This document shows positions 1-38,843 of a DNA stretch of 38,843 nt, piece by piece. The position numbers and the translations under genes were made by a program. Position 1 is the first letter of the stretch; every line of letters starts with the position of its first letter. This DNA comes from an uncultured Clostridia bacterium. Its GTDB lineage: Bacteria; Bacillota; Clostridia; UBA1381. The stretch is taken from the NCBI GenBank assembly GCA_947628515.1, contig CANRAG010000010.1, forward strand, positions 1 to 38,843. The letters are read 5' to 3'. The notes under the pieces are model-generated. The model did not search any database. It saw only the letters and a program-made list of their open reading frames with translations, and was not told the DNA's origin.

Positions 1-341
1 CACAGTTCGGCAAATCCGGAGGTGGCTATCGCAATCTTAACCCCGTCGTCGTGCAGACGGCGCATATATTCGCAAACTCCCGCCTTTGCGGGTATTGTGT
101 TCGCGTACGCGTTATAGGCAAGCTCCATAAGCTCCCCGCGCATACGGTCAACCGTAAGCTCCGGCAGGAAGTCATGCCGCATCTGCATAAGACTTTCCTC
201 AAAGGTCATGTCAATGTATCTTGCGGATATTTCGGGCGATATGTCGATATTGTGCGCGGCGAAAAACGCTGTGTCTATATCAACCCATATCCCCATAGAA
301 TCAAGTATCGTACCGTCAACGTCAAATATTGCTCCCTTCAA
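1..341 (-). CDS. HAD-superfamily phosphatase (beta-phosphoglucomutase-like), partial
   Basis: The gene starts at a TTG (341-339) and runs off the left edge after 113 codons, so only the N-terminal half is present. Residues 5-13 read IFDVDGTIL, the HAD motif I with nucleophile Asp7 and acid/base Asp9, followed by a helical cap region and an IATSG stretch that fits HAD motif II. This arrangement is typical of small phosphatases and phosphoglucomutases that act on sugar phosphates in the cytoplasm; the substrate cannot be told. The TTG start is chosen because GGGAGG lies about 8 nt upstream and no ATG fits. It is divergent from alaS and has its own promoter at 384-412. Confidence 0.8.
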   Translation of the reverse strand, partial: MKGAIFDVDGTILDSMGIWVDIDTAFFAAHNIDISPEISARYIDMTFEESLMQMRHDFLPELTVDRMRGELMELAYNAYANTIPAKAGVCEYMRRLHDDGVKIAIATSGFAEL

Positions 342-383
342 AGAATAACCGCCTCCCTTTCTTGTATTATCAAATGCCAAAAC

Positions 384-412
384 ATTGTATCATATTTACC
401 GATGTTTTGCAA
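384..412 (-). promoter_or_regulatory. SigA-type promoter of the HAD gene
   Basis: On the minus strand TTGCAA (412-407) and TACAAT (389-384) are separated by 17 bp, a good vegetative promoter placed about 40 nt upstream of the TTG start. Confidence 0.65.
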
Positions 413-458
413 GTATTATTTTTCGCGGCGGTAACGGGTCTAAATTGCAAATAACCCC

Positions 459-488
459 TTGACATAAACACATATTTTGTTATATAAT
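459..488 (+). promoter_or_regulatory. SigA-type promoter of alaS
   Basis: A perfect TTGACA (459-464) and a perfect TATAAT (483-488) are separated by 18 bp. Transcription would start near 495, leaving a leader of about 40 nt that is too short for a T-box element. Confidence 0.8.
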
Positions 489-533
489 GCAGTTTGGTTA
501 TGAAACAGTTTGACACAGAAAGGATGTTCAGGT

Positions 534-3173
534 ATGAGATACATGGGAGTTAATGAAATTCGGGAGAAGTTTCTCAGCTTTTTCGAGTCCAAGGGCTGTT
601 TAAGGCTCGGCTCGTTCCCGCTTGTTCCCAAAAACGACGCGAGCCTGCTGCTTATAAATTCGGGTATGGCGCCGATGAAGAAATGGTTTACGGGCGCGGA
701 AATTCCGCCGCGCCGCAGAGTTACGACCTGTCAGAAGTGCATAAGAACCGGCGATATTGAAAATGTCGGACATACTGCGCGCCACGGCACGTTCTTTGAA
801 ATGCTCGGCAATTTCTCGTTCGGCGATTACTTCAAGCGCGAGGCCACTGCGTGGGCGTGGGAGTTTTTCACAAAGGTTATGGAAATTCCCGTAGAAAAGC
901 TCTGGGTTTCCATTTATGAGGATGATAACGAGGCAAGAGATATATGGGTTAACGAGGTTGGCGTCTCGGCCGACCGCATAGTAAAGCTCGGCAAGGACGA
1001 TAACTTCTGGGAGCACGGCACAGGCCCGTGCGGGCCGTGCTCGGAGATATATTTTGACCGCGGCGAGCAGTACGGCTGCAACAAGCCGACCTGCGGCGTG
1101 GGCTGCGACTGCGACAGGTTCATGGAGGTTTGGAACCTCGTATTCACGCAGTTTGACAAGGACGACGAGGGCAACTACAACCCGCTTGCGAAGCCGAATA
1201 TAGACACGGGTATGGGGCTTGAAAGACTTGCGGTCGTTATGCAGGGCGTGGACAACCTGTTTGAGGTTGACACGGTTCAGGACGTTATGCGGCATATCTC
1301 AAAAATCGCCGGAGTCGAGTATAAGAAGGTAAGCGAAAAGGCTGACGTTTCGCTTCGGGTTATCACCGACCACATCCGCTCAACCGTCATGATGGCAGCC
1401 GACGGCGTTATCCCGTCCAACGAGGGCAGGGGCTATGTTATGCGCCGTCTCCTAAGACGCGCGGCACGGCACGGAAAGCTTTTAAATATCGACAGAGAAT
1501 TTCTCTATGAGGTCGCGGGCACGGTAATTGACACGTCAAAGACGGCATATCCGGAGCTTGAAGAAAAGAGAGATTATATAACAAAGATAATAAAGAAAGA
1601 GGAGGAACGCTTTGACGCCACAATAGACAACGGGCTGACGGTGTTAAATAAATACATCGAGGACGCAAAGGCGTCAGGCAGAAAAGAGCTTACCGGCGAC
1701 GAGGCGTTTAAGCTTCACGACACCTACGGCTTCCCGCTCGACCTCACAATCGAGATGGCGGAGGAATGTGGGCTTTCGGTTGACATTGACGGGTTCAACG
1801 CGGCTATGCGCGAGCAGAAGGAGGTCGCGAGAAGCGCGAGAAAGGAAGGCTCATCATGGGAAGATGATACCGAATACGATTTCAGCGGCATTGCGGAAAC
1901 GGAGTTTACGGGCTATACGTCGCTTGAAACCGAAACCGAAATACTTGCGATCGCGGTTCCGGGCGTGGGCACGGTTCCGTATGTCACGGACGCGAAAAAG
2001 GCGTATATAGCCGTTAAAAAGACGCCGTTTTATGCCGAAATGGGCGGTCAGACGGGCGATATAGGTACAATCTCGCAAAACGGCGAGGTTGTGGCAAGAG
2101 TTGTAAACACGACCAAAACGGGCGGCAACGTGTATGTTCACGAGGCAGAGCCGATAGGCGATATTCATATGGGACAGGTTTTGATGTCGGTGGATAAGCC
2201 GAACAGAATGGACGTAAGCCGAAACCATTCCGCGACGCATCTTCTTCACAGAGCGTTAAAGGACGTGCTTGGCACCCATGTGGCGCAGGCGGGCTCGCTC
2301 GTTGACAAAAACCATTTGAGATTTGATTTCTCGCACTTCGAGGCTATGACAAAACAGCAGCTTGAAGATACGGAAAAGCGAGTAAACGACGCAATTCTCG
2401 CGTGTCTGCCCGTAGAAGTCAGGGAGCTTCCGATAGAGGAGGCAAAAAAGCTCGGCGCGGAGGCGCAGTTCGGCGAGAAGTACGGCGACGTGGTGCGGGT
2501 CGTTTCAATGGGCGACTACAGCAGAGAATTTTGCGGCGGCACTCATCTTACAAACACGGCGCAATGCGGTCTGTTTAAGATTATATCGGAAGGCGGCGTC
2601 GCGGCGGGCGTAAGACGTATCGAGGCGGTAACAGGTCAGGGCGTGCTGAACCTCATATCGGACTATGAGGGCGTGATTGCAAGAACCGGCGCGGCAATGA
2701 AGTCAAACAGGCTTATGGAGCTTGACAAAAAGGCGGCTTCCGTAATGACGGAAAACAGAGAGCTTGAAAAGAAGATTGAGGAGCTTAACGCAAAAATGGC
2801 AGCAGAGCAGTCAAAATCCATGCTGTCGGGCGCAAAGGACATAAACGGCGTTAAGGTTCTGACGGTTCGCGTTGACGGCATGAGTGTGCCGGACATGAAG
2901 AACCTCGGCGATAACGCTAAAAACGACCTCGGAAACGGCGTTGTTGTTCTCGGCGCGGAGACCGAAGGCAAGATTACGCTTATCGCCATGGCGTCCAAGG
3001 ACGCGGTAAAGAGCGGCGTGCATTGCGGTAACATAATTAAGAAGATAACCGAAATAGCCGGCGGTCGCGGCGGCGGTAAGCCGGATATGGCGCAGGGCGG
3101 CGGTAAGGACGCTTCAAAAATAGATGAAGCGCTGAACGCGGTAGAGACACTGGTTTTGGAAATGGTGGGTTAA
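534..3173 (+). CDS. alaS: Alanine-tRNA ligase
   Basis: This class II synthetase charges tRNA-Ala with alanine in the cytoplasm. The 879-residue product has the usual length. The N-terminal catalytic core includes NSGMAPMKKWFTG and the FEMLGNFSFGDYFK region. The editing domain carries the zinc-binding NHSATHLLH and CGGTHL motifs that clear mischarged Ser and Gly. A coiled coil and a Gly-rich DHHA1 domain end the protein. The ATG at 534 is preferred over a TTG at 510, because AAAGGA sits 9-10 nt before 534 and the TTG precedes any plausible ribosome binding site. The HIT gene follows after 2 bp, so the two are probably cotranscribed. Confidence 0.97.
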   Translation: MRYMGVNEIREKFLSFFESKGCLRLGSFPLVPKNDASLLLINSGMAPMKKWFTGAEIPPRRRVTTCQKCIRTGDIENVGHTARHGTFFEMLGNFSFGDYFKREATAWAWEFFTKVMEIPVEKLWVSIYEDDNEARDIWVNEVGVSADRIVKLGKDDNFWEHGTGPCGPCSEIYFDRGEQYGCNKPTCGVGCDCDRFMEVWNLVFTQFDKDDEGNYNPLAKPNIDTGMGLERLAVVMQGVDNLFEVDTVQDVMRHISKIAGVEYKKVSEKADVSLRVITDHIRSTVMMAADGVIPSNEGRGYVMRRLLRRAARHGKLLNIDREFLYEVAGTVIDTSKTAYPELEEKRDYITKIIKKEEERFDATIDNGLTVLNKYIEDAKASGRKELTGDEAFKLHDTYGFPLDLTIEMAEECGLSVDIDGFNAAMREQKEVARSARKEGSSWEDDTEYDFSGIAETEFTGYTSLETETEILAIAVPGVGTVPYVTDAKKAYIAVKKTPFYAEMGGQTGDIGTISQNGEVVARVVNTTKTGGNVYVHEAEPIGDIHMGQVLMSVDKPNRMDVSRNHSATHLLHRALKDVLGTHVAQAGSLVDKNHLRFDFSHFEAMTKQQLEDTEKRVNDAILACLPVEVRELPIEEAKKLGAEAQFGEKYGDVVRVVSMGDYSREFCGGTHLTNTAQCGLFKIISEGGVAAGVRRIEAVTGQGVLNLISDYEGVIARTGAAMKSNRLMELDKKAASVMTENRELEKKIEELNAKMAAEQSKSMLSGAKDINGVKVLTVRVDGMSVPDMKNLGDNAKNDLGNGVVVLGAETEGKITLIAMASKDAVKSGVHCGNIIKKITEIAGGRGGGKPDMAQGGGKDASKIDEALNAVETLVLEMVG

Positions 3174-3175
3174 TA

Positions 3176-3517
3176 ATGGAAGATTGTTTGTTCTGTAAAA
3201 TAATAGCGGGTGAAATACCCTCGACAAAGGTGTATGAAAACGATAAGGTTTACGCGTTCCGCGACATAGCGCCGGCAGCGCCGGAGCATGTCGTAATGGT
3301 TCCGAAAAAGCATATTTGCTGCGCGAACAAAATAACGGCGGAGAACAGCTCGTGCGTCGCGGATATATTCGAGGCAGTGCCGGAGATTGCAAAAAAAATC
3401 GGTGTTGCGGACGACGGCTATCGCATAGTAAACAACTGCGGCAAAAACGGCGGTCAGACGGTTATGCATCTGCATTTCCATATGCTCGGCGGCGCTGTGG
3501 GCGGCAAGATGTATTAA
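3176..3517 (+). CDS. HIT family nucleotide-binding hydrolase
   Basis: A 113-residue protein of the histidine triad superfamily (HinT/PKCI branch), which hydrolyses nucleoside phosphoramidates and related AMP conjugates. It opens with CLFCKIIAGEIPS, carries the HVVMVPKKH strand, and closes with the catalytic triad HLHFHMLGG (His-x-His-x-His-xx). Length and order match the family. It begins 2 bp after the alaS stop with no separate promoter, so translation is likely coupled to alaS. HinT-like proteins can remove aminoacyl-AMP, which would suit a position behind a synthetase, but that link is inference. A terminator follows directly. Confidence 0.93.
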   Translation: MEDCLFCKIIAGEIPSTKVYENDKVYAFRDIAPAAPEHVVMVPKKHICCANKITAENSSCVADIFEAVPEIAKKIGVADDGYRIVNNCGKNGGQTVMHLHFHMLGGAVGGKMY

Positions 3518-3528
3518 ACTTAATTCGT

Positions 3529-3556
3529 GGGGACGGGCTATGCCGTCCCCGCTTTT
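3529..3556 (+). terminator. Rho-independent terminator of alaS-HIT
   Basis: GGGGACGG (3529-3536) pairs perfectly with CCGTCCCC (3543-3550) around a 6-nt loop, followed by GC and a short T run. Confidence 0.8.
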
Positions 3557-3558
3557 GT

Positions 3559-3624
3559 ATTTCCGCCGGATATATGTTTGGGTTTTAAATTGTCAAATTC
3601 CCGTTTAAAAACAATACATTTTAA
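3559..3624. repeat. Left copy of ~65-bp imperfect direct repeat
   Basis: The first 31 bp match 4377-4407 at 28 of 31 positions (core CCGCCGGATA and GTTTGGGTTTTAAA). After a diverged stretch of 11-13 bp the similarity resumes at GTTTAAAA and runs to CATTTTAA. The copy starts just behind the alaS-HIT terminator. The two copies bracket the toxin-antitoxin remnant. It may be a dispersed intergenic repeat or a duplication made when the cassette entered. Confidence 0.7.
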
Positions 3625-3689
3625 CAAAGGAATTTGGCGTGCAATTGTAATACAATAATATATAAATTCACTACATTTGCAAAAATATA

Positions 3690-3718
3690 TTGACAAATTG
3701 CATCCTATGTGATATAAT
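3690..3718 (+). promoter_or_regulatory. SigA-type promoter of the antitoxin gene
   Basis: Perfect consensus TTGACA (3690-3695), a 17-bp spacer and TATAAT (3713-3718). The predicted leader to the start codon at 3833 is long, about 107 nt. Confidence 0.8.
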
Positions 3719-3736
3719 TATAAAAACAAACATATA

Positions 3737-3766
3737 CTATACTTGTCAGATATTGTGTGAGTATAG
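3737..3766. promoter_or_regulatory. Inverted repeat, possible antitoxin autoregulatory site
   Basis: CTATACT (3737-3743) and AGTATAG (3760-3766) form a 7-bp inverted repeat with a 16-nt gap, just past the predicted transcription start. RelB-type antitoxins usually repress their own promoter through such palindromes; assignment as an operator is inference. Confidence 0.3.
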
Positions 3767-3832
3767 AAGATAAAGGGCAAAGTATAAGGACAACATTGAG
3801 GTGAACTTGATTTACAATGGAAGGAGGTCAAC

Positions 3833-4141
3833 ATGGCAACTGTATCAACGCGGATAGATGACCATGTTAAGTCAAATGCCGAGCAGATAGCGAATGAAAT
3901 CGGGATTCCGCTCAGCACCGCAATTAATATTTTTTTAAAGCGATTTGTCGCGAATAAAGGGTTCCCTTTTAGTGTGGTAGCCCCGGTAAGGGCACAGGTT
4001 GAGCCTGTAGTAAATGTAGAATTATTAGATGCGTCGGTAAAAAAAGCAATAGCCGATCCAAATAATGTAGGTCTATCGCATCAATTCACCTATTTAGATC
4101 CGGATACGAAGCAAATAGTTAATGTTAACAGAAAGGAGTGA
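3833..4141 (+). CDS. RelB/DinJ-family type II antitoxin
   Basis: A 102-residue protein. Residues 1-50 match the ribbon-helix-helix DNA-binding domain of RelB/DinJ antitoxins: a beta strand (ATVSTRIDD), helix 1 and a second helix with GIPLSTAINIFLKRF. The C-terminal half (PVRAQVEPVVNVELL onward) would wrap and neutralise a toxin. The start is fixed by a strong GGAAGGAGG about 5 nt upstream. A promoter lies at 3690-3718. The stop codon overlaps the ribosome binding site (AAAGGAG) of the next frame, which starts 5 nt later and opens like a zeta-type kinase but is broken, so the antitoxin now appears to be an orphan. Family assignment is firm; the partner type is inferred from the fragment. Confidence 0.88.
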   Translation: MATVSTRIDDHVKSNAEQIANEIGIPLSTAINIFLKRFVANKGFPFSVVAPVRAQVEPVVNVELLDASVKKAIADPNNVGLSHQFTYLDPDTKQIVNVNRKE

Positions 4142-4146
4142 CTGAC

Positions 4147-4218
4147 ATGAACAAATCTTCTATACTATTAGTAATGGCAGGTCCGAATGGTTCGGGCAAG
4201 AGTACGATTACCGTATAG
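4147..4218 (+). pseudogene. Truncated zeta-like toxin / P-loop kinase remnant
   Basis: Starting 5 nt after the antitoxin stop and led by AAAGGAG, 23 codons encode a hydrophobic strand and a Walker A motif (LVMAGPNGSGKSTIT) as in zeta-toxin-like kinases of type II toxin-antitoxin systems. A TAG at 4216 ends the frame immediately after the P-loop. The rest of the kinase (normally roughly 180 or more residues) is not found downstream in any frame that I recognise. The break at about 4212-4216 looks like a deletion or insertion junction rather than a point mutation. A functional 23-residue peptide is unlikely. Confidence 0.75.
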
Positions 4219-4315
4219 GGCTATAAAGGTTACGGTTCACCTATCCGACCAAGTTAACGTCTGCCAAACACTGTTTGGATTAAAAATAAAGCCAAAAACC
4301 GGCTGGAGGGTATGA
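4187..4315 (+). other. Short open frame across the toxin breakpoint (42 codons), doubtful
   Basis: In the +1 frame relative to the toxin remnant, an open stretch begins at ATG 4187 and ends at TGA 4313. Its codons from about 4217 read as a plausible polypeptide (AIKVTVHLSDQVNVCQTLF). No ribosome binding site precedes it and I do not recognise the family. It may be the tail of a foreign gene brought in with the rearrangement, or chance. The stretch also holds the hairpin CCAAAC-ACT-GTTTGG (4264-4278). Confidence 0.25.
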
Positions 4316-4334
4316 ACTTCTATCCGGTTTTTTT
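4294..4334 (+). terminator. Probable terminator behind the toxin-antitoxin remnant
   Basis: AAAAACCGG (4294-4302) pairs with CCGGTTTTT (4324-4332) across a 21-nt loop, and the run continues to seven T residues (4328-4334). The large loop lowers confidence. Confidence 0.5.
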
Positions 4335-4376
4335 ATGAAAAGATTGCATATACGTGAGATCTTCGCCGCCGTGGGA

Positions 4377-4441
4377 ATTTCCGCCGGATACGCGTTTGGG
4401 TTTTAAACCGATGATATAGTTTAAAAAACAGACATTTTTAA
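4377..4441. repeat. Right copy of ~65-bp imperfect direct repeat
   Basis: Matches 3559-3624: the first 31 bp are 28/31 identical (three changes, in TAT versus CGC before GTTTGGG), then similarity resumes from GTTTAAAA to CATTTTTAA. It lies directly before the promoter of the esterase gene. Confidence 0.7.
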
Positions 4442-4454
4442 TGACTGTTTTTTT
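4423..4454 (+). terminator. A/T-rich hairpin with T tract
   Basis: AAAAAACAG (4423-4431) pairs with CTGTTTTTT (4445-4453) around a 13-nt loop and runs into a T tract. It overlaps the right repeat copy and ends just before the next -35 box, so it could insulate the esterase promoter from upstream transcription. The stem is weak. Confidence 0.35.
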
Positions 4455-4457
4455 ATA

Positions 4458-4486
4458 TTGAAAAAAATATAACAATATTGTATAAT
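4458..4486 (+). promoter_or_regulatory. SigA-type promoter of the secreted esterase gene
   Basis: TTGAAA (4458-4463), 17-bp spacer, TATAAT (4481-4486). The leader contains a small inverted repeat, TCGGGT (4503-4508) and ACCCGA (4523-4528). The whole 4219-4556 gap is otherwise accounted for by the terminator, the repeat copy and this promoter. Confidence 0.75.
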
Positions 4487-4556
4487 AAAAGTATATATAC
4501 GGTCGGGTTAATTAGGAAATTTACCCGAAATTTAAAAAAAGAAAGAGGGAATTTTT

Positions 4557-7500
4557 ATGGGGAGAAGAACAAAACGAATATTGTCGTGGATAACTTCGGC
4601 GGCAATGTCGGTGTCGGCATTCGCAGGACTGTCAATATCAGTTAGCGCGGCGGAAACACCGATCACCGAGGCGGAGCAAGATTTTGACAGTCTTCAGGAT
4701 GGTTCGCTCGGCTGGACTACCGACGGTAGCGGCATGACATATTCGCTTATCGACAATGATTCGGGCAAGGCCTTGAGCGCTGTGGCGAATACGGGCAATA
4801 AAAGTATTACCGGAACGGTTACTTTTCCGACTGTTATCGATTTAGCCGATAACGTTGTTAAGGTGCAGTTTGACTGGCAGGCGTCTATAATTGGTGTGTC
4901 GGACTATTTTGATTCCACGCTTCAAGACAGCGAAGGACACGGCATTTTCAGTATAGGTTCCGAGTATGGCGGAAACAGTAAGGCTCCGAAGGCGCGGCTT
5001 AGAATTAACGGAAGTCTGGTAAATCCGGAAGTGGACCGGTACAACAAATGGAATAAGGTAACGGCTGTAATAGATTATGAAACAAAAAGGGTTTTGAGCA
5101 TAGAGGTAGCAGAACCCGATTCCGAAACTGTTCTCGCGTCAGTTAAAGACGCCGCATTCCTTTCAGAGGATGTCGCAGGCAGCGCGGCGGGATTCGGTTT
5201 AAATGCCGCAAAAATAAGCGGTAACATTAACGATAACAAAACATATTTTGATAATTTTAATGCATACAATATAACCGATGAGTATTATAAGGTTACCTTT
5301 ACGGTAAAGGACAAATCCGAAAATCCCGTGCAGGGCGCGACCGTAACCTTTGACGGAACGGATTATACAACCGATGATCAAGGTCAGGTAGTGGTTAAGC
5401 ACAAGACCGGAACCGACATCGAGTATAAAGTACACAAGGACGGCTATGAAACAGAGGATGATCAACCCGACGCGACGGGTACCGTGAATATAGCCGATGG
5501 TGATGTTTCGGAGAATGTTACATACAGCGAGGCGGTTTACACACCTCAGGCTAAGACCGTTACCATAACAGGCGGTCAGAAGGTTATGACGGCTCCGCAT
5601 ACGACCGGTCAGACCACAGAGAGTGCAGCGTTTGATGTTACGGTTATCGACCAAAAAGGCGTGGACCAGACTGACAACGAAAAGACGGTTGTCAAGTGGG
5701 CGGTTACTCCGGAAAACAGAGGCGTTAGCGTTGACGATGAGGGTGTTGTTACCGTCGATGACACATTTAAGTCCGAGTCTGAACGCGTTGAGACTTTCAC
5801 TCTTACTCCGACTGTTACAATTGACGGCGAGCCCGCTGTTGAAGGAGCTTCAATAGATAAGGCAGAGATCGCGATTTCCGATTATTTGTTCTATGAGCCC
5901 GGTGTGGACGGTTCGAGCTACGGTTCTACAGACACCACACAAATTGGCGATACGGCTTATATATCCACGCCGTCCGCAGCTGTAAGGAAGGACAAAATAG
6001 ATCTTCCCGACCCTATCGTATTTACACCGGGAACGGCGGAGCAGATTACATTTAAAACCGCTATTAATAATGCAACGGGAAATACATACGGTAAGGAAAT
6101 ATCATTTATTGACAGCGAAGGCACAGAGTCTGTCGGTTTTGCATATCACAACAGCGATATAGGCGACAGAAAAACCGCCGTTTGGGGCAGCCAGAGCAGC
6201 ACAATGGATACAGTATGGAATACGCTTCCGGCCATTAATACATGGATGGATGTTTCAATACTTTATAAAACCAATGCTTCGGGAGTTACAAAAATAGAGC
6301 TTACTGTAGGCGGTAAGGAATACAGCTTAGGCGAGACAGCCGCTAAAGGCATTGCCGCCATTACTCTTGAAACAAAGCTACAGGCGCCCGGTCGTACGGC
6401 TCTTATAAAGGATATAGTAATTGACAGTGTTGATGTTGCCGGAATAGGTATCGAAGGTGCCGACAGCGTTTCGAGCATTGCTGATAAATCAAGAACAAAG
6501 ACATACTCGGTTGACGCTCTTGTAATTCAGGACGACGAGACATTTACATGGACTACCGATTCCGATACGGTTACGGTGACCGCAACCGATGAGGATGGCG
6601 GCAAGACTGCCTCGTTGAACATTCCGGAGGGCGTTGCGGATACTGTAAACATCACCGTAACAAGCTCCGAGGATCCGGCAAAAACCGCAACAAAAGCGGT
6701 GACAATCGCAGCCGCTGTGCCGACATTTGACATTGCCGGTCCGATTTCGGTTGAAGCTGTTCCCGGCTCAACTGTTCAATACAGCGTTGACAAGGTAACG
6801 GATCAGTTCGGCGACGATATAACTGATTTTGTAACAGCGACATGGACGATAAGCGGTAGAGATACAAATCCCGACAGCGGCGCGATATTCACCGTTGACG
6901 CCGATGAGGCAGGCCCTGCGGTTCTTGTAAAGGCAACATATTCAGATGGCAAGCTTTCATCAGTAAAATTTGAAGATGTTACTTTAACAGAGGGCTCCTA
7001 TGAGGTAAGCGCTCCCGTAGGTACAAAGGTAATGCTTTGGAACACCATGAACGGTGACGCCGCAATGAAGCCGATTGACGAAGCTATAACAATTCAGGCT
7101 GCCGCAAGTGAAAACAATACTATTGATGCAAACGGTTTACTGACAGTTAATAAAGCCGGTAATGAAGATATTGAAGCTACAATACTCGGAACAAAAGTAA
7201 CAAAGACCGTTACAATCGCGGCATTCTCAAAGACTGTAGACTATACAACGGATGCGGTTGACGTAGGTGACATCGTAAGTTATGGCGCAAAAACTTATAC
7301 AATTACATATTCGGATGGTGAAACAGAGGTTGTAACAGCGGCGGATAACAAGGTTACCCCGACTAAAACCGGCAAGTCCGGCAAAATGGAAATTCTTCCA
7401 AATTATAAGTTCGATCTCGGTGGTTCGGGTACGGACGGCTATACTAATGTAACCGGTACAAAGGTCGGTGGATACGGATTTACAGCGGCTCCGACCGTTA

Positions 7501-8654
7501 CCGGAGGAGCAGGAACGGGAGTTCAGGCAAAGGGCGTAGACCTTGATAACAATGTATTCGAGGTTGATATTCCCGACGGAAGATATGATATGACTTTCTA
7601 TAAGGCTGATACAACGCGTACATATATCAGAGTAAACGGATATATGGCTGTTCCTGAGGCCAATTATCAGGATGGTGATTCAGAGACACAGGCTCCCGGT
7701 GTTTACACGAAGAAGGATGTAATTGTTGAGGGTGGTGTTGCCAAGATTACAACAGGATGGAGCTATGGCGTGGCGCCTATCTCGGCTGTTGATATTACAA
7801 AGAAGTCTGATTTTGAGGAAAGAAAGACTCATATCTGGCTTGCAGGTGACTCTACTGTTACAAATTATAGACCTACTCCGTCATCAAAGGATAACTGGGA
7901 TCCGGGTCGAAGACGCGCGGGCTGGGGTCAGTTCCTTGAGTATTATTTACAGGACAGTGTAATTGTTGATGACTTTGCTCATTCGGGAGATTGGGCAGTA
8001 AACTGGTATGCTAATACTTTTGCATCGGTTATAGCGAATGCTGAACCGGGTGACTATTTACTTATTCAGTTTGGTATTAATGATAGAACAAAAACTCCGA
8101 ATAAAGATGATATGAAGGCTGCTCTTGAGGCCATGGTGGACGAGGCACGCGAAGCCGGGATTATTCCGGTACTTATGACACCCGAAATCTGTATGTCACA
8201 GTATGGAAGTATCGGTGAGCATGAAAAATCAACGGGAAGCGGTAACGCGGGCTGGTTCGAGCAGAACAGAACAGTAGCGGAGGAAAAAGGTACATTGCTT
8301 ATAGATCTTGCTGACTTATCCGGTTCATTATGGGCTACTATGGGAAAGACATGGGTATCTCAGAATTACTTCCTGTATTGGGACGGTGCGCAGAAAGACG
8401 GACAGCATATGTCATATCAGGGCGCTAAGCTCGTTGCGGGTTTAGTTGCGGCGGAAATTGCAAAGCAGAAGGAAGAAGGTAAACAGGTTAATGATGCGAC
8501 GGAGACATTTGACGGTATACCCGTAAACGAGGTATCGGAGCAGACCATTACCTATACAGATTACGATCCGAACGGTGACAATGATCAGACGGATAAGAAG
8601 GAAAACCAACAGACTAAGGTAAATCTTCCCAAATACACAATGGCGACCGAATAA
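4557..8654 (+). CDS. Secreted multidomain rhamnogalacturonan acetylesterase (CE12-like SGNH hydrolase)
   Basis: A 1365-residue exported protein. Residues 1-32 form a signal peptide (RRTKR, hydrophobic core, cleavage near SVSAAE). Residues about 41-240 look like a jelly-roll lectin domain, about 241-328 a carboxypeptidase-regulatory-like Ig domain, about 330-440 and 650-940 several bacterial Ig-like domains around a second jelly-roll (about 445-650). The C-terminal part has the beta-rich module that precedes bacterial CE12 enzymes (from about 947) and an SGNH hydrolase: GDST with nucleophile Ser1099, GIND with Gly1173 and Asn1175, and DGQH with Asp1281 and His1284. CE12 enzymes remove acetyl groups from rhamnogalacturonan I of pectin. 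No cell-wall anchor, SLH or dockerin is visible at the C-terminus. It is monocistronic, with its own promoter and terminator. The start follows GAGGGA. Confidence 0.85.
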   Translation: MGRRTKRILSWITSAAMSVSAFAGLSISVSAAETPITEAEQDFDSLQDGSLGWTTDGSGMTYSLIDNDSGKALSAVANTGNKSITGTVTFPTVIDLADNVVKVQFDWQASIIGVSDYFDSTLQDSEGHGIFSIGSEYGGNSKAPKARLRINGSLVNPEVDRYNKWNKVTAVIDYETKRVLSIEVAEPDSETVLASVKDAAFLSEDVAGSAAGFGLNAAKISGNINDNKTYFDNFNAYNITDEYYKVTFTVKDKSENPVQGATVTFDGTDYTTDDQGQVVVKHKTGTDIEYKVHKDGYETEDDQPDATGTVNIADGDVSENVTYSEAVYTPQAKTVTITGGQKVMTAPHTTGQTTESAAFDVTVIDQKGVDQTDNEKTVVKWAVTPENRGVSVDDEGVVTVDDTFKSESERVETFTLTPTVTIDGEPAVEGASIDKAEIAISDYLFYEPGVDGSSYGSTDTTQIGDTAYISTPSAAVRKDKIDLPDPIVFTPGTAEQITFKTAINNATGNTYGKEISFIDSEGTESVGFAYHNSDIGDRKTAVWGSQSSTMDTVWNTLPAINTWMDVSILYKTNASGVTKIELTVGGKEYSLGETAAKGIAAITLETKLQAPGRTALIKDIVIDSVDVAGIGIEGADSVSSIADKSRTKTYSVDALVIQDDETFTWTTDSDTVTVTATDEDGGKTASLNIPEGVADTVNITVTSSEDPAKTATKAVTIAAAVPTFDIAGPISVEAVPGSTVQYSVDKVTDQFGDDITDFVTATWTISGRDTNPDSGAIFTVDADEAGPAVLVKATYSDGKLSSVKFEDVTLTEGSYEVSAPVGTKVMLWNTMNGDAAMKPIDEAITIQAAASENNTIDANGLLTVNKAGNEDIEATILGTKVTKTVTIAAFSKTVDYTTDAVDVGDIVSYGAKTYTITYSDGETEVVTAADNKVTPTKTGKSGKMEILPNYKFDLGGSGTDGYTNVTGTKVGGYGFTAAPTVTGGAGTGVQAKGVDLDNNVFEVDIPDGRYDMTFYKADTTRTYIRVNGYMAVPEANYQDGDSETQAPGVYTKKDVIVEGGVAKITTGWSYGVAPISAVDITKKSDFEERKTHIWLAGDSTVTNYRPTPSSKDNWDPGRRRAGWGQFLEYYLQDSVIVDDFAHSGDWAVNWYANTFASVIANAEPGDYLLIQFGINDRTKTPNKDDMKAALEAMVDEAREAGIIPVLMTPEICMSQYGSIGEHEKSTGSGNAGWFEQNRTVAEEKGTLLIDLADLSGSLWATMGKTWVSQNYFLYWDGAQKDGQHMSYQGAKLVAGLVAAEIAKQKEEGKQVNDATETFDGIPVNEVSEQTITYTDYDPNGDNDQTDKKENQQTKVNLPKYTMATE

Positions 8655-8679
8655 GGTTCAAAATTAATCGGTCAATCGA

Positions 8680-8717
8680 CGGGCAGAGATACGCAAAGTA
8701 TCTCTGCCCGCTTTTTT
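8680..8717 (+). terminator. Strong Rho-independent terminator
   Basis: A perfect 13-bp stem, 8680-8692 with 8698-8710, closed by GCAAA and followed by C and six T residues. Confidence 0.93.
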
Positions 8718-8782
8718 GCGTCGGGATTTTGGTTCACCCTTTTTTTCATAATTTTAGAATTGTAAAATAACTGTTACGGCAC

Positions 8783-8811
8783 TTGATTTTTTTCTTATTG
8801 TATGCTATAAT
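8783..8811 (+). promoter_or_regulatory. Promoter of the membrane-anchored protein and EamA genes
   Basis: TTGATT (8783-8788), 17-bp spacer, TATAAT (8806-8811) with an extended -10 TGC directly in front. Confidence 0.75.
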
Positions 8812-8842
8812 AGCTATGATTACAGCATAAGGGGGTAATTAC

Positions 8843-9592
8843 ATGAAAAAATGGCATATCATTGCCGGAATATCGGCATTACTTGTAATTGTACTGGTGG
8901 TTGCGGGCTCGCTGGTGTATAAATACTATCTCGTGCCCAAATACCTGGAGCCGGTAGTTGAGGAATTCAGCGAGACAATGAAAAGCGACGACATGCTCGC
9001 CGAGATTTATTCGGTTGTGTCCGATTTCCATGACGAGGGCGTTATAAGCGACGACACATACTCAACCTTCATGTCGGCATACAATAAGCGCACCCGCGAC
9101 GACGAGGAATTTGCCCGCGAAATTTTAGCGGAGGAGGACGAGAATAACACAAGCTCATCGGACAGCAATTCTCTCAGCGCGAGATACGCTTCCAACAAGG
9201 TCGGCGTTGAGCTTATTCAGACCGAGGACGAGTCGGGCAAGGGAAAAGCGGCGTCGCGCTACAGCACGGACAGAAATTCGGAGCGCACCAAGTCGGAGGA
9301 TTTACTTGACGCGAGAAAGATCGTTGACAGTACGGATGAACCCGCAGAAACCGAGGTTCCGCAGGATATTCAATCCGCGTACGACAAGCTTCGCGAGCAT
9401 ATGACAAGCTCGGAATACTCCACTTTCCTTAAGATAATGCGAAAGCTTGACTATAACGATTTAAAGACTTATTATACAAGCGCCGATCTCGCGGGGCTTA
9501 AGGAATATCTCCATTCAAGACTTAGTGACGATGAATACAGCGAGACGGCAGAGCTGTATTCCAAATACATAGTGCTGTTTATGGAAGACTGA
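8843..9592 (+). CDS. Membrane-anchored protein of unknown function
   Basis: A 249-residue protein that I do not recognise. Residues 6-30 are a single strongly hydrophobic segment after MKK, giving an N-terminal anchor with the bulk outside the cell. Residues about 40-90 and 165-249 are acidic, helix-rich and Tyr-containing. They are joined by a polar Ser/Asp/Glu/Lys-rich linker (about 95-160) that looks disordered. Both helical parts contain a Ser-x-x-x-Tyr-Ser-x-Phe style turn (DDTYSTFMSAY and SSEYSTFLKIM), so the ends may be distant repeats. No cysteines or catalytic motif were seen. GGGGG precedes the start, and the EamA gene follows 4 bp after the stop, which suggests a two-gene operon. 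A role in the envelope is possible but not shown. Confidence 0.75.
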   Translation: MKKWHIIAGISALLVIVLVVAGSLVYKYYLVPKYLEPVVEEFSETMKSDDMLAEIYSVVSDFHDEGVISDDTYSTFMSAYNKRTRDDEEFAREILAEEDENNTSSSDSNSLSARYASNKVGVELIQTEDESGKGKAASRYSTDRNSERTKSEDLLDARKIVDSTDEPAETEVPQDIQSAYDKLREHMTSSEYSTFLKIMRKLDYNDLKTYYTSADLAGLKEYLHSRLSDDEYSETAELYSKYIVLFMED

Positions 9593-9596
9593 TAAT

Positions 9597-10499
9597 ATGA
9601 CAGATAAAAAATACAGTATTGTTTTGCCGGCAATATTTTGCAATCTGCTTTGGGGCAGCGCGTATCCCGGCATAAAAATAGGCTATGAATTATTTAATAT
9701 AACCGACAGCGTCCCGCAGAAATTATTTTTTGCGGGACTTAGATTTGCGCTTGCCGGAATTATGGTGCTTTTGGCGGCGATACCGGTAAACAGGAGACTG
9801 CCGTCGCTAAGAAGGGACAATATCGGGATAATATCCGTCACGGCGCTCATATACACCGCGCTTCAATATCTGTTCTTTTATATAGGGCTTTCCAATACAA
9901 CCGGCACAAACGGCTCCATTGTGAATTCCACCACCACGTTTATGGCGCTTGTCGCGTCAAGGCTCGTTTATAAAAAACGAATAGGCGCGGTAAAGATATT
10001 TGGTACTCTTATAGGCTTTTGCGGAGTAGTAACGGTGCTTTTCTCCGGCAGTACCGGCTCGTTTTCCCTAACAGGCGAAGGATTTATATTAATCGCCGCG
10101 CTATGCTTTGTCGCCGGCTCGATGATATCGAAAAAGGCCGCGGCGGGCTCGGACGCAATGACCGTCACGGGCTACAACCTGCTTATAGGCGGGGTCATTC
10201 TGCTGATTTCGGGAATTTTCGGAAAGGGCTATGATCTGCCGGTATCCGCGGGCGGGACGCTTGTTCTTCTGTATTTAGCGTTTCTGTCAGCCGCGGCGTT
10301 TACAATATGGACGGCGCTGCTCAAAAAAACCGGCATAGAAAAAATAAGCGTTTACAATTTTATCATCCCGGTATCGGGCACAATTCTTTCCGCTGTATTT
10401 ATGAAAGAGAATATTTTTAATATACACTATCTTGTGTCGCTTCTTCTCGTATGCGTCGGCATTATTACTGTAAATTATGAAAAAAAGCAGAATTTATAA
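9597..10499 (+). CDS. EamA/DMT-family membrane transporter
   Basis: A 300-residue integral membrane protein with about ten hydrophobic segments arranged as two EamA (DUF6) repeats of five. The first repeat opens with CNLLWGSAYPGIKIGYE, and the second repeat contains the matching FIIPVSGTILSAVFMKE stretch. The family (drug/metabolite transporters, RhaT-like) exports or imports metabolites, amino acids or sugars; the substrate cannot be told from sequence. It starts 4 bp after the preceding gene with no independent ribosome binding site, so it is probably translationally coupled. A weak AT-rich 10-bp inverted repeat (10500-10526) lies just behind the stop. Confidence 0.88.
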   Translation: MTDKKYSIVLPAIFCNLLWGSAYPGIKIGYELFNITDSVPQKLFFAGLRFALAGIMVLLAAIPVNRRLPSLRRDNIGIISVTALIYTALQYLFFYIGLSNTTGTNGSIVNSTTTFMALVASRLVYKKRIGAVKIFGTLIGFCGVVTVLFSGSTGSFSLTGEGFILIAALCFVAGSMISKKAAAGSDAMTVTGYNLLIGGVILLISGIFGKGYDLPVSAGGTLVLLYLAFLSAAAFTIWTALLKKTGIEKISVYNFIIPVSGTILSAVFMKENIFNIHYLVSLLLVCVGIITVNYEKKQNL

Positions 10500-10631
10500 A
10501 AATTATATAAAATTCATATATAATTTATGGGTAAATGTTACATATGCAATTCGCACAAAAAAACGGCTTAATTTTTTACGTTGTGGAGTTTACACAAAGA
10601 AAACACGTTAATTTTGTTAATTATAGGACTA

Positions 10632-10658
10632 ACATTTTTTCGAAAAATGTGTTATGAT
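10632..10658 (+). promoter_or_regulatory. Putative msmK promoter with overlapping palindrome
   Basis: TATGAT (10653-10658) is the best -10 box before msmK; the matching -35 position (10630-10635) is poor. The space between is filled by a near-perfect palindrome, ACATTTTT (10632-10639), TCG, AAAAATGT (10643-10650). A weak -35 with a palindrome in the spacer suggests control by a regulator, either repressor or activator. No known operator consensus is recognised. The rest of the 10500-10757 gap is AT-rich. Confidence 0.45.
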
Positions 10659-10757
10659 ATATATACAGAATGTGAGACAGGAGTAAAGTATCGGGTTTTC
10701 CGGTTTGCAGAAAAGCTCCTTCTTAAAAAAATTTAAAATTAAGCGAGGTATTTTCAA

Positions 10758-11870
10758 ATGGCAGATTTACAGTTAAAACACATCTATAAGAGGTATGCAG
10801 GTAACGTTACCGCCGTTAGCGATTTCTGTATCGACATCGAGGATAAGGAATTTATCATTCTCGTTGGCCCTTCAGGCTGCGGTAAGTCAACAACTCTCCG
10901 TATGATCGCGGGCCTTGAGGAGATCTCAGAGGGTGAGCTCTACATCGGCGGCAGACTTGTTAACGATGTTGCTCCGAAGGACAGAGATATAGCGATGGTA
11001 TTCCAGAACTATGCTCTTTATCCGCATATGACAGTATTTGAGAACATGGCATTTGCTCTTAAGCTCCGCAAGACTCCGAAGGATGAGATTAAGAAGAGAG
11101 TTACAGAGGCTGCCAGAATTCTCGATATCGAGCATCTTCTTGACAGAAAGCCGAAGGCTTTGTCGGGCGGTCAGAGACAGAGAGTTGCCATGGGTCGTGC
11201 CATCGTACGTAATCCTAAGGTATTCCTCATGGATGAGCCTCTTTCAAACCTCGACGCAAAGCTCAGAGTTGCGATGAGAACCGAGATTAAGAAGCTCCAC
11301 AACAAGCTCCAGACAACATTCATCTACGTTACGCATGACCAGACAGAGGCTATGACAATGGGTACGAGAATTGTTGTTATGAAGGACGGTATCGTTCAGC
11401 AGATCGACACACCTTCAAACCTCTACAACAAGCCGTGCAACCAGTTCGTAGCAGGCTTCATCGGCTCACCGCAGATGAACTTTATCACAGTTAAGCTCGT
11501 TAAGAAGGGCGACGGTCTCTGGGCTGAATTCGGTTCGGACGCTGTTAAAATTCCTGAGGGCAAGGCTTCAAAGGCTGAGCTTGCTCCGTACATCGGTAAG
11601 GAGTTAATTCTCGGTATCAGACCTGAGGATATTCATGATGATGAAAACTTCCTTACAACATATCCGGATGCGACATGTTCGGCATTCGTAGAAGTAACCG
11701 AAATGATGGGTTCGGAGACATATCTCTATCTGACAGTCAACGGCATACAGTTTACGGCAAGAGTTGACCAGAGATCGACAGCTAAGATTAATGACACAAT
11801 TAAGATTGGCTTCGATATGAACAGAGTTCATTTCTTTGATAAGGACACAGAGCTTGCGGTTCTTAACTGA
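10758..11870 (+). CDS. msmK: Sugar ABC transporter ATP-binding protein (MsmK/UgpC family)
   Basis: A 370-residue ATPase that powers carbohydrate ABC importers from the cytoplasmic face. Walker A GPSGCGKST is near residue 37, the Q-loop VFQNYALYPHMTV follows, then signature LSGGQRQRVAMGRA, Walker B VFLMDEPLSNLDA and the H-loop YVTHDQTEA. Residues from about 235 form the OB/TOBE regulatory domain of the CUT1 subfamily. No permease or binding-protein gene lies nearby, so it probably serves several importers, as MsmK does in streptococci and MsmX in Bacillus. Its codons are strongly biased (AAG for Lys, AGA or CGT for Arg), which fits high expression. GAGG lies 9 nt before the ATG. The gene is monocistronic. 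Confidence 0.93.
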   Translation: MADLQLKHIYKRYAGNVTAVSDFCIDIEDKEFIILVGPSGCGKSTTLRMIAGLEEISEGELYIGGRLVNDVAPKDRDIAMVFQNYALYPHMTVFENMAFALKLRKTPKDEIKKRVTEAARILDIEHLLDRKPKALSGGQRQRVAMGRAIVRNPKVFLMDEPLSNLDAKLRVAMRTEIKKLHNKLQTTFIYVTHDQTEAMTMGTRIVVMKDGIVQQIDTPSNLYNKPCNQFVAGFIGSPQMNFITVKLVKKGDGLWAEFGSDAVKIPEGKASKAELAPYIGKELILGIRPEDIHDDENFLTTYPDATCSAFVEVTEMMGSETYLYLTVNGIQFTARVDQRSTAKINDTIKIGFDMNRVHFFDKDTELAVLN

Positions 11871-11882
11871 TAAAGACTACTT

Positions 11883-11911
11883 AAAAGGAGACGGATCGCC
11901 GTCTCCTTTTT
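11883..11911. terminator. Bidirectional terminator between msmK and the 6S RNA
   Basis: GGAGACGG (11887-11894) and CCGTCTCC (11899-11906) pair perfectly with an ATCG loop. The flanking AAAA and TTTTT let it work for msmK on the plus strand and for the converging RNA gene on the minus strand. Confidence 0.88.
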
Positions 11912-11927
11912 GCATATACAAAATCAA

Positions 11928-12133
11928 ATAAAAATCCCCGGAGTAACCGTGGATTAAAGTCAGGATTCTACCTGCCCAAGCAGGTGGGTCGCTTCCCGAA
12001 AGCTTTACAAGTCCACTGGCAGTCACCAAAAGGTGAAAGGAGGCATGTGCGCCGCTTGCCGGAGTAAGCATCCCTTTTATAATGTGTTGGTAAAAAAATG
12101 ACCTTCCCACGCGAAACCCCAGGGCTTCTTTGT
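11928..12133 (-). ncRNA. ssrS: Probable 6S RNA
   Basis: A non-coding stretch of about 205 nt with its own strong promoter and terminator. On the minus strand the two ends pair: CCCUGGGGU near the 5' end with ACUCCGGGG near the 3' end, then CGUGG with CCACG, giving a long closing stem. Inside, the 3' strand carries GACCCACCUGCUUGGGCAGGU, whose ACCUGC/GCAGGU hairpin preceded by ACCC resembles the hairpin in the 3' side of the 6S central bubble. An apical stem (UUUCACC/GGUGA, GGCAAGC region) completes a rod. 6S RNA binds SigA-RNA polymerase and is a template for pRNA synthesis in stationary phase. Length, rod shape and isolation fit; identity rests on recalled consensus, so another structured RNA is possible. 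Exact ends are estimates. Confidence 0.7.
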
Positions 12134-12139
12134 GTAATT

Positions 12140-12168
12140 AGTATAACACAGACACCCGTAAAATACAA
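12140..12168 (-). promoter_or_regulatory. Promoter of the 6S-like RNA
   Basis: On the minus strand TTGTAT (12168-12163), 17-bp spacer and TATACT (12145-12140). Transcription would begin near 12133, just before the closing stem. Confidence 0.75.
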
Positions 12169-12223
12169 GTGTTATTTCATTACAATTTAGTTACAGATGT
12201 ATTACGCATCATAGTGCCGTAAA

Positions 12224-12493
12224 TCAATCCTCAAACGATTCCTCGTCACGCTTTACAAACTCGTTAAACGCGCGCTCTAAAAGTTCCTCGTCCTCAACCA
12301 TTACCAGCTCCGCGTCCTCGCTGTCGATGTCGCCCTCGACCATCATAATAAGAACCTCGTCAGATTCCTGCTCCTCCGGCAAAACCTCTGCCAAAGCAAA
12401 GAACGTATGACCTTCAAACTCAAACACGTCAAGCGTTTCAAACTCAATTTCAACGCCGTTTTCATCTTCAAGAATTATAATATTATTTTCCAT
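12224..12493 (-). CDS. DUF1292 protein
   Basis: An 89-residue, very acidic protein of the DUF1292 (YrzB) family, whose function is unknown. It shows the family pattern: an N-terminal strand with NNIIILEDENG, an EFEGHTFFALAEV strand and an acidic, helical tail. The ATG at 12493 is chosen because AGAAAGG lies about 8 nt upstream, while the more distant ATG at 12526 has no such site. It follows ruvX on the same strand after 64 bp, the usual Firmicutes neighbourhood (ruvX followed by DUF1292). Confidence 0.88.
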   Translation of the reverse strand: MENNIIILEDENGVEIEFETLDVFEFEGHTFFALAEVLPEEQESDEVLIMMVEGDIDSEDAELVMVEDEELLERAFNEFVKRDEESFED

Positions 12494-12557
12494 ATCATTT
12501 ACCTTTCTGTTTAGTATATATTTCATACCTATATTCTAATATAAAAGTATGCCTTTG

Positions 12558-12971
12558 TCAACCTTTATTTTTCGCAAGCCAGCTTTCGAGAATAAGACAA
12601 GCGGAAACGGTGTCGATTACATCCTTGCGTTTTTTGCCGCGCGTGTTTGTGGTGTTTAGAAATCTCGCGGCGCCCATGGTTGTCAGCCGTTCATCCATAT
12701 ATTCCACAGGCACTTTGCACTCCTCCTTAAGCCGATTTGCGAACTCATACGTCGCGTCCGCCCTGAACCCCTCTGTGCCGTCCATATTGCGCGGCAGACC
12801 AATCACAACGGTTTCGGGCTTGTATTCGTCTATGAGCTTTTTTAAATCGGTTACAAGCCCGTTTAAGCCCTTATTCTTTATTGTGCCCACTCCCTGCGCC
12901 GTAATACCCAGCAAATCACTTACCGCAACGCCCACGCGCGCGTCGCCGTAGTCAATTCCCATAACACGCAT
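12558..12971 (-). CDS. ruvX: Putative pre-16S rRNA nuclease / Holliday junction resolvase-like YqgF
   Basis: A 137-residue RNase H-fold protein of the YqgF/RuvX family, which matures the 5' end of 16S rRNA and may act on recombination intermediates. The N-terminus MGIDYGDARVGVAVSD contains the catalytic Asp7. VVIGLPRNMDGTEG, the YMDERLTTMGA strand with its Glu, and DVIDTVSACLILESWL near the C-terminus with its Asp complete the active site. Length is typical. It has its own promoter at 13010-13038. In many Firmicutes ireB (DUF965) and alaS precede ruvX; neither does here. Confidence 0.94.
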   Translation of the reverse strand: MRVMGIDYGDARVGVAVSDLLGITAQGVGTIKNKGLNGLVTDLKKLIDEYKPETVVIGLPRNMDGTEGFRADATYEFANRLKEECKVPVEYMDERLTTMGAARFLNTTNTRGKKRKDVIDTVSACLILESWLAKNKG

Positions 12972-13009
12972 ATTGTCACTTCCATTCTGTTTTCTGTCCT
13001 GTTATTTAT

Positions 13010-13038
13010 ATTCTATCATAACTTTTTTGTTTTTTCAA
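13010..13038 (-). promoter_or_regulatory. Promoter of ruvX-DUF1292
   Basis: On the minus strand TTGAAA (13038-13033), 17-bp spacer, TAGAAT (13015-13010), about 40 nt upstream of the ruvX start. Confidence 0.65.
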
Positions 13039-13059
13039 CAAAATCTTTGGCAAATGTTC

Positions 13060-13087
13060 TTGACATTGTAAAATAATTCTATATAAT
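13060..13087 (+). promoter_or_regulatory. Promoter of the lipid kinase gene
   Basis: TTGACA (13060-13065), 16-bp spacer, TATAAT (13082-13087). It is divergent from the ruvX promoter with about 20 bp between the -35 boxes. Confidence 0.75.
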
Positions 13088-13144
13088 TAATATATATATG
13101 ATAATTAATATATATGGCAATAAAACGAGAAGGGTGGTATAACT

Positions 13145-14053
13145 ATGAAAAAGAGGCTTCTGTTTATTTTTAACCCACATTCGGGCAAGGGGCGCGTGAA
13201 GAACTATTTGTTCGATATAGTTGACATATTCACAAAGGCCGACTACGCCGTTACGGTATACCCGACGCAGCATCCCGGCGACTGTACGGAGTGTATACGC
13301 GGTTCGGACAGCAAAGGCTATGATTTGATAGTCGTTTCCGGCGGCGACGGCACTCTTAACGAGGCCGTTTCGGGAATGCTCGACATACCCACAGAGGAAC
13401 GTATTCCGATAGGCTACATACCCGCCGGGACAATGAACGATTTCGCGTCCGGCAACGGTATTCCCAAAACAATGTCCGACGCGGCTGCCATCGCGACCGG
13501 AGGCCGTTCAATTAAATATGACATAGGCAGCTTTAACGACTCGAGTTTCATATATGTCGCGGGCTTCGGCGCGTTTACCGATGTGGCGTACGGCACGCCG
13601 CAGACGACCAAAAACCTGTTCGGCACCGCCGCGTATTTCTTTGAATGTGTTAAGCGCCTGCCCAAGATAAAGGGCGTAAACGTGAAAATCAAAACGGCTG
13701 AGGGCGAGGAAATCAATGAAGATGTGCTCATATGCCTGATTATGAACTCGACGAGCGTCGCGGGCTTTGAGGTAAGCGATTTTTATGACAATATCGACAC
13801 GAGCGACGGACTGTTTGAAATTGTGCTCATCCCCAAAACGGAGAACATATTAGATATTGCATCCGTTATAGCAAGCATAAAGAACGGCGAGCGAGATAAG
13901 AACGGCACAAGGGTTATAACGACAAGCGCAGCGGAAATCATAACGGAATATCCGGTTGACTGGACTCTTGACGGAGAGTTCGGCGGAAGAACCGATAAGG
14001 TTGACTTCAAGGTATTGCATAACGCGGTGAACTTTGTGATAGGCCATAAATAA
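13145..14053 (+). CDS. Diacylglycerol/lipid kinase family protein (DAGK catalytic domain)
   Basis: A 302-residue soluble kinase of the DgkB/YegS/BmrU family, which phosphorylates diacylglycerol or related lipids with ATP at the membrane surface. FNPHSGKGRVKN (residues 9-20) is the nucleotide loop, VVSGGDGTLNE (63-73) the conserved GGDGT motif and PAGTMNDFA (93-101) the third signature. The C-terminal beta-sandwich includes the NSTSVAGF and DGLFEIVLI strands typical of the fold. Length matches DgkB (about 300). In Firmicutes this class recycles diacylglycerol made during lipoteichoic acid synthesis. It has its own promoter, and GGTGG-like sequence precedes the ATG. Confidence 0.9.
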   Translation: MKKRLLFIFNPHSGKGRVKNYLFDIVDIFTKADYAVTVYPTQHPGDCTECIRGSDSKGYDLIVVSGGDGTLNEAVSGMLDIPTEERIPIGYIPAGTMNDFASGNGIPKTMSDAAAIATGGRSIKYDIGSFNDSSFIYVAGFGAFTDVAYGTPQTTKNLFGTAAYFFECVKRLPKIKGVNVKIKTAEGEEINEDVLICLIMNSTSVAGFEVSDFYDNIDTSDGLFEIVLIPKTENILDIASVIASIKNGERDKNGTRVITTSAAEIITEYPVDWTLDGEFGGRTDKVDFKVLHNAVNFVIGHK

Positions 14054-14067
14054 ATTTGGTTTGCATA

Positions 14068-14096
14068 TTGCAATTCTATCGGATATATGATAAAAT
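14068..14096 (+). promoter_or_regulatory. Promoter of the small-multidrug-export family gene
   Basis: TTGCAA (14068-14073), 17-bp spacer, TAAAAT (14091-14096). Confidence 0.55.
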
Positions 14097-14124
14097 ATAC
14101 CCATTGTTTTACGGAGGTTGATTT

Positions 14125-14643
14125 ATGGATTCTGTTGTAAGCTCAATAACATCGGCGCTTACCGCGCACAATGTATCGCCGCAGATTATAACCTTTCTCA
14201 TATCCATGATACCGCTTTTGGAGCTTAGAGGAAGTATAATCGTAGCGGGCGCCGCGCTTAAGCTGCCGTTTATACAGACCTTTATAACCGCGGTCGCGGG
14301 TAATATGCTGCCGATACCTTTTATATTATTTTTTATCGAGAAGATTTTCGATTGGATGAAAAGCACAAAGCGGCTCTCTATATTGCCAAATAAAATCGAG
14401 GAAAAGGCAATGAAAAAATCCGACCAGATAAAGAAATACGGTTATTTCGGGCTGTTTCTGTTTGTGGCGATACCGCTTCCGGGAACCGGCGCATGGACGG
14501 GCAGCCTGCTCGCGGTGCTGTTCAGGCTAAAGCGCGGCAAAAGTCTATTGTTCATATTCCTCGGAGTCATCACGGCGGGGTTTATAATGTCGCTTATAAG
14601 CTACGGCGTGCTGAATACTTTGATAAATATCATAACCGGCTGA
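14125..14643 (+). CDS. Small multi-drug export family membrane protein (PF06695)
   Basis: A 172-residue integral membrane protein with about four hydrophobic segments. It carries the family marks PLLELRGSI near residue 30 and VAIPLPGTGAWTGSLLA near residue 118, which are re-entrant-like signatures shared with the wider DedA-type superfamily. The annotated drug-export role of the family is poorly supported; a role in lipid or small-molecule transport is equally possible. GGAGG lies 7 nt upstream of the ATG. The gene converges on the radical SAM operon and ends at a 19-bp hairpin. Confidence 0.87.
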   Translation: MDSVVSSITSALTAHNVSPQIITFLISMIPLLELRGSIIVAGAALKLPFIQTFITAVAGNMLPIPFILFFIEKIFDWMKSTKRLSILPNKIEEKAMKKSDQIKKYGYFGLFLFVAIPLPGTGAWTGSLLAVLFRLKRGKSLLFIFLGVITAGFIMSLISYGVLNTLINIITG

Positions 14644-14644
14644 G

Positions 14645-14687
14645 CATGTGAAGAGCCGCGGGCGCAATGCCCGCGGCTCTTCACATG
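14645..14687. terminator. 19-bp perfect hairpin between convergent genes
   Basis: 14645-14663 and 14669-14687 are perfect inverted repeats of 19 bp with a GCAAT loop. There is no long T run on either side. The arm at 14669-14687 includes the stop codon (14681-14683) of the minus-strand gene, so the hairpin is shared by both converging transcripts. Confidence 0.8.
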
Positions 14688-15334
14688 ATTTCGTTATTAT
14701 CTATAAGCATCCGTTTTCTGCAAACCGCCGTGAATTCGGCTTTAAAGCCGCCGCAATACCTCTCCATTGCCGCCACAACCGTTTCAGGCCGCAGATTGTA
14801 CCCGCTGCCGCATGATAAAACCATTCTCACGGTCTGTATCCCGTCCGTATAGCCCAAATCCTCTATCTCGTATATATGCGGCAAAATATCCGAGTCCTTA
14901 ACTCCGCTCTTTGTCTTTTTTGGGACTATAAGCTCCTTATTACGCATAAGCTCGTCAATATCGCAGCGTTGTGTGCATTCTATCTCCGCAACATACTCCG
15001 CCATATTAATTTTTGTAAGGTCTATTTCCTTTGCCGCAAGCCGCCGCGCCTTATAAAACGTAAATCCCGGCGGCATGGCGCGGTTTAGCTCATCAACTAC
15101 CTGCTCGTCACTTAGCCCCGTTATAAGACCCACCTTCATGTAGTCGCCCTCGCTTGTTACCGCCACGGGAAGCGGCTGGGCTATAGTCATGACCGGATGC
15201 GGATTAAAGCCCTGCGAGAACTCGAACCGGAGCTTCGAGCGCCTCACCGCGCGATGGAAGCAACGCACGAAATCCAGATGTGAAATGAACTTTACACGGT
15301 CGTCCCGTCCGTATTTAAGAATAAATTTACTCAT
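14681..15334 (-). CDS. Radical SAM-linked protein (TIGR03936, DUF2344)
   Basis: A 217-residue protein matching the DUF2344 family. It begins FILKYGRDDRVKFISHLD and contains KLRFEFSQGFNPHP, the two best-conserved stretches of that family. The function is unknown. It is nearly always next to, or fused with, the TIGR03960-type radical SAM protein; here its ATG overlaps the stop of that gene by 4 nt (15331-15334), so the two are translated together. It is the last gene of the seven-gene operon, and its stop codon lies within the terminator hairpin. Confidence 0.88.
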   Translation of the reverse strand: MSKFILKYGRDDRVKFISHLDFVRCFHRAVRRSKLRFEFSQGFNPHPVMTIAQPLPVAVTSEGDYMKVGLITGLSDEQVVDELNRAMPPGFTFYKARRLAAKEIDLTKINMAEYVAEIECTQRCDIDELMRNKELIVPKKTKSGVKDSDILPHIYEIEDLGYTDGIQTVRMVLSCGSGYNLRPETVVAAMERYCGGFKAEFTAVCRKRMLIDNNEIM

Positions 15335-17202
15335 TCCACAGCGCCCTCCTTATCGCGTTTTTCAACGCACACGCCCGCGTTAAAGCATGCCGCGCCGCAG
15401 CCCGAACATTTTAAGCGGCAATTCGGAGTGGTTTCGCCCCGTTTCGCGCGCTCGTTTTCGGCTATAAGGAATTTTTTCGTAACGCCCACATCTATATGGT
15501 CCCACGGCAAAATCTCGTCGTAGGAGCGCTCCCGCGCCGCGTAGAAGTCGGGGTCAAGCCCGCAGTCGTAAATAGCGCCCATCCATTTATCGAAGTCGAA
15601 GAATTCGCCCCACGCGTCAAATTTACAGCCGCGCTTTACCGCTGTGATTATAGCCTTGCACAGCCGTCTGTCGCCGCGCGAAAACACTCCTTCAAGGTAG
15701 CTTGTACTGTCGTCATGATACGTGAAACGCAGTCTCTTTGACGGTATATTCTCCTTAATGAACCTCTGCTTGCGCCGAAGCTCCTCGCGGGAGTTCATGC
15801 CGAACCACTGGAACGCCGTAAACGGTTTCGGCACAAAGCTCGACGCGCTCATGGTTATGTTTATCTGCTTCGCGCGCTCCTCCTTGGGGATTGCAAAATA
15901 TACGTCAAGTATCTTTTTTCCTATTTCGGGAATGCCCAATAAATCCTCGTCCGTCTCCGTGGGCAGTCCTATCATAAAATACAGCTTTACGTTGGTCCAA
16001 CCGCCGCGAAACAGCAGATTTGTTGACGCGAGCACATCGTCCTCGGTCACGTTTTTGTTTATCACGTCGCGCAGTCTCTGCGTTCCCGCCTCACACGCGA
16101 ACGTGATACCGGTTTTACGTACCTTCTGCACGCGCTCCATAAGCTCTAACGAGAAGTTATCTATTCTTAGCGACGGCAGGGACAGACCTATTTTCTTCTC
16201 CTCCGTTATCTTTAAAAGTCCCTCCGTAAGCTTCGGCAGCCCCGAAAAATCGCTTGTGGACAGCGACGATAACGAAATCTCGTCATAGCCGCTGCAGGAG
16301 AGCAGACTGTCGGCAAGTCCGAGCAGGGTTTCCGGCTTGCGTTCGCGAAGCGGACGGTATATGTATCCCGCCTGACAAAAACGGCAGCCGCGCAGACAGC
16401 CGCGCATGACTTCGAGCATTACCCTGTCATGTATTACCTCGCCGAACGGCACGATAATCGTGTCCGGCGCCGGAGTGCTGTCGAAATCCCGCATTATACG
16501 CTTGCGTATTTTTTCGGGCGTATGCGGATTGTTACGGGTTATGCTTTTTACAGTGCCGTCCTCGTTATAGTCCACATCGTAGAACGACGGAACATATATG
16601 CCTTCCACATTTTCCGCAAGTCGCTCCAAAAGCTCTTTTTTCGATTTTTTGCCATCTTTTTTCCATGCCTTCAGGATTTCCATTGTCTCGTGAACCTGTT
16701 CCTCGCCCTCGCCGAGCATGAAAAAGTCAAATATATCCGCAATCGGCTCCGCGTTATACGCGCACGGGCCGCCGCCGTATATGATAGGGTACTCCTCGCC
16801 GCGCTCCGCCGCCAAAACCGGAATTTCCGCCAGGTCGAGCATGTTTACTATATTTGAGTATGACAGCTCATATTGAAGCGTAAAGCCCAGTATATCAAAA
16901 CGCGTGACCTCATCGCCGCTTTCAAGCGCGAAAAGACGCATACCGTGATTTCGCATCTCCTGTTCCATATCTTCCCACGGCGCAAAAACACGCTCGCAGT
17001 AGGTGTCCTCGCGCGTGTTTAGTGTGTGGTATATTATTTTAAGCCCGAGATGCGACATAGCCACCTCGTACACATCCGGAAAACAGAAGCCGAAACGTAT
17101 ATCGACCGACGACGGATCCTTCGTGACCGCGTTCATCTCTCCGCCCGTATAGCGTGTCGGCTTCATCACCCTCGAAAGAATTTTATCCTTTAAAGTTATC
17201 AT
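15331..17202 (-). CDS. B12-binding-like radical SAM protein (TIGR03960 family)
   Basis: A 623-residue iron-sulphur enzyme. Residues about 35-180 resemble a cobalamin-binding Rossmann-like domain, including VYEVAMSHLG, IIYGGGPCAYN and FFMLGEGEEQVHE. Residues about 255-500 are a radical SAM barrel with the cluster motif CLRGCRFC (Cys269, Cys273, Cys276). The C-terminus has a Cys-rich tail (CRLKCSGCGAACF) that could hold a second cluster. The substrate is unknown; relatives include methylthiotransferases and B12-dependent methylases. It overlaps gerW upstream (17199-17202) and the TIGR03936 gene downstream by ATGA junctions. The catalytic partner relation is inferred from conserved adjacency. 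Confidence 0.9.
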   Translation of the reverse strand: MITLKDKILSRVMKPTRYTGGEMNAVTKDPSSVDIRFGFCFPDVYEVAMSHLGLKIIYHTLNTREDTYCERVFAPWEDMEQEMRNHGMRLFALESGDEVTRFDILGFTLQYELSYSNIVNMLDLAEIPVLAAERGEEYPIIYGGGPCAYNAEPIADIFDFFMLGEGEEQVHETMEILKAWKKDGKKSKKELLERLAENVEGIYVPSFYDVDYNEDGTVKSITRNNPHTPEKIRKRIMRDFDSTPAPDTIIVPFGEVIHDRVMLEVMRGCLRGCRFCQAGYIYRPLRERKPETLLGLADSLLSCSGYDEISLSSLSTSDFSGLPKLTEGLLKITEEKKIGLSLPSLRIDNFSLELMERVQKVRKTGITFACEAGTQRLRDVINKNVTEDDVLASTNLLFRGGWTNVKLYFMIGLPTETDEDLLGIPEIGKKILDVYFAIPKEERAKQINITMSASSFVPKPFTAFQWFGMNSREELRRKQRFIKENIPSKRLRFTYHDDSTSYLEGVFSRGDRRLCKAIITAVKRGCKFDAWGEFFDFDKWMGAIYDCGLDPDFYAARERSYDEILPWDHIDVGVTKKFLIAENERAKRGETTPNCRLKCSGCGAACFNAGVCVEKRDKEGAVE

Positions 17203-17591
17203 GCGTCCTCTGATGCCTCATTGTCCTTTTTGAAAATTCCCGAAATCCTTTCGACCATGTCCGGAGCGTAGTCGATAAGCTTCTCGACAGCGGACTGCTT
17301 CTCGACCGTCGTCACAAAACGTATGCTGCCGCCCTTTGTAATTACCAGAAATCCTTCCGGTTTAATCGACGCGCCCGCGCCGACGCCGCCGCCGAAGCGG
17401 TTAGTTCCGTCAGCGTTGGTTTCCTTGAACTCACATCCGCCGCCGCCAACGCCGAAGGACACCTTTGCGATGGGTATAATCAACGTCCCGTCCGGCGCGG
17501 AAACACTGTCGCCTATTATGCTTTCGGCGGTAAACATGCCGTCCATTGAGTCTATTGCCGACTCGATAAGCTCTTTAATCGGATTTGCCAT
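17199..17591 (-). CDS. gerW: GerW/YtfJ family sporulation protein
   Basis: A 130-residue protein of the YtfJ family. It opens with the conserved helix NPIKELIESAIDSM, then GTLIIPIAKVSFGVGGGG and a Gly-rich GAGASIKPEGFLVI stretch, and ends with a charged tail. In Bacillus GerW is made in the forespore and is needed for normal germination through the GerA receptor. Its presence suggests that the host is a spore former, although related proteins occur in some non-sporulating relatives. Its TAATG junction overlaps the DUF2953 gene by 1 nt and its end overlaps the radical SAM gene by 4 nt. Confidence 0.9.
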   Translation of the reverse strand: MANPIKELIESAIDSMDGMFTAESIIGDSVSAPDGTLIIPIAKVSFGVGGGGCEFKETNADGTNRFGGGVGAGASIKPEGFLVITKGGSIRFVTTVEKQSAVEKLIDYAPDMVERISGIFKKDNEASEDA

Positions 17592-18217
17592 TATCGTTCT
17601 CCTTTCGCACCCGTTTTCTTTAATCTTACGTATATCGGCAGCGCGTGACGCAAGGCTATTACCGCAAGCGCCGCCGCATGAAAAATATTTGTACAGATAA
17701 CCGCGTCAAGCTCCGCGAAAACATGTGGGTTATTAAACGCCGGTTTAATATCGGCGTTATGCTCGCAAAGCCGCGTCTTATTATCTATTATGCCCAGTAT
17801 ATTGAAAATAACCGCTGACGCGGAGCCGAAAATAAGCGCCGTATCCATCGCGTCCTCAACTCCGATAACCAGCTTTATGTTTAGCTTCTTTATTTTTATC
17901 ATCCATCCGAACATATATCCCAGAACAGCGCTTATCATATTTAAAACGCGTTCCTTTTCCCGACGGACAAATTCCACCGCCGCGGAAGCGGAAAGCTTGC
18001 CGGTTTTATTTTTCGCTCCGCCGACGGGCTCCGGCTTGTCCGGCTTGTCACCCCCGCCGCGGCGGAGGGGTATTCTTATAAAGCCGTACTTAACGCTTAT
18101 GCTCTTTTCAAGCTCGTTGTTGTATCTGAAATATATATTGAACGTGACGGGAATAAGCATTATTATCACTATGAATGCGGCTATCGCCGCAGCCGCAATC
18201 AATACACCCACGCTCAT
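17591..18217 (-). CDS. DUF2953 membrane protein (YtfI-like)
   Basis: A 208-residue protein with an N-terminal membrane segment (residues about 5-25) followed by a basic, proline-containing linker (about 55-70) and a C-terminal domain with amphipathic and hydrophobic stretches. VKYGFIRIPL near residue 43 and the ALIFGSASAVIFNILGII stretch are in the style of DUF2953. The family usually precedes gerW (ytfI-ytfJ in Bacillus), as it does here. Function is unknown; a sporulation role is inferred from the partnership. The start overlaps the scpB stop by 4 nt. Confidence 0.8.
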   Translation of the reverse strand: MSVGVLIAAAAIAAFIVIIMLIPVTFNIYFRYNNELEKSISVKYGFIRIPLRRGGGDKPDKPEPVGGAKNKTGKLSASAAVEFVRREKERVLNMISAVLGYMFGWMIKIKKLNIKLVIGVEDAMDTALIFGSASAVIFNILGIIDNKTRLCEHNADIKPAFNNPHVFAELDAVICTNIFHAAALAVIALRHALPIYVRLKKTGAKGER

Positions 18218-18804
18218 TCACTCCCCTTATCATCCCGCGCGGCGTCCGTATCCTCGATGGAAAGCTGCTCGCCCGCGTCCTCAAGCTCCGGCATGATGCT
18301 TTTAAAGTTTATCGGCGGCAAATCGCGCGGCGTCCTAAGCCCGAAGCACCTTAAAAATGTGTCCGTCGTGCGATATAAAATCGGTCTGCCCGGAGCGTCG
18401 AGCCGCCCGGCCTCCTCGATAAGTCCCCGCTCGTACAGTCTGTTAACGCAGCCGTCAGAATTCACTCCGCGAACCTTTTCCACCATGCCGCGAGTTACGG
18501 GCTGCTTGTACGCGATTATGGCAAGCGCCTCCATCGCCGCGTTTGAAAGCGGCTGATTGCGCTGCTCGCCGAGTATTTCGCGTATATATACATAGTATTC
18601 CGGACGGGAGCATATTTGATACCCGTCTGAAATCTCTATTATACTAAAACCTCGGTGCTCGTTATCATATTCCTCTTTCAGCTCCTTAACGGCGGTCTCT
18701 ATTTCCTCCACCGTCTTTTCCAGCACCACCGCAAGCTTTGCCGCCTTCACCGGCTCGCCCGCGGCGAACAGTATACCCTCAATGGCATAGCCTATATTAT
18801 CCAT
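18214..18804 (-). CDS. scpB: Segregation and condensation protein B
   Basis: A 196-residue subunit of the SMC-ScpA-ScpB condensin that organises and separates chromosomes. Tandem winged-helix domains are visible: GYAIEGILFAAGEPV at the N-terminus, EALAIIAYKQPVTRGMVEK in the second domain, then VNRLYERGLIEEAGR and GRPILYRTTDTFLRCFGL. The C-terminal 35 residues are acidic and variable. Start ATG 18804 follows AAGGAAGG. It lies 21 bp behind scpA in the usual order. Confidence 0.95.
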   Translation of the reverse strand: MDNIGYAIEGILFAAGEPVKAAKLAVVLEKTVEEIETAVKELKEEYDNEHRGFSIIEISDGYQICSRPEYYVYIREILGEQRNQPLSNAAMEALAIIAYKQPVTRGMVEKVRGVNSDGCVNRLYERGLIEEAGRLDAPGRPILYRTTDTFLRCFGLRTPRDLPPINFKSIMPELEDAGEQLSIEDTDAARDDKGSE

Positions 18805-18825
18805 TAAAACTAACCTTCCTTTTAA

Positions 18826-19554
18826 TTACGCCGCCGCGCCGGAAGAAATAATAAACTCCCGTCGGTTATCGTCGTAGTCGGCGCGTATCTTTCGCAGCTT
18901 TATCATTTCCAGAACAGCGAGGAATGTCGCTATCATTTCGGGCCGTGAATCCTCCGCGCGAAACAGAGACGCAAAGCTCACCCTGCTCCTTCTGTGCAAA
19001 ACCTTGCATATCTTCTCAACCATATCGTCAACAGACACCTTCTCGCGCCCCACAATTCCCGAAAACGCCCGCTTTTCGGGCTTTGCCTGTCTTATGCGGC
19101 GCTGGTATATGCTGTTAAACGCGTCCGCAAGCTCGGAAAGCTCATGGCGCCTTGAATATTCCGGCATGGGGAACTTGATTTTTTCTTCTTCCCTGAACAC
19201 CATATATTTCGATGAAAACTCGCTCTTTCGCATTTGCAATGAGGCTTCCTTGAACTTCTTGTATTCGTACAGACGCCGCGCCAGCTCCTCGCGCGGATCC
19301 TCCTCGTCCTCATCTTCCTCGTCCTTCGGCAGCAGCAGCTTTGATTTTATATACAGAAGCTGCGACGCCATGACGATGAACTCGCTCGTGTCGTCAAGCC
19401 TTGATTTTTCCATGCCCGCTATGGCTTCAAGGTACTGGTCGGTAATCTCTGCAACGGGTATGTCCCATATGCTGACCTTATTCTTTTTTATAAGCGCCAG
19501 CAGGAGATCGAGCGGCCCCTCAAACGTGTCCAGCTTGTATTTCAAATCTTCCAT
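18826..19554 (-). CDS. scpA: Segregation and condensation protein A
   Basis: A 242-residue kleisin that bridges the SMC heads. The N-terminal SMC-neck-binding region starts YKLDTFEGPLDLLLALI, followed by VSIWDIPVAEITDQYL. FIVMASQLLYIKSKLLLP leads into an acidic linker (EDEDEEDPREE, about residue 80). The C-terminal winged helix includes VTFLAVLEMIKL-like sequence (ATFLAVLEMIKLRK). Length is typical. It starts 1 bp after the site-2 protease stop. Confidence 0.95.
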   Translation of the reverse strand: MEDLKYKLDTFEGPLDLLLALIKKNKVSIWDIPVAEITDQYLEAIAGMEKSRLDDTSEFIVMASQLLYIKSKLLLPKDEEDEDEEDPREELARRLYEYKKFKEASLQMRKSEFSSKYMVFREEEKIKFPMPEYSRRHELSELADAFNSIYQRRIRQAKPEKRAFSGIVGREKVSVDDMVEKICKVLHRRSRVSFASLFRAEDSRPEMIATFLAVLEMIKLRKIRADYDDNRREFIISSGAAA

Positions 19555-19555
19555 C

Positions 19556-20218
19556 TCATGCCACCAGATGCAAAATCGCGTTGCATACGTTGAGTATTAT
19601 ATTCATGAAAAAATCCACACCCGTGCCGATGATATTGCTAAACACTCCGCCCAGCGAAAGCAGAATAATCAGAATAAAGCTGTACCGCTCAAACTGCTGA
19701 AGCTTGAAATACGCGCTCTCTGAAAGGAACAATCCGAGTATTCTCGAACCGTCAAGCGGCGGTATGGGAATAAGATTGAACACAAGAAAGCATAAATTCA
19801 CGCTCGCAAGCAGATATAAAAAGCTGCCGACGTTAGTGAGCACCGATGCGGGTATAGCCTGCGTCTTTATCGCCGCTATATATAATATAGTGTAGATAAG
19901 CATCGAAATAAACGCCAATACCAAGTTTGAAAGCGGCCCCGCCGCAGCCGTTATTGCCATGCCGCGTTTGGGATTTTTATAGTAACTCGGATTTATCGGC
20001 ACCGGCTTTGCCCAGCCAAATCCGGTAAGCACCATGAGAATGGCTCCCACAGGGTCTAAGTGCGCTATGGGGTTAAGCGTAAGCCGACCCGAATAGCGCG
20101 GCGTCGGATCGCCGAGCTTTGCAGATATAAAACCGTGCGAAAATTCATGAAACGTAAGCGATATTAAAACTATCGGTATCATAAGAATTTTCTGAATTAA
20201 ATATGCGCTTGAAAACAT
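19556..20218 (-). CDS. Site-2 protease family (M50) membrane metalloprotease
   Basis: A 220-residue membrane protein with five or six hydrophobic segments. The zinc motif HEFSH (His24, Glu25, His28) lies in the first segments, and NLIPIPPLDGSRIL supplies the third ligand Asp. NPIAHLDPVG is also typical of the short M50 branch without PDZ domain (YwhC-like). These proteases cut membrane proteins within the bilayer; the substrate is unknown. The ATG at 20218 is chosen because GGAGG sits 7-8 nt upstream; an ATG at 20233 lies before that site. It is the first gene of the scpAB operon and has a promoter at 20251-20279. Confidence 0.92.
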   Translation of the reverse strand: MFSSAYLIQKILMIPIVLISLTFHEFSHGFISAKLGDPTPRYSGRLTLNPIAHLDPVGAILMVLTGFGWAKPVPINPSYYKNPKRGMAITAAAGPLSNLVLAFISMLIYTILYIAAIKTQAIPASVLTNVGSFLYLLASVNLCFLVFNLIPIPPLDGSRILGLFLSESAYFKLQQFERYSFILIILLSLGGVFSNIIGTGVDFFMNIILNVCNAILHLVA

Positions 20219-20250
20219 TATTTTCCTCCACAATATATGAATATAAGTAT

Positions 20251-20279
20251 ATTATACCGTGTTTTTGACGGTTTGTAAA
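20251..20279 (-). promoter_or_regulatory. Promoter of the site-2 protease-scpAB-gerW-radical SAM operon
   Basis: On the minus strand TTTACA (20279-20274), 17-bp spacer, TATAAT (20256-20251). No further promoter was seen down to 14681, so the seven genes probably form one transcript. Confidence 0.7.
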
Positions 20280-20301
20280 GTCTTTTTTTGCCTTTGGCGA
20301 C

Positions 20302-20325
20302 AGTTTTTGAACAGAGTTTTTGAAC
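20302..20325. repeat. Tandem 11-bp direct repeat in the dinB/M50 divergent region
   Basis: AGTTTTTGAAC occurs at 20302-20312 and again at 20315-20325, a 13-bp period. Function is not known. It is a tandem, not the inverted GAAC-N4-GTTC form of Gram-positive LexA boxes. Confidence 0.5.
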
Positions 20326-20398
20326 GGGTGAAAAGCCTGTGGACAATCCCGAAAATTTTCTCTTGTTTAAAAAGACGTATTCCATATCCGACAGCGAC

Positions 20399-20427
20399 TT
20401 GACAATAATATTATACAGTGATAGAAT
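20399..20427 (+). promoter_or_regulatory. Promoter of dinB
   Basis: TTGACA (20399-20404), 17-bp spacer, TAGAAT (20422-20427). It places the transcript start near 20434 and rules out a GTG at 20418 as the start codon. Confidence 0.75.
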
Positions 20428-20462
20428 TAAAGTATAGAATACCTCAAAGGGTGGTGAATTTA

Positions 20463-21680
20463 ATGCGGAGGCTTATATTCCATGTTGATGTTAACAGCGC
20501 CTTTTTATCGTGGGAGGCGACACGCCGCGTAGCGGAGGGCGAGCCCGACATACGGCTTATTCCGTCATGCATAAGCGGAGATCCAAAAAAACGTACAAGC
20601 GTTGTGTTGGCGAAATCCATACCGGCGAAGCGGTTTAATGTTAAAACCGGCGAGCCGATTTCCATGGCGCTGCGCAAATGTCCGGAGCTGTATATCGCAA
20701 AGCCCGATTTCAAGCTCTATAAACGGTATTCAAAGGCGTTTAAGGATATATGCCGAGACTACGCGCCGGTCGTGGAGGAGTTTTCAATTGACGAGTGTTT
20801 CCTTGACATGACAGGAACGGAGCTTATATATCCCGACCCGATAAGCACAGCATACGAGATTAAGAACAAAATACGCGATACATTGGGATTTACCGTAAAC
20901 GTGGGCGTGGGTTCAAATAAACTGCTTGCGAAGATGGCAAGCGACTTTGAAAAGCCGGACAGGGTACACACACTGTTCGAGGATGAAATAAAGAGTAAGC
21001 TTTGGCCTCTGCCGGTTGGCGATTTGCTCATGGTGGGGAAGTCCGCCGCAGCCCGACTCGAGCGCGCGGGCATAAATACCGTGGGGGAGCTTGCGGGACT
21101 GGAACGGTCAAGGGCGGAGCGGATTTTGGGCAAAAAGCTTGGGGACCAGCTGCATGATTACGCCAACGGAATAAGCAATTCGCCCGTTACCGCGCAGCGC
21201 GAAGCGGCGAAGGGATACGGAATATCGACCACGTTAAACGAAGACGTAACGACTTTGGAGAGGGCGAATAAAATTCTTTTGGGGCTTGCCGACAGCGTTT
21301 CCGCGCGAATGCGGCGCGACGGAGCAAAGACCGTGTGCATATCCGTGAGAATACGTACCGATGAGTTTAAAAACCGTTCGCATCAGACTATGCTGTTTGA
21401 ACCGACGGACGTCACCTCCGAAATATACAACGAGGCAAAGCGGCTTTTTGCCGAGCTTTGGGACGGCAGTTCGCCGCTGCGGCTAATCGGCATAACGCTT
21501 TCAAAGGTTGTGTTTGCCGAAGGCGAGCAGCTGTCGCTTTTAACGGACGAAAAGCATGAGCGAAATCAAAAGCTCGACAAAGCGGTGGATGCGATACGCA
21601 GTAAATTCGGCGCGGCGTCAGTGGTGCGCGGCACAATCTATCGGTCGGATGTGGATGTGGGCAAAAAGTTTAAGGAATAG
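20463..21680 (+). CDS. dinB: Y-family DNA polymerase IV
   Basis: A 405-residue translesion polymerase. FHVDVNSAFLSWEA holds the first catalytic Asp, and FSIDECFLDMTG holds the Asp-Glu pair. VGSNKLLAKMASDFEKPD is the palm-thumb junction of the family. The HhH region (GKSAAARLERAGINTVGEL) and little-finger domain follow. The ATG at 20463 is preferred because GGGTGG lies about 8 nt upstream and the longer GTG start lies inside the promoter. A LexA box was not seen at the promoter, so SOS control is uncertain. Its codon use is less biased than that of eda or msmK, as expected for a low-expression gene. Confidence 0.95.
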   Translation: MRRLIFHVDVNSAFLSWEATRRVAEGEPDIRLIPSCISGDPKKRTSVVLAKSIPAKRFNVKTGEPISMALRKCPELYIAKPDFKLYKRYSKAFKDICRDYAPVVEEFSIDECFLDMTGTELIYPDPISTAYEIKNKIRDTLGFTVNVGVGSNKLLAKMASDFEKPDRVHTLFEDEIKSKLWPLPVGDLLMVGKSAAARLERAGINTVGELAGLERSRAERILGKKLGDQLHDYANGISNSPVTAQREAAKGYGISTTLNEDVTTLERANKILLGLADSVSARMRRDGAKTVCISVRIRTDEFKNRSHQTMLFEPTDVTSEIYNEAKRLFAELWDGSSPLRLIGITLSKVVFAEGEQLSLLTDEKHERNQKLDKAVDAIRSKFGAASVVRGTIYRSDVDVGKKFKE

Positions 21681-21703
21681 AGCAGCGCGCCAACAATTAC
21701 AGC

Positions 21704-21732
21704 TTGATTTTATCAACGGGTTGTGCTATAAT
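21704..21732 (+). promoter_or_regulatory. Promoter of the M16 peptidase gene
   Basis: TTGATT (21704-21709), 17-bp spacer, TATAAT (21727-21732) preceded by an extended -10 TGC. Confidence 0.75.
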
Positions 21733-21779
21733 TAGAAGCGGAATATTTTTGGTACTATATGCAGAAGGAAATTAGTCGG

Positions 21780-23024
21780 ATGTACATACAGAAGGTTTTA
21801 TCAAACGGAATAAGGGTGGCGGCGGAACGGGTGCCATATGTTCAGTCGGTATCGTTGGGCGTATGGATAGGTAACGGTTCAAGATATGAAAAAGCTGAGG
21901 AAAGCGGGATTTCGCATTTTATCGAGCATATGGTGTTCAAGGGCACCGCGCGCAGAAGCGCGCACGATATAGCGCTGGAAATGGACTCGGTTGGCGGACA
22001 GCTAAACGCGTTTACAACCAGGGAGTGTACTTGTTTCTATGCGAAAACGCTTAATGAGTATGTCGAAACGTCCATAGATATACTTTCGGACATGGTTTTT
22101 GAGCCGCTGCTTGACGCGGAAGATATGAACTTGGAGCGCAGAGTGGTTTTTGAGGAAATAGCCATGTACGACGACAGTCCGGAGGACGTCGCGTATGAGC
22201 TGTTTGAAAGCTCGGTATGGGGCGATACTCCCATGGGACGCGCTATTTTGGGCAAGCCCGAAACATTGGTAAAAATCACACCGGATACAATGCGTGAATA
22301 CATGCGAACGCATTATACGTCAAAAAATATTGTTATTGCGGTGTCGGGCAGCTTTGACGACTCTCTGTTTGACCGATTGGAGCATTATTTCGGAAGGCGC
22401 GGGCTGGCAGATACAGATGTGGAGTGCGAGCCGGCGCAATACAGCGCAAATTCTTCGTTTGTAAACCGTGATTTTGAACAGGTTCAGCTTATAGCCGGAT
22501 TTAACGGTATAGATATATATGACGAATCGGTATATTCTTTGCTGGTATTTAACAACGTGTTCGGCAGCGGTATGTCGTCAAGACTGTTCCAGAACATACG
22601 CGAGAAGCACGGGCTTGTTTATTCAATAGCGGCGGGGCATAGCGCGTACATAGGCACAGGGTCGTTTGACATTGCGGCGGCGGTATTGCCCAACAATATG
22701 CAGCGTGTAGGCGAACTGGTGGTTAACGAGATTAAGCGGATAAAGCGCGATAAGCTTACGAAAGACGAGATCGAGAGGGCGAAGGTGCAGCTTAAGGGCA
22801 ACTACATACTTTCAAACGAGCATATAGGAGCGCGGATGCAGGCGATAGGACGCTCGGCTTTGCTCGGCAAGCCGCTTATGACGCCCGAAGAAATAATAAA
22901 GAAAATAGAGGCGGTGGATTGCGGCAGCGTGAGTGATATAATAGACAGGGTTCTTGACGTCAGCACGCTAAGCATAGCCGCGGCAGGCCCCATTGACGGC
23001 ATAGAAGGAATGTTCGTTTTTTAA
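21780..23024 (+). CDS. M16 family zinc peptidase (mitochondrial processing peptidase-like)
   Basis: A 414-residue inverzincin. The zinc motif HFIEH (His46, Glu49, His50) is intact, and the distal Glu lies in RRVVFEEIAMYDDSPED. The second half carries FGSGMSSRLFQNIREKHGLVYSI, the R/Y substrate-binding region of the active chain, so this is a catalytic single-domain M16 member as in B. subtilis MlpA/YmxG. The ATG at 21780 is preferred, since AGAAGGA lies about 10 nt upstream; an ATG at 21759 precedes that site. In Bacillus the homologue sits near pnp and dap genes; that context is absent here. It is monocistronic. Confidence 0.93.
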   Translation: MYIQKVLSNGIRVAAERVPYVQSVSLGVWIGNGSRYEKAEESGISHFIEHMVFKGTARRSAHDIALEMDSVGGQLNAFTTRECTCFYAKTLNEYVETSIDILSDMVFEPLLDAEDMNLERRVVFEEIAMYDDSPEDVAYELFESSVWGDTPMGRAILGKPETLVKITPDTMREYMRTHYTSKNIVIAVSGSFDDSLFDRLEHYFGRRGLADTDVECEPAQYSANSSFVNRDFEQVQLIAGFNGIDIYDESVYSLLVFNNVFGSGMSSRLFQNIREKHGLVYSIAAGHSAYIGTGSFDIAAAVLPNNMQRVGELVVNEIKRIKRDKLTKDEIERAKVQLKGNYILSNEHIGARMQAIGRSALLGKPLMTPEEIIKKIEAVDCGSVSDIIDRVLDVSTLSIAAAGPIDGIEGMFVF

Positions 23025-23080
23025 CTAAATCATTCTCATTTTGCAAAAGGTCGGCGGGCTTTGAATTAAATCGTATTTTG

Positions 23081-23108
23081 AGCGGCAGGTCCAACCTGCC
23101 GCTTTATT
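23081..23108 (+). terminator. Terminator of the M16 peptidase gene
   Basis: AGCGGCAGGT (23081-23090) pairs perfectly with ACCTGCCGCT (23094-23103) around CCA, followed by a short T-rich tail. Confidence 0.8.
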
Positions 23109-23182
23109 CAGGCATTTTAAATCCATATGGCATATATGTCAAAAAAAGCCCGAAAAATGATAAAAATATATGCTTAAACAGC

Positions 23183-23211
23183 TTGAAAAAATATGCAGGT
23201 TGTGGTAAAAT
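23183..23211 (+). promoter_or_regulatory. Promoter of eda-kdgK
   Basis: TTGAAA (23183-23188), 17-bp spacer, TAAAAT (23206-23211) with an extended -10 TGG in front. No clear operator palindrome was found next to it. Confidence 0.65.
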
Positions 23212-23246
23212 ATAAGCATATAAATCACATAAGGAGGAGAATATCC

Positions 23247-23897
23247 ATGATAAAAAAAGAAGATGTGTTAAAGCAGCTTACAGACTGCGGCCTTGTTGCC
23301 GTTGTTCGCGCAAACAGCGCAGAGGAGGCTATAAAGATAAGTGACGCCTGTCTCGCGGGCGGATGTAACGGTATCGAGCTTACATTTACGGTGCCGGGCG
23401 CGGATAAGGTTATCGCGGCTTTGGCGGAGAAATATCCGAACGGCGAAATGATGCTCGGCGCGGGCACGGTTCTTGATCCGGAAACGGCAAGAGCGGCGAT
23501 CCTTGCGGGAGCGAACTTCATCGTTTCACCCGCGTTCAACCCTGAAACAGCTAAGCTTTGTAACCGTTACAGAGTACCGTACATGCCGGGCTGCGCTACA
23601 ATAACAGAGGTTATCACAGCAATGGAGGCCGGCGCGGATATAGTTAAGATATTCCCGGCGGATCTTTTCGGGCCTAAGATTATAAAGGACATAAAGGGAC
23701 CGCTTCCGCAGGCTCAAATGATGCCGACAGGCGGCGTTGACGCGGATAACGTTGCGGAATGGATCAAGGCAGGAGTTGTAGCGGTAGGCGCGGGCTCATC
23801 GCTCACAAAGGGCGCTAAGACAGGCGACTACGCTGCGATTACCGAGACAGCTAAGAAGTTTATCGCCAACATCAAGGCTGCGCGCGCAGCTCTTTAA
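23247..23897 (+). CDS. eda: 2-dehydro-3-deoxy-phosphogluconate (KDPG) aldolase
   Basis: A 216-residue class I aldolase that splits KDPG into pyruvate and glyceraldehyde 3-phosphate. VVRANSAEEA supplies the early catalytic Arg, ELTFTVPGA the conserved Glu, GAGTVLDPETA follows, and DIVKIFPADLFGP holds the Schiff-base Lys134. QMMPTGGV binds phosphate. The start is fixed by AAGGAGGAGA 6 nt before ATG 23247; an in-frame ATG at 23193 lies within the promoter. kdgK follows after 33 bp, so the pair converts KDG to central metabolites, the end of galacturonate and glucuronate catabolism. Codons are strongly biased, in line with high expression. Confidence 0.94.
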   Translation: MIKKEDVLKQLTDCGLVAVVRANSAEEAIKISDACLAGGCNGIELTFTVPGADKVIAALAEKYPNGEMMLGAGTVLDPETARAAILAGANFIVSPAFNPETAKLCNRYRVPYMPGCATITEVITAMEAGADIVKIFPADLFGPKIIKDIKGPLPQAQMMPTGGVDADNVAEWIKAGVVAVGAGSSLTKGAKTGDYAAITETAKKFIANIKAARAAL

Positions 23898-23930
23898 TCG
23901 GAGTTATATTGAAAGGGGAAATTTTTAAAT

Positions 23931-24980
23931 ATGGCAAAAATAGTAACAATGGGTGAAATCATGCTGAGACTTTCAACACCCGGAAATCAGAAGTACATTC
24001 AGGCTACGCAGTTTGATATAAACTATGGCGGCGGAGAGGCAAACGTTGCGGTATCGCTTGCAAACTACGGCCACGACGCGGAGTTCGTGACAAAGGTTCC
24101 GGCAAACCCGATAGGTAAGTGCGCTGTTGCGGCGCTCAGAAAGTACGGCGTGGAGACAAAGCATATCGCTGTGGGCGGCGACAGACTGGGTATATACTTC
24201 CTTGAAACAGGCGCTTCAATGCGTCCGTCAAACGTTACATATGACCGCGCAAATTCGTCAATCGCCACAGCCACAGCGGCAGACTTCGATTTTGACGATA
24301 TTTTCAAGGACGCGGACTGGTTCCATTTCACAGGCATAACGCCGGCGGTTTCAGACCTTGCGGCGGAGGTTACGGAAGCGGCCTGCAAGGCGGCTAAGGC
24401 TCACGGCGTAACCGTTTCGGTTGACCTCAACTTCAGAAAGAAGCTCTGGTCGTCAGAGAAGGCGCAGAAGGTTATGACAAACCTCATGCAATATGTTGAC
24501 GTATGTATCGGTAACGAGGAGGACGCTGAAAAGGTTCTCGGATTTAAACCCGGCGAGACGGATGTCACATCGGGCGAGCTTGAGATGGCGGGCTATCAGG
24601 ACATATTCAATCAGATGTGCGACAAGTTCGGATTTAAGTTTGTTATTTCATCACTCAGAGAGTCGTTCTCAGCTTCACATAACGGTTGGTCGGCATGTAT
24701 CATGGACGGAGAGTCAAGAGAGTTCTATCGTTCCAGAAGATACGACATCAACCCGATCGTTGACCGCGTGGGCGGCGGCGACTCGTTCGCCGGCGGGCTT
24801 ATCTGCGGTCTTATCGACAACGCGGACAAGGCTCCGGTTGACAGGATGAAGGCGGCTATAGAGTTTGCCGTTGCGGCGTCGGCTCTTAAGCACACAATAC
24901 CGGGCGACTTCAACCTTGTGACAAGGGAAGAGGTTGAGACTCTCGCGGGCGGCGACGGTTCGGGACGCGTACAGAGATAA
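23931..24980 (+). CDS. kdgK: 2-dehydro-3-deoxygluconokinase (PfkB family)
   Basis: A 349-residue sugar kinase that makes KDPG from KDG with ATP. FDINYGGGEANVAVSLA is PfkB signature 1, and DRVGGGDSFAGGLICG is signature 2 with the catalytic base Asp284. SVDLNFRKKLW is characteristic of KDG kinases. The family also contains fructokinases, but adjacency to eda supports KDG. The ATG follows GGGGAA. It ends at a 21-bp bidirectional hairpin shared with prfB. The enzymes that make KDG from galacturonate (uxaA, uxaB, uxaC) are not in this window. Confidence 0.92.
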   Translation: MAKIVTMGEIMLRLSTPGNQKYIQATQFDINYGGGEANVAVSLANYGHDAEFVTKVPANPIGKCAVAALRKYGVETKHIAVGGDRLGIYFLETGASMRPSNVTYDRANSSIATATAADFDFDDIFKDADWFHFTGITPAVSDLAAEVTEAACKAAKAHGVTVSVDLNFRKKLWSSEKAQKVMTNLMQYVDVCIGNEEDAEKVLGFKPGETDVTSGELEMAGYQDIFNQMCDKFGFKFVISSLRESFSASHNGWSACIMDGESREFYRSRRYDINPIVDRVGGGDSFAGGLICGLIDNADKAPVDRMKAAIEFAVAASALKHTIPGDFNLVTREEVETLAGGDGSGRVQR

Positions 24981-24988
24981 AAATACGG

Positions 24989-25033
24989 TTTCATATAAAA
25001 AAACGGCTCATAGAGCCGTTTTTTTATATGAAA
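24989..25033. terminator. 21-bp bidirectional terminator between kdgK and prfB
   Basis: 24989-25009 and 25013-25033 are perfect inverted repeats with an ATA loop. The GC core ACGGCTC/GAGCCGT is flanked by A7 and T7 tracts, so it can terminate both converging transcripts. Confidence 0.95.
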
Positions 25034-25039
25034 TATGAT

Positions 25040-26158
25040 TTACTTTTTTAATGTACCCAGGTTCGCGGCCGAGAGGTACGCGTTTATGAACCCGTTAAGC
25101 TCTCCGTCCATGACCGCCTGTATGTTACCCATTTCAAAACCGGTTCTTAAATCCTTAACCATTGTGTACGGCTGGAATACATATGAACGAATTTGGTTGC
25201 CCCAGCCGTTATCCGTCTGAACACCCTGGATTTCGGAAATCTTTTCCTTCTGCTGCTGCTCCGCTATCTCAACAAGCTTTGCCTTCAGCATTTTCATGGC
25301 GTACTCTCTGTTTTGCAGCTGTGAGCGCTGTGTCTGGCACGAGGTAACTATGCCCGTGGGAATATGCGTAAGCCTTACCGCCGACGAGGTCTTATTGATA
25401 TGCTGACCGCCCGCGCCGGACGCGCGGAACACATCCATCTTCACATCCTCCGGACGTATATCCACATCGATATTGTCATCGAGCTCCGGCATTACCTCGA
25501 CAGACGCGAACGAGGTCATTCGCTTGCCCTGCGAGTTGAACGGTGAAATTCGTACAAGGCGGTGTATTCCCTTTTCCGCCTTTAAGTAGCCGTACGCGTT
25601 AAGGCCGGATATCTCCATTGTGCAGCTCTTTATCCCCGCTTCATCGCCGGGAAGGGTATCCATGACTTCCGCCTTATACCCGTTCTTCTGCGCCCACATT
25701 GTATACATCCTTATAAGCATTTCGCACCAGTCCTGCGCCTCCGTGCCGCCCGCGCCGGCGTGGAAGGTAAGAATGGCGTTTGAGCTGTCATACTTACCGC
25801 TGAGAAGCGTCGCGAGACGCATTTTGTCAATCTTCTCGTTGAGCTTATCGACAGCCTTTTTTATTTCGCCCGCAAAGCTCGCGTCATTTTCCTCCTCTGC
25901 CATCTCAATGGTTATAAGAGCCTCCTCATGGGCGTCGACGATGCTGTTAAACTCCGCAAGCTTATCCTTTAAATTCTTAGCCTTCTGCAAAACTGCCTGA
26001 GAATTTTTCATGTCGTCCCAGAAATCGGGCGCGGCACACTGCGCGTCAAGCTCCGCGATTTCCGCCTCAAGCCCCGCTACGTCGAGCGAGTCCCGCAGCT
26101 CGTCGATATTTTTTTCCATTCCCTGGAGCGCGAGCCTGTATTCATCATACTCTAACAT
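25040..26158 (-). CDS. prfB: Peptide chain release factor 2
   Basis: A 372-residue factor that ends translation at UGA and UAA. It has the discriminator SPF (in VRISPFNSQGKR) of RF2 rather than the PxT of RF1, and the catalytic GAGGQHINKTSSAVRL. The N-terminal helices (residues 1-110) precede domain 2. The frame is uninterrupted: at the place of the usual +1 frameshift (after about codon 25) the gene reads CTC GAC rather than CTT TGA C, so autoregulation by programmed frameshift is missing. It follows secA by 45 bp, as in Bacillus, and AGGGATG precedes the ATG. Confidence 0.96.
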   Translation of the reverse strand: MLEYDEYRLALQGMEKNIDELRDSLDVAGLEAEIAELDAQCAAPDFWDDMKNSQAVLQKAKNLKDKLAEFNSIVDAHEEALITIEMAEEENDASFAGEIKKAVDKLNEKIDKMRLATLLSGKYDSSNAILTFHAGAGGTEAQDWCEMLIRMYTMWAQKNGYKAEVMDTLPGDEAGIKSCTMEISGLNAYGYLKAEKGIHRLVRISPFNSQGKRMTSFASVEVMPELDDNIDVDIRPEDVKMDVFRASGAGGQHINKTSSAVRLTHIPTGIVTSCQTQRSQLQNREYAMKMLKAKLVEIAEQQQKEKISEIQGVQTDNGWGNQIRSYVFQPYTMVKDLRTGFEMGNIQAVMDGELNGFINAYLSAANLGTLKK

Positions 26159-26203
26159 TTAATTACATCCCTATCTGTCTGATATTATTTTCTGATTTAT
26201 CTC

Positions 26204-28924
26204 TTATCTTCCGCAGCAATCCTTGTACTTCTTACCGCTGCCGCACGGGCACGGATCGTTTCTGCCAACCTTTTTCTTTGCTCTCACGCCCTTGTTTTTA
26301 AGCGAGCCGTCGTTTCCGGTGTCAATGGGCTTTGCGACCTGTTCACGCTCGATTTTAATTCTCGGCTTCGCGTTGAGCACATACTTAACCGTGTCGCGCT
26401 TTATGGACTCAAGCAAGCCCTCGTAGAGGTCGGACGCAACGTTTCTGAACTCAACAACCGGATCGTGCTGACCGTACGCGCGCAAACCGATTTCACGCTT
26501 AATCTGTTCCATTTCATCAAGATGATCCATCCAAAGCGTATCGACAACTCTCAGCATTATAACTCTTTCAAGCTCCGGCATCTGCTCGCCGAACACCTCG
26601 CGCTGCTCGTTGTAGTTGTCATTTCCTATTTCAAGCAGGCGGTCTTTTACGTCCGCTCTTGTTATGCTGTCAAGATCCGACTCGGTTATCTCAAAGCGGC
26701 CGTTGGCGCGCAGTGTCGCGTTCGCAAATTCCGTAAGTGCTCTTATGTTCCATTCCTCCGGAATTTCCGATATTCCTATGAAATCGTCCACGGCGCTGTC
26801 TATAATCTGCTCTATCATGCCCTTGATTGTCTCGCTCAAATCGTCGCCGTCAAGCACCTTCTGGCGCTGCGAGTAGATTATCTTCCTCTGCTCGTTCATT
26901 ACCTCGTCATACTGCAGCACGTGTTTACGCGAGTCAAAGTTACGGCTTTCCAGGCTCTTTTGCGCGTTTTCAATCGCGTTTGTGAGCATTTTCGCCTCTA
27001 TCGGCTGATCCTCCTCAAGGCCTAACGCGTCAACCATCTTCTTAACTCTCTCGCTGCCGAAAATTCTCATGAGGTCGTCGTCGAGTGAAAGGAAGAATTT
27101 AGACGAACCCGGGTCGCCCTGACGTCCGGAACGGCCGCGAAGCTGGTTGTCTATACGTCTCGATTCGTGGCGTTCGGTGCCTATAATGAACAGACCTCCG
27201 ATTTTAACGACCTCGTCGCGCTCCGGCTGGATCTCCTCTTTGAACTTATCGTTAAGCTCCGTAAATACCTTGCGTGCGCTTAGGATTTCCTCGTCGTCCG
27301 TGTCGCCGAAGCCTGTCGCCTCCGCTATAAGCTCATCCGAAAAGCCGCGCTTTGCCATTTCGTGTTTCGCGAGATATTCGGCGTTACCGCCGAGCATAAT
27401 ATCGGTACCGCGCCCCGCCATGTTTGTCGCGATTGTAACGGCGCCCTTTTTGCCCGCCTGCGCGATTATTTCAGCTTCCTTCGCGTGGTACTTGGCGTTC
27501 AGAACATTGTGCTTTATGCCCATTTTTTTGAGCAGCTTTGACAAAAGCTCGGACTTGTCCACATTGACCGTACCCACGAGCACGGGCTGCCCTTTTGCGT
27601 TACATTCCTTGATCTGATTGATTACGGCGGCAAATTTGCCCGCTTCCGTTTTATATACGCTGTCGTGCATATCCTCGCGGATTACCGGCTTATTGGTCGG
27701 AACGGCTACAATGTCAAGCTTATAGATATGCTGGAATTCCTCCTCCTCGGTAAGAGCGGTACCGGTCATACCCGAACGCTTTCCGTAAAGACGGAAGAAG
27801 TTCTGGAAGGTTATTGTTGCAAGCGTCTTGCTCTCGTGCTCGACCTTAACGCCCTCCTTTGCCTCGATTGCCTGGTGCAGACCGTCGCTGTAGCGGCGGC
27901 CGGGCATAATACGCCCCGTGAACTCATCGACGATCATGACCTCGCCTTCGGGAGTTACGACATACTGCTGGTCACGGTGCATAACGCCGTTTGCGTGCAG
28001 CGCCTGATTTATGTGGTGCAAAAGCTTCATGTTCTCCGGGTCTGAAAGGTTTTCGACATTGAACGCTTTTTCCGCCTTTTCAACGCCGCGCTCTGTGAGA
28101 GTGGCGGTCTTTGCCTTCTCATCAACTATATAGTCCGCGTCAACGTCGGTGTCAAGCTGCTTGTCGTCGTGCTCGGTAACAACGAGCTTTTTAAGTCTTT
28201 TAACGAACATATCCGCGACATGGTACAGCTCATTAGCCTCTCCGCCCAAGCCCGAAATGATAAGCGGAGTTCTCGCCTCGTCTATTAAGATTGAGTCAAC
28301 CTCGTCCACTATCGCGTAGTTATGGCCGCGCTGAACCATCTGTTCCTTGTGCACAACCATGTTATCCCGCAGATAATCAAAGCCCAGCTCGTTATTCGTG
28401 CCGTAGGTAATATCGCAGTCGTACGCTTCGCGGCGCTCATCGTTTGTTTTTTCATGAATAATAAGACCGCAGCTCATGCCGAGGAAACGGTAGACCTTGC
28501 CCATCCATTCCGAGTCGCGCTTTGCAAGGTAGTCGTTAACGGTGACGATATGTACACCCTTACCTGTAAGCGCGTTAAGATATGCGGGGAGGGTGGAAAC
28601 AAGAGTTTTACCTTCACCTGTTTTCATCTCGGCAATACGCCCCTGATGGAGTATAATGCCGCCGACTATCTGCACATAGAAATGCTTCATGCCCAAAACT
28701 CGCCAGCTTGCCTCGCGCATAACCGCGAACGCCTCGGGAAGAAGCTCATCGAGCGTTTCTCCGTCATTATAACGTTTTTTAAATTCGGCTGTTTTCGCCT
28801 TTAGCTCGGCGTCCGAAAGCTTTTCTATTTCGGGCTCCAGAGCCGCGACCTGTTTTGCAATCGGATGAATACGCTTCAGCTCGCGTTCGGAATACGTACC
28901 GAAAATCTTATCAAATAAATTCAT
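26204..28924 (-). CDS. secA: Preprotein translocase ATPase SecA
   Basis: A 906-residue motor that pushes preproteins through SecYEG. Walker [12 protein letters not shown] is near residue 100, Walker B with [17 protein letters not shown] near 210, and the second nucleotide domain contains [19 protein letters not shown] and [13 protein letters not shown]. The preprotein cross-linking, helical scaffold and wing domains are in usual order. The C-terminus ends with the zinc-binding [13 protein letters not shown] tail that contacts SecB or ribosome. It heads the secA-prfB operon, with GAGGTG 6 nt before the ATG. The large secreted pectin enzymes of this window would depend on it. Confidence 0.98.
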
Positions 28925-29007
28925 TTTTTCACCTCGTAGTATATTTTAATGTAAGAATTATCATTTTATCAAAGTCAAATATGCGCGTTTATACACATAC
29001 ACACTAT

Positions 29008-29016
29008 AGTATACCA
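29008..29016 (-). promoter_or_regulatory. Possible extended -10 promoter of secA
   Basis: On the minus strand TGGTATACT (29016-29008) gives an extended -10 element about 85 nt upstream of secA; the -35 region is poor. The remainder of the 328-bp gap 28925-29252 is very AT-rich and holds the ctsR promoter and operator on the plus strand; nothing else was recognised in it. Confidence 0.4.
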
Positions 29017-29140
29017 TAAACTTTCAGATATTACCACTGTTTTTTTAAAAAATTTTCTTAAATTTTAATATATTTCTTTATTTTTTGCCAAATTCATGAT
29101 TTGTTCATAAAAAAGTCATTAAACAAATACAATTTTACTC

Positions 29141-29169
29141 TTGACAAAGCGGGAAGGTAATGCTATAAT
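29141..29169 (+). promoter_or_regulatory. SigA promoter of ctsR-mcsA-mcsB-clpC
   Basis: Perfect TTGACA (29141-29146), 17-bp spacer, perfect TATAAT (29164-29169) with a TGC extension. An A/T-rich tract upstream (about 29040-29135) may act as an UP element. Confidence 0.9.
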
Positions 29170-29182
29170 ATAAACAAATGAA

Positions 29183-29205
29183 GGTCAAAGAAAGTCAAAG
29201 TCAAA
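29183..29205 (+). promoter_or_regulatory. CtsR operator with a third half-site
   Basis: GGTCAAA (29183-29189), GAA, AGTCAAA (29193-29199) matches the CtsR tandem heptad consensus (A/G)GTCAAA-NAN-(A/G)GTCAAA. A further AGTCAAA overlaps it by one base at 29199-29205. The box covers the region just after the predicted transcription start, so bound CtsR would block the promoter, giving heat-inducible autoregulation. Confidence 0.92.
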
Positions 29206-29252
29206 ACTTTGCGTGACCGCAAAGCCGAAAGGCGTGGAAAGGGTGATAAAAA

Positions 29253-29681
29253 ATGGGAGTATCGGATAGAATAGAAGCGTTCATATTGGAGCTTATGAAG
29301 CAGGAGCGGCAACAGCAGCTCAGAATACAACGCAACGAGCTGGCGCAGCTTTTCGGCTGTGTGCCGTCGCAGATAAATTATGTAATATCCACAAGATTCA
29401 GCCCCGAAAGGGGCTATATGGTCGAGTCACGCAGAGGAGGCGGAGGATATGTCACGATACGGAGGGTGCCCGACGAGAGGGCGAGCGCGTACACGGCGGA
29501 CACTGCCACCGCCGACGAGGCGAGGCAGATTATAGCCCGACTTTCGGACGCGGGTATTATTAATAAGCGCGAAGCGGCGATTATGAACGCCGCCGCGCTG
29601 CCAAAGACTCTTAACGGCGCAGAGGACGCCGAAAGGATAAGGGCGGATATACTAAAGAGCATGATCAACGCATTGATGTAA
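29253..29681 (+). CDS. ctsR: Transcriptional repressor CtsR
   Basis: A 142-residue repressor of class III heat-shock genes (clp and ctsR itself). The N-terminal winged helix-turn-helix includes RNELAQLFGCVPSQINYVI and the glycine-rich wing RRGGGGYVTI, whose thermosensing tetraglycine loop is intact. The C-terminal helical domain, the target of ClpC-dependent control, spans about residues 75-142. It represses its own operon through the box at 29183-29205. GAAAGGGTG precedes the ATG. mcsA follows after 18 bp. Confidence 0.96.
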   Translation: MGVSDRIEAFILELMKQERQQQLRIQRNELAQLFGCVPSQINYVISTRFSPERGYMVESRRGGGGYVTIRRVPDERASAYTADTATADEARQIIARLSDAGIINKREAAIMNAAALPKTLNGAEDAERIRADILKSMINALM

Positions 29682-29699
29682 AAAGGAGGAGACTTTATT

Positions 29700-30080
29700 A
29701 TGATGGATTTGTTTTCGGAGCTGTTTGATATGTTTGAGGGCATGGATATGTTCAGTCCGCAAACGGTTGTTCAGAAGGATAACAGGGTTTGTCCGGTGTG
29801 CGGACATACATGGAGCGACTTTTTAAGGAGCGGTAAATTCGGATGCGGCGAGTGCTATAAAACCTTCCGCGCGGGCGCGGAGCAGGTTATAAAGCAAACG
29901 CAGTCAAATTCGGTTCACGCGGGTAAAATTCCTTCAAAATCGAGCGCGGATATTAAGGCGAAGCGCAGGTTGGAGGAGCTTAGAAAGCAGCTCAAAGACG
30001 CCGTAAACAAGGAGGATTACGAGTCCGCGGCAAAGCTTCACGCGGAGATCAAGGCTATGGAAGGGAAGGGTATAAAATGA
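29700..30080 (+). CDS. mcsA: McsA-like activator of protein arginine kinase (short form)
   Basis: A 126-residue zinc-binding partner of McsB. One zinc finger is visible, CPVC (residues 31-34) and CGEC (about 49-52), and the C-terminal UVR motif (LKDAVNKEDYESAAKLHAEIK) is present. Bacillus McsA has about 185 residues with two such fingers; the N-terminal finger is missing here and is replaced by a hydrophobic stretch rich in Met, Phe and Asp. No upstream in-frame extension with cysteines is available because the gene starts 18 bp after ctsR at AAGGAGGAG. The stop overlaps the mcsB ATG by 4 nt. Confidence 0.9.
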   Translation: MMDLFSELFDMFEGMDMFSPQTVVQKDNRVCPVCGHTWSDFLRSGKFGCGECYKTFRAGAEQVIKQTQSNSVHAGKIPSKSSADIKAKRRLEELRKQLKDAVNKEDYESAAKLHAEIKAMEGKGIK

Positions 30081-31081
30081 TTTGGTATAATGATTTAAAT
30101 GACGGTATTGTTATTTCAACGAGAATACGGCTTGCGAGAAATCTCGATAAAACACCGTTCCCGGCGGCGTTGGGCGATAAGCAAAGAGCGGAGGTAACGG
30201 CGAAGCTGCACGCCGCGGTGCTTGAAAGCAACTCGGCATTGGCGGTTGAGTTTGAAAGGTATGAGCTTGACAATATAGCGAGAAATAAGAAGATTTCAAT
30301 GCTCGAAGAACATCTTATAAGTCCGCAGATGGTGGACGGCAAGGGACATTCCGTGCTTGTTAATAAGAGCAGAAACATGAGCATAATGTTTATGGAGGAG
30401 GATCATATTCGCTTGCAGGTTATTATGGGCGGATATTGCGTTGACGAGGCGTTTGACATGGCGGATAAGGTGGACGATGTGCTTGAGGAGTCGCTCACAT
30501 ACGCGTTTGACGAGCGTTTCGGCTACCTTACCGCATGTCCCACAAACGCGGGAACAGGGTTGAGGGCGTCGGTTATGATGCACCTGCCCGCGCTTGAAAT
30601 AACCGGAAACATCACAAGGGTTCTGCAATCGGTTTCGGGCATAGGCGTCGCGGTGCGCGGCCTTTACGGCGAGGGCACAAACGCGGAGGGATGTCTGTAT
30701 CAGATTTCAAACCAGATAACGACGGGACTTTCCGAAAAGGAGATTATCCAAAAACTGAAATCCGTTATAGAGCGCGTTTCCGAAATGGAGAAACAGGCGA
30801 GAAATATACTTGCGAAAAAGCATAAGGCGGAGATCGAGGATAAACTGTACCGCTCATACGGAATACTTAAATACGCGAGGAGTGTCACATCCGCGGAGGC
30901 AAAAGCGATGCTTTCGGATGTTATGCTCGGACAGAATATGGGAATAATCAAGTGTGACGGCAAGATGACGCCGCTTGAACTGATTATAAAGACCGCGCCG
31001 GCAGTTATTATGTCGGACGGGAAGCTTTCGCCGGAGGAACGTGACACGGCGAGGGCGGAGCTTATAAGAAGTAATATATAA
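30077..31081 (+). CDS. mcsB: Protein arginine kinase McsB
   Basis: A 334-residue phosphagen-kinase-like enzyme that phosphorylates arginine in proteins and marks them for ClpCP degradation; it also inactivates Cts[18 protein letters not shown] near residue 13 binds [22 protein letters not shown] near residue 152 holds the active-site Cys, and [15 protein letters not shown] follows. The C-terminal domain used in regulation and phospho-Arg recognition is present. The ATG overlaps the mcsA stop. ClpC starts 28 bp downstream. Confidence 0.96.
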
Positions 31082-31109
31082 CACACGACCGAAAAGGGAG
31101 GTTTTCATT

Positions 31110-33563
31110 ATGTTATTTTCAAATTTTACCGAAAAAGCGAGAATTGCGATAGCGGAGGCGCACGACACAGCCTGCGCGCTGGGACACCGCTATATAGGAA
31201 GCGAGCATATAGTGGCCGGACTGGTAAAGGAAGGATCGGGCGTGGCGGCACGAGTGCTTGGTAACGCGGGCATAACAGAAGATAAGGTCATGGATAAAAT
31301 AACGGAGCTCACCGGCTCAAACGAGGCGTTGGATAAGGAAACCGAGCTTCCGCTCACGCCCAGAACAAAACGGATATTGCAGATTGCGGCAATAGAGGCA
31401 AGGGATATGGGGCACAGCTATATAGGCACGGAGCATCTTTTGGTGGCGATACTTCGTGACGGCGAGAGCGTGGGCATAAGAGTGCTTGCCGCGCTCGGAC
31501 TTAATATGAATCAGTTATATCATGACATTATGGACGCGTTGAGCGCGGGCGTTACAGAGCCGGCGCAGGGCGGCATGTACCATAGCGCGAGAAGGCGCGG
31601 GGAAAGGTCGTCAACTCCTACTCTTGACGAATACGGCAGGGATTTTACGGAGCTTGCGCGCGGGAACAAGTTCGATCCGGTAATAGGGCGGTCGAAGGAA
31701 ATAGACAGGGTTGTGCAGATACTTTCAAGGCGCACAAAGAACAATCCGTGTCTGATAGGCGAGCCGGGCGTCGGCAAAACGGCGGTGGTTGAAGGGCTTG
31801 CGCAGAAAATTGTGTCGGGCGACGTGCCGGAGTCGTTAAAGGATAAACGTCTCGTATCGGTTGATTTATCGTCAATGGTTGCCGGCGCAAAGTATAGAGG
31901 CGAGTTTGAGGAAAGAATTAAGAAGGTGATTACCGAGGTGACGCAGGCAAACGATGTAATTCTGTTTGTCGATGAGCTGCACACAATTGTGGGCGCGGGT
32001 AACGCCGAGGGTTCAATGGACGCTTCGAATATAATGAAGCCGTTCCTTGCAAGGGGCGAGCTGCAGCTGATAGGCGCGACGACCCTGAAGGAATACAAGA
32101 AGTATATCGAAAAGGACGCCGCGCTCGAAAGACGTTTCCAGCCCGTAACCGTGGGCGAACCGTCGGTTGAGGAAACCATCGGGATTTTAAGGGGTATCCG
32201 TGACAAGTACGAAGCGCATCATGGCGTTACCATTACCGACGACGCGTTAAAAGCGGCGGCGGGCATGTCCGCGCGGTATATTACCGACAGATTTTTGCCG
32301 GACAAAGCCATTGACCTTATAGATGAGGCGTCGTCGAAGAAGCAGTTGGGCGCGCAGACGGAGCCGCAGGAGCTTAAGCAAAAGGAGAAGGAGCTTGAAA
32401 AGCTTTCAAGCGAGCGCGAGGAGGCCGTAAACGCTCAGGATTACGAGAAGGCGGCGCGGCTGCGCGACAGGGAGAAGCCGCTTGCGGAAGAAGTGGATAA
32501 CCTCAAAAAGGCATGGAGGGGCAACGGTACCTCGTCAAAGCTTGAAGTGACCGAGGACGATATTGCGGAAATTCTTTCGGACTGGACAAATATTCCTGCC
32601 TCCAAGCTTAAGCAGGAGGAAATGGAACGGCTGAGAAATCTTGAGGAAATTCTGCATAACCGCGTCATAGGGCAGAATGAGGCAGTGACGGCTGTGGCAA
32701 AGGCAATTAAGCGCGGCAGAGCCGGACTTAAGGACCCGAAGCGTCCCATAGGCTCGTTCCTGTTCTTAGGGCCTACCGGCGTGGGCAAAACGGAGCTTAC
32801 AAAGGCGCTTTCGGAGGCGTTGTTCGGCTCGGAGCGTTCGCTGATACGCGTTGATATGTCCGAGTACATGGAAAAGCACGCGGTATCGAAGTTTATCGGC
32901 TCGCCTCCGGGATATGTGGGCTTTGAGGACGGCGGTCAGCTCACAGAGAAAATCCGCAAGCATCCGTATTCCGTAATCCTCTTTGACGAGGTGGAAAAGG
33001 CGCATCCGGACGTATTTAACATCATGCTCCAGATTCTTGACGACGGTATTCTTACCGACGCGCAGGGCAGGCTGGTAGATTTTAAAAACACGGTAATCAT
33101 CATGACCTCGAACCTCGGCGCGAGCGAAATTCTCGGAACCGGCACTTCAAAGCTCGGATTTGCGAGCACAGCCGACGAAAAGAGCGAAAAGGACACAATA
33201 AAGGAAAAGGTTATGGCGGAGGTAAAACGCGCGTTCAAGCCTGAGTTCTTGAACAGAATAGATGAAATAATCGTGTTTGACCGTCTTACAAAGGACGAGA
33301 TTAAGCAGATTGCGGGACTCATGCTAAAATCGCTTAAAGAGCGTCTTGCCGAAAACGATATTTCCGTTTCGTTCACGGACGGGGCTGTTGATAAAATTTC
33401 CGATGTAGGCTTCGACAAGCTCTATGGTGCGAGACCTCTGCGGCGCGCTATCCAGAGCAGAATAGAGGATATGCTGTCGGAAAAGATTATCGACGGAGAG
33501 ATCAACGCGGGTGATACCGTAACGGTGGACGCTGCGGAAAACGAGTTCATTATTAAGAAGTAA
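31110..33563 (+). CDS. clpC: ATP-dependent Clp protease ATP-binding subunit ClpC
   Basis: An 817-residue Hsp100 unfoldase that feeds substrates to ClpP. The N-terminal double Clp repeat ([20 protein letters not shown] and [20 protein letters not shown]) binds adaptors and phospho-arginine. AAA1 has GEPGVGKT near residue 217, a UVR-containing middle domain follows ([20 protein letters not shown]), and AAA2 has [10 protein letters not shown] and [19 protein letters not shown]. Length matches ClpC rather than ClpB. It is the last gene of the CtsR operon, with GGGAGG before the ATG and a strong terminator behind. Confidence 0.97.
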
Positions 33564-33594
33564 ATAACCTCGGAGCACGTCAAAGGACGGGATT

Positions 33595-33655
33595 TCCTTG
33601 GCGCGGATATGTGAATTCACAAAAGGAGTTCACATCTGCGCCAAGGATTTTTTTT
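33595..33655 (+). terminator. Rho-independent terminator of the clpC operon
   Basis: TCCTTGGCGC (33595-33604) pairs with GCGCCAAGGA (33638-33647), and TGTGAA (33610-33615) with TTCACA (33629-33634), giving a two-part stem followed by eight T residues. Confidence 0.92.
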
Positions 33656-33714
33656 GTTTGCTCTTATACATGGCGGCATTGTGAAAAATCAACAAATAAT
33701 GTTAATTTTCAAAG

Positions 33715-33743
33715 TTGCGAATACGTAAAATTTGCCGTAAAAT
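33715..33743 (+). promoter_or_regulatory. Promoter of the GH28-like gene
   Basis: TTGCGA (33715-33720), 17-bp spacer, TAAAAT (33738-33743). The -35 box is a weak match, which leaves room for activation. Confidence 0.55.
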
Positions 33744-33778
33744 AAATATAGTATTAGGAAAGAAAGGCAGGGACTGCA

Positions 33779-36094
33779 ATGTTAAAAAGACTTTTTGTAA
33801 GCTGCGCCGCAATGGCGGCGGCGGTATCCGTAACATCCGGCGCCTTGTCGGTATCGGCGGCCGAGCCGGACCGGGCGGATACGGCAGACGAGACGCGGCT
33901 TATAACCTATGACGCGCCGACAGGGGCGGAGCTTAGCGGCACGTATACCGTTAAGGCGCGGCCTCACGGCGCGGGTGACGACGCGTGGCGCGATATTGAC
34001 GTCTACAGAGTCATGCTTATGAGCTATAACACAAGGTGGGCGGCCATGGCATATTTTGACTGCACGGGCGCGATCGACGTCAGAGTAACGGTTACCGGAG
34101 GCGGCGACGGTATAGACTATTTTAACGATACCGACCCGGAGACGGGAAAGCGAAAGGGGCTTCTTAAACAGGGCACTACGGTGAAATTCAGGGCTGACGG
34201 TTCGGAGGAAGGAACTACGGACGTAATGACGGTGGACATGCCGGTGGACACAAGAATTTATCCGGAGAGCTACGGTATAGTGCCCGAATATGAGGCGGGC
34301 GGCGACACCATTGATTTTACGGTTGAGCCGGGACAGAGAATAGTGTTGGACCCGAACGGCGACACAAGGCGCAATCTCCAAATATGGGCGGACTATCCGA
34401 TAGACATGCCCTCGGTCGAGGAGCTTCGCGCGGAAGGCAAATCCGTAACGGTGGTTGACGCCGCAAACGGCGGCGCAATTGTGCCGGAGGGCTTTGACAC
34501 GGACGTCGTATATGTCAAGCCGGGCTACTATGATATTAAAGATAAGAACGGCAATGTGGATAACTGGGGCGGCGCCAAGGTAAAGAGCAATCAGACATGG
34601 TATTTTGAGGGCGGCTCCGTATACCACGGCGGACTGTGGCTGGACTATACGGAAAACGCCGCCGTTATAGGGCGCGGAATACTTTACAGACCGAGCGGCG
34701 CGTCCATGACCGTAAACGATACGAAAAATACCCTGATTGAAGGCATGATGGGGTTAAACCACGGATACGGGGATAACGGAGGATATTATATAAACATTGC
34801 GAACAGTAAGAATGTCCGCGTTAAAAATCTAAAATCAATCGCGCGGCATAAGTGGGGCGACACGATGGATATTTTCTGTTCGGAGGATGTTACGGTTGAA
34901 GGCTGCTTCTTCCGCGGCAATGACGACTGTATAGCAATCTACGGCCCGCGCTGGACGGGCAACTACTGGGGCGACACGGGCAATGTAAGAAATATAAAGG
35001 TCAAAGACTGCGTGCTCATGCCCGACCTCGCAAGACCCATACATTTCGGCACTCACGGCGACAGCGCTTCGCCCAACGGCGGACGCGTAATAGATAACTG
35101 CCGCTTTGAGAATATAGATATACTGACATATAATAAGTTCGCGTACAATCCGCGGTCGAGCGGAAGAATGCCGCAGTCCATACGTATGGACGTGTCGGAG
35201 GGCAACACGGTTACCAATATTTATTTCAATAATATCCGCATACAGGATTACATGGCGAATAAGATTTGCGAGCTGTTTATAACGACGCAGGACAGATACG
35301 GAACATATACATATCCGGGCAAGGGAATAAACAATATCTATTTTAAGGATATTGACTATAAGAATATCGATCCCACACATAACGGAAGAATAGAGGGATA
35401 TAAAACAAGCGACGGCGTGAGCGGCATAACGCAGAACGTCACGTTTGAAAACCTCAAAATAAACGGCGAGGTCGCCCTGAGCGCGGAGGATGCGCAAATC
35501 AGTGTCGGCAATAATACGAAAAATATACGGTTTGTGGGTTCGGGCGAGTCGAAGTATGTATATAGGCCTTCAATCGTTCCGGAGGACATATGGCCAAAGT
35601 ATTATGATTATGCCGACACCGCCGAAGCGAGCGCGGAGAGGTCTGAAAACGGCTCCGACCCGGCGGCGGCGATTGACAGCGACACCGATACCGTATGGTA
35701 TTCGGCAGTAGGCCAAAGCAATCCTGTTTATAACAGCGGCGACAAGACTGTTACGGGCGAGGGAATAACGCTTAATCTCGGCGCGCAGAGACATATAAAC
35801 TGCGTAAGACTTACATGGGAAAATCCCGCTCTAACGCATGACTACCGCATATATGTTTCCAAGGACGGAAAGGACTGGAGCGCGGGACATACCGACGAGC
35901 ATGACGTGGGCGCGGTTAATTCCAAATCGAGGGCTGAGTACAATAAGCGGGTAAAGTCAACATGGCTTGTCAACCAGTACGATCCGAACCAAAATCAGGA
36001 TTATATAATAGGGCAATACGTAAAGATTATTCCGTGTTCGGGTACGCGGCTCGATATTGCCAACCTGGAGATTTTGGGCGAGGAAGCTCCGTAA
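33779..36094 (+). CDS. Secreted GH28-like beta-helix glycoside hydrolase with discoidin-like domain
   Basis: A 771-residue exported protein. Residues 1-28 are a signal peptide (cleavage near SVSAAE). Residues about 35-240 form beta-rich domains, about 240-600 a right-handed parallel beta-helix with repeated N-rich turns. GH28-type acidic residues are placed as expected: GDTMD (Asp361, Asp364), GNDDCIAI (Asp382, Asp383, 21-22 residues later) and GTHGD (His426). Residues about 605-771 resemble an F5/8 type C (discoidin) carbohydrate-binding domain (RLTWENP, YRIYVSKDGKDW). GH28 enzymes hydrolyse polygalacturonan or rhamnogalacturonan. The His lies further from the Asp pair than in fungal polygalacturonase, so the family branch is uncertain. 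The next gene follows after 25 bp. Confidence 0.72.
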   Translation: MLKRLFVSCAAMAAAVSVTSGALSVSAAEPDRADTADETRLITYDAPTGAELSGTYTVKARPHGAGDDAWRDIDVYRVMLMSYNTRWAAMAYFDCTGAIDVRVTVTGGGDGIDYFNDTDPETGKRKGLLKQGTTVKFRADGSEEGTTDVMTVDMPVDTRIYPESYGIVPEYEAGGDTIDFTVEPGQRIVLDPNGDTRRNLQIWADYPIDMPSVEELRAEGKSVTVVDAANGGAIVPEGFDTDVVYVKPGYYDIKDKNGNVDNWGGAKVKSNQTWYFEGGSVYHGGLWLDYTENAAVIGRGILYRPSGASMTVNDTKNTLIEGMMGLNHGYGDNGGYYINIANSKNVRVKNLKSIARHKWGDTMDIFCSEDVTVEGCFFRGNDDCIAIYGPRWTGNYWGDTGNVRNIKVKDCVLMPDLARPIHFGTHGDSASPNGGRVIDNCRFENIDILTYNKFAYNPRSSGRMPQSIRMDVSEGNTVTNIYFNNIRIQDYMANKICELFITTQDRYGTYTYPGKGINNIYFKDIDYKNIDPTHNGRIEGYKTSDGVSGITQNVTFENLKINGEVALSAEDAQISVGNNTKNIRFVGSGESKYVYRPSIVPEDIWPKYYDYADTAEASAERSENGSDPAAAIDSDTDTVWYSAVGQSNPVYNSGDKTVTGEGITLNLGAQRHINCVRLTWENPALTHDYRIYVSKDGKDWSAGHTDEHDVGAVNSKSRAEYNKRVKSTWLVNQYDPNQNQDYIIGQYVKIIPCSGTRLDIANLEILGEEAP

Positions 36095-36119
36095 GCTTTA
36101 TATGAAGGAGGAACCCAAA

Positions 36120-38843
36120 TTGAAAAATATACGCGAAAAGAAGCTGATTTCGTTTATAACAGCGGCGGCGATAACAGCGGGATTTGCCGTAATGCCCGTA
36201 TCGTCTGTGGCATTTGACGCGCCGGCGGCGGATACGGGAGAGGCGAACGGAATATCAAATAACGGCGAATGGTCAATTTACGCGTCAAAGATAGGTGAAA
36301 TCAAAGCCGACAGCGGAACCATCGAAGACGTTACGGGCCGCTACGGCGTGGTCGAGGTAAGAAAAGAAATGCGAAGCGCGGCGTTGCAGTTTGATTTATC
36401 GACAAAGGATAAGGAAGAAAAGGTTATAAAAAATGTAAAGCTGCGTCTTACGCCTGTGGTGAGCAAAACCAATCTCCGGCAAACGGTATCGGTAATAAGC
36501 AATGATTTTGCCGACACAACGGAGGAAACGCCGATTGCGACATTCAGCGTGCCCAGAGTCGGGACGGATGATTTCAATAAGGACGCAAATCTTACGTCAA
36601 TATCGGATATTACGGAATATCCGGCGGCGCTTGCAAACTGGCAGACCGATGTGGATATTACGGGCGAGGTTATAGGCGCGGGCGATACGCTGTCGCTGCA
36701 TGTGGCGTACGGTGACGGAAACGCGAATAAAACCGAGTACGCAACCTGCAATATATCGGCGAATACCAGATTAAACGGCGGGGCTGTTCCGTTTTTGTAC
36801 AGCGACGGCGCAGCTACAGATTACAGCAAGTGGGTATATCCGCAGCTGGTGTTCACATACACCGACGCGGCAGAATATAAAACGGCGTATGCCGATTTCC
36901 TCGAAGCGGGCGCTGCGCTGTCCGAAGCGTTAGTTACGGAGGAGGAAACCGTGTCCGCGCCAAGAGTTTCGGGCGGTTCGACGGTGACGCTTGAAGCGGC
37001 GGATGAAACGGGGCTTGTCACCGTTTCCGACAACACAATAGCATACAACCCGAACTATGCCGGAAGCGCGAAAAAAGCGAATATAAGGCTTAGTGTAAAA
37101 AACGGTGAAGCGGTGTATTCGAGGATTATCGCAATAAGCGTTGACGCTGTCGCGTCATACGCGATAAGCTTTGACGCTGCCAAAAATCCATTGGGAATAA
37201 CGTCTGTGACCGTCGGCGGCACAAAATACACGGACGGAACCGCGTACGCGCAGGCGGGAAGCAAGGTAGATGTGGAAGTAGAGGCAAACGAGGGATATGT
37301 TGCGAACGTAACGGTAAACAAGGCCGACGGGAGCGGGATAGATGTAACCGGCGACAGCTTTGTAATGCCGGACGAGGCGGTGACGGTGTCGGTAAAATAT
37401 TCAAAGCGGGCGCAGTACGGCACAACGCGAATTGCCGCGTTAAACAGTATGTCCATAAAGAGCGACGGCAGCTTGCAAAGCCCCGACCTCGTAATAGGCG
37501 CGAACAGAATTACATTTGTTAAGTTCGATTTGTCCGCCTATAATACCGATGTAATATCGGACGCGTATATGAGCTTCACGCTCACAAAGAACGCGACGCT
37601 GAACACAAAGGCGGTATTCTATGTTCCGAACAACGACTGGGACGAGGGCAGCATTGATAAGAATTTTAAACTTGACGGAACGGACGCGACTAATATATCA
37701 AACTTTGCCTATACCGGCGAGGACGGCGCGGCGGAGACGGTGTCGCTGCTTAACGGCGATAACCACGCGGCATTGATAATTCCGGATACGGACAACGCGG
37801 CCACTGCGGCGGAAGGAATTTTAAAAGATTATTACGCGGCGTCAAGCGGGAAGCAGAAAACCTGTACAATAAGCGTCACCGACGCGATTAAGACGGGGAT
37901 TAAAAACAGTGAGGACGGCATTATTACCTTTATGGTTTACAGCGCCGGCGGAGGCAATGACGTGTATTCGGTTAACGGCGCAGGTAGCCTGGCGGCGCGG
38001 CCGTCGCTTACCGTAACGGAATCGGCCGAGTTTTTGCCGGACGACGAGTTGATAACCGAAATCAGGACGGCGGAGGATCTCGAAAAGTTTGCGGCCATTG
38101 TCAACGGCGGTAACAGCTATAAGGACAAAACGGTAACTCTCGCGGAGGACGTCAATCTGTCGGAGATATATAACGCTGACACGGGCAAATCATGGACGCC
38201 TATCGGCGCGGAGCCCATGAAATCGTTCGCGGGCACGTTTGAAGGACAGAGCCATACAGTGAGCGGAATGTATATAAACGACGAAAACGGCAGCTCTTTG
38301 GGATTATTCGGCGATGTTTCGGGCACGGTAAAGGATGTCACAGTAACCGGACAGATAAACGGCAGCTCGGTCATAGGCGGCATAGCGGCATCGTGCGACG
38401 GCGCCGTAACAAACTGCCACAGTGATGTGGAAATCAACGCGCGGCGGGAAGCCGGCGGCATTGTCGGCACGCTTGCAAACGGCGGAGTTATTTCGGGATG
38501 TGATAATAAAGGCAATGTTACAATAAGCAACAAGGAGACCTGCGCGGGCGGTATCGCGGGACATAATATAGACGGAACCGTAAGAGAGTGTGAAAACTCC
38601 GGAAAAATCGAAAACGGTTTGGACGGGTTCAGAAACAAGCTTGGCGGTATTGTCGGATTTCTTGATAACGGAACCGTGGAAGGCTGCGAAAATACGGGCG
38701 AGGTTGTGAGCAATGCCGCTGTAGCCTCATATACGGCTGACAGAAGCCAAAACTATGTGGGCGGTATTGTGGGATACAGCTCATACGGTACCGTAAGAAA
38801 CAGTAATAACAGCGGTTCGGTTAACAACGCGGTTGACTATGCG
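36120..38843 (+). CDS. Large secreted GLUG-repeat protein, partial
   Basis: An uninterrupted frame of 908 codons that runs off the right edge. It starts at TTG 36120, 6-7 nt behind AAGGAGGAA and 25 bp after the GH28-like gene, so it shares that operon. Residues 1-33 are a signal peptide. Residues about 45-240 and 430-635 look like two CBM96-type beta-sandwich domains (WSIYASKIGEI, LQFDLST and ITFVKFDLSAY, ARPSLTVTE). Between them lie an Ig-like segment and an InlB-type repeat (VNKADGSGIDVTGDSF). From about residue 645 a leader (IRTAEDLEKFAAIVNGG) opens a series of GLUG-like repeats (GGIVG turns with C/N-rich strands). The catalytic domain, if any, lies outside the window. Cell-surface binding or pectin degradation is inferred from context. 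Confidence 0.8.
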   Translation, partial: MKNIREKKLISFITAAAITAGFAVMPVSSVAFDAPAADTGEANGISNNGEWSIYASKIGEIKADSGTIEDVTGRYGVVEVRKEMRSAALQFDLSTKDKEEKVIKNVKLRLTPVVSKTNLRQTVSVISNDFADTTEETPIATFSVPRVGTDDFNKDANLTSISDITEYPAALANWQTDVDITGEVIGAGDTLSLHVAYGDGNANKTEYATCNISANTRLNGGAVPFLYSDGAATDYSKWVYPQLVFTYTDAAEYKTAYADFLEAGAALSEALVTEEETVSAPRVSGGSTVTLEAADETGLVTVSDNTIAYNPNYAGSAKKANIRLSVKNGEAVYSRIIAISVDAVASYAISFDAAKNPLGITSVTVGGTKYTDGTAYAQAGSKVDVEVEANEGYVANVTVNKADGSGIDVTGDSFVMPDEAVTVSVKYSKRAQYGTTRIAALNSMSIKSDGSLQSPDLVIGANRITFVKFDLSAYNTDVISDAYMSFTLTKNATLNTKAVFYVPNNDWDEGSIDKNFKLDGTDATNISNFAYTGEDGAAETVSLLNGDNHAALIIPDTDNAATAAEGILKDYYAASSGKQKTCTISVTDAIKTGIKNSEDGIITFMVYSAGGGNDVYSVNGAGSLAARPSLTVTESAEFLPDDELITEIRTAEDLEKFAAIVNGGNSYKDKTVTLAEDVNLSEIYNADTGKSWTPIGAEPMKSFAGTFEGQSHTVSGMYINDENGSSLGLFGDVSGTVKDVTVTGQINGSSVIGGIAASCDGAVTNCHSDVEINARREAGGIVGTLANGGVISGCDNKGNVTISNKETCAGGIAGHNIDGTVRECENSGKIENGLDGFRNKLGGIVGFLDNGTVEGCENTGEVVSNAAVASYTADRSQNYVGGIVGYSSYGTVRNSNNSGSVNNAVDYA

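Follow-up and report, generated by a model that had tools for sequence, protein, structure and literature searches.

The closest described counterparts of the element studied here are the 6S RNAs of Bacillus subtilis, Escherichia coli, and lactic acid bacteria. The 6S-1 RNA of B. subtilis (bsrA) and the E. coli 6S RNA, used as controls, matched the same Rfam family (RF00013) as our element. According to the accessible portions of PMC8876501 and PMC12005410, the pRNA of 6S-1 starts at nucleotide 40 with GUUCGG; like the pRNA predicted here, it begins with a G at the equivalent position and carries an A-run in its second half. The E. coli pRNA also has GG at positions 4/5 but, as far as the available text goes, starts with an A and carries a run of four G residues. 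For lactic acid bacteria, the available part of PMC8414754 describes a conserved pRNA start region that likewise contains a GG dinucleotide, with AA at positions 9/10, and, for about a third of the 6S genes, a cre regulatory site close to the promoter. The usual neighbors given there are rarA and uspA, whereas the lineage studied here has ruvX-DUF1292 and a WalR-type repeat.

The length and composition of the pRNA matter for the release of the polymerase. In the available portion of Damm et al. (PMC12005410), sigma release is placed at a pRNA length of ca. 9 nt and final release at 13 to 14 nt, and homonucleotide stretches in pRNAs are suggested to slow the polymerase and thereby fine-tune release from 6S RNA. 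The runs listed in that portion are four nucleotides long (A4 in B. subtilis, G4 in E. coli, and C4 in Aquifex). None of the papers listed in our literature searches combined 6S RNA, pRNA, and slippage, and a search for "6S RNA" with Oscillospiraceae or Ruminococcaceae gave none among the matches listed.

Identity, structure, and surroundings of the 6S RNA

We analyzed a stretch of 38,843 nt (referred to here as the window) from the genome of an uncultured member of the Clostridia, together with genomes of the same genus, family, order, and class. An earlier note on this DNA had proposed a probable 6S RNA in a gap between convergent genes, and the gap, the direction, and the neighbors were as it described. 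The MsmK/MalK-type sugar ABC transporter ATPase (msmK; 10758..11870, plus strand; PF00005 and PF17912) converges on the element, which lies on the minus strand, and the DUF1292 gene (12224..12526, minus strand; PF06949, 42.4 bits) and ruvX (12558..12971, minus strand; PF03652, 150.1 bits) are found upstream of it, the former co-directional with it. Two open reading frames of 66 and 77 aa in the ORF list traverse the RNA.

The identification itself was borne out. With cmscan, the complete RF00013 model (positions 1 to 187 of 187) matched 11931..12128 on the minus strand; the score was 63.7 bits (gathering score, 46.4), with an E value of 1.7e-10 for the window. In this covariance-model check, which the earlier note had suggested for both the 6S and raiA models, there was no raiA among the matches. 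Judging from the sequence, the transcript ends are likely at about 12133 and 11928. The 205-nt RNA had a folding energy of -72.7 kcal/mol (z = -3.36), and none of 200 dinucleotide shuffles was equally stable.

Evidence for the structure also came from aligning 29 family members, with the 6S RNA of the window included and the match of G035 left out. The consensus structure comprised 43 pairs, 16 of which showed two-sided changes, compared with 13.1 in shuffles (a value of 16 was reached by 16 of 500). In this alignment, 96.0% of the cells were paired, versus 86.8% in shuffles and 39.5 to 47.7% when the partners were slid; two-sided changed cells numbered 125 versus 40.5, and the covariation score was 0.318 versus 0.151, a value as high being found in none of 500 shuffles. 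The covariation-supported structure is a long rod with a closing stem, a central bubble, and an apical arm.

That the element might be a structured RNA of another kind, or a fragment of read-through transcription, is very improbable. Its 63.7 bits fall below the scores of many 6S RNAs of the same order (the best being 107.1), but the match is full length and above the gathering score, the covariation is family wide, and the Rfam competitors in the region all stayed below their cutoffs. A permissive scan of positions 11700 to 12300 gave nine other Rfam families in this sub-threshold range, among them GibS (29.2 of 115 bits, spanning the end of msmK and the msmK hairpin), anti-hemB (22.1 of 49.5 bits), and NsiR1 (20.5 of 39 bits). 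The element is therefore a 6S RNA of ordinary identity, and almost surely of ordinary mechanism; for the identity together with the general mechanism of polymerase sequestration and pRNA-driven release, we put the probability at roughly 95%. At slowed growth, the RNA would mimic an open promoter, so that the SigA holoenzyme would be occupied by 6S RNA instead of by DNA promoters.

The source genome (2.9 Mb) had a single RF00013 match, and a second copy was found neither with RF00013 nor with a lineage model (150 of 574 first-look candidates scored). Across the genus, family, and order, 51 of 61 genomes, the source genome included, had one 6S RNA each at an E value of ≤0.001, and RF00013 gave no match in the other 10. 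The lineage model recovered one of these 10, a copy cut by a contig end (G007), and gave nothing at an E value of ≤0.001 in the remaining nine (150 candidates scored in each), where loss or an assembly gap may alike be the cause. The comparison set used below consisted of 50 of the 51 places (29 from the family, including 12 from the genus, and 21 from the rest of the order; G035 was left out). Outside the order, the class sample comprised 110 6S RNAs from 105 genomes, taken from 134 such places (141 in all); the 24 places left out were second copies and weaker matches. One class member (G099, contigs C36 and C13) had three RF00013 matches, two of them ca. 12 kb apart on one contig.

A co-directional DUF1292 gene was found upstream of 6S at 12 of the 12 genus loci, 11 of the 17 other family loci, and 5 of the 21 other loci of the order; where it is missing, contig ends or divergence may be the cause. 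The convergent msmK, in contrast, was a neighbor at only 2 of the 50 6S loci (viewed within up to ca. 1.5 kb). When 20 ruvX loci were scanned with Rfam, 6S RNA appeared in three. One (L056) is probably the same locus as that of the genome G035, given the identical coordinates and score. The others come from other MAGs labeled Oscillospiraceae: in L058, 6S lies at 3789-3974 (plus strand), ca. 0.4 kb downstream of ruvX, and in L065, it lies at 6072-6273 (minus strand), ca. 2.7 kb from ruvX and on the opposite strand. Elsewhere in the window, 4557-8654 (plus strand) encodes a 1,365-aa protein with a signal-peptide-like start and a C-terminal part that reads by eye as SGNH-type esterase-like (GDST..., GIND...), and two adjacent genes of 217 and 623 aa with a 4-nt overlap (14681-17202, minus strand) form what we take to resemble a DUF2344/radical-SAM pair.

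A long U-run in the predicted pRNA template

Once nucleotides return, the polymerase would use the 5' strand of the bubble region as the template for a pRNA. Placed by homology with the start given for B. subtilis 6S-1 in the available text of PMC8876501, the pRNA of the window is predicted to start at 12086 and to read 5'-GUUGGUAAAAAAAUGACC (12086..12103, plus strand), that is, GUUGGU-A7-UGACC. Its first six positions (GTTGGT, with GG at 4/5) were the same in 29 of 29 family members. Immediately 5' of ACCAACAC, which is invariant in these 29 members, the 6S RNA carries seven consecutive U residues (12092..12098, minus strand). Because the pRNA start is placed by this homology, the seven U's form the distal half of the predicted template and would specify A7 to A13 of the pRNA. 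The B. subtilis 6S-1 pRNA, GUUCGGUCAAAACU in the accessible portion of PMC12005410, has only A4, at positions 9 to 12. The earlier note had seen here a U-rich 5' bubble strand near 12085-12100; the seven U's are present, but they belong to the pRNA template and the P2 strand and not to an open bubble. The computed fold pairs some of these U's with the conserved strand GGUAGAA.

The same note had called the run unusual, and this holds only outside the family. A search of the class for the exact 15-mer TTTTTTTACCAACAC found it in 12 of 391 genomes; the family, with 14 members sampled, contributed 7 of these 12. As such a search misses shorter runs and runs with other flanks, the count is of little value taken alone, and the template strands were therefore compared directly, measuring the longest U-run within 12 nt 5' of the conserved CC. 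Runs of at least 6 U's were found in 26 of the 29 family members, in none of the 21 6S RNAs from the rest of the order, and in none of the 110 from elsewhere in the class. Within the family, where a run of 6 to 8 is thus normal, the longest run was 4 (two members), 5 (one), 6 (nine), 7 (six), or 8 (eleven); in the rest of the order it was 3 (one), 4 (six), or 5 (fourteen), and in the class outside the order it never exceeded 5, a length reached by 7 of the 110. In pRNA terms, the A-run begins at position 7 in 29 of 29 family members and ends at positions 12 to 14 in 26 of them, that is, around the published release lengths.

The long run could have been kept for pairing in helix P2, or could be drift in an AT-rich stretch, and thus be unrelated to pRNA synthesis; we would give this only a little less than an even chance. 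The pairing of part of the run with GGUAGAA is consistent with it, as are the U-rich but A-interrupted strands found at this place in the sister families and the runs of only 4 or 5 in 3 of the 29 family members. However, those same A-interrupted strands suggest that pairing by itself does not need 6 to 8 uninterrupted U's, and the longest T-run downstream of ACCAA was ≤5 in all 50 RNAs (last 8 nt excluded).

We also examined the stability of the perfect duplex between pRNA and template. For the 13-mer, the computed energy was -12.8 kcal/mol in the window, at the weak end of the family range (-15.5 to -12.8), compared with -26.6 kcal/mol for E. coli; for 14 nt, it was -13.9 kcal/mol, versus -20.3 in B. 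subtilis. The 13-nt duplexes of the class sample, with a median of -15.75 kcal/mol and a range from -22.9 to -13.4, overlapped those of the family; here the pRNA start was set as a fixed offset, and 11 of the 110 class rows have no G at that position, so that energies may be one position off. Hybrids from the rest of the order were weak as well (-13.4 to -11.4 kcal/mol), and at 9 nt, the class reached -7.4 kcal/mol, weaker than the -9.2 of the family. Since the rest of the order has weak hybrids too and some 9-nt class duplexes are weaker, a weak hybrid is no distinguishing feature of the long run. A Mann-Whitney test on the duplex energies was set aside as evidence because the sequences are related. 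Only the long uninterrupted run is specific to the family, and weak hybrids are common to the whole order.

As to function, the second half of the family pRNA would be nearly pure A, and at a length of ca. 13 to 14 nt the 6S RNA would refold and the polymerase would be freed. Release in the family would then be more ATP dependent, and slippage may occur on the U-run.

A possible promoter mimic in the bubble was considered as well. Antisense to the central bubble, TATAAT (12078..12083, plus strand) ends 2 nt ahead of the predicted pRNA start and is part of TTGCCG-16-TATAAT (10 of 12 matches); shuffles average 1.1 such sites. Conservation of TATAAT as a mimic was not borne out, the exact hexamer being present in 1 of 29 family members and TAAGAA being the commonest form (13 of 29). 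The stretch stays AT-rich in the family (mean of 0.78), and the identity of the 6S RNA is independent of this hexamer.

Promoter, transcript ends, and an upstream WalR-type repeat

The promoter was read by the usual spacing rules. On the minus strand, an extended -10 element (TGtTATACT, 12148-12140) consists of TGt (12148-12146) and the hexamer TATACT (12140..12145), the latter conserved but not invariant in the 12 genus members; a weak consensus match to a -35 hexamer, TTGTAT (12163..12168), precedes the -10 hexamer with a 17-bp spacer. From the position of the -10, transcription would start at 12133, 7 nt after it. In a MAFFT alignment of the 12 genus members, CTTGTA at -35 was identical throughout and the extended -10 was well conserved, while the spacer was not; the same identity in a row-anchored comparison is partly built in, the rows having been anchored on CTTGTA, which does not apply to the MAFFT alignment. 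The 6S promoter was absent from the list of a consensus promoter scan that demanded at least 9 of 12 matches. The promoter had been described as strong, which overstates it given the weak -35 and the scan, although the extended -10 is good and conserved in the genus. The terminator proposed at the 3' end was likewise overstated. There, the closing stem of 6S continues into the U-rich tail AUUUUUAUUU, and the scan listed no canonical hairpin terminator. Between msmK and 6S, a palindromic hairpin (11883..11910, either strand; ca. -18 kcal/mol on both, z = -6.3 and -5.8) possibly serves, going by its predicted folding, as a terminator for both strands.

Just upstream of the extended -10 promoter from which 6S transcription would start is a direct repeat, TGTAAC-TAAAT-TGTAAT (12179..12195, minus strand), at -62 to -46 from the predicted start. 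It is a perfect match to TGTWAH-N5-TGTWAH, the consensus of B. subtilis WalR (YycF) as quoted in the available part of PMC9210968. In the 160 nt upstream of 6S, a perfect box was found in 11 of the 12 genus members, the twelfth having one mismatch, compared with an expectation of 0.04 genomes from dinucleotide shuffles of the same 160 nt. Outside the genus, 1 of 17 other family loci had it, and it was missing from all 21 other loci of the order and from all 30 loci checked in the class. Because the backward pattern, used as a control, also matched upstream of 6S in 2 of the 12 genus members, the argument for the box rests on its conservation. The TGTAA half-sites are near-invariant within the genus, while flanks and spacer bases vary.

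We also considered that the repeat is an UP element, or a set of phased A/T tracts, contacting the polymerase directly. UP elements can lie around -62 to -46, and the repeat has both this position and a high A/T content. Against this, its best-conserved letters are TGTAA at an exact 11-bp spacing, and the upstream regions of NlpC/P60 genes are enriched for the repeat as well, with its distance from the gene varying; this explanation is quite unlikely.

The enrichment upstream of cell wall genes gives the WalR-type reading independent support. The source genome contained the motif 42 times, versus 26 times for its backward form, only mildly above the control, and many of these matches may therefore be due to chance. 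They include matches upstream of two NlpC/P60 genes; of the five such genes above the cutoff in this genome, two have their start in the examined stretch and both have boxes, one of which lies inside an ORF call. We extended this analysis to orthologues encoding SH3-NlpC/P60 proteins (the NlpC/P60 domain assigned by PF00877, and the SH3 domain read by eye) in 15 genomes, of which 12 upstream regions were used (G010, G011, and G015 were dropped, the start being cut off or the match in pieces). Nine of these regions held a total of 14 forward boxes, compared with no backward ones and an expectation of 0.06 from mononucleotide shuffles, and 3 of the 12 had no forward box. The same regions had 9 matches on the opposite strand, so that the orientation is not one-sided. 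Because of this enrichment, the motif appears to be the box of a cell wall regulator in the lineage.

Other occurrences of the motif are recorded here as observations. Upstream of one SH3-NlpC/P60 gene (G000 C94, L272), three WalR-type repeats lie within 300 nt, with a fourth overlapping one of them on the other strand. One match in the source genome is in divergent orientation to a gene that looks by eye like murA. In the window, a second repeat, TGTAAAATAACTGTTAC (8761-8777, plus strand), lies 82 nt upstream of 8843-9592 (plus strand), which encodes a 249-aa protein with a hydrophobic N terminus and no Pfam match and is a possible further target.

With regard to the regulator, a YycF/WalR-like protein (G000:C22:26256-26939) scored 318 bits, below the curated cutoff of 340, with the next family at 251.5, and the gene after it reads by eye as a sensor kinase. 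Regulators of the OmpR family share 11-bp direct repeats, and the repeat might thus be bound by a member other than WalR (e.g., PhoP/PhoB). The genome has eight near-full-length matches to the YycF model, the PhoB and VanR models score this family too, and one looser match of the motif is in divergent orientation to a gene whose product looks by eye like a phosphate-binding protein. Nevertheless, the WalR consensus fits in the direction of 6S transcription, and the motif marks cell wall hydrolase genes, though on both strands there; we consider binding by another member of the family somewhat unlikely. From the position of the repeat just upstream of the promoter, we infer that a WalR-like response regulator may tune the supply of 6S RNA. 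WalR-type control of 6S transcription, as read from these sequences, is a tentative proposal with a chance slightly below one-half. A link between 6S RNA and WalR was not found in the accessible parts of the open-access articles PMC4818034, PMC4435603, PMC4959528, and PMC12057360.

Meaning for the family and the genus

The predicted pRNA template can be regarded as a variant of those described, and the upstream repeat as a candidate new regulatory input. Combining both, the switch of the genus might be doubly rewired, with a WalR-type regulator of cell wall and growth acting directly on 6S transcription and an uninterrupted A6-A8 tract at pRNA positions 7 to 12-14 weakening the hybrid at the lengths given for sigma loss and release and making release ATP dependent and prone to slippage; this combined scenario is on the unlikely side.

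If neither the idea on the U-run nor that on WalR holds, what remains is a sound annotation of 6S RNA in an uncultured lineage. In the family, natural U-runs ranging from 4 to 8 are available at the relevant position and close relatives can serve as controls, which makes the homonucleotide idea directly testable. The WalR link, if true, would tie a global brake on transcription to the control of cell wall growth.
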